Below are positions 1 through 64,000 of a stretch of DNA of 64,000 nt, piece after piece. A program made the translations under genes and the position numbers. Positions within the stretch are counted from its first letter, which is position 1, and each line of letters opens with the position of its first letter. The notes under the pieces were generated by a model. It was given only the letters and a program-made list of their open reading frames with translations, was not told where the DNA came from and did no database searches. This DNA comes from Adhaeribacter rhizoryzae (GTDB lineage Bacteria; Bacteroidota; Bacteroidia; Cytophagales; Hymenobacteraceae), in assembly GCF_008629685.1 (NCBI RefSeq), contig NZ_VWSF01000002.1:124001-188000 (forward strand). Reading direction: 5' to 3'.

Positions 1-65
1 TATTGTTAAATTTTCTTTTTTTTAGCGCTTAAAACAACGTCAAAGCCTTTGCTAAATAATAAAAA

Positions 66-120
66 GCAGAAAATCCGGCTATTCTCATTTTTTGGAGAAC
101 AAGCCAGATTTTCTTCTTTT
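66..120 (-). terminator. Intrinsic terminator of the M61 peptidase gene
   Basis: An imperfect hairpin pairs 68-80 with 102-114 (AGAAAATCCGGCT with AGCCAGATTTTCT, one mismatch). Read on the minus strand it is followed by a T-rich run ending near position 50. It lies 27 bases past the stop codon of the leftward peptidase gene. Confidence 0.6.
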
Positions 121-140
121 TGTTATACGAAAAAATTAGG

Positions 141-2000
141 CTATAATCCGCTGTAAAGCCAGGCTTCCCGGAGCTGTTTTTGCTGGTCGGTAGCGGCCGG
201 ATCGAGGCGCAATAAATGTTGGGTTTCAACGGGTGTTTGGGTAATAGTGCCGGTTAATTTTTGCGTAACTGCGTTGCCTTTTTTGTCTTTTCGGCTAACG
301 GTTACTTCCAGGTTGGCTCCCACGGGCGCATTGGTAACTTGCTGCGCAATAATTTTAGGAGCGGTGGTAGCCGTTACTTCCTGGCCATTTATAGCCATAA
401 TTACATCGCCGGCTTGGTAGCCCATTTCTTTACCGAAATCGTTCATGTTGCTGGTGCCGGCAATTACCATGCGGCCTTCTTTGTTCAGGGCGGTTTCTAC
501 CCGGCCAAAAGTATTTACCATTTCGGTGCCCTGGGGCGCGTAGGTTACCCCAACGGTTTTGAATATTTCGGTGTAAGGCAATGGTGTTGCGCCTTCTACA
601 TACTGCCGGAAAAAGTCGCGTATTGGCGGGTAAGTGAGCTCGGTAATCTTATCGAAGAGTTCTTCGTCTTTAAAGGATTGGTCTTTGCCGTAGGTTTTGG
701 CCAGGTCGTTCATCAGGTTGCGAATTCCGTATTTCCCGCCCGATAATTCCCGGAGTTTAATATCCAGCGCCATGCCAATTAATGCACCTTTCTGGTACAC
801 GTTGCCGTACTGGTTTTCGTGTTTATCCAGAGCCCCTTTGCTCATTACTGTAAACGGCAGCGTATCGTTGTATTTAAGCGAACCGGCAATGTAGGCGCGC
901 AGCTTGGTTAAATATTCTTCGGGACTGATTAACTTTTGATTTGCCTGCACGTGCGAAGCAAAATATTCCGTTACGCCTTCGTACAACCACAAGTGCTTCG
1001 ACATTTGGGGATTGATGTAGTCGAAGTCGCCGATTTCTTCAGAATGAATATTTAAAGGCGTTACAATGTGAAAAAACTCATGGGCCGCAATGCCTCTGAT
1101 TTGGTTGGCAATTTGCTGCGAATTAAAAGGCGGCAAATAATAAACCGAAGAATAAGAGTGCTCCAAAGCGCCGTAAGAACCGGTGGTGTTGTAAGCATCG
1201 TCTACGTAAATCAGGAAAGCGTATTTTTCGACGGGTAGTTTGCCGCCCAGGTAATTTTTCTGGGCTTCCAGTATTTCTTTAATATTTTCGGCAATTATAC
1301 CCGATTGCACATCTTTTTTGGCAGTATACACCGATACCAATACTTCGGCGCCGCCAATCTGCATCATGGCGGTATCGGGCACGTTGTACATCAGCGGCGA
1401 ATCTACCACATCCATGTAAGAATCGATGCGGTAAGTATCGGCGGTTGGGGTGGTTTTAACGGCTTTTAAGGGCGTAGAACCGTAAAATCCCTGGGGTTTG
1501 GTAATGGTTAGTTCGTAGGGTACACGCTTCAGGCCATCGAAGTAGCCAATAAACCCGTGTGTGTTGAGCAAAAAGTTTTTGTTTTCTTCGATGTTGGTGC
1601 CGGCCGGTTCAAAAACAATATCTTCTTTTTTGGTATTATCAAAAGTATCGCCGGCCCAGTAGGTAATCTGGTCCAGGTTTTTGGCTTTGCTTATTTTCCA
1701 GCGGTTCTCGTCGAGTTTAGTAACCGGCAAAGCGCGGCCTTTTTTATCGAGCGCCTTAAAATCCGAAATATATTTGCCGAAGTTATACACGGCGTAAGTG
1801 CCGGGTACCATTTTGGGCATATTGTAAATAATTTCGGATTCTTTTATTTCGGGTGCTTTCAGGGTAACTTGTATGCGATCGTTTTGCACCTGGGTTAAAT
1901 TCAGGTTAAACTGGTAAACTTTGTTTTTAGCTAATTCATCCGAAGCAAAAGAAACTTGCCGCAAACTCAAAGCCAGCAGCAACAGCCATATTTTTCTCAT
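141..2000 (-). CDS. M61 family metallopeptidase with PDZ domain
   Basis: A secreted zinc aminopeptidase-like protein of the M61 (glycyl aminopeptidase) family, probably acting in the periplasm on peptides. The thermolysin-like motif HEFFH is at residues 307-311, and the downstream LWLYEGVTEYF segment supplies the third zinc ligand (Glu). A PDZ domain occupies roughly residues 490-590 (GYQAGDVIMAING). The start is set at the ATG at 2000 because it gives a clean signal peptide (MRKIWLLLLALSL). The longer frame to 2078 adds 26 residues that would bury the signal peptide. It is a single-gene unit with a terminator downstream. The substrate is not deducible. Family assignment is secure. Confidence 0.9.
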   Translation of the reverse strand: MRKIWLLLLALSLRQVSFASDELAKNKVYQFNLNLTQVQNDRIQVTLKAPEIKESEIIYNMPKMVPGTYAVYNFGKYISDFKALDKKGRALPVTKLDENRWKISKAKNLDQITYWAGDTFDNTKKEDIVFEPAGTNIEENKNFLLNTHGFIGYFDGLKRVPYELTITKPQGFYGSTPLKAVKTTPTADTYRIDSYMDVVDSPLMYNVPDTAMMQIGGAEVLVSVYTAKKDVQSGIIAENIKEILEAQKNYLGGKLPVEKYAFLIYVDDAYNTTGSYGALEHSYSSVYYLPPFNSQQIANQIRGIAAHEFFHIVTPLNIHSEEIGDFDYINPQMSKHLWLYEGVTEYFASHVQANQKLISPEEYLTKLRAYIAGSLKYNDTLPFTVMSKGALDKHENQYGNVYQKGALIGMALDIKLRELSGGKYGIRNLMNDLAKTYGKDQSFKDEELFDKITELTYPPIRDFFRQYVEGATPLPYTEIFKTVGVTYAPQGTEMVNTFGRVETALNKEGRMVIAGTSNMNDFGKEMGYQAGDVIMAINGQEVTATTAPKIIAQQVTNAPVGANLEVTVSRKDKKGNAVTQKLTGTITQTPVETQHLLRLDPAATDQQKQLREAWLYSGL

Positions 2001-2184
2001 AAGTATTTTAAAGTGAATTGTATATAAACGGTTCTGGTTAAAGATTGATAATATATTTGAATAAGCCTGAAAAGACATAAATCAGGCCAAAGCTTTAAAT
2101 ATTATTTGCCCCGCCTAATGCCCTAATATATCGCACGCAATAGCTTTATATTAACATTAAGCAGAGAATTAAAGGTTGCCGCAA

Positions 2185-4593
2185 TTATTCCGAGCGTAAA
2201 GCTTTAATGGGGTTGGCCGTAGCCGCTTTAGCAGCCTGAATACTTACCGTGAGCATGGCAATAAGCATGGCAAAAAAGCCCGCCAGTAAAAAGGTCCAGA
2301 AACTAAGCGGCGTACGGTAAGCAAAATCCTGGAGCCAGCGGTGCATGCCGTACCAGGCAATGGGCGTAGCTAACCCAATGGCAATAATTACGAGCCAGGC
2401 AAAGTCTTTGGAAAGCAGCATAATAATATCGGTAACCGAACTGCCCAGTACTTTCCGGATGCCAATTTCGCGGGTGCGCTGCTCGGCGGTAAAAGAAGTA
2501 AGCCCAAATAAACCCAGGCAGGCAATAATAATAGTAAGCGCCGCAAAGTACCCGAAAATCAGCAGCATTTTTTCTTCGGTGTGGTATTGCTGGTTAAAAT
2601 ACTCGTCCAGGAAAAAATATTCTATCGGGTGTTTCGGGTCGAAATATTTCCATTTTTCCTGCACAAAGTTTAAAGTAGCCGGCAAGTTAGTTGTATTTAC
2701 CTGCACCAGTAAATAACCCGGCGAGGTAGGGGCTAAGGCAATAATTAAGGGCTCGATGGTGGTGTGGAGCGAAGTAAAATTAAAATCGTTTACAACGCCA
2801 ATTACCTTGGCATCCCAATCGGCGAAAAGAATTTTTTTGCCGATTGGGCTATCTTGCCAGCCCATCTTCCGGACCATGGCCTGGTTCACCAAAACCCCGC
2901 CTTTTAAATCGGTTGCCATTTCGCGCGAAAAGTTACGGCCTTCCAATATTTTTATGTTCAGCAACTCCAGAAAATCGTAGTCGCCGGGCAGTACAAAAGA
3001 AGTTCGTTCTTCCTGCTTGCCGTCTTTCTCAATTAAAGTTATCAGGTCGCTAATTGGCCCGCCCGGAATGGTAGAAATAACGGCTACTTTTTGCACCGCC
3101 GGGTTACTTAGCATTTCTTGTTTTACCTGGGGCAACTGCCTAATTAACGTAGTATCGCCGACCGGAATATCAATTACCAGCACCTGCTCTTTCCGGAAAC
3201 CCAGATTAGAATTTTTGATGTATTGCATTTGGCTGTAAACCACCAGTGTACCAATAATTAAAATCAGGGAAATGGTAAACTGCGTAACCACCAGAAACTT
3301 CCGGAACAACGCATTGCTGCCCTGCGGACTTTTATCGGATTTGAGTACTTCTACGGGTTTAAACGACGACAGGAAAAAGGCCGGATAACTGCCCGCTACC
3401 AGCCCCACAAACAACACAATCGCCAGCAGCACCAAGCCAAAAGAGCCTTCGGTAAAATAAGTGTAAGAAAAATTTTTGTTTGTAAGGGCGTTAAAGTGCG
3501 GCAGCAATATTTCTACCAGCGCCAGAGCCAGCAGCACCGCAAACAAGGTAATCAGAATAGATTCGCCAATAAACTGCCGGATAATTTGCGAGCGGTAAGC
3601 GCCTACTACTTTGCGTAAACCTACTTCGCGGGCCCGTTTGGCCGAGCGGGCTGTAGCCAGGTTCATGTAGTTAATGCAGGCAATCAGCAGTAAAAAGACC
3701 GCCACAAAGCTGAAAATATACACGTAAGCCTCTTGTCCGTAAGCTGCTACCTGGTCTTTCCATTCGGGGTTCAGGTGAATATCCCGGATAGGTTGCAAAT
3801 AAAAAGTTTCGCTGGCGGTTAGTTCGTTTTCTTTAATCCAGGGGTTAATAATATTTTTACTTAACCGGAATAATTGCTGCTGGAGGGCATTAATTTGGTT
3901 TTTATCTTTCAGCAACACGTAAGTATACCAGTTAAGCGCCAGCCAGTTAGAAATAGAAGTAACACCGTTTATTTCGGCAGAGCCTTTGCCCAGCGTAATC
4001 GCCGATAAAAAACCTTCGGCTTGCAAATGCGAGTGCTGCGGATTGGCTACTACGCCGATAACCTGGTGCGCGTTTTTGCTGAACTGTAATATTTGCCCCA
4101 TCGCGGCTTCGGCGCTGCCGAAAAATTTAATGGCCAGCGCTTCCGTGAGTACCATGGTTTTCGGGGCTTTCAGCGCCGTTTCGGGGTTGCCGTGTAAAAA
4201 AGTATAATTAAAAACTTTAAAAAAATTGCTATCGGCAAAGGCCAGGTTTTCCTGGTTAAAAGCTTTCTCGTTAATCCAGAGGGTTTGCTTGCTCACAGGC
4301 AATATTTTGGTAACTACTTCGGCTTCGGGGTAATTATCGCCAATGGTTTGGGCCAGTTTAAAAGGCGTGTAAGCAAATTTATCGTGCTGCCCCTGCATCC
4401 GGATGCTGCTTACCACGCGCACAATCCGGTCGGCGTTGGTAAAATAGCGCTCGTAGGTGAGCTCGTGCTGCACGTATAAAAATATAAGAATACAGGCCGA
4501 AATACCCGTTGCCAGCCCCAGAATATTAATAGAAGAATAAATTTTATTCCGGCGCAGGTTACGCCAGGCAATTTTAAAGTAGTTTTTCAGCAT
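2185..4593 (-). CDS. ABC transporter permease, MacB/FtsX type (two FtsX domains)
   Basis: An 802-residue inner-membrane permease typical of Bacteroidota. It opens with a short cytoplasmic stretch and TM1 (KIYSSINILGLATGISACILIFLYV), followed by a periplasmic MacB-PCD domain, three TM helices with the FtsX core (ACINYMNLATARSAKRAREVGLRKVVGA), a second periplasmic domain, and a repeat of the core (RTREIGIRKVLGSS). Such proteins couple ATP hydrolysis by a separate ATPase to mechanotransmission or export of peptides, lipids or drugs. No ATPase gene is adjacent. It is divergent from an NtrC-type regulator and kinase pair, a frequent arrangement in this phylum, so regulation by that pair is plausible but not shown. 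Confidence 0.9.
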   Translation of the reverse strand: MLKNYFKIAWRNLRRNKIYSSINILGLATGISACILIFLYVQHELTYERYFTNADRIVRVVSSIRMQGQHDKFAYTPFKLAQTIGDNYPEAEVVTKILPVSKQTLWINEKAFNQENLAFADSNFFKVFNYTFLHGNPETALKAPKTMVLTEALAIKFFGSAEAAMGQILQFSKNAHQVIGVVANPQHSHLQAEGFLSAITLGKGSAEINGVTSISNWLALNWYTYVLLKDKNQINALQQQLFRLSKNIINPWIKENELTASETFYLQPIRDIHLNPEWKDQVAAYGQEAYVYIFSFVAVFLLLIACINYMNLATARSAKRAREVGLRKVVGAYRSQIIRQFIGESILITLFAVLLALALVEILLPHFNALTNKNFSYTYFTEGSFGLVLLAIVLFVGLVAGSYPAFFLSSFKPVEVLKSDKSPQGSNALFRKFLVVTQFTISLILIIGTLVVYSQMQYIKNSNLGFRKEQVLVIDIPVGDTTLIRQLPQVKQEMLSNPAVQKVAVISTIPGGPISDLITLIEKDGKQEERTSFVLPGDYDFLELLNIKILEGRNFSREMATDLKGGVLVNQAMVRKMGWQDSPIGKKILFADWDAKVIGVVNDFNFTSLHTTIEPLIIALAPTSPGYLLVQVNTTNLPATLNFVQEKWKYFDPKHPIEYFFLDEYFNQQYHTEEKMLLIFGYFAALTIIIACLGLFGLTSFTAEQRTREIGIRKVLGSSVTDIIMLLSKDFAWLVIIAIGLATPIAWYGMHRWLQDFAYRTPLSFWTFLLAGFFAMLIAMLTVSIQAAKAATANPIKALRSE

Positions 4594-4967
4594 AGTTTCT
4601 TTGGGTAGTACATAGAATTAGCATTGGCGAAAAGCGGCGCGCAGGCAAAACCAAGAAGAATGCCATATTTAGGTTAAGCGGGTTTGCGTTGTAAAATGAA
4701 CCGTTTTGCCCGGTTTAACAATTATTAACTGTTCGGTTCCGTACATTTGCTGTCTGATAAAGTACACTTATCGGGCGCGGTTTTAATAATATTAACCCAA
4801 AATTGACTGCAAAGCTAAAATATTGCCTTTAAAGAGGCTTGGCATAAGGCTTGTAACAACGCAGCCAACTAGCCCTTGTGAAACCTGTTACTATCGCTTA
4901 ATATTGGTATAAATATTTAAGAACCGGAAAAAATTTAAGGCTGCTTTTCCTATTCCGTCCGAAATAA
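4594..4967. other. Divergent intergenic region, permease / NtrC regulator
   Basis: This 374-base region separates the leftward permease gene from the rightward regulator gene, so it must hold promoters for both. Apart from the sigma-54-like element at 4839-4854, no clear operator, RNA or small gene was seen. Confidence 0.6.
4839..4854 (+). promoter_or_regulatory. Sigma-54-like -24/-12 promoter element
   Basis: The sequence TTGGCATAAGGCTTGT has GG and G(T) separated by 10 bases, matching the TTGGCAC-N5-TTGC sigma-54 consensus except for T in place of the final C and T in the last base of the -24 block. It is oriented toward the sigma-54 activator gene starting at 4968, with about 100 bases of leader. 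This would fit autoregulation. The -12 mismatch lowers confidence. Confidence 0.4.
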
Positions 4968-6344
4968 ATGAATAATAAACTTGATTGCCGCATCCTGATT
5001 GTCGACGACGAAGAAGATATTCTGACGGCGGGCCGCATCTTTCTGAAACAGCATTTTACGTTTGTCCGCACCGAGCCCAACCCGAATAAAATTCCGTATC
5101 ACCTGCAAAACGACAACTACGATGTAATTATGCTGGACATGAATTACACCGCCGGCGCTACAAATTCCAAAGAAGGCTTTACCTGGCTTTCGCGGATTCT
5201 GGAAATTGACCCGGCCGCAGTGGTGATTTTGATTACGGCTTACGGCGATGTGGAACTGGCGGTGCGGGCATTAAAAGAAGGTGCCACCGATTTTGTGCTA
5301 AAGCCCTGGCAAAACGAAAAATTATTAGCTACCCTCACGGCCGCCTGCCGCCTGCGCAAATCTACGCAGGAAGTAAAAACCTTGGTAGATAAGCAACGAC
5401 ACTTAAACCAAGCCCTGAATGCCCATTACAGCGATTTTATTGGCGTATCGGCGCCCATGCAAAAGGTTTACCAAACCATTGAAAAAGTAGGCTCGACTGA
5501 TGCCAACGTATTAATATTAGGGGAGAACGGCACGGGTAAAGAACTGGCGGCCCGCGCCTTGCACCGTAAATCCAGAAGAGCCGATGAAGCCTTTGTGAGT
5601 GTAGATTTAGGAGCCGTAAGTGAAACTTTGTTCGAAAGTGAATTATTTGGCCACGCCAAAGGTGCTTTTACCGATGCCAAAGACGACCGCGCCGGTCGTT
5701 TTGAAGTAGCCTCGGGCGGCACCTTGTTTCTGGATGAGATTGGTAACCTGAGTCTAGCCTTGCAATCGAAATTATTAACGGCGCTGCAAAGCCGGCAAAT
5801 TACCCGACTGGGTACGAACAAACCTAAAAATATTGATATTAGGTTGGTTTGCGCTACCAATATGCCGCTGTACGAAATGGTACCCCAAGGGCGGTTTCGG
5901 CAAGATTTATTATACCGCATTAATACCGTTGAGCTGCATTTGCCACCCTTACGCGAGCGCAAAGAAGATATTCCACTGTTAGCCGAGCATTTTCTAAACC
6001 TTTACAGCCGCAAATACCAGAAAGGCAACCTGGGTTTAGATAAGGCCACGCTTAAAAAACTAGCCGAATACCACTGGCCCGGCAATATTCGGGAACTGGA
6101 CCATGCCATAGAGCGCGCCGTAATTCTAAGCGACCAAAGTACGCTGCTTCCCGCCGATTTTAATTTTATGCAACCAACACCGGCTCAGCCGGCCTTAATG
6201 GAAGATTATACCTTAGAAATGCTGGAGCGCATGATGGTGCAGAAAATATTGAGCAAGCACGCCGGCAATATTACCCACGCGGCCCGCGAACTGGGCATTA
6301 CCCGCACTGCTTTGTACCGCCGCATCGAAAAATATGGCTTATAA
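4968..6344 (+). CDS. Sigma-54-dependent response regulator (NtrC family)
   Basis: Cytoplasmic transcription activator with three parts. A receiver domain covers about residues 1-130, with the acidic pair DDEED and phospho-acceptor Asp57 in MLDMN. An AAA+ sigma-54 interaction domain covers about 160-390, with Walker A GENGTGKE and Walker B GGTLFLDEIGN. A C-terminal Fis-type helix-turn-helix contains NITHAARELGITRTALYRR. The sigma-54 contact loop reads GAFTDA rather than the canonical GAFTGA. The stop codon overlaps the start of the kinase gene (6334), so the two are translationally coupled and form a two-component pair. The nearest candidate target is the divergent ABC permease. Confidence 0.93.
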   Translation: MNNKLDCRILIVDDEEDILTAGRIFLKQHFTFVRTEPNPNKIPYHLQNDNYDVIMLDMNYTAGATNSKEGFTWLSRILEIDPAAVVILITAYGDVELAVRALKEGATDFVLKPWQNEKLLATLTAACRLRKSTQEVKTLVDKQRHLNQALNAHYSDFIGVSAPMQKVYQTIEKVGSTDANVLILGENGTGKELAARALHRKSRRADEAFVSVDLGAVSETLFESELFGHAKGAFTDAKDDRAGRFEVASGGTLFLDEIGNLSLALQSKLLTALQSRQITRLGTNKPKNIDIRLVCATNMPLYEMVPQGRFRQDLLYRINTVELHLPPLRERKEDIPLLAEHFLNLYSRKYQKGNLGLDKATLKKLAEYHWPGNIRELDHAIERAVILSDQSTLLPADFNFMQPTPAQPALMEDYTLEMLERMMVQKILSKHAGNITHAARELGITRTALYRRIEKYGL

Positions 6345-7695
6345 TAAATTTCGGCTCCGGGTTTTGTTGCGGTTTATGCTGCTACTGGCGATAACCGGCG
6401 GCTTTTGGTACGTGCTGTTGTACCGGCACTGGTATATAACTGCCTTTTGCCTTTTCCTGGTTTTGCTGGCTTTGCTGTTCGATTTATTTCATTATCTCGA
6501 AAAGACTAACCGTGAACTGGTCCGGTTCTTCTCGGCTATCCGGTACGAAGATTTTACCCAGCGCTTTCCGAACGAAACCAGAACCGGTTCTTTTGCTGAT
6601 TTGTACCAGGAACTAAATAATACCATTGCAGCTTTTCAGCGCATTAAAGCCGATAAAGAAGCCAACCACTTGTACTTGCAAAATTTGGTGGCGCACATGC
6701 GCATTGGCATTATTACCTTTAACGAAGCCGGCGAAGTAAACCTGATGAACCAGGCAGCTAAAGATTTGCTGCAAGTGCCGCACCTTACCCGCATTCATGG
6801 TTTACAGCGGGTTAGCCCCGAACTGACCGAAGCCATGGAAACGCTGGAAAATGAAGAAAGCAAACTGGTAGTGTTAAACCGCTCGGACGAACAATTATTG
6901 CTGACGGTAAAAGCCAGTACTTTCCGGCTGCAAGGGCAAGCGCTCAAGATTATTTCGCTGCAAAATATTCGTTCCGAAATGGAAGAAAAAGAACTCGATG
7001 CCTGGCAAAAGCTAATACGAGTATTATCGCACGAAATTATGAATTCTATTACGCCGGTTATTTCACTTACTAACAGTTTGGGCACGCTGGTAGAAGCCGA
7101 ACTAATAAACCGGGAAAACAACGAAGAACCCGATGAAGAAATCGTGCAGGACATCCGAACTGGTTTGGAAACCATTGAAAAACGCAGCGCTGGCTTGCTG
7201 CACTTCGTTGAAAAATACCGCAAACTTACCCGCATTCCCAATCCGCGCTTACAGCCTTTAAACCTAAACGAATTATTAAAAGGTATTCAGCAGTTGGTAC
7301 AGCGCAATTTTAGAGAGAACGGGGTAATTTTGCAATTGCAGTTACCGGATGCCCCGCTGTTACTGCAGGCCGATGGCGATATGCTGGAACAGGTAATTAT
7401 TAACCTGGTAAAAAATGCGCTGGAAGCTTGTCAGGAGTGCCCCGCTCCGCAGGTAGAAATAAAAGCCTACACCGATCCGCAGGAAAACAACCGGGTTAAA
7501 GTAGATGTTAAAGACAACGGCAAAGGCATACCGGAAGAAATATTGGATCAGATTTTTGTGCCTTTTTATACCACCAAGCGCCACGGTTCCGGCATTGGGT
7601 TAAGTTTATCGCGGCAAATTATGCGTCTGCACAAAGGTAGCTTGCGGGTAAGCAGTACTGCCCCCAGCCAAACCGTTTTTACCCTGGTATTTTAA
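6334..7695 (+). CDS. Membrane sensor histidine kinase, partner of the NtrC-type regulator
   Basis: A 453-residue kinase with two N-terminal membrane helices (about residues 10-50), a short linker, a PAS-like region, and a HisKA H-box VLSHEIMNSITP. The C-terminal HATPase domain has an N-box (NLVKNALEACQ), DNGKGIPEE and GSGIGLSLSRQI. This resembles the NtrB/NtrY class that normally drives NtrC-like regulators. It overlaps the upstream regulator gene by 11 bases. The very short periplasmic loop suggests it senses a membrane or cytosolic signal; the ligand is unknown. Confidence 0.92.
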   Translation: MAYNKFRLRVLLRFMLLLAITGGFWYVLLYRHWYITAFCLFLVLLALLFDLFHYLEKTNRELVRFFSAIRYEDFTQRFPNETRTGSFADLYQELNNTIAAFQRIKADKEANHLYLQNLVAHMRIGIITFNEAGEVNLMNQAAKDLLQVPHLTRIHGLQRVSPELTEAMETLENEESKLVVLNRSDEQLLLTVKASTFRLQGQALKIISLQNIRSEMEEKELDAWQKLIRVLSHEIMNSITPVISLTNSLGTLVEAELINRENNEEPDEEIVQDIRTGLETIEKRSAGLLHFVEKYRKLTRIPNPRLQPLNLNELLKGIQQLVQRNFRENGVILQLQLPDAPLLLQADGDMLEQVIINLVKNALEACQECPAPQVEIKAYTDPQENNRVKVDVKDNGKGIPEEILDQIFVPFYTTKRHGSGIGLSLSRQIMRLHKGSLRVSSTAPSQTVFTLVF

Positions 7696-7705
7696 TAATA
7701 AAGCT

Positions 7706-8029
7706 TTAAGAAGTAGCGCCGTTGCTGGTATATTGCCGCAAAACCTGGTTAAGTTGGTGCGCCGGCACTACTCCTGATTGCCGCCAAAGCACTTTACCAC
7801 CCTGGAATAGCATGAGTGTAGGAATGCCCTGCACCCGAAACTGCTGCGCTACTGCCTGGTTTTTATCTACATCCACTTTAATCACTTTTATTTTGCCGGC
7901 ATTTTCGCTGGCCACTTGTTGTATAATCGGGCTCATGGTTTTGCACGGACCGCACCAATCAGCGTAAAAATCTACTAATACAGGCATGCCCGGACTGTTG
8001 ATTAATTCTGAAAATGATTTTTTTGGCAT
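7706..8029 (-). CDS. Thioredoxin
   Basis: A 107-residue thioredoxin-fold protein with the active site WCGPC (Cys26 and Cys29) and the cis-proline segment GIPTLMLF. It lacks a signal peptide, so it is cytosolic. It should reduce protein disulfides using electrons from thioredoxin reductase. It converges on the kinase gene with only 10 bases between them. A second thioredoxin is encoded at 49098-49424, closer to canonical TrxA, so this copy may be a specialised paralogue. Confidence 0.93.
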   Translation of the reverse strand: MPKKSFSELINSPGMPVLVDFYADWCGPCKTMSPIIQQVASENAGKIKVIKVDVDKNQAVAQQFRVQGIPTLMLFQGGKVLWRQSGVVPAHQLNQVLRQYTSNGATS

Positions 8030-8780
8030 ATTCTCTTACTTTTTTACAAACTATCTACTACGTGGCTATGCAGGATTAAAAATTACTGTTCCGGAATATT
8101 TTCGGCGGAAGCAATTTAATCTTTCTCGCACCTGCTTTAAACCAATTGTATTTACTTCTTCTGGTACCGTAAGGTTTATGCTTTTAAATAATCCCCGAAA
8201 AATTGTTAGATATAATAATATCCTGATTATGGTCGGCTAATTCTAGCTGCCGGCATCTGCGTTTATAGCAGTAATATTGAGCTTTTTTAAGAAAGGATAA
8301 TGTTGTGCCTCCAGCAATTATTGTTTGTTGGTAATAGCTAAATCCGGAATATTTTGGCCTGGTTCTTCGTTCAGGTAAAACAGCCAGAATTTTATAAAGT
8401 CTGGTTCGGGCTGTAAACACAATGGCGTTTTTGGAGAACAGCCGTAAGAATATTTTGGGCACTAATTAAATAGAAAGAAAGCTGTACCTGGTTCGGGTTA
8501 GCAATAAGCTGTGAAACTTACTTGGTGATATTTTTAAGGTACCCATACTACTGGGTATAATGTTGAAACCTTTCCGGTAAGAAATTATTCAACTAGCTGT
8601 TTTTAAGGCAGATGGTTTCCGAAGCTAGTGACTTAACTTATGCGCCTGCGGCAGAAAGAAGACTGTTTTTTGAATTATTGCTTTAAGTAACTAACCTTAT
8701 ATAAAAAAATTAAAGAATAAAGCTTGTGATTTAAACGGTATAATTATTATATTATATCCCAAATCTATAAGTTAAGTTTT
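8030..8780. other. Intergenic region without a recognisable gene
   Basis: Both strands were read over 751 bases. There are short open frames on the minus strand (8184-8462, and a roughly 45-codon frame without a start near 8310-8460) but neither resembles a known family or shows clear coding bias. It may contain decayed coding sequence and the promoter of the phosphatase gene. No repeat or RNA was identified. Confidence 0.5.
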
Positions 8781-9356
8781 ATGGGTCGTTATTTGCTCCT
8801 TTTTATTTTAGTAGTAGCGGGGTACATTAATCTGGATGCCCGCCAGTTTGGTAAAGAGAAAAATAGGAACCAACTGATTTATAATCAAGCTGGTAGTACT
8901 ACAATTTACCTGGTAAGGCACGCCGAAAAAGAGACCCGCAACCCCAGCGAACAGGACCCGGACTTAACGGAAGTTGGGCAAAAACGTGCCCAGGCCCTAA
9001 AAGCCTATTTAGAAGATGTGCCGGTAGATGCATTTTTTTCAACGCCTTACAAGCGCAACCAGCAAACCTTAGCGCCACTGGCCCAAGGCCGTCCGCTTCA
9101 GTTTTACGAATCGCATGATTATACCTTGCTCCGCGATAAAATATTGTCGGAACACAAAGGTAAAACGGTAGTGGTGGTGGGCCATTCTAACACGCTACTG
9201 CCCATTATAGAAGCTTTTGGCGCTAAAAAACCAATCAAAGAAATTACTGATCGGGATTACGATAATATTTTTAAGCTAACCATATTACCCAAAGGTAAAG
9301 CCAAAGTAGAAGCGGGTAAATTTGGTGCACAATCAACGTTAGCTGCTGGTAATTAA
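8781..9356 (+). CDS. Histidine phosphatase superfamily protein (SixA/PGAM-like), exported
   Basis: The phosphoacceptor motif is LVRHAE with His47, and a second catalytic His lies in VVVVGHSNTL. These define the branch-1 histidine phosphatase fold, which hydrolyses phosphate esters through a phosphohistidine intermediate. The first 20 residues (MGRYLLLFILVVAGYI) form a signal peptide or anchor, so the enzyme probably works outside the cytoplasm. At 191 residues it is a compact single domain. The substrate is unknown, and the neighbouring secreted lipase gene does not specify it. Confidence 0.85.
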   Translation: MGRYLLLFILVVAGYINLDARQFGKEKNRNQLIYNQAGSTTIYLVRHAEKETRNPSEQDPDLTEVGQKRAQALKAYLEDVPVDAFFSTPYKRNQQTLAPLAQGRPLQFYESHDYTLLRDKILSEHKGKTVVVVGHSNTLLPIIEAFGAKKPIKEITDRDYDNIFKLTILPKGKAKVEAGKFGAQSTLAAGN

Positions 9357-9493
9357 TATTGCTTTAAAGCGCTTTTTTCTAAGCTGTTTGCTATATTTTA
9401 AAAAGATTAGGTTGTTGGATTTTCACGGGAACTTATAATCCGGTATTCGGTTTTACCTTATAAGATTAAATTGAATTTTAGAAACCGACTATC

Positions 9494-10714
9494 GTGAAGA
9501 AAAATATATTAGCATCGTGGTTGCTGTTGTTGTGGCTTTTTATAAGTACCGGCTGCCAGCACGAAGAAGCCAAAGCCGTTGCGCCAACGCCGGAAAAAGA
9601 CTATCTGGTATCGGCCAAACTCGTAACCGAATTGCCCCAGGCTATTTTGCAGGCCATGGCCGACAACCGGGGTTTTCCCGGTATTAAAAATAATATTAAA
9701 AACGATGTTCAGGTATACCAGGTAACCTACCTGACTACTTACCAGGGCAAAGACATACAAGCTTCCGGTTTAATGTGTGTGCCTAAAAATGTAACCGGCG
9801 CTATGCCTATTTTGTCGGGGCAACATGGTACTACTTTCGAGCAGCAGGCTGCACCAACTAACTTTCCGGCTACTTTCTCGGGTTTTGAATTATTTGCTTC
9901 GGCGGGCTACTTAACGGTTATTCCGGATTATATTGGTTATGGCGCGAGCAAAGATATTTTCCACCCGTACTATAACCAGCAATATTCCGCTTCAGCGGTA
10001 ATAGACCTGATTAAAGCAGCACAATCATACGCCAAAAAGAACCAATTGCAGCTAAACGAGCAGCTATTTTTGGTGGGTTATTCCGAAGGTGGCTACGTAA
10101 CACTGGCAGCTCAGAAAGAGATTGAAACCAATCCGAAACATAATTTAACCGTTACGGCTTCGGCTTCTGGGGCGGGTGGTTACGATTTGGTAGATATGCT
10201 GGCCGAGGTAAAATCGGGTAAGCCTTATCCGAATCCTTCTTACCTGGCGTTTATTTTGCAAGCTTTTAACTCAGCTAATGCCTGGAATAGGCCTTTAACC
10301 GAATTATTTAAAGAACCTTATGCTACGGAAATGCCTAAGTTATTTAATGGTGTAGCTAGTGCCGGTGCCATTAACCGTGCTTTACCCAAAGAGCCCGAAA
10401 AGTTATTTAATGCGGAATTTTTCGCTAACCTGAAAAAGGAAGACGGCGAGTTAATCTTTAAAAAAGCGCTGGTTGATAATAGCATTGTAACTAATTGGGT
10501 GCCGCAAAGCCCAACCAAAATATACCAGGGCACGGCCGATGCGGTAGTATTTTACCAGAATTCCAAAAACGCTTACGACACGTTTATTGCTGCCGGCGCC
10601 AAGAATTTGGAATTTATTCCCATCCAAGGCGGTACCCACGGCAGCAGCATCGAACCTATGCTCATGTCGGTTATCCCCTGGTTTCAATCTTTGAAGCAAA
10701 CTCCTAAAGAATAA
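9494..10714 (+). CDS. Secreted alpha/beta hydrolase, secretory-lipase-like lipoprotein
   Basis: A 406-residue alpha/beta hydrolase. The N-terminus is a lipoprotein signal (LLLWLFISTGCQ), placing a lipidated Cys at about residue 21. The nucleophile elbow is GYSEGGY with Ser197. The C-terminal QGTADAVVFYQNS and GGTHGSS segments fit the catalytic Asp and His. The arrangement resembles the secretory lipase (LIP) family known from fungi and bacteria, where ester or peptide bonds of exogenous substrates are hydrolysed. It is followed by a strong terminator, so it is transcribed alone. Whether it acts on lipids is inference. Confidence 0.8.
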   Translation: MKKNILASWLLLLWLFISTGCQHEEAKAVAPTPEKDYLVSAKLVTELPQAILQAMADNRGFPGIKNNIKNDVQVYQVTYLTTYQGKDIQASGLMCVPKNVTGAMPILSGQHGTTFEQQAAPTNFPATFSGFELFASAGYLTVIPDYIGYGASKDIFHPYYNQQYSASAVIDLIKAAQSYAKKNQLQLNEQLFLVGYSEGGYVTLAAQKEIETNPKHNLTVTASASGAGGYDLVDMLAEVKSGKPYPNPSYLAFILQAFNSANAWNRPLTELFKEPYATEMPKLFNGVASAGAINRALPKEPEKLFNAEFFANLKKEDGELIFKKALVDNSIVTNWVPQSPTKIYQGTADAVVFYQNSKNAYDTFIAAGAKNLEFIPIQGGTHGSSIEPMLMSVIPWFQSLKQTPKE

Positions 10715-10748
10715 ATTAACTTGTTGCAGATTAATCTTCTAAAAAAAA

Positions 10749-10788
10749 AGAAAGAGCGGTTGCCCAAGTAGCCGCTCTTTCTTTTTTA
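10749..10788 (+). terminator. Intrinsic terminator after the lipase gene
   Basis: A perfect 10-bp stem (GAAAGAGCGG at 10750-10759 with CCGCTCTTTC at 10772-10781) is followed by a T run. It lies 35 bases past the lipase stop codon. Confidence 0.9.
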
Positions 10789-10947
10789 TAGGGCTATAAC
10801 AGCATATATTTTGGATCAGCAAACTTTATCAAATTGCTTCTTCGCCGCTGGCCTGAGTCAAGTCGAAGGTTTTACTTAAAGTTCGGATACAGGCGATGCT
10901 CCGCTTAATACTTCCGCCAATAAATTATTTGACAACAGAAAGCCAGC

Positions 10948-11135
10948 AGCTACGAAGCAAACTACATCAGTTTGGGCGATGAGGGCCTTTCAGATTTCCG
11001 GTGCGCAGCATTGCGAGGTACGAGCAAAGGAAAGATGAGCAGCCCGAATGACCAAACGGGGCCTCGCGGCCGGGAGCAAACTTAAACAGTAACTAACAGT
11101 TAGCACCTCCGCCTTGAAAGATGAAATCTTTCAAA
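10948..11135 (+). ncRNA. Candidate structured RNA element, copy 1
   Basis: This 188-base element recurs at 34580-34768 with the same length. The first 60 bases and the 3' hairpin are nearly identical, and the middle differs mainly by paired exchanges. Hairpins: TTGC 11011-11014 with GCAA 11024-11027, continued by a tandem G-A pair and a G-C pair; GGCC 11060-11063 with GGCC 11068-11071; and a 9-bp stem 11114-11122 with 11126-11134. The tandem GA pairing favours the plus strand as the RNA. It lies between convergent genes, 52 bases from the MFS stop codon. No promoter or T-run terminator is obvious, so a 3'-UTR element or a mobile repeat is possible. Confidence 0.55.
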
Positions 11136-11187
11136 AAAGAAACTTATAACCGCAATACAAAAAATTATTTAAAACCCCAATATTTCA

Positions 11188-12438
11188 TCAGCTCACTACC
11201 TTCAACTGCCTAATAATAAAAATACACAACAGCGTAGCTACCGAAGCAATAATGCCAATAGTATTAAAATGCACCAAGGTACCCGCTGCCGTTTTCTGAA
11301 TAATTAATCCGGATAAAAAAGCCGAAGCCCCCGAAGATAACTGCTGAATAGAAGAATTAAAACTCATAAAACTGCCCCTTAGTTTAGGCGCCACGCTAGA
11401 CGTTGTAAGCGCTACTGCCGGCACAAAGCGGGCACCAAACCCAATAAAAAAGGTAGTGGTAATTATTAAAACCAGAAAATGAGGCGCCGGCTTTAAATTG
11501 GTTAATAATAATATGGGAATAATTGAAAAAATAGCAGTGTACATAAAAACACGTTGCTTCCCAAATTTATCGGCCAGGCGGCCGGCGATCTGCGAGGTAA
11601 CTACCGAAGCCAGCCCGCCAAACATATACATGTAAGCCAGTTCATTTTCGGCAAAGCCCACGTTCGATACTAAGTAAGGACTAATAAAAGGCACCACCGT
11701 AAAGCCGGCCAGCGTTAGCATTACCATCAGCAATAAGGCCCAAAGCAGGTTTTTATTCCGTAATATTTCGCCTACAACAGCCAGCGGATTACTTTTAATA
11801 GCACTGGTTAAATGGCCTCTCATAGGAGGTAGTACCAGAAAAGCTATAAGCAGCACCAGGAAACTCAGGCCGGTAAGTAAAAAGAAAGGCGCGTGCCAGT
11901 TAAGCCGGCTGGCCAGATATAAACCTACCGGAATGCCAGCAATAGAAGCTACCGAAAACGCTGCCATTACTTTGCCCGTAGCCGCACCCCGGCGTTTTTC
12001 CGGAATAGCATCGCCGATAATGGCAAAAACCAAAGCCCCAATGACCCCGCCAAAAGCACCTGCCAAAATACGCGCCAGGAGTAATAAGCTATAATTGGGC
12101 GCAATAGCGCAGCAAAAAGTACCTAAAATAAAGCCAATATATAAGGCCAGCAAAGCATTTTTACGGTCGAACTTATCGATAAACAAAGTGCTGATAAAAC
12201 CCGAAAGCGCCGCACTAAAGGTGTAAGCCGAAACCAAAAAACCGAATTCTTTGGGTGAAATAGTAAAAACCCGCATGAGTTGCGGCCCTAAGGGCATCAT
12301 AATTACAAAATCCATGATGTGGGTAAACTGGATAGCCGCCAGAATAAACAACAGCCAACCTTCCCGGATTACTTTTTTGGGCACAATAGAATTCTCACCA
12401 TTGGGTTGTAAAGGCAAGCTATCATTAACAGAAGACAT
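11188..12438 (-). CDS. MFS transporter (drug/sugar efflux type)
   Basis: A 416-residue integral membrane protein with 12 predicted helices and a charged cytoplasmic N-terminus. The loop 2-3 motif appears as DKFDRKNALL, and GRLADKFGKQRVFM is the equivalent loop in the second half. This is the major facilitator fold, closest in overall layout to AraJ/Bcr-type proton-driven exporters. No regulator or substrate-linked gene is adjacent. The downstream side carries the structured RNA element. Family assignment is firm, the substrate is unknown. Confidence 0.88.
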   Translation of the reverse strand: MSSVNDSLPLQPNGENSIVPKKVIREGWLLFILAAIQFTHIMDFVIMMPLGPQLMRVFTISPKEFGFLVSAYTFSAALSGFISTLFIDKFDRKNALLALYIGFILGTFCCAIAPNYSLLLLARILAGAFGGVIGALVFAIIGDAIPEKRRGAATGKVMAAFSVASIAGIPVGLYLASRLNWHAPFFLLTGLSFLVLLIAFLVLPPMRGHLTSAIKSNPLAVVGEILRNKNLLWALLLMVMLTLAGFTVVPFISPYLVSNVGFAENELAYMYMFGGLASVVTSQIAGRLADKFGKQRVFMYTAIFSIIPILLLTNLKPAPHFLVLIITTTFFIGFGARFVPAVALTTSSVAPKLRGSFMSFNSSIQQLSSGASAFLSGLIIQKTAAGTLVHFNTIGIIASVATLLCIFIIRQLKVVS

Positions 12439-12586
12439 ATATTTTTTGCTTAAAGCGTTTTTACAATTTTAATTACTCAGCGCAAAGTTACGTATAAATA
12501 AGCCGGTATACGGCAAAGTCGCTGGCAGCGATTACGCGTTTGTTTTAAAGAGAAACCAGGAATATTTTATTGCGGTTATAGCAAAT

Positions 12587-12880
12587 ATGGGCAAGAAAAA
12601 GAAAGATGCGGCTATTTGCGGGTTGTGTAACCGCGAGGTAAGTTTTGTGACCAAGCATCATTTGCTACCCAAGCAGGAGGGCGGTAAACATTCCGAAACC
12701 GTAGATTTATGCCAACCCTGCCACAGCACCATTCATCTTAATTTTACCAACCAGGAACTCGCCCGCAATTTCCGGAGCATTAGTGCGCTGCAGCAAGCCG
12801 AGCCCCTGCAAAAATACTTGCGCTGGATACGAAACAAAAATGTAGATGTCCTGAAAAACCGTCGCGGCAAACGTCATTAA
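12587..12880 (+). CDS. Small HNH-type protein
   Basis: A 97-residue protein with two CxxC pairs (CGLC at residues 11-14 and CQPC near 44-47) and the HNH core THHLLPKQEGG followed by CHSTIH. The metal-binding layout matches stand-alone HNH endonuclease-fold proteins. The C-terminus is very basic (KNRRGKRH), consistent with nucleic acid binding. No phage, intron or restriction genes surround it, so it may be a domesticated nuclease rather than a homing enzyme. Function is not established. Confidence 0.75.
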   Translation: MGKKKKDAAICGLCNREVSFVTKHHLLPKQEGGKHSETVDLCQPCHSTIHLNFTNQELARNFRSISALQQAEPLQKYLRWIRNKNVDVLKNRRGKRH

Positions 12881-13005
12881 CTTTAACCCAGGTTTTGTTA
12901 CTGATATTGCTGAATAACATGGGGTAATAACTACAGCAAATATTAAAATAATCAGCCACTTAAGTCGCTTAACAAATTAAATTATAAATAAGAAAAGATG
13001 CTGGA

Positions 13006-13040
13006 AGTTGCTCTCTTGTTTTAGGAGGGGAAGGGGTGAT
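13006..13040. repeat. Short intergenic G-rich repeat, copy 1
   Basis: It contains TTGTTTTAGGAGGGG followed by AAGGGGT. A closely similar sequence with a better-formed hairpin occurs at 45777-45807. Here the left arm is degenerate. Confidence 0.5.
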
Positions 13041-13166
13041 AAAAATTTACCTATTATTTTATGCCTTCTTATTTTGGTCCTTGTGTTTAATTTAGTAACC
13101 GCCGCAATATTTTAAAGGTTGGCTTAAAACTTCTAACTTGCCGCAGTTCATCAGCCCCTAAACAAC

Positions 13167-14240
13167 ATGCAGCGTACTTTTATACCTTTTAACCAGGTAA
13201 AACACCAAAAAGCCATTATTGTGGATAGCCTGCATCCGAACGGCTTGGTATTATCGCATTGGCGCGGCGCCCCTACACCACCCGAACTGGAAGGCGATAC
13301 CAGCGCCGATATTGTTTTAAATGCGTTGCGAGCCGCTAACCTGAACCTGAATTACGAATTTGTAACGACTAACCATTTTGATGTTGACGGTTTTGTGGGC
13401 GTCTGGGCATTACTTAACCCCGAAATGGCTTTAACCTACGAATCTGTTCTACGTCAGGCCGCTCTAATCGGCGATTTTCGGGAGCTTGATTTAAATAAAA
13501 CTGGTGCCGACCACGCCTTAAAATTAGTTTGCTGGATAAACGCCAAAGAAAAAGAGCTTTTTTACCCACCATTTGGTGCCGGCGAAACCGAAGAAAATGA
13601 AGTAATTGCCTCGTTACCCAAGTTTCATTATTTTCTGCGGGAATTTGCCCGCGTATTGCAACAGCCAGAAACCGAGCAAGCCGTTTGGGGACCCGAGTAC
13701 CGCCAGGTATTACAAGATTATGCCCAAGTGCAGAGCTCAGCTACTGTCATAAAAAAATATCCGGCTATTGGTTTGGTGTGCGTGCAAACCCCGGAGCCGG
13801 TACATTATTATGCGCTTTTTAGCGTAACGGCTGGGTTCGATATAGTGCTGGCGCAGTACCAGGGCAATCGTTACGAACTGGAATATAAATATACTACTTG
13901 GGTTGATATTCAATCGCGGCCAACCTTACCCCGGCTTTTGCTTGCACCGCTGGTTACCGACCTGAATAATGCCGAAACAGCTGCTGGCTTAACCTGGACA
14001 GCCGAAAATATTACTGATACCGGGCCTATTTTGCGCTTGGCTGGTAACCAACTAACCCGCGTAGAGCGATATGCCAACTCAACGGAGCGCCCTATTTATG
14101 CTTCCGGCTTGGCCGCCCATGATTTCGAAAACAAGGTAGTTGCTTATTTTAATAAAGCTTATACAAACATATTGCCGGCGAAAAACTGGACCTGGGAGAA
14201 GATTAAAACCCTGAACCGCAACCTGTTTGCGCAAAGCTGA
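13167..14240 (+). CDS. Uncharacterised protein with DHH-like acidic motif
   Basis: A 357-residue soluble protein without signal peptide or membrane helix. I do not recognise it with certainty; it resembles a Bacteroidota domain-of-unknown-function family (possibly DUF6687). The stretch NHFDVDGFVGVWALL near residues 70-84 and GADHALKL near 110 recall the metal-binding DHH phosphoesterase motifs (HxDxDG), which would imply a phosphohydrolase. The complete DHH/DHHA1 architecture was not found. It stands alone between an HNH gene and a universal stress gene. It looks like a real gene by codon use and length. Confidence 0.7.
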   Translation: MQRTFIPFNQVKHQKAIIVDSLHPNGLVLSHWRGAPTPPELEGDTSADIVLNALRAANLNLNYEFVTTNHFDVDGFVGVWALLNPEMALTYESVLRQAALIGDFRELDLNKTGADHALKLVCWINAKEKELFYPPFGAGETEENEVIASLPKFHYFLREFARVLQQPETEQAVWGPEYRQVLQDYAQVQSSATVIKKYPAIGLVCVQTPEPVHYYALFSVTAGFDIVLAQYQGNRYELEYKYTTWVDIQSRPTLPRLLLAPLVTDLNNAETAAGLTWTAENITDTGPILRLAGNQLTRVERYANSTERPIYASGLAAHDFENKVVAYFNKAYTNILPAKNWTWEKIKTLNRNLFAQS

Positions 14241-14332
14241 TGGTTAAAATATAACAATAAATTAACAGCAATGCGTATATTTAATAATAGAACCAAGTGT
14301 AAATTTACCTTCCGGGCCTAAGCCTCCTAGCT

Positions 14333-15169
14333 ATGAAAAAAATAATTTGCCCTACTGATTTCTCGAAAGCAGCTACCAATGCCGTTGAATTTGCCGCCAT
14401 TATTGCCGGACGTACCGGGGCCTCTATCACCCTTTTACACGTGCTGCACCTGCCTATATTAGATACCACCGAAACGGCTATGGTGGCTACCGAAGTTTTG
14501 GGAGAACAGCGGCGGTATGCCCAGGAAAAACTGCACGCGTTGAGCCATTATTTAAACGAAAAACACCGGTCCTATAATATTCAAACCGATTACCTGATTA
14601 AAGAATCGTTGCTGGGCGATGAAGTAAAACGCCTCACCGATACCCAAGGCTACGATTTGGTAGTGATTGGTTCTACGGGCGGCGGCAATTCTTTAGAAGA
14701 AATATTAATTGGCAGCAATACCTCTGCGGTTATAGAACGGGTAAAATGTCCGGTACTTACTATACCGTTAAAAGCACAACCGGCACCTTTTCAGCATCTG
14801 GTATATGCCTCTAACTACGAAAAGGAAGACGCCGTAGCGCTGCAACAGGTATTGCAATTTGCACAATTATTTGGGGCCCGGGTCGAGATTGTACACGTGA
14901 GCGCCGAAACCAGTCCTGAAAATTCTAAAGCCAACCAGTACCGGGAGCGTTTAAGACAAGAACTACCAGATTTTGAACTGGACTTCCACGAGGTCGTTCA
15001 CCCGGATGAAGTAGAAGGTATGAAAAAGTACCTGGCCGATAAAAATGCTGATTTGCTAACGATTCTGAAGAAAAGGCGCGGATTCTTTCACAATTTATTC
15101 AGCCAAAGTTTTTCGGAGCAGCTTACCTACCAAAGCAAACTCCCCCTGCTCATTATTCACGAGCCGTAA
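14333..15169 (+). CDS. Universal stress protein, tandem UspA domains
   Basis: A 278-residue cytosolic protein with two Usp folds. The first domain (about 1-145) begins KKIICPTDFSKAATNA and keeps the ATP-binding G-2x-G-9x-G(S/T) signature in VVIGSTGGG...LIGSNTS. The second (about 155-278) is divergent and lacks a complete signature. Such proteins bind ATP and respond to starvation or oxygen stress. A second tandem Usp is at 28603-29412. Transcribed alone, with 92 bases to the upstream gene. Confidence 0.9.
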   Translation: MKKIICPTDFSKAATNAVEFAAIIAGRTGASITLLHVLHLPILDTTETAMVATEVLGEQRRYAQEKLHALSHYLNEKHRSYNIQTDYLIKESLLGDEVKRLTDTQGYDLVVIGSTGGGNSLEEILIGSNTSAVIERVKCPVLTIPLKAQPAPFQHLVYASNYEKEDAVALQQVLQFAQLFGARVEIVHVSAETSPENSKANQYRERLRQELPDFELDFHEVVHPDEVEGMKKYLADKNADLLTILKKRRGFFHNLFSQSFSEQLTYQSKLPLLIIHEP

Positions 15170-15237
15170 GGTAATATTTACTGTTTATTAAGATATAAAT
15201 TTAATATTTATTGCCTACGCTTCTGCAAAACTACTAC

Positions 15238-15681
15238 ATGATTCGGGAATATTCTGGAGAAGACAAAAACGAACTCCTAAACCTGCTCCGGCTGAATACC
15301 CCACAATATTTTGCACCACCAGAAGAAGCTGATTTTATTAATTACCTGGATTATTACCGGGAAGATTACTTTGTAGTGGAAAACAACGGGCAAATTATTG
15401 GCTCAGGCGGTATAAATTATTTTCCCCATAACCACGAATCCCGCTTATCCTGGGATATTATTCATCCTGATTTTCAGGGAAGAGGAATTGGCAAAGAGCT
15501 AACGCAACACCGGATAAATCTGCTCCAAAATAACCCGGCTATAAATATTGTTTGTGTAAGAACCACCCAATTGGTTTATCAGTTTTACCAGAAAATGGGG
15601 TTTGTACTGGAAAAAACCGAAAAAGATTTTTGGGCTCCAGGGTTCGACCTGTACCAAATGAAGATGATCCTGAATAAATAA
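15238..15681 (+). CDS. GNAT family N-acetyltransferase
   Basis: A 147-residue acetyltransferase. The acetyl-CoA binding loop is DFQGRGIGKELTQHRI, a good match to Q/RxxGxG/A, and the fourth strand with YQKMGFVLEKTE closes the fold. The start is the ATG at 15238 (MIREYSGEDKNELL); the longer frame would need a TTG at 15211. The acceptor molecule is unknown. A palindromic intergenic repeat follows the stop codon. Confidence 0.85.
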   Translation: MIREYSGEDKNELLNLLRLNTPQYFAPPEEADFINYLDYYREDYFVVENNGQIIGSGGINYFPHNHESRLSWDIIHPDFQGRGIGKELTQHRINLLQNNPAINIVCVRTTQLVYQFYQKMGFVLEKTEKDFWAPGFDLYQMKMILNK

Positions 15682-15712
15682 CTGATGTTACTTTAATGTT
15701 TATAAAGAGATT

Positions 15713-15799
15713 TAAGTAATCCAGTTCTGTCATTCAGGAGGAAACTATTTAGTTACCTGCCAAATAGGCTCCTCCTGAATGACAGCGTTGGATTACTTA
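15713..15799. repeat. TGTCATTC palindromic repeat, copy 1 (longest form)
   Basis: A long hairpin: TAAGTAATCCA (left) with TGGATTACTTA (right), inside it CTGTCATTCAGGAG with CTCCTGAATGACAG, then CTATTT with AAATAG around a loop. Related palindromes lie at 41480, 41652 and 52233. It sits between the acetyltransferase and sbcC genes, which converge. Confidence 0.85.
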
Positions 15800-15854
15800 G
15801 ACAATGAATTGCTTACAATAATATTTTAGCGACCTCAGTAAATAATACTACTTT

Positions 15855-18800
15855 TTAATTGTAAGCATCGGTAGCATGGCCTACTATTTGGAGTTTGCTG
15901 GTGCCGCCCGTCATTTTAATTACCTGAATTTGGGTGCTGATGCGTTCTTTCAGTGCTTCTACGTGCGATATAATACCAATCATTTTGCCGCTGGCTTGCA
16001 GGTTTTCGAGCGAAGAAATAGCGGTATCTAGTGTTTCGGCATCCAAGGTGCCAAAGCCTTCGTCTATAAACAGCGAGCCAATCTGGGCTTGCCGGCCCGC
16101 TAAATCAGATAAGCCCAGTGCCAGCGCTAAACTTACCAGGAAACTTTCGCCGCCCGATAAAGTAGTCATGGGCCGAACGGCATCTGCCTGGTAAGTGTCT
16201 ATAATTTGTAACTCCAAGTCTTGTTCCGGGCTTTTTAATATTTTGTAGCGCTGGTTTATTTTAAGCAAATGCCGGTTGGCCAGCATAACCAGGCGAGCCA
16301 GCGTAAGCCCCTGGGCAAACTTGCTGAATTTTTTGCCATCGGCCGAGCCGATTAAATTGGCTAATTTATCCCAACGCAAATATTCTTTTTGCTGCACTTC
16401 TATTTGCCGGGCTAGCTCCTGGTGGCGGGCTTTTAGTTCGGTGTCTTTTTTCAAAAGCTCTTCTAAGCGGCCAATATCGCGGTTATGCAGGTTTATTTCA
16501 CTTTCTATTTGTAGTGTTTGGGTAGTTAGGGTTTCTTCGTTTTCGGTGGTTAATGCCCGCGCAATTTCTTTCTGTAAATTTATTTCGGTGTGCTGTAATA
16601 ATTGGGTTGCCGAAGCCAGGCTGTTTTCCAGTTGCTGCTGGCGGGTCGCAATCTGCTGGGCTTCTTCCTCCGATAAAAACAACTCTACCAACGCTTCTAC
16701 GGAACTAATGCCTTTGGCTTGAATTTGGGCGGTAAGATTCCGGGTTAGCTGGTCAAATTCGGCTTGCAAACGTTCTCCTTCCTGTTGGCGTTCGGCTTGC
16801 TGTTTCTGGTTCAGGTTTAAGGCTTCTTGCTTCTGGTTTAAAGTTACGCGCCAGGTATTTACCAATTCTGTTTGCTGATTGGCTTCCTGTTGTAATCTTT
16901 CGCGTTCAGCGGTGGGTTGTTTATCACCAAATAAAGCTTTGCGTTCGGTTTCTAAATTTTGCAGCGTTGTTAGTTGGTGTTCCAGTTCCTTTTGTTGGGC
17001 AACCAAGGTGTTTTTCTTCTCGCTTAATATTTCGAGTGTTTTTTGCAGGTCGGTTTCGGTTTGCTTTTGGGTAAGTTGCAAATCGCGAAGCAAATTATTG
17101 TTTTTGCTATAAGCCGCTGCCCTGGCGGTTAATTCTTTTTCTAAATATTCGCGCTGGTTAAAATCGAAGGTTAAATTAAACTCCGAGAGGAAAGAACTGG
17201 CATCGGCGGTAAAATGCTTTTCCTGTTCGCGCAGGTCAATGAGTTCATCGGCTATACGACGGATTAAACTTTGAGTGCCTTTAATTTTTTCGGCTACCTG
17301 GCCTAATTCGTTTTCGGCCCGGAACGCAGCTTCCCGGTTTTGTACGATTTTCTGCTCCAGTGTTTTCAATTGGTTTTCCAACTCCCGAATTTGCCCAATA
17401 GTACGGCGGCATTTTTCGTATTCCTGCTGCTTGTTTTGGCAAACCCTCCTGATTAAAATTAAATTGCTAATATCCAGAGGTTTGGGTAATTGGTTGTTAT
17501 GCTGCTCAAACTTCTGTAAAATATTGGCTGTCTCGGTTTTTAAATTTTTAACCTGTTCTGTATCAGCGGCCATCCGGGTTTCGAGCGTGGTAATTTGCGT
17601 AACCTGGCGATTTACCTGCGCCGTAAAGTCAGTTACATATTGCTGGTAAGCATTGCGTTTTTCTTCGGCTTCGGTTAACCGGGTTTGGTATTGGTGCTGC
17701 ACAAAGGGGTGCTGGTCGGAGCCACACAAAGGGCAGGCTTCGCCGGATTTTAATAATTCCCGGTCTTTTTCGTATTTCTGAATCCGGATTTCCAGTTCTA
17801 CCAGCGCTTGCAAATCTTTTAAATGAGCTTCCGCTTCTGCCTGCTGTTTTTGGAAAAGCAAATGTTCGGCGCGGGCATTTTCGAGGTTCTGGCTATTTTG
17901 CGCTATTAGTTTAGTTAATTCAACTTCACGGGTTTGTAGTTGGGTAAACTGCTCGGCCAGTTGGGCTTGCTGCTCGCACAGGCTAATCAGGGTGGGTAAA
18001 CTACTGGCTGTAGCTTCCAGTTCCTCCAGGGTTTTACCGGCTAATATTTGTTTTAACTGCGCGTGTAGGTTTTGGCGGTCTGTTTCGGTTGCGGTAACGG
18101 TACGTTGGTAGCGGGTAATATTTTCCTGAATAACATCCAGGTTTTTCTCCTCAGTCTGGTTTTGTTTTTCCAGGTTTGCTTTTTCCAGTTCTTTTTTCCC
18201 AATATCCTGGTAAACAGCTTTTAAATCCTGAATAAAATGCCGGAAGTTATCCAGTTCGCGTTCCAGGCAAGCCTCGCCTTCGTGTTCGCCTAACCAGTGC
18301 TGCAAGTCCAGAATTTGCCCGTTTAATTTATTCAGATCGGTTTGCTTTTTAGCAGTTTGTTCGGTTGCGGTATTAACTTCGGTATTTAACTTATTATGAG
18401 CAGTTAAAGCGTGCTCGTAAGCTTCCCGCTGGTGTTTAATATTCGCATCCAGCCTGATTACCTTTTCCAGAATTGGCTGCGCTTGTTGCAGATTACCAGC
18501 GGCGACTTTAGCATTTTCTTCGGCTTGGTTTAACTGGTTGGCTGCTTCCCGGGCTTCGGTTTGCAGCGCTGGCAATTGCTGGTTTAAGCTTGCGAGGGTT
18601 TGGGCAATATTTTTATAATAGTTCTGGGTGGTTTCTAGCTGGGCCAACGCCGGCTTGTAAACCAAAGCCTGCTGGTGCTGTTGTAACCGCTGAAACTGTG
18701 GTTGCTGACTGATGCTCAGCGCTTGTTGTTCGGCCAGATGGTTGGTGACTTCCTGCTTCTGTAGTGCTAGTTTTTGTAAATTTTGCAGCCAGTTTACCTG

Positions 18801-19523
18801 GGTATCAATGGTGTATTTAATCTGGCGCAGCGCTTTTTCCTGTTGGTGGAGTTCCCGTAGCTGATCCTGGTAATGGGTTTCTTCTTCGGTGGTTAATAAA
18901 ATTACATCGTTCAGTTTTACCCGCAAATTTTCGAGTTCTTTTTTCTCAGTTTTGGCTTTCTCAAATGCCCAGACCGATATTTCGGAATAAATGCCAGTGT
19001 CGGTAATTTTTTCGAGTAACTCGCTGCGCTCGCTTTCGCTGGCTTTTAAAAAGCGGGTAAAATCACCCTGCGAAAGCATCACCGACCGTAAAAACTGGCT
19101 GTAATCTAAACCCGTTATTTCTATAATCCGGCTTTTAGTTTCAGTTAATTTCGACTCCAGAATTTCATTTGTTTGAACTTCACTCAGCTCCATTTTTACA
19201 TCCTGAAGCTTGCCTTCTACTTTACCGCGACTACGGCGCAACCACCATTTGGCCCGGTAAGCTTTGTTTTTTACCTCAAATTCTACTTCGGAGTAGCACT
19301 CTGAGGTGTGGCGGGTCATTATTTCGAAAGCATCGCGGTCGTGGCGGTGTACTTTGCCGTACAGGGCCACAGTAATGGCATCCAGAATAGTGGTTTTGCC
19401 AGCGCCGGTAGCTCCGGTTATGGCAAACAAACCCGATTCTGCAAAAGGGCTTTGGTCGAAACGAATTTCGTGTACCCCCTTCAGGGAGTTCAGATTCTGA
19501 AACCGGATGCCTAATATTTTCAT
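15855..19523 (-). CDS. sbcC: Exonuclease subunit SbcC (Rad50-like SMC ATPase)
   Basis: A 1222-residue ATPase of the Mre11/Rad50 class. Walker A is GATGAGKTTILDAI near residue 37. Two very long Gln/Glu-rich coiled coils flank a zinc-hook CPLCGSDQHP in the centre. The C-terminal half has the ABC signature LSGGESFLVSLALALGLSD and Walker B LFIDEGFGTLD. With SbcD it forms the complex that cuts hairpins and double-strand ends, removing cruciform palindromes. It lies 161 bases downstream of sbcD on the same strand, probably in one operon. Notably the window is rich in long palindromes, the natural substrates of this nuclease. Confidence 0.97.
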   Translation of the reverse strand: MKILGIRFQNLNSLKGVHEIRFDQSPFAESGLFAITGATGAGKTTILDAITVALYGKVHRHDRDAFEIMTRHTSECYSEVEFEVKNKAYRAKWWLRRSRGKVEGKLQDVKMELSEVQTNEILESKLTETKSRIIEITGLDYSQFLRSVMLSQGDFTRFLKASESERSELLEKITDTGIYSEISVWAFEKAKTEKKELENLRVKLNDVILLTTEEETHYQDQLRELHQQEKALRQIKYTIDTQVNWLQNLQKLALQKQEVTNHLAEQQALSISQQPQFQRLQQHQQALVYKPALAQLETTQNYYKNIAQTLASLNQQLPALQTEAREAANQLNQAEENAKVAAGNLQQAQPILEKVIRLDANIKHQREAYEHALTAHNKLNTEVNTATEQTAKKQTDLNKLNGQILDLQHWLGEHEGEACLERELDNFRHFIQDLKAVYQDIGKKELEKANLEKQNQTEEKNLDVIQENITRYQRTVTATETDRQNLHAQLKQILAGKTLEELEATASSLPTLISLCEQQAQLAEQFTQLQTREVELTKLIAQNSQNLENARAEHLLFQKQQAEAEAHLKDLQALVELEIRIQKYEKDRELLKSGEACPLCGSDQHPFVQHQYQTRLTEAEEKRNAYQQYVTDFTAQVNRQVTQITTLETRMAADTEQVKNLKTETANILQKFEQHNNQLPKPLDISNLILIRRVCQNKQQEYEKCRRTIGQIRELENQLKTLEQKIVQNREAAFRAENELGQVAEKIKGTQSLIRRIADELIDLREQEKHFTADASSFLSEFNLTFDFNQREYLEKELTARAAAYSKNNNLLRDLQLTQKQTETDLQKTLEILSEKKNTLVAQQKELEHQLTTLQNLETERKALFGDKQPTAERERLQQEANQQTELVNTWRVTLNQKQEALNLNQKQQAERQQEGERLQAEFDQLTRNLTAQIQAKGISSVEALVELFLSEEEAQQIATRQQQLENSLASATQLLQHTEINLQKEIARALTTENEETLTTQTLQIESEINLHNRDIGRLEELLKKDTELKARHQELARQIEVQQKEYLRWDKLANLIGSADGKKFSKFAQGLTLARLVMLANRHLLKINQRYKILKSPEQDLELQIIDTYQADAVRPMTTLSGGESFLVSLALALGLSDLAGRQAQIGSLFIDEGFGTLDAETLDTAISSLENLQASGKMIGIISHVEALKERISTQIQVIKMTGGTSKLQIVGHATDAYN

Positions 19524-19684
19524 TTAGTAGAAAGTGAAATTATACCTGTTCGTGCGCCAGCTTTTTTTGGTATGTATTTAAAGAGGAAATTCCCGATTGT
19601 TAGTTGAACACTTTGTTCCTGTTATTGGCTCAAGTTATTCTTAGTTAAACCTGCGCCGGCAATCGCAATTTTCAAAGCAAAAAT

Positions 19685-20908
19685 TTACTCTTGTTGGTGC
19701 ATTAATTCTAATAATTCATCGAAGGTATTGAGCAGATCGTTGTAGTCGTTTTGGTTGCCGGTGGGGAAAGCAGTTTCGCATTTTTTTCGGAATACATCTT
19801 TGGGTTGCAGTTCGTGTAATTGCTGCATTTCCGGCAAAGTGGTTTCCAATGCCTGAGCCGGGGTTAAGCGCACTTGCCGGGTGAAAAATTGTAAATGGTT
19901 TTTACCACCCAAACAATCAGATAATTGGTTCTCCAGGTCATGAATAAAGTTCTCGGTTTCTACCTGAATTTCTATCCAGGCCGGTAAGGTATAATCGCTG
20001 TTATCGAAAGTAGTAAGGTGGCGCTTAATTTTATCTAAATCGCCCCGGAACCGCACCAGTTTACGACAAACCGGCACTTGTACTTCTTCGAGGCGGGTAA
20101 GCTGGCCATCGGCAAAATCCAGTATAATAATTGTTTTTTTGTCTTCTACTTCGCTGAAGCTAAGCGGAATGGGCGAGCCGGAATAACGAATGTGCTGGAA
20201 ACCATTTACTTTTTGTGGCCGGTGCAAATGACCTAAAGCCACGTAATCAAACTCCACCGGAAACTGGTCGCCACAAATCTGGCCCAGGTTACCCACATGA
20301 ATTTCCTTTTCGCTATCGGAGGCGGAGCTGCCGGCGGCAAATAAATGTCCCATGGCAATAACCGGCACCCCTTGCTCTTTGTAGGGCTGAATATGGGTAA
20401 CCAGATCTTCGTAGTGGGCGCAAATGCCGCGTTTCAGGCGGGCTTCCTGTTCTTCGTAGGTTTCGCCGGGCACCGATAACCGAATATCTTTGTCGCGCAG
20501 GAAAGGAACGGCACACACTACCAGTTGGGTAATACCAGTGGCATCGGAAATAGGTATTATTTCTTCCTGAATATTGGGCGTAGCACCACCAATTACGTGC
20601 ACATTAAAATAGCGGAGCAAAGCTTGGGGCGCATTAAGTGTAGAAACCGAGTCGTGGTTACCCCCAATAATTACAATATCGCGGCAGCAGGAGCCCCGCA
20701 GGTGCCACAAAAAATCGTAATATTGTTTTAAAGCTGCATTAGACGGAGAACCCGTATCAAAAATATCGCCCGCAATTATTAAAAGTTCAACTTGTTGCTC
20801 CTGAATGGTTTGTACCAGCCAATCTAAAAAATGCTGATGCTCATCGGTTCGCTCACATTGTTCTAACCTTTTACCTAAATGCCAATCCGACGTATGTAAA
20901 ACGCGCAT
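19685..20908 (-). CDS. sbcD: Exonuclease subunit SbcD (Mre11-like nuclease)
   Basis: A 407-residue calcineurin-like phosphoesterase. The di-metal motifs are in order: HTSDWHLGK at the N-terminus, AGDIFDTGSPS, GGNHDS, and GHLHRPQ. The C-terminal capping domain follows. It is the 3'-5' exonuclease and endonuclease subunit that pairs with SbcC encoded downstream. The start ATG at 20908 directly begins the canonical MRVLHTSDWH. Confidence 0.97.
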   Translation of the reverse strand: MRVLHTSDWHLGKRLEQCERTDEHQHFLDWLVQTIQEQQVELLIIAGDIFDTGSPSNAALKQYYDFLWHLRGSCCRDIVIIGGNHDSVSTLNAPQALLRYFNVHVIGGATPNIQEEIIPISDATGITQLVVCAVPFLRDKDIRLSVPGETYEEQEARLKRGICAHYEDLVTHIQPYKEQGVPVIAMGHLFAAGSSASDSEKEIHVGNLGQICGDQFPVEFDYVALGHLHRPQKVNGFQHIRYSGSPIPLSFSEVEDKKTIIILDFADGQLTRLEEVQVPVCRKLVRFRGDLDKIKRHLTTFDNSDYTLPAWIEIQVETENFIHDLENQLSDCLGGKNHLQFFTRQVRLTPAQALETTLPEMQQLHELQPKDVFRKKCETAFPTGNQNDYNDLLNTFDELLELMHQQE

Positions 20909-21063
20909 GCAATTCCTCCCGCTTTTTTCTGCGTTTGAAGATAATAGTTTCTGCGGAAAAATAGCGGCTGGTGGCTCAGATATTCTGACAAATTTTAAGC
21001 TTTATTTTAAAGCCACAATTCTTAGAACTGGCATTGAGGGCATTAAAGCGCCTGACAAATTGG

Positions 21064-21468
21064 TTACTTGGTAAAATATTCCGAAAGCAGAAATTGCAGG
21101 TCTTCTTCGTAAAGAGGTTTGTTCAGGAACACTTCTACTTCCGGAAAGTTTTTCAGACGCTCTACATCCTGGTAATTTTGCGAAGTAGTTAGGATGGCAA
21201 TAACCGGCTGTTGCGCGGAAGTTCTTAAAGCCCGGAATGCTTCTAAAAATTCGAAGCCGTTCATATCGGGCATATTAATATCCAGCAGAATTAACTCCGG
21301 AAACATATTTTTTTCTCCGGATCGCTGCTGTAACAAACGAATGGCTTCATTCCCGTCCAGGCAAATAGAAATATTTTGAGCCAAGCCACTTCTTTTTAAA
21401 AGAGAGCTAGTAAGGAAATTACTGATTTCGTCGTCGTCAATTAGTAAAACCTCTTTTATTAGCTGCAT
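21064..21468 (-). CDS. Single-domain response regulator
   Basis: A 134-residue stand-alone receiver domain: acidic pocket IDDDEIS, phospho-acceptor Asp in LILLDINMPDMNG, conserved Thr in ILTTSQ, and Lys in VFLNKPLYEEDL. No output domain, so it acts by protein interaction or as a phosphorelay shuttle. No kinase gene is adjacent. The cognate kinase cannot be assigned. Confidence 0.9.
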   Translation of the reverse strand: MQLIKEVLLIDDDEISNFLTSSLLKRSGLAQNISICLDGNEAIRLLQQRSGEKNMFPELILLDINMPDMNGFEFLEAFRALRTSAQQPVIAILTTSQNYQDVERLKNFPEVEVFLNKPLYEEDLQFLLSEYFTK

Positions 21469-21645
21469 TATGCTGTTTTTGTTCTCTTACTACTGCCTAA
21501 ACTAAGCAGAAGTTTTAATTTGGACTAATTGTATAAGCTGATTTTATGTATTTTCTTTTTTTAGTTATATTAAAGTTTTGTTTTATTTAAATTCTCATAA
21601 TTTTTAGAAAAAGTATTTTTATTCGGGTGTGTTAAATTATTGCCA

Positions 21646-21681
21646 TAAAAAAGGAGCTCCGTTCTAAAACAGTGCTCCTTT
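21646..21681 (-). terminator. Intrinsic terminator of the cysC-cysD-cysN operon
   Basis: On the minus strand AAAGGAGC pairs with GCTCCTTT and is followed by a T run. It lies just beyond the cysN stop codon. Confidence 0.85.
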
Positions 21682-21704
21682 ATAAGAATTAGATAAGATT
21701 AAAA

Positions 21705-22973
21705 TTATAAGATTATACCGGCCGCTAAAGTTTCGTTAGTAAATTCATCTATCAAAATCAGGCTGCCGGTAGCGGCGTTGCGGCGGTAATCATCAAAGAA
21801 CAAAGGCACAGTACTCCGGATTACAATCCGGGCAATATCGTTCAGGCCAATATTCAGGTCGTCTTCAATTTTGTGCAGCGTATTAATATTCATTTTGTAC
21901 CGAATATCTTTTACCAAACATTTGGCTTCGCGGGTGGTATGCCTAATAATATATTTTTTGCCTTTTACCAGCGGCTTTTCGTGCATCCAGCAAATCATGA
22001 GTTCTATATCCTGCGAGGTTTGGGGCTGATTGTTTGGCTTTACAATCATGTCGCCGCGGCTAATATCTATCTCATCATTCAGGGTTATGGTAACCGACAT
22101 GGGCGGAAAAGCTTCTGCTACGGGCCCATCAAAGGTTTCGATAGCGCTGATTTTGCTGGTAAAACCCGATGGCAATACCATTACTTCGTCGCCGGGTTTA
22201 AAAACGCCACCTTCTACGCGGCCGGCATAACCCCGGAAATCGTGGTACTCGGTAGTTTGCGGCCGCGATACATACTGCACCGGGAAACGGGCATCTACCA
22301 GATTAAGATCGCTGCCCAAATGCACGTTTTCTAAGGTGTACAGCAGGGTAGGACCTTCGTACCACGGCATACTTTCGGAGCGGTTTACAATATTATCGCC
22401 CTGCAACGCGCTCACCGGAATGTAGCTTACATCGGCAATATCTAGGCGTGAAATAAACGTTTCGAAATCGGCTTTAATCTTGTTAAATACTTCTTCGCTG
22501 AAGCCCACCAGGTCCATTTTGTTTACGCACAAAATAATATGGTCTATTTTCAGGAGCGACGCAATAAAAGTATGGCGGCAGGTTTGTTCGATTACTCCTT
22601 TGCGGGCATCTACCAGCACAATAGCCAGGTTAGCCGTAGAAGCCCCGGTTACCATGTTGCGGGTGTACTGGATGTGGCCCGGCGTATCGGCCATGATAAA
22701 TTTACGGGTAGGGGTGGCAAAATAACGGTAAGCCACATCAATGGTAATGCCCTGCTCACGTTCGGCCCGTAAGCCATCGGTTAACAAAGCCAGGTTTACG
22801 TATTCTTCACCCCGCTGTTGGCTGGTTCTTTCAATATTTTGCAGCTGGTCTTCAAAAATAGTTTTGGTATCGTAGAGTAAACGGCCAATTAAGGTGCTTT
22901 TGCCATCGTCTACGCTGCCGCAGGTGATAAAACGCAATAAATCGGCTTCTCTTTTTTGTTCTTTTATTTCCAT
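21705..22973 (-). CDS. cysN: Sulfate adenylyltransferase GTPase subunit CysN
   Basis: GTPase subunit of ATP sulfurylase, which with CysD makes adenosine phosphosulfate (APS) from sulfate and ATP. G-domain motifs: GSVDDGKSTLIGRLLYD (P-loop), DTPGHIQYTRNM (G3), and NKMDLV (G4), followed by two EF-Tu-like beta barrels. The start is taken at the ATG at 22973 (MEIKEQKREADLL), because the extra 16 residues of the longer frame are encoded by a low-complexity intergenic repeat. About 422 residues, with no CysC fusion; APS kinase is a separate gene upstream in the operon. Confidence 0.95.
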   Translation of the reverse strand: MEIKEQKREADLLRFITCGSVDDGKSTLIGRLLYDTKTIFEDQLQNIERTSQQRGEEYVNLALLTDGLRAEREQGITIDVAYRYFATPTRKFIMADTPGHIQYTRNMVTGASTANLAIVLVDARKGVIEQTCRHTFIASLLKIDHIILCVNKMDLVGFSEEVFNKIKADFETFISRLDIADVSYIPVSALQGDNIVNRSESMPWYEGPTLLYTLENVHLGSDLNLVDARFPVQYVSRPQTTEYHDFRGYAGRVEGGVFKPGDEVMVLPSGFTSKISAIETFDGPVAEAFPPMSVTITLNDEIDISRGDMIVKPNNQPQTSQDIELMICWMHEKPLVKGKKYIIRHTTREAKCLVKDIRYKMNINTLHKIEDDLNIGLNDIARIVIRSTVPLFFDDYRRNAATGSLILIDEFTNETLAAGIIL

Positions 22974-23016
22974 TATATTTTGGTTGCTGATTGCTGGTTG
23001 TTGATTGTAATTATTT

Positions 23017-23070
23017 AACAATCAATTAGCTAACAATTCAACAATTAACAATTCAACAATTTAACAATTA
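23017..23070. repeat. AACAATT-type simple tandem repeat
   Basis: Between cysD and cysN there is a run of degenerate AACAATT units, each separated by one to three bases. It is A+T-rich and low complexity. The irregular unit rules out a CRISPR array. It may modulate spacing or mRNA processing in the operon. Confidence 0.6.
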
Positions 23071-23976
23071 AAAATATCCCTGTTTTTTCCGGTCTTCCAT
23101 AGCCGCTTCGGAGCGTTGGTCGTCGGCGCGGGCGGCACGTTCGGTTACGCGGGCGGCGGCTACTTCGGCAATAATATCTTCCAGATTACTGGCCGGCGAT
23201 TCTACGGCGCCAGTACAACTCATGTCGCCTACGGTCCGGAAACGAATGGTTTTTTCTTCGTATTGCTCGCCTTTGAGTAAGGTAATAAATTCGGATTTAG
23301 CTAATAAAACACCCTGGCGGTTGACAATTTCGCGCTGGTGCGAGAAGTAAATAGAAGGTAGTTCCAGTTCTTCTTCGGCAATATATTGCCAGATATCCAA
23401 CTCGGTCCAGTTACTCAGCGGAAACACCCGGAAGTGTTCGCCGGGATTTTTGCGGCCGTTGTACAAATGCCACAATTCGGGGCGCTGGTTTTTAGGGTCC
23501 CATTGGCTAAATTCATCGCGGTGCGAGAAGAAACGTTCTTTGGCGCGGGCCTTTTCTTCGTCGCGGCGGGCACCGCCAAACGCCACATCAAACTTAAATT
23601 CTTCGATAGCGCTTAGCAGGGTTACGGTTTGCAAACCATTACGGCTCGGGTTCGGGCCTTTCTCTTCTTCGGCTAAACCCTGGTCGATAGAATCCTGTAC
23701 GGTGCGCACAATTAAGCGGGCCCCAATTTTATTTACCAGATAATCGCGGAACTCGATGGTTTCGGGGAAATTATGGCCGGTATCTACGTGCAACATGGGG
23801 AAAGGCAATTTAGCCGGCCAGAAAGCCTTACGGGCCAAATGCGCCATTACAATAGAGTCTTTACCACCCGAAAATAAAAGAACTGGTTTTTCGAACTGGG
23901 CCACCGCTTCCCGCATAATGTAAATAGATTCGGCTTCCAGTTGCTTTAAATAACTTAATTTATAAGAATAAGACAT
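23068..23976 (-). CDS. cysD: Sulfate adenylyltransferase subunit CysD
   Basis: A 302-residue ATP-PPi-type adenylyltransferase, the catalytic partner of CysN in APS synthesis. The PP-loop is LLFSGGKDSIVMAHLA, followed by HVDTGHNFPETIEFRD and the ARRDEEKARAKER segment typical of CysD. The C-terminal MSCTGAVES stretch is also family-typical. It lies between cysC and cysN on the minus strand in one operon, 105 bases before cysC in map order. Confidence 0.97.
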   Translation of the reverse strand: MSYSYKLSYLKQLEAESIYIMREAVAQFEKPVLLFSGGKDSIVMAHLARKAFWPAKLPFPMLHVDTGHNFPETIEFRDYLVNKIGARLIVRTVQDSIDQGLAEEEKGPNPSRNGLQTVTLLSAIEEFKFDVAFGGARRDEEKARAKERFFSHRDEFSQWDPKNQRPELWHLYNGRKNPGEHFRVFPLSNWTELDIWQYIAEEELELPSIYFSHQREIVNRQGVLLAKSEFITLLKGEQYEEKTIRFRTVGDMSCTGAVESPASNLEDIIAEVAAARVTERAARADDQRSEAAMEDRKKQGYF

Positions 23977-24081
23977 GTTTGTTTAATCCATTGTCCTAAG
24001 CCCACGGCCCAGGAAAAATTTTATTAAATATTAAACTAAATGATTTTGTATGCCGGAAAGAAAACTCCGGTAAAGCCGGAA

Positions 24082-24687
24082 TTAACAACAATGCGGTTTG
24101 ATCCGGGGCAGCAACATATCCAGTAATTTCTGCAGGCTGGATGAATAATCTTCCAGGTCAGTCCGGATTTCGAGCGCGGGTTGGGTTGGTGCTTCAAAAG
24201 GCGCATCCAGGCCGGTAAAGTTCTTAATTTCGCCGTTTAAAGCTTTTTTGTACAAGCCCTTTACATCCCGTTCGGCACAAACAGCAAAAGGTGCGTTTAT
24301 ATAAACTTCGCAAAAATCGGCTTCGCCAATAATATTGCGGGCCAAATTCCGGATTTCTGCGGTGGGGCTAATGAGCGAGCAAATGGTAACCATACCGGCG
24401 TTTAAAAATAATTTGGCGGTTTCAGCCGAGCGACGAATATTTTCGAGGCGATCGGCTTCGGAAAAGCCCAGATTATTATTAATGCCGCTCCGCAGGTTGT
24501 CGCCGTCCAGTAGTTGGGTTAAAAAGCCTTGGGCGTGCAATTCACGTTCCAGGCCTTTGGCCAACGTGCTTTTGCCGGAACCCGATAAGCCAGCCATCCA
24601 TACCACCACGGCCCGCTGCTTCAGCAACGCTTCCTTATCCTGGCGGGTAAGGGTTTGGTCAAAAATAGGGTAAATATGTTCGGCCAT
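24082..24687 (-). CDS. cysC: Adenylyl-sulfate kinase CysC
   Basis: A 201-residue APS kinase that phosphorylates APS to PAPS. P-loop GLSGSGKSTLAKGLE, substrate motif LDGDNLRSGINNNLGFSEADRLENIRR shortened here, and the lid segment ISPTAEIRNLAR. Phosphate-binding KGLYKKALNGEIKNFTG follows. It is the promoter-proximal gene of the cysC-cysD-cysN operon. Its presence next to an APS-type reductase (CysH) is not strictly needed for sulfate reduction, so PAPS may also serve sulfation. Confidence 0.96.
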   Translation of the reverse strand: MAEHIYPIFDQTLTRQDKEALLKQRAVVVWMAGLSGSGKSTLAKGLERELHAQGFLTQLLDGDNLRSGINNNLGFSEADRLENIRRSAETAKLFLNAGMVTICSLISPTAEIRNLARNIIGEADFCEVYINAPFAVCAERDVKGLYKKALNGEIKNFTGLDAPFEAPTQPALEIRTDLEDYSSSLQKLLDMLLPRIKPHCC

Positions 24688-24710
24688 ACCGACGTCTTCG
24701 TTTTGGAGGC

Positions 24711-24718
24711 CAAAATTA
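24711..24718 (-). promoter_or_regulatory. Bacteroidota -7 promoter element for cysC-D-N
   Basis: On the minus strand this reads TAATTTTG, an exact TAnnTTTG match. It is 24 bases upstream of the cysC start, which would leave a very short leader and no room for an attenuator. No clear -33 TTTG was found at the usual spacing. Confidence 0.45.
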
Positions 24719-24819
24719 AGAGGTTAAGTTGGATATTTAAAAAATATTTAAATAAGTTTGAATATTTATGCAAATAAACAAACTCACGCGTGGTAGTATT
24801 AGTTAAAGCTACCTAATTT

Positions 24820-25587
24820 ATGTTCATGGAAATAGACCTGGAAAAACTCTTTCAAATAGCCGTAGATGCCGGCGAAGCCATCCTGGTAGTGTATAATAAT
24901 CCGCAGGAAGCCGGGCTCGTAAAATTAAAAACCGATGAATCGCCGCTGACCTTAGCCGATGAAGCTTCGCACCTGATTATCCAGCAAGGGCTGGAGCAAC
25001 TTACCCCCGAAATTCCAATATTATCGGAAGAAGGCGCCGCTATCCCGTACGAAGAACGCCAAGCCTGGGAATATTTCTGGTGTGTAGACCCGCTGGATGG
25101 CACCAAAGAATTTATTCACCGGAACGGCGAATTTACCGTTAACATTGCCCTTATTCATAAAAATACCCCAGTATTGGGCGTTATTTACGTGCCCGTAACC
25201 GGTGATTTGTATTACGGTGGTCCTGAGAAAGGCAGCTTTAAACGAACAGCCGCCGGCGAAACAAGCAGTTTAAAAGTTCAGGCCGATGCGCCCGAATGGA
25301 TTGCCATTGGCAGCCGCTCCCATGCTTCGCCCGACGAACAAGCCGTTTTAGAAAAATATCCGGTCGTAAAATCTATTTCGGCGGGCAGCTCGCTTAAATT
25401 TTGCTACGTAGCCGAAGGCAAAGCCCATATTTATTACCGCCACGGCCCTACCATGGAGTGGGATACCGCCGCCGGCCAGGCCATTGTAGCGGGCAGCGGC
25501 GGCACCCTAACTATGCCCAACGGCGAACCTTTTTTGTATAATAAACCTTCTTTGCTAAATGGCGGCTTTATTTGTAAAGTAAATTAA
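24820..25587 (+). CDS. cysQ: 3'(2'),5'-bisphosphate nucleotidase CysQ
   Basis: A 255-residue member of the inositol monophosphatase superfamily. Metal-binding motifs: SEEGAAIPYEER, DPLDGTKEFIHRNGEFTVNIAL shortened here, and WDTAAGQAIV near the C-terminus. It hydrolyses PAP, the by-product of PAPS use, to AMP. It is divergent from cysC, matching its role in sulfate assimilation. Two in-frame ATG codons (24820 and 24826) are possible starts. Confidence 0.93.
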   Translation: MFMEIDLEKLFQIAVDAGEAILVVYNNPQEAGLVKLKTDESPLTLADEASHLIIQQGLEQLTPEIPILSEEGAAIPYEERQAWEYFWCVDPLDGTKEFIHRNGEFTVNIALIHKNTPVLGVIYVPVTGDLYYGGPEKGSFKRTAAGETSSLKVQADAPEWIAIGSRSHASPDEQAVLEKYPVVKSISAGSSLKFCYVAEGKAHIYYRHGPTMEWDTAAGQAIVAGSGGTLTMPNGEPFLYNKPSLLNGGFICKVN

Positions 25588-25782
25588 CAAAGCACAGCAG
25601 CGATAAATCTAAAATATTTAACCGGTATACTTAAGAATTTTAAACTTATTTTGCTCAGAATGGTATACCTTTTAGCTAATTCGCTATCAATAGAAAAGAT
25701 AGCAGCTAACAGAATATTTTCAGCATAATATTTGTTGAACTAAATAATGCCATACTTATTTTTTTAATTAGAACTTAGTGTT

Positions 25783-25790
25783 TAGCTTTG
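25783..25790 (+). promoter_or_regulatory. -7 promoter element for the Cys leader and rhodanese-cysH unit
   Basis: TAGCTTTG is an exact TAnnTTTG match. It lies 16 bases before the ATG of the leader ORF, which predicts a transcript start near 25797 and a short 5' end. A -33 TTTG is not obvious; the region there is a T tract. Confidence 0.5.
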
Positions 25791-25806
25791 TACTAATAAA
25801 TAACAA

Positions 25807-25905
25807 ATGATACAGACCCAGAACCTTTTGCTTACACCCGTTATGCCCGCAACCTGTTGCTGTTGCATGGCTACGCTGTGTACGGAAGGCTTATGGTTGT
25901 TGTAA
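25807..25905 (+). CDS. Cysteine-rich leader peptide of an attenuator
   Basis: A 32-codon ORF (ATG at 25807, TAA at 25903-25905). Codons 17-20 are four consecutive Cys codons (TGT TGC TGT TGC, 25855-25866) and codon 25 is another Cys. The rest is hydrophobic or neutral and resembles no known protein. It lies between a promoter element and an intrinsic terminator, upstream of rhodanese and cysH. This is the layout of amino-acid attenuation leaders such as trpL or hisL, with Cys codons matching the sulfate-assimilation genes downstream. The peptide itself probably has no function. Translation is inferred, not shown. Confidence 0.75.
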   Translation: MIQTQNLLLTPVMPATCCCCMATLCTEGLWLL

Positions 25906-25965
25906 TATAAAATACTGCCATTTATATAGGAATAGAGCCTCTCCGTATGCGGGGAGGCTTTTTTT
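25884..25965 (+). promoter_or_regulatory. Transcription attenuator: antiterminator and terminator
   Basis: The terminator is a 9-bp stem (25936-25944 with 25951-25959, one G-T pair) followed by seven T. The segment GGAAGGCT at 25884-25891 can instead pair with the terminator's 5' arm AGCCTCTCC (5 bp, one bulged C, 3 bp), which would block the terminator. A ribosome stalled on the Cys codons at 25855-25866 leaves 25884-25891 free, allowing read-through. A ribosome reaching the stop codon at 25903 would cover it, so the terminator forms. The logic is Cys scarcity turning the operon on. Confidence 0.7.
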
Positions 25966-26019
25966 ATGCTTTATTTTAAGCAAAGTGGTGCCTATTATTA
26001 AAAAATTAACTCACAAAAA

Positions 26020-26337
26020 ATGAAAGAAGTTACCGTTCAGGACCTGAAAAAACTGATAGACGAAAAAGCCGATTTCCAACTGATAGATGTGCGTGAGCCG
26101 CACGAATACCAGATTGCCAACCTGCAAGGCGAATTAATTCCGCTGGGTCAGGTAGAAGCCAACGTAGATAAAATTAATCGCGATAAGCAGGTGGTGGTAC
26201 ATTGTAGAAGCGGTGCCCGCAGCGGCAACGCCATTGCAGCCCTGGAAGCCCGGTACGGTTTTACCAATTTATATAATTTAAAAGGTGGTATCCTGGCCTG
26301 GTCCGATGAGATCGACCCATCGGTACCGAAATACTGA
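26020..26337 (+). CDS. Rhodanese-like domain protein
   Basis: A 105-residue single-domain rhodanese. The active-site Cys lies in VVVHCRSGARS, with the usual DVREPHEY motif near the N-terminus. It carries sulfane sulfur as a persulfide. It is the first gene after the Cys attenuator and is followed by cysH, so it likely belongs to sulfur assimilation or trafficking. No signal peptide, so cytosolic. Confidence 0.92.
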   Translation: MKEVTVQDLKKLIDEKADFQLIDVREPHEYQIANLQGELIPLGQVEANVDKINRDKQVVVHCRSGARSGNAIAALEARYGFTNLYNLKGGILAWSDEIDPSVPKY

Positions 26338-26425
26338 TAATAAAAGGCCAGTCGCTAATAAAATAGTTTTTGGCCGATATAGATAAATCGCTTTACCAAT
26401 CATAAAGCGGCTAATAATTAATAAG

Positions 26426-27103
26426 ATGAATAATTTCGAAACGCTCGTAGCAGAAATTAAGCAGGATTTAGATGCGTACAAAGAACGGGGCTTAAAAATA
26501 TTTGCCTCCTCGTCCCTGCAAACCAACAGTATGCCTTTATTGCATATTCTTAGCCGGGTAGCCCCCGAAACACCGGTTTATTTTCTAAACACCGGCTACC
26601 ATTTCCCCGAAACTTTAAGTTTCCGGAAGCAGGTAACGGATTTGCTGGGGCTTAACATTACCGATTTGTACTCGGCGGTGCCCCGTAACCAACAGCGCGA
26701 TGCCAATGGGCAATTGCTGTTTACCTCTGATCCGGATTACTGCTGCTACTTAAATAAAATTCAGCCATTAGAGCCTATTTTGGCTAGTTTTGATGTGTGG
26801 ATTAGCGGCGTACGCGGCGACCAGAGCAAGGTGCGGGCCCAAATGAAACGCGAAGAAAAAGCACCCAATGGCGTTATCCGCTTTCATCCGATGCTGGGCT
26901 GGTCGAGCAAAATGGTTTACGATTATATCCGGGAGTTTAAATTACCCAAACATCCGCTGGAAGGCGAAGGGTATATGAGCATTGGCTGCGAGCCGTGCAC
27001 CCGTAAAATAGATGTAAATGCCCTGCTCGACGACCGCAGTGGCCGCTGGTTTGGTACCAATAAAACCGAGTGCGGCTTGCATACCCAATTGATTACCAGA
27101 TAA
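26426..27103 (+). CDS. cysH: Assimilatory APS reductase (CysH family, Fe-S-cluster type)
   Basis: A 225-residue PAPS/APS reductase. Sequence features: SSSLQTNSMPLLH PP-like loop, FLNTGYHFPETL, Cys106-Cys107 in DYCCYLNK, Cys188 and Cys191 in GCEPC, and the catalytic Cys216 in the C-terminal TECGLH. The CC plus CxxC set binds a 4Fe-4S cluster in APS-specific reductases, so this enzyme should reduce APS directly to sulfite using thioredoxin. It lies 88 bases after the rhodanese gene and 6 bases before the epimerase gene. The substrate call is from motif knowledge. Confidence 0.93.
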   Translation: MNNFETLVAEIKQDLDAYKERGLKIFASSSLQTNSMPLLHILSRVAPETPVYFLNTGYHFPETLSFRKQVTDLLGLNITDLYSAVPRNQQRDANGQLLFTSDPDYCCYLNKIQPLEPILASFDVWISGVRGDQSKVRAQMKREEKAPNGVIRFHPMLGWSSKMVYDYIREFKLPKHPLEGEGYMSIGCEPCTRKIDVNALLDDRSGRWFGTNKTECGLHTQLITR

Positions 27104-27109
27104 TAATAC

Positions 27110-28048
27110 ATGAAAATATTGATAACGGGCGGTGCCGGCTATATCGGCACCGAACTTACCCACCAACTCCTCCAAAATCCGGAAGTATCTGAAATAATTA
27201 TTTACGATAACCTGAGCCGGAAAAATTACAATCTCTTTCTAGGTCATAATAAATTACCTGATAAGCGCATTAAATTTGTGCTGGGCGATATTCTGGATTC
27301 GTATAAACTGCGCAAGGTTATTGCCGAAGCCGATGTGGTGTACCATTTGGCCGCTAAGGTGCTTACTACTTTCTCTAACGACGACCCGCACTTGTTTGAG
27401 CAGGTAAACCATTGGGGCTCAGCCGAACTAAGTTACGCCCTGGAAAACAGCAAAGTGCAAAAGGTAATTTATTTAAGTTCCACTTCCGTTTACGGTGGCA
27501 CCGAAGAGCAGATAGAAGAAGATACGCCACCGCAGCCGCGCACGTATTACGGCATCTCGAAACACAACGGCGAAAAAATGATTAGCCGCTTATCCGACCG
27601 TATGCAAACCTACATAATCCGGTGCGGCAACGTGTACGGTTATAACCGTAGCCTGCGTTTCGATGCGGTCATTAACAAATTTATGTTCGATGCCCATTTT
27701 ACCAACCGTATTACCATACAAGGCAGCGGATTGCAGCAACGGGCTTTTGTGCACATAGATAAAGTAGGCCGCGATCTGGCAGCTTTGGTAAATATTAACC
27801 TGGCACCGGGCGTGTTTAACTTAGTAGATAAAAATTTAAGTGTAATGGAAGTAGCCAATACCCTTAAGGATGTTTACCCGGAACTGGAAATGCTTTTTAT
27901 CTTGCAAGATCGTAAATCCCGCACCTTGTTTATCAACCCAAATAATAAGCTAAGTGCGCTCTCTGCTTACCCTGCTGTGAGCTTACAAGATGAACTTCAG
28001 GATTTTAGTAAACAATTTACTTTTATTCCCTCCGGATATTACAAATAA
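27110..28048 (+). CDS. NAD-dependent epimerase/dehydratase
   Basis: A 312-residue extended short-chain dehydrogenase. Nucleotide-binding GGAGYIGTEL at the N-terminus, AAKV loop, and catalytic YYGISKHNGEK. It acts on nucleotide-sugar or related substrates. It begins 6 bases after the cysH stop codon, so it is probably co-transcribed; a sulfur-linked role (for example sulfosugar or sulfolipid synthesis) is only a guess. No terminator was seen immediately after it. Confidence 0.85.
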   Translation: MKILITGGAGYIGTELTHQLLQNPEVSEIIIYDNLSRKNYNLFLGHNKLPDKRIKFVLGDILDSYKLRKVIAEADVVYHLAAKVLTTFSNDDPHLFEQVNHWGSAELSYALENSKVQKVIYLSSTSVYGGTEEQIEEDTPPQPRTYYGISKHNGEKMISRLSDRMQTYIIRCGNVYGYNRSLRFDAVINKFMFDAHFTNRITIQGSGLQQRAFVHIDKVGRDLAALVNINLAPGVFNLVDKNLSVMEVANTLKDVYPELEMLFILQDRKSRTLFINPNNKLSALSAYPAVSLQDELQDFSKQFTFIPSGYYK

Positions 28049-28327
28049 TTATTATAATAATGTTATTTGTATAAACAATTGATTGATAGCATGTTATGTT
28101 TAATTAATAAAGTAAATGTTTAATTAAAAATTTGTAAAGAATATTCGTTTTTAATGAAACTTTTCTAAAATAGTTATTGTTTTTTATACGTAATGACAAT
28201 AATATTAAATATTTTTTGTATTATTGTACAGCGAATCAGAGTTGTTTAGTAAGTATCTAAATTCGCAATTACTCGTATAGCTTATTTTACTACTAATAAG
28301 ATAAAACAATAATAAAATAAATTAGAA

Positions 28328-28513
28328 ATGTACGCAGCTAGTATCAACAAAAACGAAACTAAAAAGAAGAACCTATTATTTGCTGACGCCGATAATTACA
28401 CCATTCCGGCCGGTGAAGGTTGGAATGAAGGGTATTCGCACTCAAGTAAGTTTCTGTACGTTAAAGATGTTACTGCCACTACTAAAAATAAAAAGAATAA
28501 AATCTGGTTTTAA
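28328..28513 (+). CDS. Small hypothetical protein, 61 residues
   Basis: I do not recognise this protein. It is hydrophilic, Lys/Asn-rich and has no signal peptide, membrane segment or cysteine. A Bacteroidota-like A-rich leader precedes its ATG, and it is followed by a very strong hairpin terminator at 28536-28580. That terminator, and the AT-rich 279-base upstream region, suggest an independently expressed small gene. It could instead be chance ORF plus a shared terminator of the epimerase operon. Confidence 0.5.
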   Translation: MYAASINKNETKKKNLLFADADNYTIPAGEGWNEGYSHSSKFLYVKDVTATTKNKKNKIWF

Positions 28514-28535
28514 TAATTTAATTTAAACCGGCTTT

Positions 28536-28580
28536 AAAAACAAGAGCGCCTGTTATTTAATAACAGGCGCTCTTGTTTTT
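28536..28580. terminator. Bidirectional intrinsic terminator
   Basis: A perfect 21-bp stem (28536-28556 with 28560-28580) around the loop TTA. The stem runs from five A to five T, so both convergent transcripts (the small ORF and the universal stress gene) get a T run. Confidence 0.95.
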
Positions 28581-28602
28581 ACCGGCTTACAATTGCTATA
28601 GC

Positions 28603-29412
28603 TTAAGATGCATCCGGCAAAACCAAAACCGGCATTTGTAACTGACCTTCTACGTAACTCGCTAAAAAGTTGCTTACGGCAATTTGCTGGCAGGTATTTT
28701 TATCGGCGCTAATAACCAACCAGCCAGCATCGGGGTAATCTAAAACCGGATTATCTGCTACTAAAAGCATTTTACCGGCCTCGAAGCTGGTACCGGGGAA
28801 ATCGGGCTGCGGTACTGTAATTGCCGGCAGAACAGGTTTTGGGTTTTGGTTGGTTAGGGGTTCAGAGGTTACTTCCGGTATTGTGCCAAATAAATTATGT
28901 AGCTTTTGCTTAATATTAAATTCGGGTTGCGTAGCCGTGGCGTAAAGCTGGTAACGAAAGTTAAATGGCGAATTAAAATTAAAACCAGCCGGCACGCATA
29001 ATACCGGTACGTTGCTTTCCTGTATTATAGCCGCCGTAATCTGGCCTACCTTAGAACCTGCCGCCTGCCCTTTGCCCCGTAGGCCCATCACCACCAAGTC
29101 AGCTTTTAAGCGTTGGGCAATTGCCGGAATTTCATCGGCCGCAAAACCAGGCCGCATAATGCGGGTAACCGAAATGCCATGCGTTAAATGCAAATCATAA
29201 GCCAGCTTATCAATCTGGGTTTGGTTTAAATTTTCGAAATTCTCTAAATCCAGGTCAATCGATAAATCTGCGGCGTCGGCCAGCGCTACACTTACGTGGT
29301 AAGCATGAAATAATAACAAGCGGGCACCGGTAATATGAGCTAAGGCAGCGGCATAATGCGCGGCATCAGTTGCATTCTGAGAAAAATCGGTTGGGACTAA
29401 AATATTTTTCAT
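28603..29412 (-). CDS. Universal stress protein, tandem UspA domains
   Basis: A 269-residue cytosolic protein. Domain 1 (about 1-140) begins KNILVPTDFSQNATDAAHYA and has LVVMGLRGKGQ, with a near-canonical ATP-loop. Domain 2 is divergent and probably does not bind ATP. Upstream is the FixL-like kinase cluster, transcribed in the opposite direction. Such Usp proteins are often induced by low oxygen or starvation, which fits the neighbouring regulators. No regulatory site was identified. Confidence 0.88.
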   Translation of the reverse strand: MKNILVPTDFSQNATDAAHYAAALAHITGARLLLFHAYHVSVALADAADLSIDLDLENFENLNQTQIDKLAYDLHLTHGISVTRIMRPGFAADEIPAIAQRLKADLVVMGLRGKGQAAGSKVGQITAAIIQESNVPVLCVPAGFNFNSPFNFRYQLYATATQPEFNIKQKLHNLFGTIPEVTSEPLTNQNPKPVLPAITVPQPDFPGTSFEAGKMLLVADNPVLDYPDAGWLVISADKNTCQQIAVSNFLASYVEGQLQMPVLVLPDAS

Positions 29413-29612
29413 AAACTAAAGCAAAGCCATCCTTAAATGCTACACAGCCATCAACCCGGAATAAATAAAAAAGTAAATTGTTTATTTACCAGATAAGATG
29501 GCTTTTACTTACTTGACAAAATTAAGAAAGCCCGCCACCCGGAATAATGACTGCGGGCAGGTGAGCGGATGATGTTTGTCATTAAACAGAAGATTAAGGC
29601 TAATTACCTTGA

Positions 29613-31202
29613 TTGACTACTGAGAAGTATCTATTTTTACCCAAAAGCATAAGTGTGGCGCATAATTTAGAACAGGAAGATTTTGAAACCCAATCGCGGC
29701 TGCAAGCCATTATAGATACCGCTATAGATGGTATTATTACCATCGACGACAAAGGTATAATTGAAACCGTGAACCCGGCGGCAGCCCGTATATTTGGCTA
29801 CGATCCGGTAGAAGTAATTGGGCAAAACGTTAAAATATTAATGCCGGAGCCGGATCATAGCCAGCACGATTCTTATATTCAGAATTATCATCGTACTGGC
29901 ATTCCACAAATAATTGGCAAGGGCCGGGAAGTACTGGGCCGGAAAAAAGACGGTACGGTTTTTCCGTTTCTGTTGAGCATTAGCGAAGTAAAACTCAAAA
30001 ACAAGAAAATATTTACCGGCATTATTCACGACATAACCGGTCTGAAAAAAGCCGAAGATGCCCTCCGCGAAAGCGAAAATAAAATTAATGCCATTATTCA
30101 CGCCGCCGTAGACGGAATTATTACCATAGATAAGCGCGGCATTATGGAAATGGTAAACCCATCGGCCGCGCGGTTGTTTGGCTATGAGGCCAGCGAGTTG
30201 CTGGGCAAAAGCGTAAACGTATTAATGCCCGAGCCCGACCGCAGCAGCCACGATGGCTACATGAACCATTACCACCAAAGTGGCCAGCGCCGCATAATTG
30301 GCATTGGCCGCGAAGTTACCGGTAAGCGCAAGGATGGTACGGTATTCCCGTTTTTCTTAAGCATTAGCGAAGTTAAGCTAGCCGACCGCACCGTTTACAC
30401 CGGTTTTGTGCACGACATAACCCAGCAAAAACTGAACGAAGAACGCTTGCGGCGCTACGCCGCCGAACTGGAACGAAGTAACCTGGAACTTCAGGATTTT
30501 GCCTACGTGTCGTCGCACGATTTACAGGAGCCCTTGCGCAAAATTCAGGCCTTCGGCGACCGGCTAAAGACCAAAGACCAGCCGAACTTAAGCGAGCAAG
30601 GCAAAGATTACCTCGACCGCATGATGAATGCGGCTTCGCGGATGCAAAATTTAATCAACGATTTGCTTTCCTTCTCTAGGGTTACCACCAAAGCCAAACC
30701 CTTTGTGCCCGTAGACTTAGATATGGTGCTGACCGAAGTGCTATCGGATTTGGAAATTGCCATTGAACGGACCCAGGCTGAAATTATCCGATCGCCGCTG
30801 CCGGTTATAGAAGCCGAACCCACCCAAATGCGGCAATTATTTCAGAACCTGGTGAGTAATGCCATTAAGTTCCGGAAAGAAAATGAAAAACCAATTATTA
30901 ATATTTACGCAAAGCACATTCAGAAGAAAGCCCACTTAACAGCCACCCCCGGCGACGAGGTAACCGATATTTATGTAGAAGATAACGGCATTGGCTTCGA
31001 CGAGAAATACTTAGACCGTATTTTTAATATATTTCAGCGGCTGGAAGGCCATAAGTACGAAGGTTCAGGCATTGGTTTAGCCATTTGCCGGAAAATTGCT
31101 ATTCGGCACGGCGGCGATATTACCGCTAAGAGCCAACCGGGCGTGGGTACTCGTTTTATTATAACCCTGGCCCTTAAACAACCCCAGGAAAAAACCATCT
31201 AG
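29613..31202 (+). CDS. Sensor histidine kinase with two FixL-like heme-PAS domains
   Basis: A cytosolic 529-residue kinase without membrane helices. Two PAS domains (about 28-145 and 155-275) are similar to each other and both carry the FixL signature: MPEPDxxxHDxY with His85 and His213, followed by IIGxGREVxGRKKDG. In FixL the equivalent His binds heme and senses oxygen. A HisKA domain has His302 in SSHDLQEPLRK, followed by HATPase_c with DNGIGFDEKYLD and GSGIGLAICRKI. The start is a TTG; a GTG at residue 15 is an alternative. Response regulator genes follow immediately (4 bases). Heme binding is inferred, not shown. Confidence 0.88.
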   Translation: MTTEKYLFLPKSISVAHNLEQEDFETQSRLQAIIDTAIDGIITIDDKGIIETVNPAAARIFGYDPVEVIGQNVKILMPEPDHSQHDSYIQNYHRTGIPQIIGKGREVLGRKKDGTVFPFLLSISEVKLKNKKIFTGIIHDITGLKKAEDALRESENKINAIIHAAVDGIITIDKRGIMEMVNPSAARLFGYEASELLGKSVNVLMPEPDRSSHDGYMNHYHQSGQRRIIGIGREVTGKRKDGTVFPFFLSISEVKLADRTVYTGFVHDITQQKLNEERLRRYAAELERSNLELQDFAYVSSHDLQEPLRKIQAFGDRLKTKDQPNLSEQGKDYLDRMMNAASRMQNLINDLLSFSRVTTKAKPFVPVDLDMVLTEVLSDLEIAIERTQAEIIRSPLPVIEAEPTQMRQLFQNLVSNAIKFRKENEKPIINIYAKHIQKKAHLTATPGDEVTDIYVEDNGIGFDEKYLDRIFNIFQRLEGHKYEGSGIGLAICRKIAIRHGGDITAKSQPGVGTRFIITLALKQPQEKTI

Positions 31203-31206
31203 TTGT

Positions 31207-31659
31207 ATGATCGCAAAAAATAAGAAAACCATAGTGATATTAATTGCCGATGATGACCCGGAAGACCGGATGCTGGTAAAAGAAGCCTTGGAAGAAAGCC
31301 GGTTAACGAATAAAATGGAGTTCGTAGAAAACGGTCAGGAATTAGTAGACTACCTGAAAAACCACGGGAAATACGCCGATAAGGAAAAATTCCCGACTCC
31401 CGGCTTAATATTACTCGATTTAAATATGCCCAAAAAAGATGGCCGTGAAGCTTTAAAAGAAATTAAAGCCGATGCCCATTTGCGGGCCATTCCGGTAGTG
31501 GTACTCACCACCTCCAAAGCTGAAGAAGATATTCTGAAAACCTACGATTTGGGCGTCAGCTCGTTTATCACCAAACCGGTTACTTTCTCCGCCCTGGTTG
31601 ATGTGATGAAAACCGTTACCAAATATTGGTTCGAGATAGTAGAACTGCCGAAGATGTAG
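31207..31659 (+). CDS. Response regulator receiver (Rcp1-like)
   Basis: A 150-residue single receiver domain. Acidic pocket DDDPEDRML, phospho-acceptor in LILLDLNMPKKDG, TTS and SFITKPVTF. The layout matches receivers paired with phytochrome or PAS kinases of the Rcp1 type. It starts 4 bases after the FixL-like kinase stop codon, so it is the likely cognate partner. It has no output domain and must relay to another protein. Confidence 0.92.
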   Translation: MIAKNKKTIVILIADDDPEDRMLVKEALEESRLTNKMEFVENGQELVDYLKNHGKYADKEKFPTPGLILLDLNMPKKDGREALKEIKADAHLRAIPVVVLTTSKAEEDILKTYDLGVSSFITKPVTFSALVDVMKTVTKYWFEIVELPKM

Positions 31660-31779
31660 TTAAGTGATTAGCGGTTAGGAATTAGCGGTTAAGAAATAAA
31701 TTTAAAGGAAATTCGAAACAATTATTGCCAATCGTGAAAACCGAACAACGATTAACGAATAACGATTAACGAAATCGAC

Positions 31780-33006
31780 ATGTCTGATAAGATCCAAATA
31801 TTGCTGGTCGATGATGATGAAGATGATTATATTATAACCCAGGATATTATTCAGGATATTCCGGGGCGGCATTATCAACTCGAATGGGTTGCTTCTTTTG
31901 AGGAGGCCTTGGCCATTATCAATGAGAGAAAGCACAATATTTATTTGGTCGATTTTAGATTAGGCGCCGAAAATGGGCTGGAACTTATCACCAAAGCCAT
32001 TGAACAAGGCGTAGATGCGCCCTTTATTTTATTAACCGGCCAGAGCGATCGTGAAACCGACGAAAAAGCAATGCGCGCAGGCGTTTCGGATTATTTAGTG
32101 AAAGGCACTTTTAACCAATACGATCTGGAGCGGTCTATCCGGTATAGCATTGAGCACAGTAAAAACCTGGCCGAAATTCGTAAATTAAACGCCGAACTGG
32201 AGGAACGGGTGGCCGAGCGTACCCGCGAACTAGGCGAAGCGATCCAAAAACTGGAACATACCAACAAAACACTCTACCAGGCACAGGTAGAAATCCGGAA
32301 GGCTCTACAGAAAGAAAAAGATTTACACGAGCTAAAATCGCGGTTTGTAACCATTGCCTCCCACGAGTTTCGCACACCTTTGAGTACCGTGCTTTCCTCG
32401 GCTTCGTTAATATCTAAATATAAAACCACCGAAGATGATGATAAGCGCCTGAAGCATGTAGAACGCATTAAATCGGCGGTGAGTAATTTAACTTCTATCC
32501 TCAACGATTTTCTGTCTATCAGCCGCATCGAAGAAGGAAAAATTTACAACGTACCTTCGGCGTTTGATTTGGTAACCTTCACCACAGATATAACCGAAGA
32601 AATGCAAGGCGTAGTGAAGGCGGGTCAGCGCATTTATTACGAGCATACCGGCGATAAAACTATTGTTAACCTGGATAAAAATTTATTAAAGAATATTTTA
32701 TTTAACTTACTTTCCAACGCCAGTAAATATTCGGGAGAAGGCAAAGATATTTTCCTGCATACCAAGCTAACTGATAAAACCTTTACGTTGCAAGTTAAAG
32801 ACCAGGGAATTGGTATTCCGGACGCCGATAAAACGCATTTGTTTACGCCTTTTTTCCGGGCCCAAAACGTAACCAATATTCAGGGAACCGGGCTGGGGCT
32901 TAATATTGTAAAAAGATACGTAGATATAATGCAGGGGACGCTCGATTATACCAGCGAGTTGAACCAGGGCACCACTTTTACCATAACCATACCGCAAAAC
33001 GCCTAG
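31780..33006 (+). CDS. REC-histidine kinase hybrid
   Basis: A 408-residue soluble protein: receiver domain (about 1-130, LLVDDDEDDY, YLVDFRLG), a coiled coil (LEERVAERTRELGEAIQKLE), HisKA with HEFRTPLSTVLSS, and HATPase_c with DQGIGIPDADK and GTGLGLNIVKRY. A receiver in front of a kinase suggests a phosphorelay step between the upstream kinase and the downstream REC-Crp protein. It lies 4 bases before that gene. Confidence 0.93.
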   Translation: MSDKIQILLVDDDEDDYIITQDIIQDIPGRHYQLEWVASFEEALAIINERKHNIYLVDFRLGAENGLELITKAIEQGVDAPFILLTGQSDRETDEKAMRAGVSDYLVKGTFNQYDLERSIRYSIEHSKNLAEIRKLNAELEERVAERTRELGEAIQKLEHTNKTLYQAQVEIRKALQKEKDLHELKSRFVTIASHEFRTPLSTVLSSASLISKYKTTEDDDKRLKHVERIKSAVSNLTSILNDFLSISRIEEGKIYNVPSAFDLVTFTTDITEEMQGVVKAGQRIYYEHTGDKTIVNLDKNLLKNILFNLLSNASKYSGEGKDIFLHTKLTDKTFTLQVKDQGIGIPDADKTHLFTPFFRAQNVTNIQGTGLGLNIVKRYVDIMQGTLDYTSELNQGTTFTITIPQNA

Positions 33007-33010
33007 AACC

Positions 33011-34075
33011 ATGACCACCAAAATATTGCTGATAGAAGATAGCCAGGACATTCGCGAAAATATTGCCGAAATATTAACCTTAGCCAATTATACCGTACTG
33101 GAGGCCGAGAACGGCAAAGTAGGGGTAGAATTAGCCAAAGCGGAGCTGCCCGACTTGATTATCTGCGATATTATGATGCCCCAACTGGACGGCTACGGCG
33201 TACTGCACATGCTAAGCAAGAATCCGGCTACTTCTGGCATTCCGTTTATATTTTTAACGGCCAAATCCGAAAAAGAAGATTTTAGAAAAGGCATGAACCT
33301 GGGCGCAGATGATTATTTAATAAAACCTTTCGACGACCTGGAGCTGCTGGATGCCATTGAAATGCGGCTGAAAAAAAGTCAGATATTAAAAGCCGATTTT
33401 CAGAAGAATGCCGAAGGTCTAAACAATTTTATTCAGGAAGCCCGCGGCCTGGAAGAACTGAATAAATTACTGGCCGACGAACGAAAAATATCGCAAGTCC
33501 GGAAAAAGCAACCGCTTTTTGCCGAGGGCAATTACCCAAATGCTTTGTTTTTTCTGAACAAAGGCAAAGTTAAAACTTATAAAACCAATGCCGAAGGCCG
33601 CGAATATATAACCAGCCTGTACAAAGCCGGCGACTTTATTGGGTACGTAGATTTACTCGAAGACCAGCCATACCGCGAATCGGCGGTGGCGCTGGAAGAT
33701 TCCGAAATTTGCCTGATTCCAAAAGAAGACTTTTTTTCGCTGCTCTATAACAACCGCAATGTCGCGAACAAATTCATTAAAATATTATCGGATAACCTCG
33801 CCGACAAAGAAGAGCGCCTCTTAAAACTGGCTTATAATTCGGTACGCAAACGCGTGGCCGAGTCGTTGCTGCTCGTCGAAAAACAATACCAGCAAGACAA
33901 AGGCAAAAATTTTCAGGTAACCATTTCGCGCGAAGATTTAGCCAATATTGTGGGTGCCTCCAAAGAAACCGTTATCCGCACCCTCGCCGATTTCAAAGAC
34001 GAAAAACTGATTGATATCAACGGCGGCAAAATAGTTATCTTAAACTCAGACAAGCTCGCTCGCCTGCGAAATTAA
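33011..34075 (+). CDS. Response regulator fused to a Crp/Fnr-type regulator
   Basis: A 354-residue transcription factor. Receiver domain (about 1-120) with acidic pocket EDSQD and phospho-acceptor in LIICDIMMPQLDG. A cyclic-nucleotide-binding-like fold (about 150-265) contains FLNKGKVKTYKTNAEGREY. The C-terminal Crp helix-turn-helix has ISREDLANIVGASKETVIRTL. No Fnr-type N-terminal cysteine cluster is present, so sensing likely comes from the receiver rather than an Fe-S cluster. As the last gene of the signalling run it is the probable DNA-binding output. Confidence 0.93.
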   Translation: MTTKILLIEDSQDIRENIAEILTLANYTVLEAENGKVGVELAKAELPDLIICDIMMPQLDGYGVLHMLSKNPATSGIPFIFLTAKSEKEDFRKGMNLGADDYLIKPFDDLELLDAIEMRLKKSQILKADFQKNAEGLNNFIQEARGLEELNKLLADERKISQVRKKQPLFAEGNYPNALFFLNKGKVKTYKTNAEGREYITSLYKAGDFIGYVDLLEDQPYRESAVALEDSEICLIPKEDFFSLLYNNRNVANKFIKILSDNLADKEERLLKLAYNSVRKRVAESLLLVEKQYQQDKGKNFQVTISREDLANIVGASKETVIRTLADFKDEKLIDINGGKIVILNSDKLARLRN

Positions 34076-34095
34076 TAGCTATTTATTTCAATTAT

Positions 34096-34366
34096 GTTAT
34101 GCGTAGAGTTAGCGCAGCGCTCTACGCATTTTCTGTAAAGCCAATCTCTGATTGGCGTATTTAAATAAGTACTGGTTTAATAAATTCGCTCTAAAAGGCA
34201 GATAATAAATAGTAGTGTATGAATTGCGCAGAACTGATGCGTCTTCTGCATTGATAATATAACCCCAGAAAATAGCTTAGACGCAGTTAGTAGTTATTCA
34301 GTAACGCCAATCAGAGATTGGCTTTCCGCAAAATGCGTAGAGCGCTGCGCTAACTCTACGCATAAC
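34096..34366. mobile_element. MITE-like element with 63-bp inverted arms
   Basis: A 63-base arm at 34096-34158 has its reverse complement at 34304-34366 with 60 of 63 matches. Each arm itself contains two hairpins (TGCGTAGAG with CTCTACGCA; GCCAATC with GATTGGC). The 145-base centre has no ORF. It lies between the REC-Crp gene and the hemJ gene. No target-site duplication was evident and no transposase is nearby, so this is probably a non-autonomous relic. Confidence 0.75.
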
Positions 34367-34579
34367 TAAGATAGTAATCCTTAGTGCTATTAACACGCCT
34401 AAGCTTTTGTTCCTAAGGTATTACTCTTGTTCAATCGCAAGCATATTAATGCATATTAACCCGCAATAATAAAAAACTAAATCGCTACCGATAATCTTCC
34501 GGCCTGTGAGGGCACAGGCCGAGGTGGGATATAATCTAAATTGTACAAAAATATTCCTCAAATTCAACGGTTAGCAGGA

Positions 34580-34768
34580 AGCTACGAAGCAAACTACATC
34601 AGTTTGGGCGATGAGGGCCTTTCAGGTTTCCGGTGCGCAGCATTCCGACGGAGGAGGAAAGGAAAGATGAGCAGCCCGAATGACCAAACGGGCCCCGCCG
34701 GGCAGGAGGCTACTTAGACTCGAAATAATAGATAGCACCTTGGCCTTGAAAGATGGAATCTTTCAAAA
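34580..34768 (+). ncRNA. Candidate structured RNA element, copy 2
   Basis: Second copy of the element at 10948-11135. The covarying positions here read TTCC 34643-34646 with GGAA 34656-34659, continued by a tandem G-A pair and a C-G pair, and GCCC 34692-34695 with GGGC 34700-34703. The 3' stem is 34746-34754 with 34758-34766. It lies between convergent transcription units (REC-Crp and hemJ), 26 bases from the hemJ stop codon, mirroring copy 1. Confidence 0.55.
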
Positions 34769-34793
34769 TACAAACAATCCAATCTGGAGGCGC

Positions 34794-35324
34794 TTAACTC
34801 TTTTCCCGTATAATTTTATACACCCGAATAGCCAGCAACAAAACAAATATTAAAGCAGCCAAACCAATTAACCCATAAGCCATACCCAACCCATTTTTCA
34901 GGATAACCAAAAACACAATAGCAAACAGGAAAATAGTGGCTACTTCGTTCCAGATACGCAAATTGGTAGACGACCAGGAAACCACGCCTTGTTGCTGTTG
35001 CTTAAAAATACGGTGGGTATAAATATGATAGCCATACAAGCCCAGCACAAATAAAAATTTCAGGTGCAGCCAACCCGGCGTAGCGCCATAAAGGTACCAG
35101 GTGCTCAGGCCCATGATTAAGGTAACTACCGCCGACGGCCACGTAATACCATACCACAGGCGCCGCTGCATGAGTTTATACTGGTTTTGCAGAATTGATT
35201 TTTCGGGCTCGGGCTTGTCCTGGGCTTCGGCAAAATAAATAAGCAGCCGGGGCATGTAAAACAAACCGGCAAACCAGGTAACCACAAAAATAATATGCAG
35301 GGCTTTGATGTATAAAAACGACAT
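34794..35324 (-). CDS. hemJ: Protoporphyrinogen IX oxidase HemJ
   Basis: A four-to-five-helix membrane protein of about 176 residues (CopD-like fold). Conserved motifs: LYIKALHIIFVVTWFAGLFY with the essential His near residue 8, LMQRRLWYGITWP, and GWLHLKFLFV with a second conserved His. HemJ converts protoporphyrinogen IX to protoporphyrin IX. The start is the ATG at 35324 (MSFLYIKALHII); the longer frame adds an unlikely N-terminus. It is divergent from hemA. Confidence 0.85.
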   Translation of the reverse strand: MSFLYIKALHIIFVVTWFAGLFYMPRLLIYFAEAQDKPEPEKSILQNQYKLMQRRLWYGITWPSAVVTLIMGLSTWYLYGATPGWLHLKFLFVLGLYGYHIYTHRIFKQQQQGVVSWSSTNLRIWNEVATIFLFAIVFLVILKNGLGMAYGLIGLAALIFVLLLAIRVYKIIREKS

Positions 35325-35421
35325 GTTGTTAAATATTCCTTCAATATTACATAGCATTTGGCAATGTGGTTGTTTTAAAATTTATTTTCTGCGACGGAAG
35401 TGATAAACATCTGCCCGAAAG

Positions 35422-35435
35422 TTGACCTGGATCAT
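35422..35435. promoter_or_regulatory. FNR/Crp-like dyad upstream of hemA
   Basis: TTGACCTGGATCAT matches the FNR consensus TTGAT-N4-ATCAA at 8 of 10 positions. It lies 48 bases before the hemA start and between hemA and hemJ, and could serve either promoter. The nearby REC-Crp protein at 33011-34075 is a candidate regulator. Single site, no experiment; chance occurrence cannot be excluded. Confidence 0.35.
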
Positions 35436-35483
35436 GTTTTTGGGCCCGGTTTTGGCAGAAATTTGTAACGAATAATTACAGAT

Positions 35484-36746
35484 ATGCCGAATCAGTTTAA
35501 AGTCCTGACATTATCTTATAAAAATGCCCCGATAGACATCCGGGAAATGGTTTCGCTGAACGAAAGCGCCTGTCGGAATTTATTGGAGGGAATAAAAGAA
35601 TTTACCCCGGTACGCGAAGCGCTGGTGCTATCTACCTGTAACCGTACCGAAATATATTATGTAGCCGATAAAGACTACAACCAGGAAATGTTGAAATTAC
35701 TGGCTATGCAAAAAGGCTTTATCGGGGTAAAAAAAATAACACCTTATTTTCGGCACATAACCGAAGCTAATCTGGCAGTGCAGCACTTGTTCCGGGTTAC
35801 GCTGGGTTTGGAGTCGCAGGTGGCCGGCGATATGCAAATAATGAACCAGGTAAAACATGCGTACCAGTGGGCCGCCGATGCCGAGATGGCCGGACCTTTT
35901 CTGCACCGATTGCTCCACACCATCTTTTTTGCGAATAAACGCGTGGCCAACGAAACTTCCTTCCGCGACGGTGCTGCTTCGGTGGCGTATGCTACCGTGG
36001 AACTGGTAGAAGAATTAACCAAAAATAATCAGAATCCGCGGGTACTCATGATTGGCCTCGGCGATATTGGCGCTACGGTTTGCCGCAATTTTGTCAAGAC
36101 TAACCTGAAGAATGTAGTTATTACTAACCGGACTTACAACAAAGCCGAAGCCTTGGCGCAGGAATGCAATCAGGTAGCGGCTCCTTGGGAAAATGTTTGG
36201 GATGAGATTAAAGCGGCCGATGTGGTAATTTCGTCGGTACCCGGCGATTGCTTCTTTATTGGCGCGGCAGCTGTAGCCAGCCAGGAAATGTCTGCCGCCA
36301 AAAGCTTTATCGATTTATCTATGCCACGGAGCATCGACAGTGCCATTGCCCAATTACCCGGCGCTTCGGTGCATAATATTGATAGCATCCGGAACCGCGC
36401 CACCGTGGCCCTGGAAAAACGTCTGGCCGCTGTGCCCCAGGTTGAGGTAATAATAGCCGAAGCCATGGCGGAATTTAATACCTGGACCAAAGAAATGGCT
36501 ATTTCGCCGGCCGTACAACAGTTTAAAAATACCTTGGAGCAAATCCGGCAGCAAGAAGTAGCGCGTTATGTTAAAAACCTGGGCGCAGTAGAGAAAGATT
36601 TACTGGAAGAAGTAACCCGCAATATTCTGCAAAAAATTGTAAAGCTGCCGGTTCTGGAATTAAAAGCCGCCTGTCAGCGGGGTGAGTCAGAAACGCTGCT
36701 CGAGGGTTTACAGGCTTTATTCAACCTGGAAAAACAAACTGCGTAA
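35484..36746 (+). CDS. hemA: Glutamyl-tRNA reductase HemA
   Basis: A 420-residue enzyme of the C5 pathway that reduces glutamyl-tRNA to glutamate-1-semialdehyde, the first committed heme step. Catalytic Cys52 lies in LSTCNRTE. The NADPH domain has MIGLGDIGATVCRN. The C-terminal dimerisation helix follows. It is flanked by hemJ (divergent) and hemN (convergent), forming a heme cluster. A terminator follows 29 bases after the stop codon. Confidence 0.96.
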   Translation: MPNQFKVLTLSYKNAPIDIREMVSLNESACRNLLEGIKEFTPVREALVLSTCNRTEIYYVADKDYNQEMLKLLAMQKGFIGVKKITPYFRHITEANLAVQHLFRVTLGLESQVAGDMQIMNQVKHAYQWAADAEMAGPFLHRLLHTIFFANKRVANETSFRDGAASVAYATVELVEELTKNNQNPRVLMIGLGDIGATVCRNFVKTNLKNVVITNRTYNKAEALAQECNQVAAPWENVWDEIKAADVVISSVPGDCFFIGAAAVASQEMSAAKSFIDLSMPRSIDSAIAQLPGASVHNIDSIRNRATVALEKRLAAVPQVEVIIAEAMAEFNTWTKEMAISPAVQQFKNTLEQIRQQEVARYVKNLGAVEKDLLEEVTRNILQKIVKLPVLELKAACQRGESETLLEGLQALFNLEKQTA

Positions 36747-36774
36747 ACAGCAAAGTTTTAGTTCTGATATATAG

Positions 36775-36807
36775 CCCCGGACTTATATAAGTCCGGGGTT
36801 GTTGTTT
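36775..36807 (+). terminator. Intrinsic terminator of hemA
   Basis: An 11-bp stem CCCCGGACTTA with TAAGTCCGGGG (36775-36785 and 36788-36798) is followed by a T-rich run. Confidence 0.9.
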
Positions 36808-37036
36808 TTAGTGAGCAAATAATATTGTTATTATTGGGGTATTGCACTTAAAGTATTGCAGTCATGTTGCGCCTGTTGAAATAGCTGAATCAACTTTTTC
36901 ATAGTTTTAATAGATCCTTCGATAAGCTCAGGATGACAATAATGTGTACTTAAGCGCAAATTTGGTTTTATAATGGTATAATACCAGACAGAAGGAAAAA
37001 CGTTGGTACCATTATACCTGTCCTCGGATGGTATTG

Positions 37037-37069
37037 AAAATAAAACGCCTACCCGGATGCAGATAGGCG
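37037..37069 (-). terminator. Intrinsic terminator of hemN
   Basis: On the minus strand CGCCTA (37064-37069) pairs with TAGGCG (37046-37051) and is followed by TTTTATTTT. It lies 32 bases past the hemN stop codon. Confidence 0.75.
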
Positions 37070-37100
37070 CTCATGGAAGGATAGCATTAGCAAAGTTAAC

Positions 37101-38471
37101 CTAAATGGCCTTACTAAATACCTGCTGACCAGCCAGAGCCTGTACCTGAAAGCGGCGGTCGAAAACCATACAAATATTGCGGATAAAAGCTTTACCTAAA
37201 TCTGTTACAATTAAACCGTTGTTGTGTAGTTGCAGCAAACCTTCTGTTTCCATGTTGTGTAAGGTAATCCAGGCATCGGCGGGTAAAGTAGCCCGCAGTT
37301 CGTCGGTAAAAGTTAATTCGCCTTTGCAGGCAATGGCCAGAATAGCTTCTTTTACCAGTAAATCTTCATCGGTTAAAAAATGGCCTTTTAAAATAGGCAA
37401 CTCGTTGGTTTGCAGGTTCAGGTTATAATCTTCTACTTTTTTCTGATTTTGCAGGTAAGCGTATTTGGCATCGCTGATAGACGAGCAACCCAGGCCAATT
37501 AATAAATCGGTATGGCAGGTGGTATAACCCATAAAATTGCGGTGCAGGGTTTTGTTCTGAAAAGCTGCAAATAAGGGGTCGTTAGGCAATGCAAAATGGT
37601 CCATGCCAATATCGGTGTAGCCTAAAGCTTTAAATTTTTCCAGGCCCAGTTCGTACAAAGCGCGTTTGGCGGCGCTATCGGGTAAATCTTTATCGGTGTA
37701 GCTGCGCTGGCCGGGTTTTAGCCAGGGTACGTGCGCGTACGAGTAAAAAGCAATGCGGTCGGGGCGCAATAAATTTACTTTGTCAATGGTATCCGATACG
37801 CTGCTTAACGTCTGGTAAGGCAAGCCGTAAATTAAATCGAAATTTACCGATTCATAGCCAATGCGCCGGGCTTCTGAAGTGGCTCTTTCTACGTTGGCAA
37901 AGGGCTGGATGCGGTTAATGGTGCGCTGCACTTTTTCGTCGAAATCCTGTATACCGTAACTCACCCGCCGGAAACCCAGGTCATATAGTGCCTGCAAATG
38001 GGCGGTAGTGGTGTTGTTTGGGTGCCCTTCAAAGCTAAATTCCCGCTCCGGATGAATCTCAGCGTGGGCAAATATTCCTTCGAGTAATATTTTTAAGTTT
38101 TCGGGGCTGAAAAAAGTAGGGGTACCGCCACCTAAATGCAACTCCCTTATTATTGGTTTTTCCGTAAAATTATTTAAATATTGTTCCCATTCCAGCAACA
38201 ACGATTTAATATAACCAGCTTCTACGCCGTGGTTTTTGGTAATACGGGTATTACAGCCGCAATACGTACACAGCACTTCGCAAAACGGCAAATGAATATA
38301 CAAGCTAATGCCTTTCTGCTGGTTCGATTCGGTAAAAGTACGTTTAACCACCTCAAACCATTTGCTCGCGGCGGGTCGGTCGGTGTCCCAATACGGAACG
38401 GTAGGATAGCTGGTATACCGCGGAGCCGGTACGTTGTATTTTTGAATCAGGTATTCGTTTGCTAAGCTCAT
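37101..38471 (-). CDS. hemN: Oxygen-independent coproporphyrinogen III oxidase HemN
   Basis: A 456-residue radical-SAM enzyme that decarboxylates coproporphyrinogen III without oxygen. The cluster motif is LPFCEVLCTYCGCN (CxxxCxxCxC), preceded by ISLYIHL. SAM-binding GGGTPTFFS and the HemN C-terminal domain follow. The start is the ATG at 38471 (MSLANEYLIQKYN), which aligns with the family; the longer frame to 38576 adds an unlikely extension. HemN is characteristic of low-oxygen heme synthesis and so is a natural target of an oxygen-sensing cascade. Confidence 0.94.
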   Translation of the reverse strand: MSLANEYLIQKYNVPAPRYTSYPTVPYWDTDRPAASKWFEVVKRTFTESNQQKGISLYIHLPFCEVLCTYCGCNTRITKNHGVEAGYIKSLLLEWEQYLNNFTEKPIIRELHLGGGTPTFFSPENLKILLEGIFAHAEIHPEREFSFEGHPNNTTTAHLQALYDLGFRRVSYGIQDFDEKVQRTINRIQPFANVERATSEARRIGYESVNFDLIYGLPYQTLSSVSDTIDKVNLLRPDRIAFYSYAHVPWLKPGQRSYTDKDLPDSAAKRALYELGLEKFKALGYTDIGMDHFALPNDPLFAAFQNKTLHRNFMGYTTCHTDLLIGLGCSSISDAKYAYLQNQKKVEDYNLNLQTNELPILKGHFLTDEDLLVKEAILAIACKGELTFTDELRATLPADAWITLHNMETEGLLQLHNNGLIVTDLGKAFIRNICMVFDRRFQVQALAGQQVFSKAI

Positions 38472-38692
38472 GTTTTGGCCCGAATTAATTATGGCTGTTT
38501 CGGTGATCAAGACCAAAAATTTCTGTTTTCTGGTAATATTTAGAAAAACATCAAATTGGTTTACTTGGTACAGCAAAATTACAGGAACCGGTTTGGGAGG
38601 AGAATGATGATAGTTAACTTAACTAATGATTTTAATCAGCTTAGCATTTTTACAACCTTATGGGCAGCTTCAATATTTATTATTATAAAAAT

Positions 38693-38722
38693 AAAAAGGA
38701 TGGCCACAAAGCCATCCTTTTT
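38693..38722. terminator. Bidirectional intrinsic terminator by msrB
   Basis: A stem AAAAAGGATGGC with GCCATCCTTTTT around loop CACAAA. On the minus strand the T-run follows the stem, so it terminates msrB. Confidence 0.85.
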
Positions 38723-38743
38723 ATTTTGGTTTTACAATGCTAC

Positions 38744-39124
38744 CTACTTCGCATCAGGAATAAAATCTAAGGAAACGGAGTTTACGCAGTGGCGGGTATT
38801 TTTGGGCGTAAAGCGTTCGCCTTCAAAAACGTGACCCAGGTGACCGCCACAGTTGGCGCAAACAATTTCTTCCCGGTGTCCATCGGCATCCAGTACCCGT
38901 TTTACGGCGCCAGGTATTTCGTCATCGAAGCTAGGCCAGCCACAGTGTGAGTCGAATTTATCGGCGGAACGGTAAAGTGGCGTGTTGCACTGGCGGCATA
39001 CGTACGTACCGGGTTCTTTGTGTTTGTTAAACTTGCCGGTAAACGGATATTCGGTGCCTTTGCGCAGAATAACCCGTTCTTCTTCGGGGGTTAGCTTATT
39101 ATATTTTATTTCTCCAGTGTTCAT
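38744..39124 (-). CDS. msrB: Peptide-methionine (R)-S-oxide reductase MsrB
   Basis: A 126-residue SelR-domain enzyme that repairs methionine-R-sulfoxide. Zinc cysteines: CRQC and CANC; active-site loop SHCGWPSF; catalytic Cys in [11 protein letters not shown]. The start is the ATG at 39124 ([12 protein letters not shown]); the longer frame to 39172 would add residues that are not family-like. It is monocistronic, with a terminator 22 bases after the stop codon. Confidence 0.95.
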
Positions 39125-39370
39125 GTTCTTAAATTTTAAAGCAACTAAACTACTAATATAACCCATTATCACAGGTTAATGTTCAGCAGATTACCTGCGG
39201 GTAAATATTTGAACAACGAAATTAAAGATTAAACAGTTATAGCAGTCCCGAAAGGTATGTTTTAGAAAAAATATTTGCGTTAAGCACCAGAAACAAAGGT
39301 TGGCGCATGAAGCCTTTCTTAAACGCAGCGATTGTTATAACTTGTACCCCGATTAGCATAGTAAGCATAA

Positions 39371-40510
39371 ATGACGGCGGCAGAACCGGATATTTTTTTT
39401 AAACAAAAGCGCACTACTTCCGAAATAAAGGACAGCATATTGCCGGCGTATTTTAAAACCTGGTACAATATTCAGGTAAACGGGCCGGGTAGCCAATCGG
39501 TTAAATCGTTGTTATTTATCGATGGAAATGCCGGCGAAGGTGTTACGCCAGCGGGCCAACCAGCAGCACCCTTAAATATTCTGGAAAATATTCAGGCTGC
39601 AGATGATGCGCCGCCGTTGGTAAAAACCTTTTTTATTAACCCTACGGGAGCCTTTGCGGATAAATTAACAGCTAATCTGGCGCAATTACCTTTTTACCCC
39701 GAACTGCCGGAAGCCCCCGTGGTACTAACCGAAGCAGCTTTCCAGGAGCAAATTGAAAATATTAGTACTAACAATCAGCCAGCTTTAATATTTCTGGACC
39801 CCAGCCGGCAAGGGTTAACCCGGCAATTTTTACTCCGCGCGCAGCAAAGTTCTGAAACAGATGTTCTCTTAGTCGCAAACTTTAATAAAATATACCAGGC
39901 ATTGCTTTCGCCGGAACCCGGTAGCTGGGAAAACACATTTTGGGGCAATCGGTTAAGCGAGGTAATAAATATTAGCCGCCATGAGCCCAGTGCCAGAAAG
40001 CGGGAAGTTTTGTTTATGCAGGCCCTGGCAGCAATTTTGCAGGAAGCCGGGTTTTATATATTCCGGTTCAATATTCTGGCACCGGGTAAAAATTCGGCTA
40101 GCCAATATTTGATGCTTTTAACTAAATCGCTGCCGGGGTATTTGGGCATGAAAGAAATGATGCAAGCTTACAGCGATTATCAGGAAGATGGGGTGCCCTT
40201 ATTTGCGGCGACCAACAAGCCGCCGGTGCCTTTGCTGCCCGGGTTTTTCCGATATTTAAGCAATTATACTCTCGATAACCTGGTAGCAGCGCTGGCGCAA
40301 AGCCGCAGCCAGTTTCATTATAAAACGCTGCAAGCTATTTACGAAGAGCACAGCATTGGTACCAATTATATTAAGGCAAACTACCAGCAAGCCTTAGAAA
40401 AGCTCCAAGCCGATGGCGTATTGTACCCGGTAAATGCCCAAAACAAGAAAGTAAAAGCCATTACCGATACTTCCGTAATTTTCTATAACTTACACCGCAG
40501 CAAAAAATAG
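39371..40510 (+). CDS. Three-Cys-motif partner (TcmP)-like protein
   Basis: A 379-residue protein. Its N-terminal motif, KTWYNIQVN...SLLFIDGNAGEGV, and the overall pattern resemble TcmP, the uncharacterised partner of three-Cys-motif proteins that is often found next to phage-like Gp37/Gp68 genes. The GNAGEG loop resembles an SAM-methyltransferase nucleotide loop. No three-Cys-motif partner gene is adjacent; a short-chain dehydrogenase follows 49 bases later. The identification is moderate and the function is unknown. Confidence 0.6.
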   Translation: MTAAEPDIFFKQKRTTSEIKDSILPAYFKTWYNIQVNGPGSQSVKSLLFIDGNAGEGVTPAGQPAAPLNILENIQAADDAPPLVKTFFINPTGAFADKLTANLAQLPFYPELPEAPVVLTEAAFQEQIENISTNNQPALIFLDPSRQGLTRQFLLRAQQSSETDVLLVANFNKIYQALLSPEPGSWENTFWGNRLSEVINISRHEPSARKREVLFMQALAAILQEAGFYIFRFNILAPGKNSASQYLMLLTKSLPGYLGMKEMMQAYSDYQEDGVPLFAATNKPPVPLLPGFFRYLSNYTLDNLVAALAQSRSQFHYKTLQAIYEEHSIGTNYIKANYQQALEKLQADGVLYPVNAQNKKVKAITDTSVIFYNLHRSKK

Positions 40511-40559
40511 AAAACCAATATTGCTTTACAAAGGCAATATTTATCCACCACCACAATTT

Positions 40560-41330
40560 ATGCTAACAGACGAATTCCAGAACCAGGTTGCTATTGTAAC
40601 CGGCGCCGGACAAGGTATAGGTTATGAAATATGCCGGCAACTCGCTCATAAAGGGGCATCGGTTATTTTGAACGATGTTGATGCTACTTTAACTGCCCGC
40701 GCTACCGAAATGATTAACCAGGATGCCGGTGGCCGGTGTTATGGTATGGCCGGCAATGCCGCTGACCTAAGTTTTATTCAGGAAATGGTAGATACGGCAG
40801 TGCGGGAGTTTGGACAGTTAACCATTGCCATTGCCAATGCGGGTATTACCTTGTTTGGCGATTTTTTAAGTTACACCCCCGAAGCCCTGCACAAAGTAAC
40901 CGAAACCAATATTGGCGGCAGCTTTTTTCTGGCCCAGGCCGCGTCCCGGCAATTTATTAAGCAACAAGGCGGAGGCAGTATTTTGTTTATGTCATCGGTA
41001 ACGGGTTACCAGGCGCACAAAAACCTGGCGGCGTACGCCATGACCAAAGCGGCCCTGCAAATGCTGGCCAAAAACCTGGTAATTGAACTATCGCCGTATA
41101 AAATAACGGTTAATGCGCTTGCCCCAGGGGCCACCCTCACCGAAAGAACGGCTCAGGACGGTGATTATGAGCAAACCTGGTCTAGGTTAACCCCACTGGG
41201 CCGGCCCGCTTACCCCGCCGATATTGCGCAGGCGGCGTTGTTTCTGGTATCGGATAAAGCCCGCCAGATTACCGGCCAAAGTTTAATTATTGATGGTGGC
41301 TGGTCTTCTATCAGCCCGTCGCCCTTTTAA
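40560..41330 (+). CDS. Short-chain dehydrogenase/reductase (SDR)
   Basis: A 256-residue classical SDR. The Rossmann motif is TGAGQGIGYEI, the active site has MSSVTGY with the catalytic Ser, and YAMTKAAL supplies Tyr and Lys. The C-terminal ITGQSLIIDGGW is typical of glucose- or 3-oxoacyl-type SDRs. The start is the ATG at 40560; the longer frame needs a TTG at 40521. Substrate unknown. It follows the TcmP-like gene closely and may share its transcript. Confidence 0.88.
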   Translation: MLTDEFQNQVAIVTGAGQGIGYEICRQLAHKGASVILNDVDATLTARATEMINQDAGGRCYGMAGNAADLSFIQEMVDTAVREFGQLTIAIANAGITLFGDFLSYTPEALHKVTETNIGGSFFLAQAASRQFIKQQGGGSILFMSSVTGYQAHKNLAAYAMTKAALQMLAKNLVIELSPYKITVNALAPGATLTERTAQDGDYEQTWSRLTPLGRPAYPADIAQAALFLVSDKARQITGQSLIIDGGWSSISPSPF

Positions 41331-41479
41331 GAATTAGAGCAAACGGGAATAATTTATTTCATCCCGGTTAAGGAATGTTGCGGCTATATTTTACAATAGC
41401 GGCTTATATAATATTTGAATAACTTCCGCAGTAACCAGACAAAGCTTTAATTGAAAGAGATATTCTAAAGCAGACAATT

Positions 41480-41558
41480 ATTGTCATTCCGGGAATACAA
41501 GTATTCCGGGAGGAAACTATGTGGCTTTCTGCTAAATAGTTTCCTCCTGAATGACAAT
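41480..41558. repeat. TGTCATTC palindromic repeat, copy 2 (with internal insertion)
   Basis: The arms ATTGTCATTC (left) and GAATGACAAT (right) match the family. The left arm carries an extra palindrome CCGGGAATAC with GTATTCCGGG where other copies have a single A, so this copy contains a nested hairpin. Confidence 0.75.
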
Positions 41559-41651
41559 TTTGGATTAGATGATGCTGCCTTAAAAGACGCTGGGTGATTT
41601 TAAATAACTGCTGTTACGCAAGAAAGAGCCAACAAAATGGAGTTCAAGTAA

Positions 41652-41724
41652 TCCACTATTGTCATTCAGGAGGAAACTATGTAGTGGGCAGCTAAATAGG
41701 TTCCTCCTGAATGACACGAGTGGA
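41652..41724. repeat. TGTCATTC palindromic repeat, copy 3
   Basis: The arms TCCACT and AGTGGA extend the core TGTCATTCAGGAGGAA with TTCCTCCTGAATGACA. It is 94 bases from copy 2. Confidence 0.8.
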
Positions 41725-41897
41725 CACCATAGCCTCCTTAAAAACGTTATGCAAACAAATATTGCTTAATATCGGTTAATAATTATAAGCGACAATATCT
41801 ATAAGCGACGGAATATTTATAAAAGCAACTGGCCGGTCATAAGGCGCGGCCAGAGCAAGAATAAATAATTTTCGTGGAAGTGTTAGTGTTGCGTAGA

Positions 41898-43208
41898 TTA
41901 CAACACATCGTCCTTTTTATCTTCGGTAACTGTTAGTAAAACGCGTTCAATATTGCGCTGCGATTTTTCCAGTACCTTAAACTCGTATTCGTTGTAAACA
42001 GCGGTATCGTTAATTTCCGGAATAGTGCCGTAAATTACGTTTATTAAGCCACCCACGGTTTCGTAATCTTCGCCTTCGGGCAACGGGTAGGGCAGGTAAT
42101 CATTTACATCCAGAATAGAAGCCGCCGTGTTTACCTTAAACTGGAACTCCGAAATTTTTTCGACAATAGGTACTTCCTCATCGTACTCGTCCTGGATTTC
42201 ACCCACGAGTTCTTCCATAATATCTTCCATGGTAACAATACCCGATACGCCGCCAAATTCGTCGGATACAATGGCCATGTGCAGGTGGCTGCGTTGGAAA
42301 TGTTGCAGCAAACGGTTAATCTTTTTGGTTTCGGGCACAAAATAAGCCGGACGAATTAATTTTTCGAGGTTAATGGGCTCGCCCCTCCGAATGACAATGA
42401 GTAAATCTTTGACGTACAAAATGCCCACAATATTATCGATGGTTTCTTTGTAAACCGGAATCCGGGAATAACCTTCCTTAAAAACCATATCCAGGATTTT
42501 ATCTTCGGAAGAATCAATATCCAGGGCGGCCAGTTTGGTGCGGGGCACCATTATTTGCTTTACCATGCGGTCGTTAAACTCAAACACGTTCTCAATAAGT
42601 TCGTGCTGCGAATCCTGCATGGCGCCGCTTTCTTTACTTTGTTCAAAAATTAACCGCAATTCTTCGGAACTGTGTACTTCGGCGCCGTGCATGGGTGTAA
42701 TGCCAATGCCTCTTAATATTAGGTTTGAAAAACCATTCAGGAACCAGATAGCCGGTGAAAAAATTATGTAGAAAAACCGCAAAGGCAACGATAAAGCCAA
42801 ACTAGTAGACTCGGGCCGCTGAATAGCCAGCGATTTGGGCGCTAATTCGCCGAAAACAATGTGCAGAATAGTAATAACCGCAAATGAAACAGGTAAGGCA
42901 ATTTTATGGGCTAGCTCTTCGCCGCCGGCAAACCCAAAGGCATGCATAATATTAATAATAATCTCAGATACCACGCTTTCGCCAATCCAGCCTAATCCCA
43001 AACTGGCCAGGGTAATACCTAACTGCGTAGCCGATAAATAAGCATCCAGGTTATTAATCATGACTAAGGCCACTTTGGCTAACTGGCTGCCGGCCTGGGC
43101 CCGGAGTTCTACTTGCGAAGCCCGTACTTTAACAATGGCAAATTCGGCGGCCACAAAAAAACCATTCAGGAATACCAGAAAAATGGTTAATAAGATGTTT
43201 AGGATCAT
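41898..43208 (-). CDS. CNNM/CorC-family membrane protein with CBS domains
   Basis: A 436-residue protein of the HlyC/CorC (CNNM) family. An N-terminal DUF21-type membrane domain with four helices (FLNGFFVAAEFAIVKVRASQ) leads into a CBS pair with VPRTKLAALD and FKEGYSRIPVYKE, and a C-terminal CorC_HlyC domain with GEDYETVGGLINVIYG. The family is linked to divalent-cation homeostasis; in gliding bacteria a relative is GldE. No gld neighbours are visible, so only the family is stated. Confidence 0.9.
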   Translation of the reverse strand: MILNILLTIFLVFLNGFFVAAEFAIVKVRASQVELRAQAGSQLAKVALVMINNLDAYLSATQLGITLASLGLGWIGESVVSEIIINIMHAFGFAGGEELAHKIALPVSFAVITILHIVFGELAPKSLAIQRPESTSLALSLPLRFFYIIFSPAIWFLNGFSNLILRGIGITPMHGAEVHSSEELRLIFEQSKESGAMQDSQHELIENVFEFNDRMVKQIMVPRTKLAALDIDSSEDKILDMVFKEGYSRIPVYKETIDNIVGILYVKDLLIVIRRGEPINLEKLIRPAYFVPETKKINRLLQHFQRSHLHMAIVSDEFGGVSGIVTMEDIMEELVGEIQDEYDEEVPIVEKISEFQFKVNTAASILDVNDYLPYPLPEGEDYETVGGLINVIYGTIPEINDTAVYNEYEFKVLEKSQRNIERVLLTVTEDKKDDVL

Positions 43209-43441
43209 AGTTTTTGCTTACAAACGCAGGTAAGCTTTGTGTAATCTGCCTCAAAGATAAAAGTAAGGCGCTATTATCAAAGCAAGGCACAGAAGTTTTG
43301 CCCTATTTTACCCATGGTACTATTATAAGTAAATAGCCAAAATAAGTTATAGATATTATAAACCTTCAACGGAATTAACCGGAAGCAAAAGTGCTAAGCC
43401 GGCCAATTTACCTTTTTTAAAGTTTGTGCGACTAAATATGT

Positions 43442-43449
43442 TAATTTTG
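43442..43449 (+). promoter_or_regulatory. Bacteroidota -7 promoter element upstream of dsbD
   Basis: TAATTTTG is an exact TAnnTTTG match. A TTTG lies at 43423-43426, but only 15 bases upstream, shorter than the usual spacing. It is 38 bases before the dsbD start. Confidence 0.4.
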
Positions 43450-43487
43450 TAAATAATAAGTACGTATTTATAAGGTTAGCATTAAGA

Positions 43488-45731
43488 ATGAAGTCTATAA
43501 AAATTATAATATTATTCTTGGTACTGGTGTTTGGGCAACAGGTCGGGCAAGCGCAGATCCTGAAGCCTGCCCGCTGGAGCTACGATGTCAGCAGCAAAGA
43601 AGTAAAAGTAGGCGAAGAAGTAGAGCTGGTGTTTAATGTAAATATCATGCCCGACTGGTATTTGTATTCCAGCGATTTTGATCCGGATCTGGGGCCAATG
43701 GTTACTACTTTCACGTTTCAGAAAGATCCTTCGTACGCCCTGGTAGGTAAAATAAAACCCATTAACCCCAAAAAGAAGTACGATAAAATATTTGACGGCG
43801 AATATACCTACTTTATTAAAAATGCCCAGTTCCGGCAGCGCATTAAGGTTTTAAGCCCTAATTTAAATATTAAAGGTGCTTACGAATACCAGGTTTGTTC
43901 CGATGTAGATGGCAAGTGTATTCCTTTCGACGATACATTTGCGTTTAATCAGATAAGCGTGAGTGGTGTTGCCCAGCCCGAGCCGGCAGCACCTGCAGTG
44001 GGCGCTACTACGCCAGCAGAAGCACCGGCGGTAAGTGCACAAACACCCCGCCCCGCCGAAGAAACGGGTATTCTGATGGATGACCCCACGTTTCAGGGTT
44101 TGATTGCCGAAGTAGATTCGTCGCGGACCGACTCGGCGCGTAAAGCCAGAGCTTTAGCCGTATCTCCGGCCGACACGAACCTGCCTGCTACTGCCGAAAC
44201 AGCGCCCCTGATGGCCGTAGGCAGCGTGCCAAATGCCGGTTCTGACCTGAGTAGCTTTATGATGCTGGCCTTTTTAACCGGTTTGCTGGCTTTGCTTACG
44301 CCCTGTGTGTTCCCGATGGTGCCCATGACCGTTTCTTTCTTTACCGGCAATAGCAGCAACCGGGCGCAGGCAATATTTAAAGCTTTTATCTACGGCTTGT
44401 CCATTGTGGTTATTTATACCCTTATTGGTACTATTTTTTCGAAACTGGCAGGGCCCGAAGCTGCAAATTTTATTTCTACGCACTGGCTGCCCAATATTTT
44501 GTTTTTCCTGATTTTTCTGTTGTTTGGCATGTCCTTCCTGGGTATGTTCGAGATTACGCTGCCCAGTTCATTGGTGAATAAAGCCGATGCCCAGGCCGAT
44601 AAAGGTGGCTGGTACGGGGTGTTTTTTATGGCATTTACCCTGGTGCTGGTGTCGTTTTCTTGCACCGGGCCGTTGGTGGGCAGCATATTGGTGTCCTCGG
44701 CGGGCGGCGAAACTTTAAAACCCATTGCGGGGATGCTGGCGTACTCCACTGCCTTTGCGTTGCCGTTTACCTTGTTTGCGGCTTTCCCGTCGTGGCTTAA
44801 AAGTTTACCCCGTTCGGGTGGCTGGCTTAACAGCATTAAAGTTTGCCTGGGCTTTTTAGAACTGGCGCTGGCGCTTAAATTTTTAAGCATGGCCGACCAG
44901 GCTTACCATTGGGGCATTCTGGACCGGGATATTTTCATTGCCGCCTGGATTGTTATATTCTCGCTGATGGGTTTTTACCTGCTGGGCAAACTTAAATTCT
45001 CGCACGACTCCGACCTGAAATTTATTAGTGTGCCGCGCATTTTGCTGGTTATTCTGGTTTTCTCGTTTGTGGTATATTTAATTCCGGGTTTGTTCGGGGC
45101 GCCGCTAAAAAGTTTAGCCGGTTATCTGCCGCCGCAGTCGTCGCACGATTTTGATTTAAATGCTATAATCCGGCAGAACAACCAGGGCGGGACTGTGGCA
45201 AACGCGCCGGCAAATGAGTTGTGCGAGGAACCTAAATACGCCGATTTCCTGCATTTGCCCCACGGCCTGCAGGGCTACTTCGATTTAGAACAAGCTAAGC
45301 GCTGCGCTATTGCCCAAAACAAACCCATTTTTATTGATTTTACGGGCCATGCCTGCGTGAACTGCCGCGAAATGGAAGCCAATGTGTGGTCGGACCCGGA
45401 GGTGCTCAAACGCTTGCAAAACGATTATGTGGTAGTAGCCTTGTACGTAGATGATAAAGCTGAACTGCCGCAAGACGAGTGGTACGTATCGACCTACGAC
45501 AAAAAAGAAAAGCGCACGATTGGCAAGAAAAATGCCGATTACCAGATTACCCGTTTCCAGAATAATGCCCAGCCTTTTTATATTTTAATGGACCCGGCCA
45601 CTGAAAAACCCCTGGTGCAACCCATGGCTTATAACCTGAATGTGCAGGAATTTGCCGGCTTTTTAGACGCGGGTAAAAAGCAATATCAGCAGAAACTGGC
45701 AGTCGGCGGTAATATTTCGGCGCTTAAATAA
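43488..45731 (+). CDS. dsbD: Thiol:disulfide interchange protein DsbD
   Basis: A 747-residue membrane protein that carries reducing equivalents from cytosolic thioredoxin to the periplasm. A signal peptide is followed by an N-terminal sensor domain (VCSDVDGKC with two Cys near residue 140). A variable Pro/Ala-rich linker follows. The membrane core has Cys motifs TPCVFPMVPM and VSFSCTGPLVG, eight helices. The C-terminal thioredoxin-like domain has ACVNCREME. All three redox-active Cys pairs are present. The gene is monocistronic. Confidence 0.95.
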   Translation: MKSIKIIILFLVLVFGQQVGQAQILKPARWSYDVSSKEVKVGEEVELVFNVNIMPDWYLYSSDFDPDLGPMVTTFTFQKDPSYALVGKIKPINPKKKYDKIFDGEYTYFIKNAQFRQRIKVLSPNLNIKGAYEYQVCSDVDGKCIPFDDTFAFNQISVSGVAQPEPAAPAVGATTPAEAPAVSAQTPRPAEETGILMDDPTFQGLIAEVDSSRTDSARKARALAVSPADTNLPATAETAPLMAVGSVPNAGSDLSSFMMLAFLTGLLALLTPCVFPMVPMTVSFFTGNSSNRAQAIFKAFIYGLSIVVIYTLIGTIFSKLAGPEAANFISTHWLPNILFFLIFLLFGMSFLGMFEITLPSSLVNKADAQADKGGWYGVFFMAFTLVLVSFSCTGPLVGSILVSSAGGETLKPIAGMLAYSTAFALPFTLFAAFPSWLKSLPRSGGWLNSIKVCLGFLELALALKFLSMADQAYHWGILDRDIFIAAWIVIFSLMGFYLLGKLKFSHDSDLKFISVPRILLVILVFSFVVYLIPGLFGAPLKSLAGYLPPQSSHDFDLNAIIRQNNQGGTVANAPANELCEEPKYADFLHLPHGLQGYFDLEQAKRCAIAQNKPIFIDFTGHACVNCREMEANVWSDPEVLKRLQNDYVVVALYVDDKAELPQDEWYVSTYDKKEKRTIGKKNADYQITRFQNNAQPFYILMDPATEKPLVQPMAYNLNVQEFAGFLDAGKKQYQQKLAVGGNISALK

Positions 45732-45776
45732 TATAACCAAACCTCTTAATAAAAGAATTTTAAGTTATACAGAAAG

Positions 45777-45807
45777 CTCCCCTCCTGTTTTAGGAGGGGT
45801 AGGGGTG
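45777..45807. repeat. Short intergenic G-rich hairpin repeat, copy 2
   Basis: CCCCTCCT pairs with AGGAGGGG around loop GTTTT (45779-45799), followed by TAGGGGT. A related sequence is at 13006-13040. Confidence 0.55.
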
Positions 45808-45854
45808 GTAATATTCTTGTCTTTATATAATTTTTTTACCCTGGCACTTACTTT

Positions 45855-46943
45855 ATGACTCTCCTTAAAAATTGCCTGCTCTTTATCTGTTATCTGGTTA
45901 GTTTAGTAGCAACCGGGCAAACCAAACCGAATGCAACTGCTACCCTTGATAAAAATAAAATAACCCTGGTTATTCACGGTGGGGCCGGTACCATTACCAA
46001 ACAGAACATGACGCCGGAAAAGGAAAAAGCTTACAACGAAGCTTTGAATCAGGCTTTACAAGCCGGCTACGCAATTTTAAAGAAAGGCGGTACCAGTTTG
46101 GATGCCGTGGAAGCTGCTATTCGGGTAATGGAAGATTCGCCGCTGTTTAATGCCGGTAAAGGCGCGGTTTTTACAAACGAAGGTAAGAACGAACTGGATG
46201 CGGCTATTATGGATGGCAAAACCTTAAAAGCCGGTGCGGTGGCCAGCGTAACAACTATTAAAAACCCCATTACGGCAGCCCGGGCCGTTATGGAAAAATC
46301 GGAGCACGTAATGATGATTGGCAAAGGCGCCGAGCAGTTTGCGAAAGAAAAAGGCTTGGAGCTAGTAGACCCCACTTATTTTCGCACCGAAACGCGCTAC
46401 CAGCAACTGGAAAAAATCCGGAACGAAGAAAAAACAAAATTAGACCACTCGGGCGGCAGCGGCAATATTCGTACACCCAAAACAAAAGAAGCAAATGCGC
46501 TGGCCGAACTAATATTTACCGAGGGCGAAAAGTTTGGTACCGTGGGGGCCGTTGCCCTCGATCAGTTTGGGAACCTGGCGGCGGCTACCTCTACGGGCGG
46601 CATGACGAATAAGCGTTACGGTCGGGTAGGCGATGCTCCTATTATTGGAGCCGGCACTTACGCCGACAATGCTACCTGTGCTGTATCGGCTACCGGCCAC
46701 GGCGAATATTTTATCCGGTCGGTGGTGGCGCACGATATTGCCGCTTTAATGGCGTACAAAGGTTTATCGGTAAAAAGTGCGGCCGAAGAGGTGGTAATGA
46801 AGAAACTGGTAAAACTGGGCGGCGAAGGCGGCGTGATTGCCCTGGACCGGAACGGTAACTTTGCCATGCCTTTTAATTCGGCGGGTATGTACCGGGGCTA
46901 TATTAAAGCCGACGGCAAAAGCGAGGTGCTGATATATAAATAA
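45855..46943 (+). CDS. Isoaspartyl peptidase / L-asparaginase, Ntn hydrolase family
   Basis: A 362-residue plant-type asparaginase precursor. Hydrophobic N-terminus MTLLKNCLLFICYLVSLVATG forms a signal peptide. The autocleavage site is in KFGTVGAVALDQFGNLAAATSTGGM, with the catalytic Thr of GTVG becoming the beta-subunit N-terminus. It hydrolyses isoaspartyl dipeptides and asparagine. It is exported, which is unusual for the E. coli homologue IaaA. A terminator follows 19 bases after the stop codon. Confidence 0.92.
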   Translation: MTLLKNCLLFICYLVSLVATGQTKPNATATLDKNKITLVIHGGAGTITKQNMTPEKEKAYNEALNQALQAGYAILKKGGTSLDAVEAAIRVMEDSPLFNAGKGAVFTNEGKNELDAAIMDGKTLKAGAVASVTTIKNPITAARAVMEKSEHVMMIGKGAEQFAKEKGLELVDPTYFRTETRYQQLEKIRNEEKTKLDHSGGSGNIRTPKTKEANALAELIFTEGEKFGTVGAVALDQFGNLAAATSTGGMTNKRYGRVGDAPIIGAGTYADNATCAVSATGHGEYFIRSVVAHDIAALMAYKGLSVKSAAEEVVMKKLVKLGGEGGVIALDRNGNFAMPFNSAGMYRGYIKADGKSEVLIYK

Positions 46944-46962
46944 AATACTATACAGAAACCCT

Positions 46963-47007
46963 AAAACCAGGTGTGTGGGCGGTTTGCCGGTATCTGGTTT
47001 TTTTTAT
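46963..47007 (+). terminator. Intrinsic terminator of the asparaginase gene
   Basis: AAAACCAG (46963-46970) pairs with CTGGTTTT (46994-47001), followed by a T run. The loop is long (23 bases). Confidence 0.7.
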
Positions 47008-47052
47008 GTAATTAATTATTCTGTTTTTCTTTATATAATCTAAAATATACCA

Positions 47053-47060
47053 TATTTTTG
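47053..47060 (+). promoter_or_regulatory. -7 promoter element for the 641-residue unknown gene
   Basis: TATTTTTG matches TAnnTTTG. It is 41 bases before the next start codon. No -33 TTTG is apparent. Confidence 0.35.
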
Positions 47061-47100
47061 CATTGCTTCAGATGGTAATATAGCTATCGGTATTTAAAAT

Positions 47101-49026
47101 ATGCAATTCAAAAAATTTACCCTGTTTTTCCTTTTTGTACTACTTGGGTATGTAGCAAGAGCCCAAAATGCGGTGCAAACCCGACTGGCGTACACTTTCA
47201 CGGATAAATTCACTTTTTCGGATGAGTGGCAGTACCTTTCTACGGACATTTATTTGTTTAACGGCAGCAAATTTACCCGGGTGGTAAACGAACTGGAAAG
47301 TGGGGCTGGCCGTGACAAAAAGAACTACCGCAAAGATCTGGAGTACATGTTTATTTCGGCGCAGCTAAAAAATATTAAAATATTTGGCAACGAAAACGTT
47401 ATTTACCCGCTGTATAATTTTAACATTGGCACCGATAAAAAAGAATATACCACCGAGGTAAGCGATAATATTGAGGTTATCCGGATTATAGATAAGCTGC
47501 CGGTTTCCGACGAAAGCAAAAATATTGAAGCCACCATTCAGGCCAAAGCCATTACCAACGACGAAACCGGCGACATGTTTAATATTGTGTCGTCGCAGTT
47601 GCTCAATATTTCGAAGTTAACCAATCCGTCCGGGGCGCTGTTGTCGCTAGTAGGGGAGTTTGGTAATTTATTGGGTTCTACTTCTAAAAAGAAAGAATAC
47701 CGCTTTAGTTCTACCATTCGTTTGTACGAAGGCCAGGATTTTGATACGCGCTTGCACTCGGTGCGTATGTACGTGCTGGTGCCACCCGATGCCAAACAGC
47801 CAACTTTGCGCATGGCGCGTTTTGCCGAATATTTGGGCGGCGGCCACGCTAACCTCGATCGCCGGAAAATAGAAGAACTGGTAAATTATAAAGATTATCC
47901 TTTTCTGATTATTGCCAATTATAAATCGTTGTACAAAACCGATGTACTCAGCGGCAACGAAATTAATACCGAACTGATTGAAAAGCGCAAGCAAAAAATA
48001 ACCAATGCGCACGATGCCGGCCTGGTAAAAGACGAAACCTTTAAGCAGGAAATGTTTTACATAGAGTACCTGCGTACCTTTGCCGAACTAAAGCAAAACC
48101 TGAACCATTACAAGCTTAACTACCGCAATAATATTTCGGAAGCCAACTCCAAAACCTTGTTCTCCATTATCCAGAGTTACCGCAGCCTCAAAAGTTTGCA
48201 GCGGCAGCGCGAAAAAGAGTTCGCCAAAAACAGTACTTTCCAGACCGTATTTAAACCCGAGTACCAGGCCGTGGCGTCCAGCGCCGATTTGTACCTGGAA
48301 GGCGACCACAACCTGAAAAATTCGAAAGAACTGGTGCTAACCTTACTGGAACTAGACACCGAAATAAAAAATAACCTGAATGCCGCTAAACGCGAAGCTT
48401 ACCTGGCTAAACTGAACGCGGTGGAGCTACCTAACAAAGAATATTTAGCCACTACCATCGAGGGCGAAGCCATTACCCGGTACATTAACCAACTCGAAGA
48501 CATGCAGTACAAAGAGCTGTTCGAGAAAGATGTAAATAAACTAGCTACCCTGGCCGGTACCGACGAGAATCTGGCTTTCCGGAACACTTTGGTAGAAAAA
48601 GTGGGCACCACCAAATGTATTAAATGCCGGGAACTGGTAAAAGAAGCCGTGTTGAGTTTTAACAAACGCTACGAAGCTACCAAAGCCCAGGAAGCTTTAA
48701 AAAAGACCGAAGACCTACGCAAACTCGCCGACGCGAAAGTAACCGAGTTTTTGAAAAAGAAATATTGCATCGATAATAATATTAAAAGCAGCTTTGCGCC
48801 CGATGCGGTACCCGCTTTTGTAGCGCGCTTTACCCAAAAGAATAACGATTTAGGCAAGCAAACCGAAGAATTAAATAATTTATTGAAAGAAGGCCTGAAA
48901 AGCGAGAAGCTCGAAAATATAACGGATTACAACAACCGCCTGGAAGTGCTGATGAAGCAGATTGAAGACGGCTTTAACGAAATTTGTACCAGCGAAAAAA
49001 CCTTGTGCGGTTGCTACAGCGGTTAG
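47101..49026 (+). CDS. Exported protein of unknown function, 641 residues
   Basis: I do not recognise this protein. It has an N-terminal signal peptide (FTLFFLFVLLGYVARAQ), no clear membrane segment after it, and a long charged alpha-helical body with Lys/Glu-rich stretches from about residue 290. Two Cys pairs occur late: CIKC near residue 505 and CGC close to the C-terminus (CTSEKTLCGCYSG). The beginning of the mature part is beta-rich. It is not clustered with related genes. It probably resides in the periplasm or outer membrane. Confidence 0.8.
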   Translation: MQFKKFTLFFLFVLLGYVARAQNAVQTRLAYTFTDKFTFSDEWQYLSTDIYLFNGSKFTRVVNELESGAGRDKKNYRKDLEYMFISAQLKNIKIFGNENVIYPLYNFNIGTDKKEYTTEVSDNIEVIRIIDKLPVSDESKNIEATIQAKAITNDETGDMFNIVSSQLLNISKLTNPSGALLSLVGEFGNLLGSTSKKKEYRFSSTIRLYEGQDFDTRLHSVRMYVLVPPDAKQPTLRMARFAEYLGGGHANLDRRKIEELVNYKDYPFLIIANYKSLYKTDVLSGNEINTELIEKRKQKITNAHDAGLVKDETFKQEMFYIEYLRTFAELKQNLNHYKLNYRNNISEANSKTLFSIIQSYRSLKSLQRQREKEFAKNSTFQTVFKPEYQAVASSADLYLEGDHNLKNSKELVLTLLELDTEIKNNLNAAKREAYLAKLNAVELPNKEYLATTIEGEAITRYINQLEDMQYKELFEKDVNKLATLAGTDENLAFRNTLVEKVGTTKCIKCRELVKEAVLSFNKRYEATKAQEALKKTEDLRKLADAKVTEFLKKKYCIDNNIKSSFAPDAVPAFVARFTQKNNDLGKQTEELNNLLKEGLKSEKLENITDYNNRLEVLMKQIEDGFNEICTSEKTLCGCYSG

Positions 49027-49044
49027 TTGTACTAAAATAAACAT

Positions 49045-49080
49045 AAAAAAGCCCCTTTTGCATAAGCAATAGGGGCTTTT
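49045..49080. terminator. Bidirectional intrinsic terminator
   Basis: AAAAAGCCCCT pairs with AGGGGCTTTT between convergent genes (the unknown 641-residue gene and trxA). Confidence 0.85.
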
Positions 49081-49097
49081 ATAATTTACAGAAATAA

Positions 49098-49424
49098 TTA
49101 AGCTAATTGGGCTTCCAGTTTTTGCGCTAAAGCATTTTTAGGAACGGCACCTACTTGCTTATCTACTACCTGGCCGTTTTTGAAAACTAACAAGGTAGGG
49201 ATGCTGCGGATACCGAATTTAGCAGAAGTTTGGGGGTTGGCATCAACGTCAACTTTACCCACTACCACCCGGCCTTCGTAGTCGCCGGCCAGTTCTTCTA
49301 CTACCGGACCAACCATGCGGCAAGGTCCGCACCACTCAGCCCAAAAGTCAACTAAAACTGGTTTATCAGAATTTATTATTTCTTCGAAATTAGCATCGGT
49401 TATTTCGATTGCTTTGTGTCCCAT
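49098..49424 (-). CDS. trxA: Thioredoxin TrxA
   Basis: A 108-residue canonical thioredoxin with WCGPC (Cys32 and Cys35) and cis-proline [10 protein letters not shown]. Length and layout match the housekeeping thioredoxin, which reduces ribonucleotide reductase, CysH and periplasmic partners through DsbD. The CysH and DsbD of this window are plausible clients. It is cytosolic and monocistronic. Confidence 0.95.
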
Positions 49425-49492
49425 GACATTTAAAGTTTAAAGTTTGTATTACTAAATATAAAAAGCCTAAGCCTAAAAGCTTAAGATTTAAA

Positions 49493-50041
49493 TTAATGAT
49501 TATGTTTTACGATAGAAATGGGTTTTTTGTCACGCAGAATATGAGAAAACTTATTCATGTCCTGTTTATCTACGGGTTCTTCGTCTTCCAGAAAGTCACT
49601 CCAGTTTTCAACCTTTAGGCGTTTATTACCAGAAAACTCATTAGACGTTAACACATAACTACCTTTTTGTACCGTAACGCCATCTATTACTTTGTCGGGC
49701 TTAGAGCGGCCAAACACCTGCACATACATGGTATCGGTAGGGCTAATAAAAGCCAGGCTAATGCCCGGCGATACTGCCGATTCGGTAAAAGTAAACAGAT
49801 TGGTATCTTTTTCAAAACTCAGGTGCGGGTCGGTTACCGTCTTAGGATCGCGCAACGAATAAATCCGGTACTGGAAGTTATTAATTACGGCATCGGTTAA
49901 AGGTTTGCCGGTTTTATCCAGCAAAACAAACGAAATACCTTGCCGGGAAAAACTTTGCGCCCAAACCAAACTGGCACTTATTGCTAACAATATTACTACT
50001 AAACCTGCCTTTTTACCTTTTGTTTTAATTAGTTTTACCAT
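49493..50041 (-). CDS. Exported protein of unknown function, 182 residues
   Basis: I do not recognise this protein. It has an N-terminal hydrophobic signal segment (AGLVVILLAISASLVWAQ) with a likely cleavage after AQ, then a soluble beta-rich body with a SYVLTSNEFSG region. It ends in a basic, His-containing tail (VKHNH). It has no cysteine in the mature part. It lies alone upstream of trxA on the minus strand. Confidence 0.75.
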   Translation of the reverse strand: MVKLIKTKGKKAGLVVILLAISASLVWAQSFSRQGISFVLLDKTGKPLTDAVINNFQYRIYSLRDPKTVTDPHLSFEKDTNLFTFTESAVSPGISLAFISPTDTMYVQVFGRSKPDKVIDGVTVQKGSYVLTSNEFSGNKRLKVENWSDFLEDEEPVDKQDMNKFSHILRDKKPISIVKHNH

Positions 50042-50393
50042 TTTACTTTTAATATTTACAATTTATACAAATACGCCGCCAATTGCTGTTTACTGCCATT
50101 CTGTCGTGTTACCGGCTTTTACCAAACCCCTGATTATTTTCCAGCCTTTATATAAAACTACTGCCAATACACTTAGCTAGATAAACGCGCGGTTTAGTGG
50201 TTTAGCATGAACTCCAGAATATTTAGCCGTATTGTTGTCTAAATTTTGCCTTTCGTAAACGCCAATATACGCCCTTAGCAGTACAATACAAACTTAACAA
50301 AATCCTCGCCAATTAAGCTTGCATTCGGTTTTTAAGTATTATGTTCTTTAGGTGTTAATGATGTTAATAATTGATAAACAGTTAATTGTGAAT
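50042..50393. other. Intergenic region with no feature recognised
   Basis: This 352-base region between the 182-residue exported protein and the PNPOx-family gene was read on both strands. No ORF, repeat, RNA or terminator worth reporting was seen. Confidence 0.6.
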
Positions 50394-50948
50394 TTAATCC
50401 TGCAGGCCCAAGCTGGTGGGTAAACCATCCAGGCTTACCAGGTTCTTTTCCTGCACATAGGCCTGCAAGCCAGCCGGGCCTTTTTTCCGGGCCCAGTCGA
50501 AATGAATATCGCGTTCGCCTTCGTAACTGAACAAGGGTACGCCAAAGCCACAGGAGGTTTGCACCAGATTAATGTCGGCAATAATAAGTTGGCGGGTGCT
50601 CGGGTAAATTTTAAAATGCGGGGCAAAAGTTTTCCATTCTTCAGAACCCGGTAGCACGGTTTTACCTTTGCCGTACAGCCTTAAAATAAGCGGAGCGCCG
50701 GCAAACGAGCAAAACATAAAGGTAATGCGGCCATTTTCTAAAGTGTGCGCCGAAGTTTCGTTGCCGCTGCTAATTAAATCCATATAACCCACCTGGCTTT
50801 CGGATAGTACCCGGAAACAGTCCAAACCTTTCGGCGATAAATTAACGTGCCCATCCGGATTTATAGGAGCCGTACCGACAAAAAAGATATGCTGCTGCTG
50901 TATAAATGCCTGGTGCGCCGGCTTAATAGAATCGTGAAATTTGCCCAT
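50394..50948 (-). CDS. Pyridoxamine 5'-phosphate oxidase-fold protein
   Basis: A 184-residue FMN-binding split-barrel protein. Motifs: FFVGTAPINPDGHVNLSPKG near the start and GRITFMFCSFAGAPLILRLYGKG, typical of the PNPOx-like family. These proteins bind flavin and catalyse reduction or oxidation of small molecules; this one is too short and too divergent to be called PdxH. Monocistronic, cytosolic. Confidence 0.85.
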   Translation of the reverse strand: MGKFHDSIKPAHQAFIQQQHIFFVGTAPINPDGHVNLSPKGLDCFRVLSESQVGYMDLISSGNETSAHTLENGRITFMFCSFAGAPLILRLYGKGKTVLPGSEEWKTFAPHFKIYPSTRQLIIADINLVQTSCGFGVPLFSYEGERDIHFDWARKKGPAGLQAYVQEKNLVSLDGLPTSLGLQD

Positions 50949-51097
50949 GGCTTTGTAACTGTTGCGGAATTATTGATTAAAACGTTGAACCAGAAAAGTA
51001 ATAATTTGAATAGCGGTAAACAACTGATTTGGGAGAAGTGGTTAAATATTGCTTTTGCCGAAATATTCTTATTATGCCTCTTGTTTTACTTACTTAA

Positions 51098-52174
51098 TTA
51101 AAATTGAATATCCGGATTCTTCTGCAGAAAACTACTGTACTTTTGGGCGGCTTGCTGTAGTAGCGAAATATTATTAGTAGTTGGTTTGTCAAAGAATTCG
51201 GTTTCTATTATTGCCGTATCTTTATTAATAGTCCGTTTCCATAAGCCAGTTACTTTGCCGTCCGTTACCACCATGGGCCGGAATAAACCATTATTCGAAA
51301 TAGCTTTTTTATGATATTCGGATAGTAACACCGCTGTCCGGTCTTTGTAGCTAATAATAAATTCGTCGAAAGCAGGTAAAAAATAGGGGCAGGTTGGTTT
51401 GCTGGTGAAATTGGCCACGGCCGGACTAAACCAATACGTACCAGCATTTATGGTTTCGGCAATAAAATTAGCTTTTACGGCTTCTAAAGCCTTTCGGGCA
51501 TCAGTTATAGGTAAACCAGACCACCAGGCAAAGTCTTGTACAGTGGCCGGGCCATGGCTTAAAAAATAAGTATTTGCCAGTTTAGCCAGCGTTTCGGCGC
51601 GGGTTAAGCTTTGTTTTTGGGGTACTCGTTTGGCCAGCAGCGCGTAAGTTTGTTTGTTTTTTTGAACCGGGCCGCTGCAAATAATAGCGTCCTGCTCAGC
51701 GTGCATTAATAAAAGCGAAGCCCGATTATTATCGGTAATAATTCCGGATTGGCGCAATTCAGCGGCTAAAGCTTCGCGGGTTAAACATTCGGCTTGGGCT
51801 AGGGCTTTTTCCAGGACAGCATTGCTTTTAGCAATCAGGGCATCTGTTAATTCTAACTTTTTAAGCCACGGTTTCATGACGCTTTTAATTTGGGGCGCCG
51901 ATAAGGCCAGCAGCGGGTAAATATCTTCCGCTGAAACAAAATGCCAGGTGGGTCTCAAAATATGCGTCCGGAGAATTTTACCTTCGTTTAGGGCGGCTTC
52001 TATCTGAGCTTCGGTGGAATTGGGTAGCCGAACGCCAATGGCCCAATTACCCATCGCAAAATCCTGGGCTTGTATAGCCCCCAGCCAACTAACAATTTCC
52101 TGGGCAGAGGTAAATGGGGTACCGCTAATTTGCTGATTGTAGAGCCGGATATTTCCGATTTCTGTTAATTCCAT
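51098..52174 (-). CDS. Winged-helix DNA-binding protein, AlkZ-like (HTH_42)
   Basis: A 358-residue protein of the winged-helix DNA-binding family to which AlkZ, an interstrand-crosslink DNA glycosylase, belongs. The N-terminal part keeps the QxQ catalytic element (GAIQAQDFAMGNWAIG), which in AlkZ-type glycosylases sits at the active site, followed by the LRPTWHFVSAEDIYPLLAL helix and ETFGPA-like segments. The C-terminal half holds the winged-helix units. DNA-glycosylase activity is an inference from this motif; many members are uncharacterised. Confidence 0.8.
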   Translation of the reverse strand: MELTEIGNIRLYNQQISGTPFTSAQEIVSWLGAIQAQDFAMGNWAIGVRLPNSTEAQIEAALNEGKILRTHILRPTWHFVSAEDIYPLLALSAPQIKSVMKPWLKKLELTDALIAKSNAVLEKALAQAECLTREALAAELRQSGIITDNNRASLLLMHAEQDAIICSGPVQKNKQTYALLAKRVPQKQSLTRAETLAKLANTYFLSHGPATVQDFAWWSGLPITDARKALEAVKANFIAETINAGTYWFSPAVANFTSKPTCPYFLPAFDEFIISYKDRTAVLLSEYHKKAISNNGLFRPMVVTDGKVTGLWKRTINKDTAIIETEFFDKPTTNNISLLQQAAQKYSSFLQKNPDIQF

Positions 52175-52232
52175 AATTTTATCTGATGTTACGCAATATT
52201 TGCTTGTATATAGCTTATTTTATATGGTATCT

Positions 52233-52299
52233 ACATCTGTCATTCAGGAGGAAACTATTTGGCTGCCTACTACATAGGTTCCTCCTGAATGACAGATGT
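52233..52299. repeat. TGTCATTC palindromic repeat, copy 4
   Basis: ACATCTGTCATTCAGGAGG pairs with CCTCCTGAATGACAGATGT. Its outer bases differ from those of the other copies but remain complementary. Confidence 0.8.
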
Positions 52300-52542
52300 G
52301 GGTTACTTAAACCTCCATTTTTTATGTTTACTTAACATCAGTTATATGAACATACTAAAATAAAATATTAAATTTTAGGAAGTTTCTGCCGTGTTAACTG
52401 ATAACACCTGCCACAGTGATTAATTTATAAGCCATAAATTAACTACTGATTGATTAGCCAAACCGACTTTACGAAACAATTTATAAGAATTAGAAAGAAA
52501 GTTTTATCTTCCATTTAGAAGTCTGAATTGATATTTATTTAT

Positions 52543-54525
52543 ATGAAGGCGAGTTATACTTTAAATATTTTCCTCCCCCAAAATGGCCGCTTACTGGCTG
52601 TTTTATTGATGCTGTTATTCTTGTTGCCGGCGTTTACGTTTGCCAAAATTAGTAATAGCCCGCAGCCCGACAGCAATTTGGTGAAGCAATTGCTGGATTC
52701 GGGTTATGTACTGGAAAGCATTAACCCAAAGGCCGCTTTAAAAATTTACGCCGAAGCCAACCAGGTAAGTAAAAAAATAAATTATGTGCTGGGCCAGGCC
52801 AAAGCTTTGCACTACAGCGGCATTGTTTACTCCGACCGCAGTGAATATCAGCCGGCATTATTGCGGTACCAGGAAGCTTTAAAACTTTATCAGGAAATAA
52901 ATTTCCAGCGGGGTATTGGAGCCTGTTATACTAACATGGGTAACCTATACCGGTACCAAAGTAAACTGGACAGCGCCTTAACTTATTACCAGTTTGCCAT
53001 TAACTTTTTTAAACAATCAGCGCAGCTAGATGCATTATCTATGGCTTACGGCAATGCGGGCGGTATATTTCAGCAGATGCAGCAATACGAGAAAGCTTAT
53101 GATTATTTTACGCAATCAGAAAAGGCGGCAGCGCAGGTAAAAGATTCTTTGACTTTGTGCCGGGCGCTTATAAATCAGGGTACGGTGCTAAACGACTTAA
53201 AGCAATTTCAAAAATCCATTAAAATAAATAACCAGGCCTTAAAAATTGCCGAACTGATTCAGGATGATTACGGGCTGCAGCTTGTTTATATAAATTTTGC
53301 TGACCATTATAAACGAGAGAAACAATTTGCCAAAGCCATAGCGTTTGGCCTGAAAGGTTTGCACTACGCCTTAAAGTTGGCAACGCCCTATGATGTAGCC
53401 GATATTAAAAAAAGATTAGGCGATTTATACCTCGAAACTGGCAATTATGATAAAGCCAAAACTTTTTACTTGGAAGCCATAGAACAATCGGAAAAGATAA
53501 AAGCAACCGATATTTCGGCTTCTATTTATACCTCTTTGCATAAGCTTTATGCCGCCACCGGCGATTATAAACCGGCTTATAAATACCAAACCTTAGCTCA
53601 GCAATACCAGGACAGTATTTTGGGCGAGAAGCAGGTAAAAATTATAAATGAACTGGAGGTAAAATATCAGTCGGTGCAAAAAGATAAGGAGCTGGCGCAA
53701 AAGCAACTGCAACTACAAAAAAGCCGGCAATATATTATTTACAGCATAGGCGCCTTTTTAATTGCTTTATTGGTGGCTACGTTGCTTTACCTGTATTTTA
53801 ATTACAAGCGTAAGATTTACGACAAACAATTAAAAGCAGTTCAGCAGGAAAAAGAAATTCAGGTGTTACAAGCCTTAATGCAGGGCGAAGAAAAAGAACG
53901 GACCCGCATTGCCCGCGACCTGCACGATGAAGTAGCCGGTATGCTGGCTGCCGCTAAAATGCACATGAATTCTTTGGTGTTGCAGGCCCAGGAAATTATC
54001 CAACACAAAGGTTACCACCAGGTAGTAGACTTGCTGGACGAAGCTTCGGTTTCGGTACGGAAAACAGCGCACAACTTAATGCCCGAAGTATTAATACAAC
54101 ATGGCTTAGATAAAGCTTTGCGCCGCTTTTGTACCAATATCAGCAACGATAAACTTTTGGTGGTGCAATACGATTCTTGGGGCGAACTTGGCCGGTTCTC
54201 GGCCAGTTTTGAGTTATCGGTTTACCGCATTGTGCAGGAACTGTTGAATAATACCATTAAACATGCCAAAGCTACTGAAGCTATTGTACAGTTAAGCCTC
54301 CAGAATAAGATGCTTTCTATCACAATTGAAGACAATGGCGTAGGCCTAAATAGTAATAATTCTTCCGGCGATGGTATGGGTATGAACAGCTTGCGCTCGC
54401 GGGTAAATGCGCTGAAAGGAAACATGGATGTTACTTCCGAAAAAGGAGCAGGCGTAAGCGTTTACCTGGAGTTTGATACCACGGAATATACATTGGAACC
54501 AGCTAGGGAAAAAATTAAAGGGTAA
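52543..54525 (+). CDS. TPR-containing sensor histidine kinase (HisKA_3 type)
   Basis: A 660-residue membrane kinase. A signal/anchor helix is followed by about six tetratricopeptide repeats in the periplasm (for example YYQFAINFFKQSAQLDALSMAYG), a membrane helix near residue 400 (YIIYSIGAFLIALLVATLLYL), a short coiled coil, and a LuxR-partner-type kinase domain with RIARDLHDEVAGMLAAAKM. The ATPase motif is DNGVGLNSNNSSGDGMGMNSL. The start is the ATG at 52543, not the TTG at 52528. The usual downstream LuxR-type regulator is missing: a repeat element begins at the stop codon. Confidence 0.92.
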   Translation: MKASYTLNIFLPQNGRLLAVLLMLLFLLPAFTFAKISNSPQPDSNLVKQLLDSGYVLESINPKAALKIYAEANQVSKKINYVLGQAKALHYSGIVYSDRSEYQPALLRYQEALKLYQEINFQRGIGACYTNMGNLYRYQSKLDSALTYYQFAINFFKQSAQLDALSMAYGNAGGIFQQMQQYEKAYDYFTQSEKAAAQVKDSLTLCRALINQGTVLNDLKQFQKSIKINNQALKIAELIQDDYGLQLVYINFADHYKREKQFAKAIAFGLKGLHYALKLATPYDVADIKKRLGDLYLETGNYDKAKTFYLEAIEQSEKIKATDISASIYTSLHKLYAATGDYKPAYKYQTLAQQYQDSILGEKQVKIINELEVKYQSVQKDKELAQKQLQLQKSRQYIIYSIGAFLIALLVATLLYLYFNYKRKIYDKQLKAVQQEKEIQVLQALMQGEEKERTRIARDLHDEVAGMLAAAKMHMNSLVLQAQEIIQHKGYHQVVDLLDEASVSVRKTAHNLMPEVLIQHGLDKALRRFCTNISNDKLLVVQYDSWGELGRFSASFELSVYRIVQELLNNTIKHAKATEAIVQLSLQNKMLSITIEDNGVGLNSNNSSGDGMGMNSLRSRVNALKGNMDVTSEKGAGVSVYLEFDTTEYTLEPAREKIKG

Positions 54526-54667
54526 TGGAAGAATATTCTATCTGTATACTTCAAGTTTGAGCGAAGCGGTAACTTGGAGTAGAAATATTGGCAAGTTTTC
54601 AACTTGCGCCAGTTACAAACTGGCTGGATAAAAGCCACAAGTTACGCTGTCGCTAAACTTGCGGCAT
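54525..54667. repeat. 143-bp multi-hairpin repeat, copy A
   Basis: Near-identical to 55475-55617 and in the same direction. It begins at the last base of the kinase stop codon. It holds nested hairpins: CAAGTTT with AAACTTG arms, GGCAAGTT with AACTTGCGCC, and GCCAGTT with AACTGGC. The outermost arms make the whole element an imperfect inverted repeat, MITE-like. Confidence 0.85.
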
Positions 54668-54728
54668 GTGGGTTGAAGTTACAAACTACATCCGGTTAAT
54701 CAGTACTGACCACGGAGAGAATGAAAAT

Positions 54729-55262
54729 TTAATTACCAGTTAAGGTATATTTTTTTAAATTTTCTCTGTTAAGCGCATACACTGCCGCAATACCATTTAT
54801 CTTAATTTTAGTTTTTTTATTTGCCTCCACAATGGTACCTGCTATAGCACCGGGAATAGTAAATACAACTGTTCCTACTCTGGCCAATTCGCCGCGGGAG
54901 AAAAACTGGCCTTTGCCAGCAATCCCATAGCCAAAAATAGCTCCAAAAGCAGCGCCGCCCAATGTACCGCGTAAGGCTCCGCGGCCTGCACTATTTTTTC
55001 TTTTTACTTCTATCCTGCTTATAGAAGCACTTCTTATAACCTGTATTGCATTGGGCGCTATTAAATTTTTATTCTTTAAAAAAGATTTATCAATGAATTG
55101 AATGGTAGAATCGCCAGTAGTTATTATGGCTCCTTTTAAAGGAATTGCGCTGCCGAGTAGATATATGACGCTTATGTATTTTACTTTTGAAACATCCGTT
55201 ATCTGGGCACCTACATGGCTAAAAGTGAAGCAAAAGAGCATCAGCAGAATAAAAGCTTTCAT
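54729..55262 (-). CDS. Exported hypothetical protein with Gly-rich membrane-like segment
   Basis: I do not recognise this protein. About 177 residues: signal peptide (AFILLMLFCFTFSHVGA), a beta-rich region, then a Gly/Ala-rich stretch (GRGALRGTLGGAAFGAIFGYG) that recalls glycine-zipper surface proteins, and a polar C-terminus. The start is the ATG at 55262; the frame to 55268 uses TTG. It is enclosed by the two 143-bp direct repeats, so it may have arrived as a recombination cassette. Confidence 0.65.
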   Translation of the reverse strand: MKAFILLMLFCFTFSHVGAQITDVSKVKYISVIYLLGSAIPLKGAIITTGDSTIQFIDKSFLKNKNLIAPNAIQVIRSASISRIEVKRKNSAGRGALRGTLGGAAFGAIFGYGIAGKGQFFSRGELARVGTVVFTIPGAIAGTIVEANKKTKIKINGIAAVYALNRENLKKYTLTGN

Positions 55263-55474
55263 ATACAAACTTCAGGAAGTGCAAATGATATAATCAGGAA
55301 AATTTATTCAGATACTTGTTCTAAATGTAAATTATAAATCTTTGAACTAAGTTTAAACTTAAGCAAGAATAATTTATAAGATCTGGGCCTTACGAACCTC
55401 CAGAATAAGTTTAGACTCAGGTTCTACTTTCGTTCTGTGGGGCACAGCCTAAGGAGAAGATAAATCTTCATTAT

Positions 55475-55617
55475 ATGGGAGAATATTCTATCTGTATACT
55501 TCAAGTTTGAGCGCAGCGGTAACTTGGAGTAGAATTGTTGGCAAGTTTACAACTTGCGCCAGTTACAAACTGGCTGTATAAAAGCCACAAGTTACGCTGT
55601 CGCTAAACTTGCGGCAT
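55475..55617. repeat. 143-bp multi-hairpin repeat, copy B
   Basis: Direct repeat of 54525-54667, differing in only a few bases (for example GAGCGAAGC there, GAGCGCAGC here). Together they bracket the 808-base segment holding the small exported-protein gene. Confidence 0.85.
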
Positions 55618-55671
55618 ATATTTTTTTGTTATCATAGTAAATAAAAAAACAATTAAATTGTGTCAGGAGAT

Positions 55672-55686
55672 AACACCTAATACCGC
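55672..55686. repeat. Inverted repeat flanking the TIR gene, left
   Basis: AACACCTAATACCGC. The reverse complement of the right partner at 56386-56400 matches at 13 of 15 positions. It lies 16 bases upstream of the TIR start codon. Confidence 0.4.
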
Positions 55687-55701
55687 AGAAAATAATATAG
55701 T

Positions 55702-56373
55702 GTGAAATACAATTACGAATTTAGATTTCGTGAAATAGGAAAACCTTATTTTACTCCATGGATGCCTGTTACAGAAGAGAATAGTAAAACGGATGGTAAA
55801 AGCATTACAATTCAATTACCAAAACATGGTGGAATTGAAACAGGGGATATGCAAGTAAGAGTTGCTGCTGATCCATCTACTAATCGCCCGGCAGGTTTAA
55901 TCCTTCATAGTAATGCGCCTTACACTTCAAAGATTAATCCGGATATTGATTTATCAAATTTTTATGAGTTTGAAGTCGCTTTGTCTTTTGCAGGGGAAGA
56001 TAGAGACTTTGTTAAATGTGTTGCGGCAAAACTTAAAGATAATGGGGTTAAAATCTTTTATGATGAGTATGAACAAGTAAACCTTTGGGGTAAAAATCTA
56101 TATGAACATTTAGATCAGGTTTACAGAGTTAAATCTAAATTTTGTGTAATATTTATCTCTAGAAACTACAAAGATAAGCTTTGGACAAATCATGAGAGGC
56201 AAAGTGCACAAGCTAGAGCATTTCAAGAGAATGAAGAGTATATATTACCTTTTAGGTTAGATAACACAGAAATTCCTGGGCTAAGACCTACAATAGGTTA
56301 TTTATCTAAAGAAAATACTTCATGTGAGCAACTTGCAATTGCCATTTATAAGAAAATAAGGAGTATTGGATAA
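55702..56373 (+). CDS. TIR-domain protein, possible defence effector
   Basis: A 223-residue protein that starts at a GTG. The C-terminal half (about 90-220) is a bacterial TIR domain: FEVALSFAGEDRDFVKCVA, KIFYDEYE, and VIFISRNYKDKLWTNHERQSA with a candidate catalytic Glu in NHERQ. Many such TIRs degrade NAD or sense infection in antiphage systems. The N-terminal 85 residues are unfamiliar and could be a target-recognition or regulatory part. Base composition is visibly more A+T-rich than the neighbours, and flanking repeats suggest acquisition. No partner gene is adjacent, so a full defence system is not shown. Confidence 0.8.
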   Translation: MKYNYEFRFREIGKPYFTPWMPVTEENSKTDGKSITIQLPKHGGIETGDMQVRVAADPSTNRPAGLILHSNAPYTSKINPDIDLSNFYEFEVALSFAGEDRDFVKCVAAKLKDNGVKIFYDEYEQVNLWGKNLYEHLDQVYRVKSKFCVIFISRNYKDKLWTNHERQSAQARAFQENEEYILPFRLDNTEIPGLRPTIGYLSKENTSCEQLAIAIYKKIRSIG

Positions 56374-56385
56374 AGGTGACTACCC

Positions 56386-56400
56386 GCAGTGTTAGGTGTT
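56386..56400. repeat. Inverted repeat flanking the TIR gene, right
   Basis: GCAGTGTTAGGTGTT, partner of 55672-55686. It lies 12 bases past the TIR stop codon. Confidence 0.4.
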
Positions 56401-56410
56401 TTTTCCACTT

Positions 56411-56536
56411 TGGCGCGGATGTTATTTTCGTGACTTTCAATAATCTCAAGCTGAATTTTTTATAATATCTCCAGCTAATTCTTCAATAACAAAAAATAAG
56501 CTACTCTAATAAGTCACGGAAGTAACTTCCGCGCCA
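56411..56536. mobile_element. 126-bp inverted-repeat element, MITE-like
   Basis: The 26-base left end (56411-56436, beginning TGGCGCGGA) is matched by the right end (56511-56536, ending CCGCGCCA) with 23 of 26 complementary positions. The centre is non-coding. It lies just past the TIR gene. Confidence 0.6.
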
Positions 56537-56560
56537 TAGTGTGCTATATTGATAGCCGCC

Positions 56561-56585
56561 GTGTCAGGTGTTTTTCACCTGACAC
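56561..56585. repeat. Perfect 10-bp hairpin
   Basis: GTGTCAGGTG pairs exactly with CACCTGACAC around TTTTT. It lies 22 bases past the dnaE stop codon, between convergent genes. The GTGTCAGG sequence also occurs at 55660 just upstream of the TIR gene. Confidence 0.6.
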
Positions 56586-56607
56586 TTACTGGCAGCAAAG
56601 TCAAAAT

Positions 56608-59600
56608 TTACAACAACTTACAAGTCCCGATATTGTTCTCTTTAATTTTTTGAATAAAGGTTTTCGGGTCGATGCGGTACTTGCGGGAGAACATTTCGAT
56701 GGAGAGCCTTTCGGTCGGGTCGATCAGCATTAGTTCGAGTTTTTTGCCGCCCGGCGATGTTTGGGCGGCTTCCTCAATCCGGTCAATCAGCAGGTCGTTT
56801 AGGGTTTGAATATCGATATCCAGGCGCACACCGTTGGCCATTTTATCGGTTAAATCGCCCAGTAACTGAATATTTACCGGTTTTAATTCCCATTGGTCTT
56901 CGGTTTTGTAACGCAACTGCACTTTGCCTTTGATAAACACAAACATGCCTTCGCGCAGGTACTGGGCAAACTTTACAAAGTCTTCGCCAAACAAAGCCAT
57001 GTTCAGGGTAGAGTCGTAATCTTCGAGCGTAAACAAGGCAAAAGGGTTGCCGTTTTTGGCAGAAGTCCGGATTACCACATTCGACACAATCCCCGCTACG
57101 TTTACGTCCTTGCCCTTGTATTCCGTAACTTTATCTAAAGAGCAGGTGCAGTACGAATCAATTTCCAGGCTGAACTGATCTAGCGGGTGACCGGAAATAT
57201 AAAAGCCTACTACTTCTTTTTCGCGCCGCAGTTTTTCGGTGGGCGTCCAGGGGGCTACTTCGGGTACTTTGGGCAGCGGGGCAGCTACGGCCGCGCCCCC
57301 GCCAAACAGCGATTGCTGGGCGGCACTGGCTTCGGCCTGGTGGTTGTTACCAAACCGGACGGCTTTTTCAATTAGGTTTTGGGTTTCGCCTTCGGCTAAA
57401 TCTAAATATTGCGCGCGGTGGTATTTTTCGAAAGAATCAAAAGCACCGGCCTGGGCCATACTCTCGAAGGTTTTCTTGTTTACCGCCCGCAGGTTTACTC
57501 GTTTGGCAAAATCAAAAATATCCTGGTAAGGGCCATTTTTCTCGCGTTCTTCCAGAATAGCTTCCACGGCTGCTTCACCGGTGCCTTTTATCGCACCCAA
57601 ACCAAAACGGATAGCGCCTTCCTGGTTGACGTTAAATTTATAGATCGATTCGTTTACGTCCGGCCCCAGCACCTGTACGCCTTGCTTGCGCGCTTCCTCA
57701 ATAAAGAACGTCACTTTTTTAATGTCGTTCATGTTGTGCGTCAGCACGGAGGCCATGTATTCGGCGGGGTAATGGGCTTTTAAGTAACCGGTCTGGTAAG
57801 CAACCACCGAGTAGGCGGCGGAGTGGGAGCGGTTAAACCCGTACTGGGCAAATTTCTCCATTACATCAAATACCTCGGAGGCTTTCTTCTCCGGTATTTT
57901 ATGAATTTCCTTGGCCCCCTTGATAAACTTTTCGCGCTCCTGGGCCATCTTTTTCATGTCCTTCTTACCCATCGCGCGGCGCAGCAAGTCGGCGCCACCA
58001 AGTGAGTAACCGGCCAGAATTTGCGCGGTTTGCATAATCTGCTCCTGGTACACCATAATACCCTGCGAATAATTCAGGATGGGTTCCAGGAGTTCGTGCG
58101 GGTAATCTACCTCTTCGCGGCCGTGCTTCCGGTTAATAAAGTTCGGGATGAACTGCATCGGGCCGGGCCGGTAAAGGGCGTTCATGGCAATTAAATCTTC
58201 TATATTCGTCGGCTTCAAATCCTTCAGGTACATGCGCATCCCCTCAGATTCAAACTGGAACGTGCCGATGGTATCGCCGCGCTGGTAGAGTTCGTACGTT
58301 TTCTCGTCGTCCATCGGAATCTCATCAATGTCGATATCAACGCCGTGGTTCCGCTTAATTAAAACTAAAGCATCTTTAATAATGGTCAGGGTTTTGAGGC
58401 CCAGAAAGTCCATCTTCAGCATGCCCGCCGATTCAATTACCTTACCGTCGAACTGGGTAACTAATAAATCAGAATCTTTGGAGGTTGAAACCGGAATGTA
58501 ATTGGTAATATCGTCGGGGGCAATAATTACGCCGGCCGCGTGAATACCCGTGTTCCGAACCGAGCCTTCCAGCTTTTCGGCCAGCTTCAGGGTTTTGGCC
58601 CGTAAGTCGTTGCCGTCGCGGATGGATTTTAGTTCGGGGCTTTCTTCAAAGGCTTTGGCTAAGGTAGTGCCCGGCGCATCCGGTACCATTTTGGCCAGTT
58701 CGTTGGCGTCGGATAAAGGCAGTTCCAGGGCCCGCGCCACGTCTTTAATACTGGATTTGGCCGCCATGGTACCAAAGGTAATAATCTGGGCTACCTGCGT
58801 TTTGCCGTATTTATCAACCACGTAGTCGATTACCCGCTGGCGATTTTCGTCGTCGAAGTCAATATCAATATCGGGCATACTTACCCGCTCCGGATTCAGG
58901 AATCGCTCAAAGAGCAAAGAATATTTAATTGGGTCGATGTTGGTGATACCCACGCAATAGGCAACCGCCGAACCCGCCGCCGAACCCCGGCCCGGACCAA
59001 CGGCTACGCCCATGCTGCGGCCTTTGTTAATGAAATCCTGCACAATGAGGAAGTACCCCGCAAAACCCATGGTTTCAATGATCTGCAGCTCGTAATTTAA
59101 GCGCTCCTCAATTTCAGGGGTTATGTCGACGTAGCGTTTTTTCGCGCCCTCAAAAGTTAGGTGGCGGAGGAATGCATCGGGCCCGGCGTGTTCGGCCGGA
59201 ATGGGGAAGTTGGGTAATAAAATATCGCGCTGCAGTTTGGGCGGCGTTATTTTATCAATGATTTCGTTCGTGTTGTCAATGGCTTCGGGTACGTCGATGA
59301 ATAATTTATTCATCTCGGCTTGGTTCTTAAAATAAAACTGGTCGTTGGGGAAACCAAAACGGGTTTTAGTACCCATTTCATCAATCTTATTTAAAGCACT
59401 GCGCACCGAAGCATAATTAGAATATTTACTTCGGACATTATCCAGGGTGTCGTAAATTACCTCGTTGCTGTCGGTCAGGAAGCGATAATATTTGGTAGAG
59501 AAATCGCCAACGGGCATACTCTGGTCTTCGCCGGTATTTACGCACAATAAAATATCGTGCGGGCTCCAATCATCCTGCTCCACGTAGTGCGAGTCGTTGG

Positions 59601-60234
59601 TGGCAATGGTTTTTACATTGTATTTCTTGGCCCATTTCAGCAGCACCTGGTTTATGTCTTCCTGACTTTTGCCGGTGTTGTCAATATTTTGCAGGCCGTG
59701 GCGCTGAATTTCGATGTAATAATCTTCGCCAAATAAATCGAGCCACCAGCGGAATATTTCTTCGGCTTCTTCCTCGGTTTTCCAAAGAATGGCTTGCGGC
59801 ACTTCAGCCCCGATGCAGCAAGAAGTGGCAATTAAACCTTTTGAATATTTCTGTAAAAGTTCTTTATCGATGCGGGGCCACTTGCTGTACAAACCCTCGA
59901 TGTAGCTGAGCGAGCACAGTTTAGCCAGGTTTTTATAGCCGTCCTGGTCTTTGGCCAGCAGCAACTGGTGGAAGCGATTGTCTTTAACCTCTTTGCTGAA
60001 CTGCTTTTTAAAGCGGTCTTCTACCAAATAAAATTCGCAGCCTACAATCGGCTTCACGTTGTATTTATTCGCTTCGGCTACAAAGTTAAAAGCCCCGAAC
60101 ATATTGCCGTGGTCGGTCATGGCGACGGCTTTCATGCCATCGGCCTGGGCTTTTTTCATCAGGGCGCTAATGCTGGCTTGGCCGTCGAGTAAAGAATATT
60201 GGGTATGGCAGTGTAAATGCGAGAAATCAGGCAC
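56608..60234 (-). CDS. dnaE: DNA polymerase III alpha subunit DnaE
   Basis: A 1208-residue replicative polymerase catalytic subunit. It starts with the PHP domain (HLHCHTQYSLLDG), then the polymerase core with the active-site aspartates in PDIDIDFDDENRQ and GRGSAAGSAVAYC, the HhH region, and an OB-fold (VNVAGIVSNVVIRTSAKNG) near residue 1000. The length is typical for Bacteroidota. It begins at the canonical MPDFSHLHCHTQYSLLDG. Housekeeping gene and thus a good marker for classification. Confidence 0.97.
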   Translation of the reverse strand: MPDFSHLHCHTQYSLLDGQASISALMKKAQADGMKAVAMTDHGNMFGAFNFVAEANKYNVKPIVGCEFYLVEDRFKKQFSKEVKDNRFHQLLLAKDQDGYKNLAKLCSLSYIEGLYSKWPRIDKELLQKYSKGLIATSCCIGAEVPQAILWKTEEEAEEIFRWWLDLFGEDYYIEIQRHGLQNIDNTGKSQEDINQVLLKWAKKYNVKTIATNDSHYVEQDDWSPHDILLCVNTGEDQSMPVGDFSTKYYRFLTDSNEVIYDTLDNVRSKYSNYASVRSALNKIDEMGTKTRFGFPNDQFYFKNQAEMNKLFIDVPEAIDNTNEIIDKITPPKLQRDILLPNFPIPAEHAGPDAFLRHLTFEGAKKRYVDITPEIEERLNYELQIIETMGFAGYFLIVQDFINKGRSMGVAVGPGRGSAAGSAVAYCVGITNIDPIKYSLLFERFLNPERVSMPDIDIDFDDENRQRVIDYVVDKYGKTQVAQIITFGTMAAKSSIKDVARALELPLSDANELAKMVPDAPGTTLAKAFEESPELKSIRDGNDLRAKTLKLAEKLEGSVRNTGIHAAGVIIAPDDITNYIPVSTSKDSDLLVTQFDGKVIESAGMLKMDFLGLKTLTIIKDALVLIKRNHGVDIDIDEIPMDDEKTYELYQRGDTIGTFQFESEGMRMYLKDLKPTNIEDLIAMNALYRPGPMQFIPNFINRKHGREEVDYPHELLEPILNYSQGIMVYQEQIMQTAQILAGYSLGGADLLRRAMGKKDMKKMAQEREKFIKGAKEIHKIPEKKASEVFDVMEKFAQYGFNRSHSAAYSVVAYQTGYLKAHYPAEYMASVLTHNMNDIKKVTFFIEEARKQGVQVLGPDVNESIYKFNVNQEGAIRFGLGAIKGTGEAAVEAILEEREKNGPYQDIFDFAKRVNLRAVNKKTFESMAQAGAFDSFEKYHRAQYLDLAEGETQNLIEKAVRFGNNHQAEASAAQQSLFGGGAAVAAPLPKVPEVAPWTPTEKLRREKEVVGFYISGHPLDQFSLEIDSYCTCSLDKVTEYKGKDVNVAGIVSNVVIRTSAKNGNPFALFTLEDYDSTLNMALFGEDFVKFAQYLREGMFVFIKGKVQLRYKTEDQWELKPVNIQLLGDLTDKMANGVRLDIDIQTLNDLLIDRIEEAAQTSPGGKKLELMLIDPTERLSIEMFSRKYRIDPKTFIQKIKENNIGTCKLL

Positions 60235-60466
60235 GCTTCTTAAATTAAGAATTAAAAATTATGAATGATGAATTGCTTTTGGGGCAATTAGAGCCGGCCT
60301 TGGGGCAAGCTTCCGGATATTAAAATTAATAAAAATTAGGCTTAGGCCCAAGCTAAATAATGTTTGTATCTGGCTTACAACGATAATAAAATTTTATGCT
60401 ACCAGATTTGTTTTAGCACCGTATTTACTACGCTACAGGTAATTGTTTAACAAGAATATATTCCGG

Positions 60467-61813
60467 ATGAGTTCCACCCTTCCCAATACCACTACCCGCC
60501 GCCAGGTGCCTTTATCGGAAATGTTCCGGGCTTTGCAATACAAAAATTACCGGTTGTTTTTCAGCGGGCAGGGTATTTCGCTGATTGGTACCTGGATGCA
60601 GCAAATTGCCATGAGTTGGCTGGTGTACCGCCTCACCGATTCGGTTTTTTTATTAGGTATTCTGGGTTTCGCCAGCCAGATTCCATCTTTTTTACTCGGT
60701 CCGTTTGCCGGTGTGTTATCCGACCGTTTTAATCGCCATCGCATTTTAATATTTACGCAAGCTTTATCAATGGTGCAAGCCTCCGTGCTGGCAACCCTGG
60801 TACTAACCGAAAGAGCCACTACGGGTTGGCTGATTGGCTTAAGTGTGTTTCTGGGTATTGTGAACGCTTTTGATGTAAGCGCCCGGCAAGCTTTTGTGGT
60901 AAGTTTAATTCCAAAACGTGAAGACGTGAGCAATGCTATTGCTTTAAATTCTTCGATGTTTAATATGGCGCGTTTGGTGGGGCCTTCAATAGCGGGAATA
61001 TTAATTGCGGCGGTAGGTGAGGGTATGTGTTTCTTAATAAATGCCATTAGTTACGTGGCCGTTATTTTGTCTTTGCTATTAATAAAAGTAACACCGTTCG
61101 TACAGTCTAAAAAAGATGCCCAAATTTGGCGTTCGTTAAAAGAAGGATTTGGTTATGCCTTTGGTTTTCCGCCTATCCGGGCCATTATTTTGTTAATTGC
61201 TTTAATCAGTTTGTTCGGCATGCCTTTTAGTGTGCTGATGCCCGTTTTTGCCCGCGATATATTGCACGGTGGCGCTAATACGCTGGGTTATTTAATGGGC
61301 GCTTCGGGCATTGGGGCTTTGCTGGGCGCTTTGTACCTGGCGCAGCGCTCCTCCGTTTTGGGCCTGGGTAAAATAATAATTGGCGCTACCTTACTCATGA
61401 GTTTGGGGTTGATTTGTTTTTCGTTTACCCAAAGTTTGTGGCTGGCCTTAATATTTATATTTATGACCGGCTTGGGCATGATTGTACAGATGGCCGCCAA
61501 CAACACCATTTTGCAAACCATTGTGGATGATGACAAACGGGGCCGGGTTATGAGTTTTTATTCGATGGCCTTTATGGGCATGGCACCCTTTGGCAGTTTA
61601 ATCGCCGGGGCGGTAGCCGATAAAATTGGGGTGGCTTATACTTTTTTAGGCTGTGGTATTATGTGCTTCCTCAGTATTATTCCGTTTGCCATTCAGTTGC
61701 CCAACTTACGCAAATTGGTACGGCCTATTTACGAACGATTAGGCATTATTCCCCAGGTGGCTACCGGCCTACAATCGGCTACTGCTTTAACAACGCCGCC
61801 GGAAGACCAATAA
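60467..61813 (+). CDS. MFS transporter, MFS_3 (EntS-like) family
   Basis: A 448-residue major-facilitator protein with 12 helices. FRALQYKNYRLFFSGQGISLIGTWMQQIAMSWL is the family-typical start, and DRFNRHRILIFTQALSM and DDKRGRVMSFYSMAF mark the conserved loops. This resembles the enterobactin exporter EntS subfamily. The start is the ATG at 60467 (MSSTLPNTT); the longer frame needs a TTG. It is divergent from dnaE. Substrate unknown. Confidence 0.88.
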   Translation: MSSTLPNTTTRRQVPLSEMFRALQYKNYRLFFSGQGISLIGTWMQQIAMSWLVYRLTDSVFLLGILGFASQIPSFLLGPFAGVLSDRFNRHRILIFTQALSMVQASVLATLVLTERATTGWLIGLSVFLGIVNAFDVSARQAFVVSLIPKREDVSNAIALNSSMFNMARLVGPSIAGILIAAVGEGMCFLINAISYVAVILSLLLIKVTPFVQSKKDAQIWRSLKEGFGYAFGFPPIRAIILLIALISLFGMPFSVLMPVFARDILHGGANTLGYLMGASGIGALLGALYLAQRSSVLGLGKIIIGATLLMSLGLICFSFTQSLWLALIFIFMTGLGMIVQMAANNTILQTIVDDDKRGRVMSFYSMAFMGMAPFGSLIAGAVADKIGVAYTFLGCGIMCFLSIIPFAIQLPNLRKLVRPIYERLGIIPQVATGLQSATALTTPPEDQ

Positions 61814-61921
61814 TTTGCAGCTATGTTAATTAAAAGGTAAAAACAAGTGAATTTGTTAATTGTTAACTTTAGAAATAGTGCTAAATAGCATTGTTCAGCT
61901 ACTATTATATAGAAAAAACCA

Positions 61922-62027
61922 TGTCATTCCGGAAGAATCTATTGCTTAGAAAGGCAAATAGGTAATCATTGATATTTCGATACTTACCTGTATAGCCCTT
62001 TATACAATAGATTTTTTCAATATGACA
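61922..62027. repeat. Long imperfect palindrome with TGTCATT ends
   Basis: The ends TGTCATTCCGG and CAATATGACA, with ATCTATTG and CAATAGAT inside, form a 106-base hairpin; AGGTAA and TTACCT pair further in. It shares the TGTCAT ends with the other palindromes but has a different body. Confidence 0.65.
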
Positions 62028-62096
62028 TAAATACTAATGATTCAGAATAATCAAAAATAAGCTTCCAACTGTATATTAGTATCACCTACAAACAAG

Positions 62097-62127
62097 AAGG
62101 CCAAATATTTGAATATTCGGCCTTTTT
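62097..62127 (+). terminator. Intrinsic terminator, plus strand orientation
   Basis: AAGGCCAAATATT pairs with GAATATTCGGCCTT (short mismatch), then a T run. It could serve both convergent genes (MFS and the LysM protein). Confidence 0.75.
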
Positions 62128-62148
62128 GTTTTAAGCTACTGTGGATTT

Positions 62149-64000
62149 TTAATTACGGGTAGCGGCGGCAGTTTTAATGACCAGACGCTCACCTGGTTTT
62201 ACGTTAAAATCGGGTTTGTTATTCCACTCCATTATTTCTTTAATGGTAACACCATAGCGACGGGAAATCTGGTACATCGATTCGCCGGCCGAAACGGTGT
62301 GGGAAACCGGACCGTTGGCGTAGCTGCTATTGCTGGCAATGGGAGCTGCAGCAGCTTGTGCCTGCGGTTTATTTACCGGTACCGTTGAATAGCTGGTTGA
62401 AGTTACCGGCGGGGCAACCAATTTCAGGTTCTGGCCAATCGCTAATGGCATTTCACCCAAGTTATTCCAGGTTTTCAGATCCTCTAAAGAAACTTGGTAC
62501 ATTCTGGAAATAGCATACAAGGTTTCGCCTTTCGCTACTACGTGTACACCCGGGTTTTGTACCGGCTGCGCTGGAGCCTTCGCTGGTTCTTTGTAAATGG
62601 AGGTCGAAGCGGTAGTTTTAGTAGGCGCGGCAGCTACGGGTTCTTTTAATCTTACGGCTGGTTTGGTAGCCGGCGTTTCCACCGCAGTAGTTTCTGTGGT
62701 CGCATTCGAATCGGCAGCCATAGGGGTATTATTTGCGGGTGAAGTTGTTTCGGCTACCGGGGCAGGCGTTTTGGTTCTGCTATAAACCAAAGGCACGGTT
62801 GGCTTATTTACCGGCTCAATTTGCTTATCGATATTAGCAGATAAAGAATCACCGGTTTCATCGGCTTCTTCGTTGGTCTGGGCAATGGCTTCATCTAGCG
62901 ATGGCTCGGCTGGGCCCGGAGTCGCAATGGTAGTTGCAGCCTCATTATTGCTGGTTTCTGCCGTTGGTGTTGCCGCAGGTGCTGGTCTGGTTGCTACCTG
63001 GGGTTCGGCTACTGGTTCAGGTGTAGCGGGTACTTCCACTTCCTGTACTTTTGCCGGTTTCTTTTTCACGCCAAACCATTTATTCAAGCGTTTTTCCAAG
63101 GCCGAAGCTATCGACTTTTCTTCGTCGCGGTTTGAATCAGCAGATTTGTTTTCGGTATTAGCTTTTGCCGGATCGTCGTTTTGGGCCAGAATTCCAGGTT
63201 GAGCCGGAGCTGGGGCATTATCGGGGTACGTTTTCTGGAACTCAACCGGCGTATTAGCCGGACGGCGGCGCTGCATCCACAACAAACGGCCTTCGGCTAA
63301 GGTTTCGGTGGCTTTTAAACGGTTGTAGAACAAAAGCGAGCGTACTTTTACGCCGTGTTGCTGCGCTACCTGGTGAATGGTTTCACCTTGCTTTACCACG
63401 TGGTACGGCACATCGGCTTTGCTGTGTTTGGTCTCCAAATAATAGGCTTCGCCGGGTACAATCGGGTCGAAACTGTACATATCGTTGTACATCAGGAAGC
63501 GCCGGGCGGGCATATCGGCTTCGGCGGCCAGTTTATCTTTGGTATCGCCAGTGCGGGCAATAATTACTTTCAGGTTATTTTGTTTTCGGAATTCGCGCTT
63601 ACCGGTTTGCTCCACAACGCTGTTACGGTTGCCGGTACGGTTAGAAGCATATATTACCGACTGCTGATCGGGGTTGGTTACCGGAATGAGTATGGTATAG
63701 GTTTTATCGTAAGGAATAGCCCGGCCGTGCAACCACTTATTGTATTTCTGGAGTTCGGCTTCGTCGGTTTGGGTTTCCATCGCAATTTCGCGGAAGCTTT
63801 TACCTGCCGATGCGGTCATTTCCTGTAATAAAATGCCGGGAGCCGGGTTGCGGCCCACGTAATTACTGAAAGCTACTTTGTGCGCCAAAAAAGTAAGAAT
63901 ATACGGGTGCGTTCTTTCCGTAACTTCCATTTCTTTCTTGTTGAAATCATTAGGTTTGGCGTAGCCTTTGGCACCGGTTAAACCCAGGTTATAAGATAAC
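62149..64000 (-). CDS. LysM peptidoglycan-binding protein, probably MltD-type, 5' end outside the window
   Basis: The reading frame has no stop codon between the internal ATG at 63930 and the window edge, so the gene continues upstream. The N-terminal visible part (ERTHPYILTFLAHKVAFSNYVG) resembles the end of a lytic transglycosylase domain such as MltD. Three LysM modules follow (YHVVKQGETIHQVAQQHGV; VHVVAKGETLYAISRMYQV; SHTVSAGESMYQISRRYGV), the first separated from the last two by a long Thr/Ala/Pro-rich linker. Such enzymes cut the glycan strands of peptidoglycan. The catalytic part cannot be confirmed because it lies outside. Confidence 0.8.
   Translation of the reverse strand, partial: LSYNLGLTGAKGYAKPNDFNKKEMEVTERTHPYILTFLAHKVAFSNYVGRNPAPGILLQEMTASAGKSFREIAMETQTDEAELQKYNKWLHGRAIPYDKTYTILIPVTNPDQQSVIYASNRTGNRNSVVEQTGKREFRKQNNLKVIIARTGDTKDKLAAEADMPARRFLMYNDMYSFDPIVPGEAYYLETKHSKADVPYHVVKQGETIHQVAQQHGVKVRSLLFYNRLKATETLAEGRLLWMQRRRPANTPVEFQKTYPDNAPAPAQPGILAQNDDPAKANTENKSADSNRDEEKSIASALEKRLNKWFGVKKKPAKVQEVEVPATPEPVAEPQVATRPAPAATPTAETSNNEAATTIATPGPAEPSLDEAIAQTNEEADETGDSLSANIDKQIEPVNKPTVPLVYSRTKTPAPVAETTSPANNTPMAADSNATTETTAVETPATKPAVRLKEPVAAAPTKTTASTSIYKEPAKAPAQPVQNPGVHVVAKGETLYAISRMYQVSLEDLKTWNNLGEMPLAIGQNLKLVAPPVTSTSYSTVPVNKPQAQAAAAPIASNSSYANGPVSHTVSAGESMYQISRRYGVTIKEIMEWNNKPDFNVKPGERLVIKTAAATRN

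Follow-up and report, generated by a model that had tools for sequence, protein, structure and literature searches.

The 64,000-nt stretch of contig NZ_VWSF01000002.1 of Adhaeribacter rhizoryzae analysed here (the window) contains a short leader ORF with a run of Cys codons upstream of its rhodanese-cysH genes. We consider it very likely that this element is a ribosome-mediated transcription attenuator sensing charged tRNA-Cys, a reading put forward without expression, ribosome-profiling or transcript-end data. The Cys attenuator that the earlier note had proposed at this site gained support from all 11 units found in the genus and from 64 of 76 cysH-like loci elsewhere in the family, with Cys-dependent read-through remaining an inference. 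The single window element joins a known kind of attenuator; what is new is the family-wide system, in which such leaders also occur in tandem and linked to SAM-I riboswitches.

The leader upstream of rhodanese-cysH

The elements of the leader and the surrounding genes are located in the window as follows.

25783..25790, + strand: −7 promoter box TAGCTTTG (TAnnTTTG), found by reading
25807..25905, + strand: leader peptide ORF of 32 codons, MIQTQNLLLTPVMPATCCCCMATLCTEGLWLL, with ATG at 25807 and stop at 25903
25855..25866, + strand: Cys run TGT TGC TGT TGC, the proposed stall site, found by reading
25879-25881, + strand: fifth Cys codon of the leader ORF, found by reading
25880..25892, + strand: antiterminator arm within the ORF (GTACGGAAGGCTT), similar to the terminator 3′ arm, from energy and folding
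25935..25948, + strand: terminator 5′ arm, the partner common to antiterminator and terminator, from energy and folding
25935..25965, + strand: intrinsic terminator GAGCCTCTCCGTATGCGGGGAGGCTT, hairpin 25935-25960 and T tract to 25965
26020..26337, + strand: rhodanese-domain gene (105 aa, profile match below cut-off), the first gene under the proposed control
26426..27103, + strand: cysH, phosphoadenylyl-sulfate reductase (NCBIfam NF002537, above cut-off)
27110..28048, + strand: NAD-dependent epimerase/dehydratase gene, 6 bases past cysH
24820..25587, + strand: cysQ of the sulfur cluster, lying 5′ of the attenuator and not part of it
21705..24687, − strand: cysC, cysD and cysN, sulfate-activation genes of this cluster, divergently oriented

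The ORF, its Cys run, the terminator, the alternative helix and the spacing between them were obtained by direct reading and computation. Reading of the window confirmed the 32-codon ORF with four consecutive Cys codons and a fifth Cys that had been described before, together with a −7 element 16 nt before the ATG at 25807. This box fits TAnnTTTG, which we take to be the Bacteroidota-type −7 consensus, and the same motif was seen by eye 5′ of the leaders in genomes G001 and G002 and of the first leaders in G003, G004, G005 and G007. Its promoter activity and a transcript start near 25797 are inferred, not shown; a σ70 promoter scan, whose reach does not include the Bacteroidota −7 type, found no promoter on the + strand. 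Among the 301 ATG-started + strand ORFs of 8–60 aa in the window, the leader alone contained CCC, and one of the 281 − strand ORFs of the same size class did so. The pattern TGYTGYTGYTGY occurred at 97 places in the window's genome compared to 24 for the reversed control, most of the 97 places being left uninspected.

The terminator, which the earlier note had placed at 25936-25965, was recovered at 25935-25965 with −18.9 kcal/mol in an energy search and again in a separate terminator scan, which returned 2 terminator-like sites against a shuffle mean of 0.7. The alternative pairing with the terminator 5′ arm also exists, but the segment assigned to it previously, 25884-25891, proved too short: the helix joins 25880-25892 to 25935-25948 by 13 pairs with one bulged C at −18.7 kcal/mol, making it approximately equal in strength to the terminator. 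Only one of 500 shuffles of the ORF part paired as strongly with the terminator 5′ arm. An Rfam search over the window gave no matches at the gathering score, and a known Rfam cis-regulatory element was rejected on that account; the possibility that cysH in the window has a SAM riboswitch of its own was likewise rejected, none being found there.

In the proposed mechanism, RNA polymerase would start near 25797 and a ribosome would translate the 32-codon leader. With ample Cys-tRNA, the ribosome is predicted to reach the stop at 25903 and cover 25880-25892, which would let the terminator at 25935-25965 form ahead of the rhodanese-cysH genes. A shortage of Cys-tRNA would hold the ribosome at 25855-25866 and leave 25880-25892 free to pair with the terminator 5′ arm once that is made, with polymerase reading through into the operon. 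Translation of the leader, the stalling and the change of read-through with charged tRNA are all inferences at this point.

The regulating amino acid matches the pathway, which is represented by cysH and the rhodanese gene in the window and by an operon headed by a PALP (CysM-like) gene in relatives. The best matches of the window rhodanese were the C-terminal rhodanese parts of MoeB/MoeZ models, below their cut-offs, and relatives encode a full ThiF-rhodanese protein at this position, so that the gene in the window appears to be a remnant, shortened to one domain and standing as a separate gene. The epimerase/dehydratase gene is probably co-transcribed with cysH, as inferred from its position. 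It is sugar-nucleotide epimerase-like, and a similar gene comes after cysH in two relatives, L002 and L005. Scanning of four other cysK-like genes of the window's genome (L099-L102, two of them read) revealed no convincing Cys leader.

Proposed attenuator units across Adhaeribacter and their folding

Cys leader units were found in all seven testable genomes of Adhaeribacter, a genus that the NCBI taxonomy places in the Hymenobacteraceae, for a total of 11 units; an eighth genome (G006) was left out, its contig ending at the locus. Every unit combined a run of 3–5 Cys codons, a terminator with a T tract and an antiterminator. The absence of a Cys-codon ORF or terminator at homologous loci, which would have refuted the proposal, was thus not observed in the genus. 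Peptides homologous to the window leader were found in Adhaeribacter aerolatus (L252) and, in diverged form, in A. aquaticus (L254); across the genus the peptide sequences vary but the Cys run is retained. The ORF arm mimics the terminator 3′ arm, as exemplified in unit G003a by CGGAAAGGTTT in the ORF and GGAAAGGTTT in the terminator, and when the ORF parts of the units were shuffled, 0–18 of 500 sequences reached the observed antiterminator energy.

The strong terminator with its matched antiterminator, present in 11 of 11 Adhaeribacter cysH/cysM units, makes a mainly translational or Rho-dependent action of the leader, in place of the intrinsic terminator, very unlikely. Such an output has been proposed for the Cys-run leaders of mycobacteria, which also lack terminators (PMC1262725), and it would suit other leaders described below, where 17 of 20 riboswitch-linked leaders and all four Rufibacter-like loci scanned had no intrinsic terminator.

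In four genomes (G003, G004, G005 and G007), two units stand in tandem, each with its own terminator.

L033, 727-990, + strand: tandem Cys attenuators
L035, 715-978, + strand: tandem Cys attenuators
L036, 659-920, + strand: tandem Cys attenuators
L034, − strand: tandem Cys attenuators

These tandem units precede an operon encoding PALP (CysM-like), a JAB protease, a ThiS-like carrier, MoeB-rhodanese and CysH, which was assigned by Pfam in G003 and by identical protein starts in the other three genomes. In its composition it is reminiscent of the mycobacterial pathway that makes cysteine by way of a sulfur carrier.

The arrangement of the units also bears on a rival explanation, in which the short ORF is a chance frame and the hairpin merely the 3′ terminator of cysQ. 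The terminator does lie downstream of cysQ on the same strand, and the first unit begins 85–224 nt past the end of a cysQ-like frame in all seven Adhaeribacter genomes. However, the window hairpin is about 350 nt from cysQ, with the promoter-like box and the ORF in between; the ORF, the Cys run and the antiterminator are kept in 7/7 genomes; and the second complete unit past the first terminator in four genomes is not explained by a simple cysQ terminator. A chance ORF was rejected by the CCC count in the window and by the sense, antisense and shuffle tests in the family, and we regard the explanation as a whole as highly improbable.

For the attenuator reading, we modelled the ribosome by removing the RNA as far as 13 nt from the A-site codon's first base and folding the remainder. 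When the A site was placed on the run's first Cys codon, 8–13 antiterminator pairs remained in all 11 units; when it was placed 3–6 codons beyond the run, none remained, again in 11/11. The window's antiterminator went from 12.9 pairs at codon 20, the final Cys codon of the run, to 0.1 at codon 25, and had 0 at codon 26. A mutually exclusive antiterminator that is free at the codon run and masked at the stop was therefore present in each of the 11 units, by computation only.

Further folds partly support and partly qualify the model. For the window RNA that a ribosome on the first Cys codon would leave exposed, starting at 25868, the minimum free energy (MFE) fold up to the end of the terminator 5′ arm was the antiterminator with a z score of −1.2, indicating that this fold was not unusually stable for its composition; extended to the end of the T tract, the RNA still had the antiterminator as its MFE fold, with z of −3.7. 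Equilibrium folds of the full leaders gave a dominant terminator at all Cys positions in G002 and G004a and partly in others, and in the window the equilibrium number of terminator pairs with the A site on Cys codons 1–4 was 0.0, 3.2, 7.5 and 10.7 of 10.9. Because equilibrium folds favoured the terminator in some of the stalled states, the switch must be kinetic, with the order of synthesis being important, a trait it would share with the classical attenuators. In the ribosome-free window leader, the antiterminator had 10.1 pairs before the terminator 3′ arm was made, suggesting that the state without translation is not clearly off. With regard to a protecting 1:2 hairpin in untranslated RNA, an MFE fold pairs an upstream segment with the antiterminator arm, yet the other folding gave those 10.1 antiterminator pairs.

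In an alignment of 7 units, 91.8% of the cells of the antiterminator helix were paired, compared to 23.7–61.9% when the helix was slid, and none of 500 shuffles matched this value. Only two pairs changed on both sides, a number reached by 328 of 500 shuffles, and the helix slid by −2 had an equal covariation score; the analysis was limited to 7 sequences with the helix defined on one of them. The terminator helix showed no covariation in the Adhaeribacter alignment.

In a separate observation on seven Adhaeribacter leaders (alignment A1), GTTGCTGTTG inside the Cys run was invariant, synonymous positions included, which suggests selection at the codon or nucleotide level.

That the sensor is the Cys-rich peptide itself, with nascent or released poly-Cys binding metal or reacting with thiol oxidants and thereby altering translation or termination, is scarcely credible: Cys are the only clearly conserved residues, four in a row could bind metal, and Cys conservation is predicted by the peptide and codon readings alike, but leaders differ widely in how long the run is, where it lies and which residues surround it, and in 11/11 Adhaeribacter units the run is placed where codon stalling fits the antiterminator.

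Poly-Cys leaders in other Hymenobacteraceae and SAM-I riboswitches

A Cys-rich short ORF was present upstream of 64 of 76 cysH-like loci from four other genera of the family, compared to 8 of 76 on the antisense strand and 22 of 380 shuffles, when we allowed an ATG, GTG or TTG start and required three or more Cys among the final 16 codons, within 560 nt upstream. A stricter test for ATG and CCC at the same loci gave 50 sense hits, 1 antisense hit and 3 hits in 380 shuffles. The loci came from 75 of 139 genomes outside the genus with a cysH-like match, mainly the best-ranked ones. Twelve of the 76 had no leader by the test used; L042 and L158 among them were positive in a set picked by riboswitch position (see below). 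Three of the genome groups, g3, g5 and g4, are presumably Hymenobacter, Pontibacter and Rufibacter, respectively. Leader peptides such as MVYSSYIKRMRFCCCSSCCCCC, MQTTVHNTSLSFSGSYSAATAPAYPIAACCCCCCCCTLC and MASLVCMTGACCCC are unrelated between genera except for Cys, as codon sensing predicts. Leaders outside the Adhaeribacter cysH units mostly had no intrinsic terminator that could be recognised (none at the 4 loci scanned among 14 Rufibacter-like ones), indicating that the output step must differ there.

The search of homologous cysH loci across Cytophagales that the earlier note had suggested was thus positive within the genus and the family, and it did not extend to the order. Order and class samples of 75 loci (28 + 20 + 27) yielded one clear case, in another family (G256, L095), and free CCC ORFs were not enriched at 77 named CysH loci outside Adhaeribacter (2 sense, 3 antisense). 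A feature general to Cytophagales or Bacteroidia was rejected on the lack of enrichment in these samples. Leaders far up long operons could have been missed, the upstream reach being 1.5–5 kb. Possible non-ATG Cys-cluster ORFs were observed before cysH at L051 (about 1269-1358) and L053 (about 1283-1378), which belong to a different family of the order, and by eye neither showed a clear terminator.

A SAM-I riboswitch (Rfam RF00162) was located directly 5′ of the leader in 20 of 40 loci examined. The window's genome (G000) contains two SAM-I riboswitches, one before a metY-like gene and the other before a metH-like gene. The former (C45:257093-257194, − strand; L170/L232) is followed 9 nt on by the 40-codon leader MKKTTFTALLFAAPESGGRFTSVLNIFGSGYCCCCCSLSS, which has five consecutive Cys codons; at the metH-like locus (L171), no Cys leader was found. 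The window's genome thereby carries the terminator form at cysH and a riboswitch-gated form at the metY-like gene.

Across 68 S-boxes, a Cys-rich ORF starting 8–12 nt past the aptamer was observed before metY-like (15/15), permease (5/5) and ATP-grasp-like (3/3) genes; such an ORF at that spacing was also seen before cysH (20/20) and other genes (4/5), and was absent before metH (0/14), hom (0/3) and metB/Z-like genes (0/3). The 20 cysH loci had been chosen largely for leaders already seen. The remaining 48 rows were not a full census, consisting of 30 loci (one per genome), 2 more, and 16 of 20 places after 4 repeats were dropped; L191, counted under other genes, is itself a cysH locus. The labels metY, metH, hom, metB/Z and ATP-grasp were assigned from short motifs that we assume to be diagnostic, and one permease (L179) was checked with Pfam. 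In other families of the class, 30 S-boxes taken as controls gave no Cys-rich ORF past the aptamer; these controls include few comparable genes, one of them, metY-like by eye (L227), without a Cys leader. When cysH loci were picked by riboswitch position, a leader was present in 15/15 at 9–13 nt, with a GTG start in 12; five of the 15 belong also to the 20-locus set, and at least one further candidate (G153) was left out.

Taken together, a two-input SAM/Cys gate in Hymenobacteraceae, with the SAM-I riboswitch wired to a poly-Cys leader, bound SAM blocking leader translation and the run reading Cys-tRNA, is to us the likelier interpretation, held with clear reservation. The blocking by bound SAM is deduced from the end of the aptamer 8–13 nt before the leader start codon. 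Only 3 of 20 riboswitch-linked leaders had an intrinsic terminator (8 of the 20 being from Adhaeribacter itself), and whether the Cys signal reaches the main gene via Rho, coupling or reinitiation remains open. The family appears to combine one Cys sensor with three outputs: a single terminator, terminators in tandem, or a leader gated by a riboswitch and in most cases lacking a terminator.

Several further loci were noted in the course of this survey. A riboswitch with a poly-Cys leader precedes an amino-acid permease or ATP-grasp-like gene at L179, L184, L192, L198 and L199 and at L247, L249 and L251; these genes may serve Cys or Met uptake or be otherwise related to sulfur. At L187 and L250 (genome G133), a riboswitch and a Cys-rich leader lie upstream of seemingly secreted proteins (by eye) with no obvious sulfur link. 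The S-box L234 of an A. aquaticus genome has a long ORF at +8, by eye a PLP enzyme of Met metabolism, an arrangement in keeping with a riboswitch that acts on the start of translation.

If true, these findings would provide a clear and testable example of Cys-responsive amino-acid attenuation in Bacteroidota, where translation seldom uses Shine-Dalgarno sites, and would point to how these bacteria could control sulfate reduction. Tandem units could multiply the dynamic range. The relatives form a natural series for one sensor, single, in tandem and behind a SAM riboswitch, in which ideas on how multi-input RNA switches evolve can be tested directly.

Comparison with known systems

Among the matches listed in a search of the open-access literature, there was no Cys attenuator in Bacteroidota and no SAM riboswitch joined to a Cys leader. 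The trp, his and leu leaders of Enterobacteria are the classical amino-acid attenuators. The Adhaeribacter units share with them a short ORF in which the regulating codon is repeated, pairing of part of this ORF with the terminator 5′ arm and an intrinsic terminator, and in the window leader also a stop codon directly past the antiterminator. They differ in that the codon is Cys, the target is sulfate reduction and the host belongs to Bacteroidota, and further in that no clear self-protecting 1:2 hairpin has been demonstrated here and that four relatives carry tandem units.

The papers cited below were accessible in part, and the comparisons hold for those parts. In Rhodobacterales, uORFC-8-2 upstream of cysS has two tandem Cys codons followed by an intrinsic terminator, with read-through proposed on Cys-tRNA shortage (PMC8632094); there the controlled gene is a tRNA synthetase gene of Alphaproteobacteria, whereas four Cys codons precede rhodanese-cysH in the window. 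The cys operons of Mycobacterium and Propionibacterium have leader peptides with Cys runs and no terminators, for which a translational or Rho-dependent output was proposed (PMC1262725). The units described here likewise place a Cys-codon run in a short ORF before cysteine-pathway genes, and unlike those actinobacterial leaders the Adhaeribacter units carry intrinsic terminators. Poly-Cys leaderless ORFs of mycobacteria have been titled cysteine-responsive attenuators (Canestrari 2020, cited in PMC13236596). A 2010 survey stated that leader-peptide systems had earlier been shown, to its authors' knowledge, only in Proteobacteria and Actinobacteria, and added a Firmicutes case of its own (PMC2965389). 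Within Bacteroidota, strong clues for leader-peptide attenuation before amino-acid operons were reported in 2021 for Flavobacterium psychrophilum, which shares the phylum with Adhaeribacter; no Cys case is named in the accessible text of that study (PMC9723704). The closest parallel to the riboswitch-linked leaders is the ppe2 gene of M. tuberculosis, which has a translated leader under riboswitch control (PMC11260477) and, as in Hymenobacteraceae, a riboswitch directly before the translated upstream ORF. In Hymenobacteraceae, by contrast, the ORF behind the SAM-I riboswitch (RF00162) contains a run of Cys codons, through which a second molecule would be sensed.
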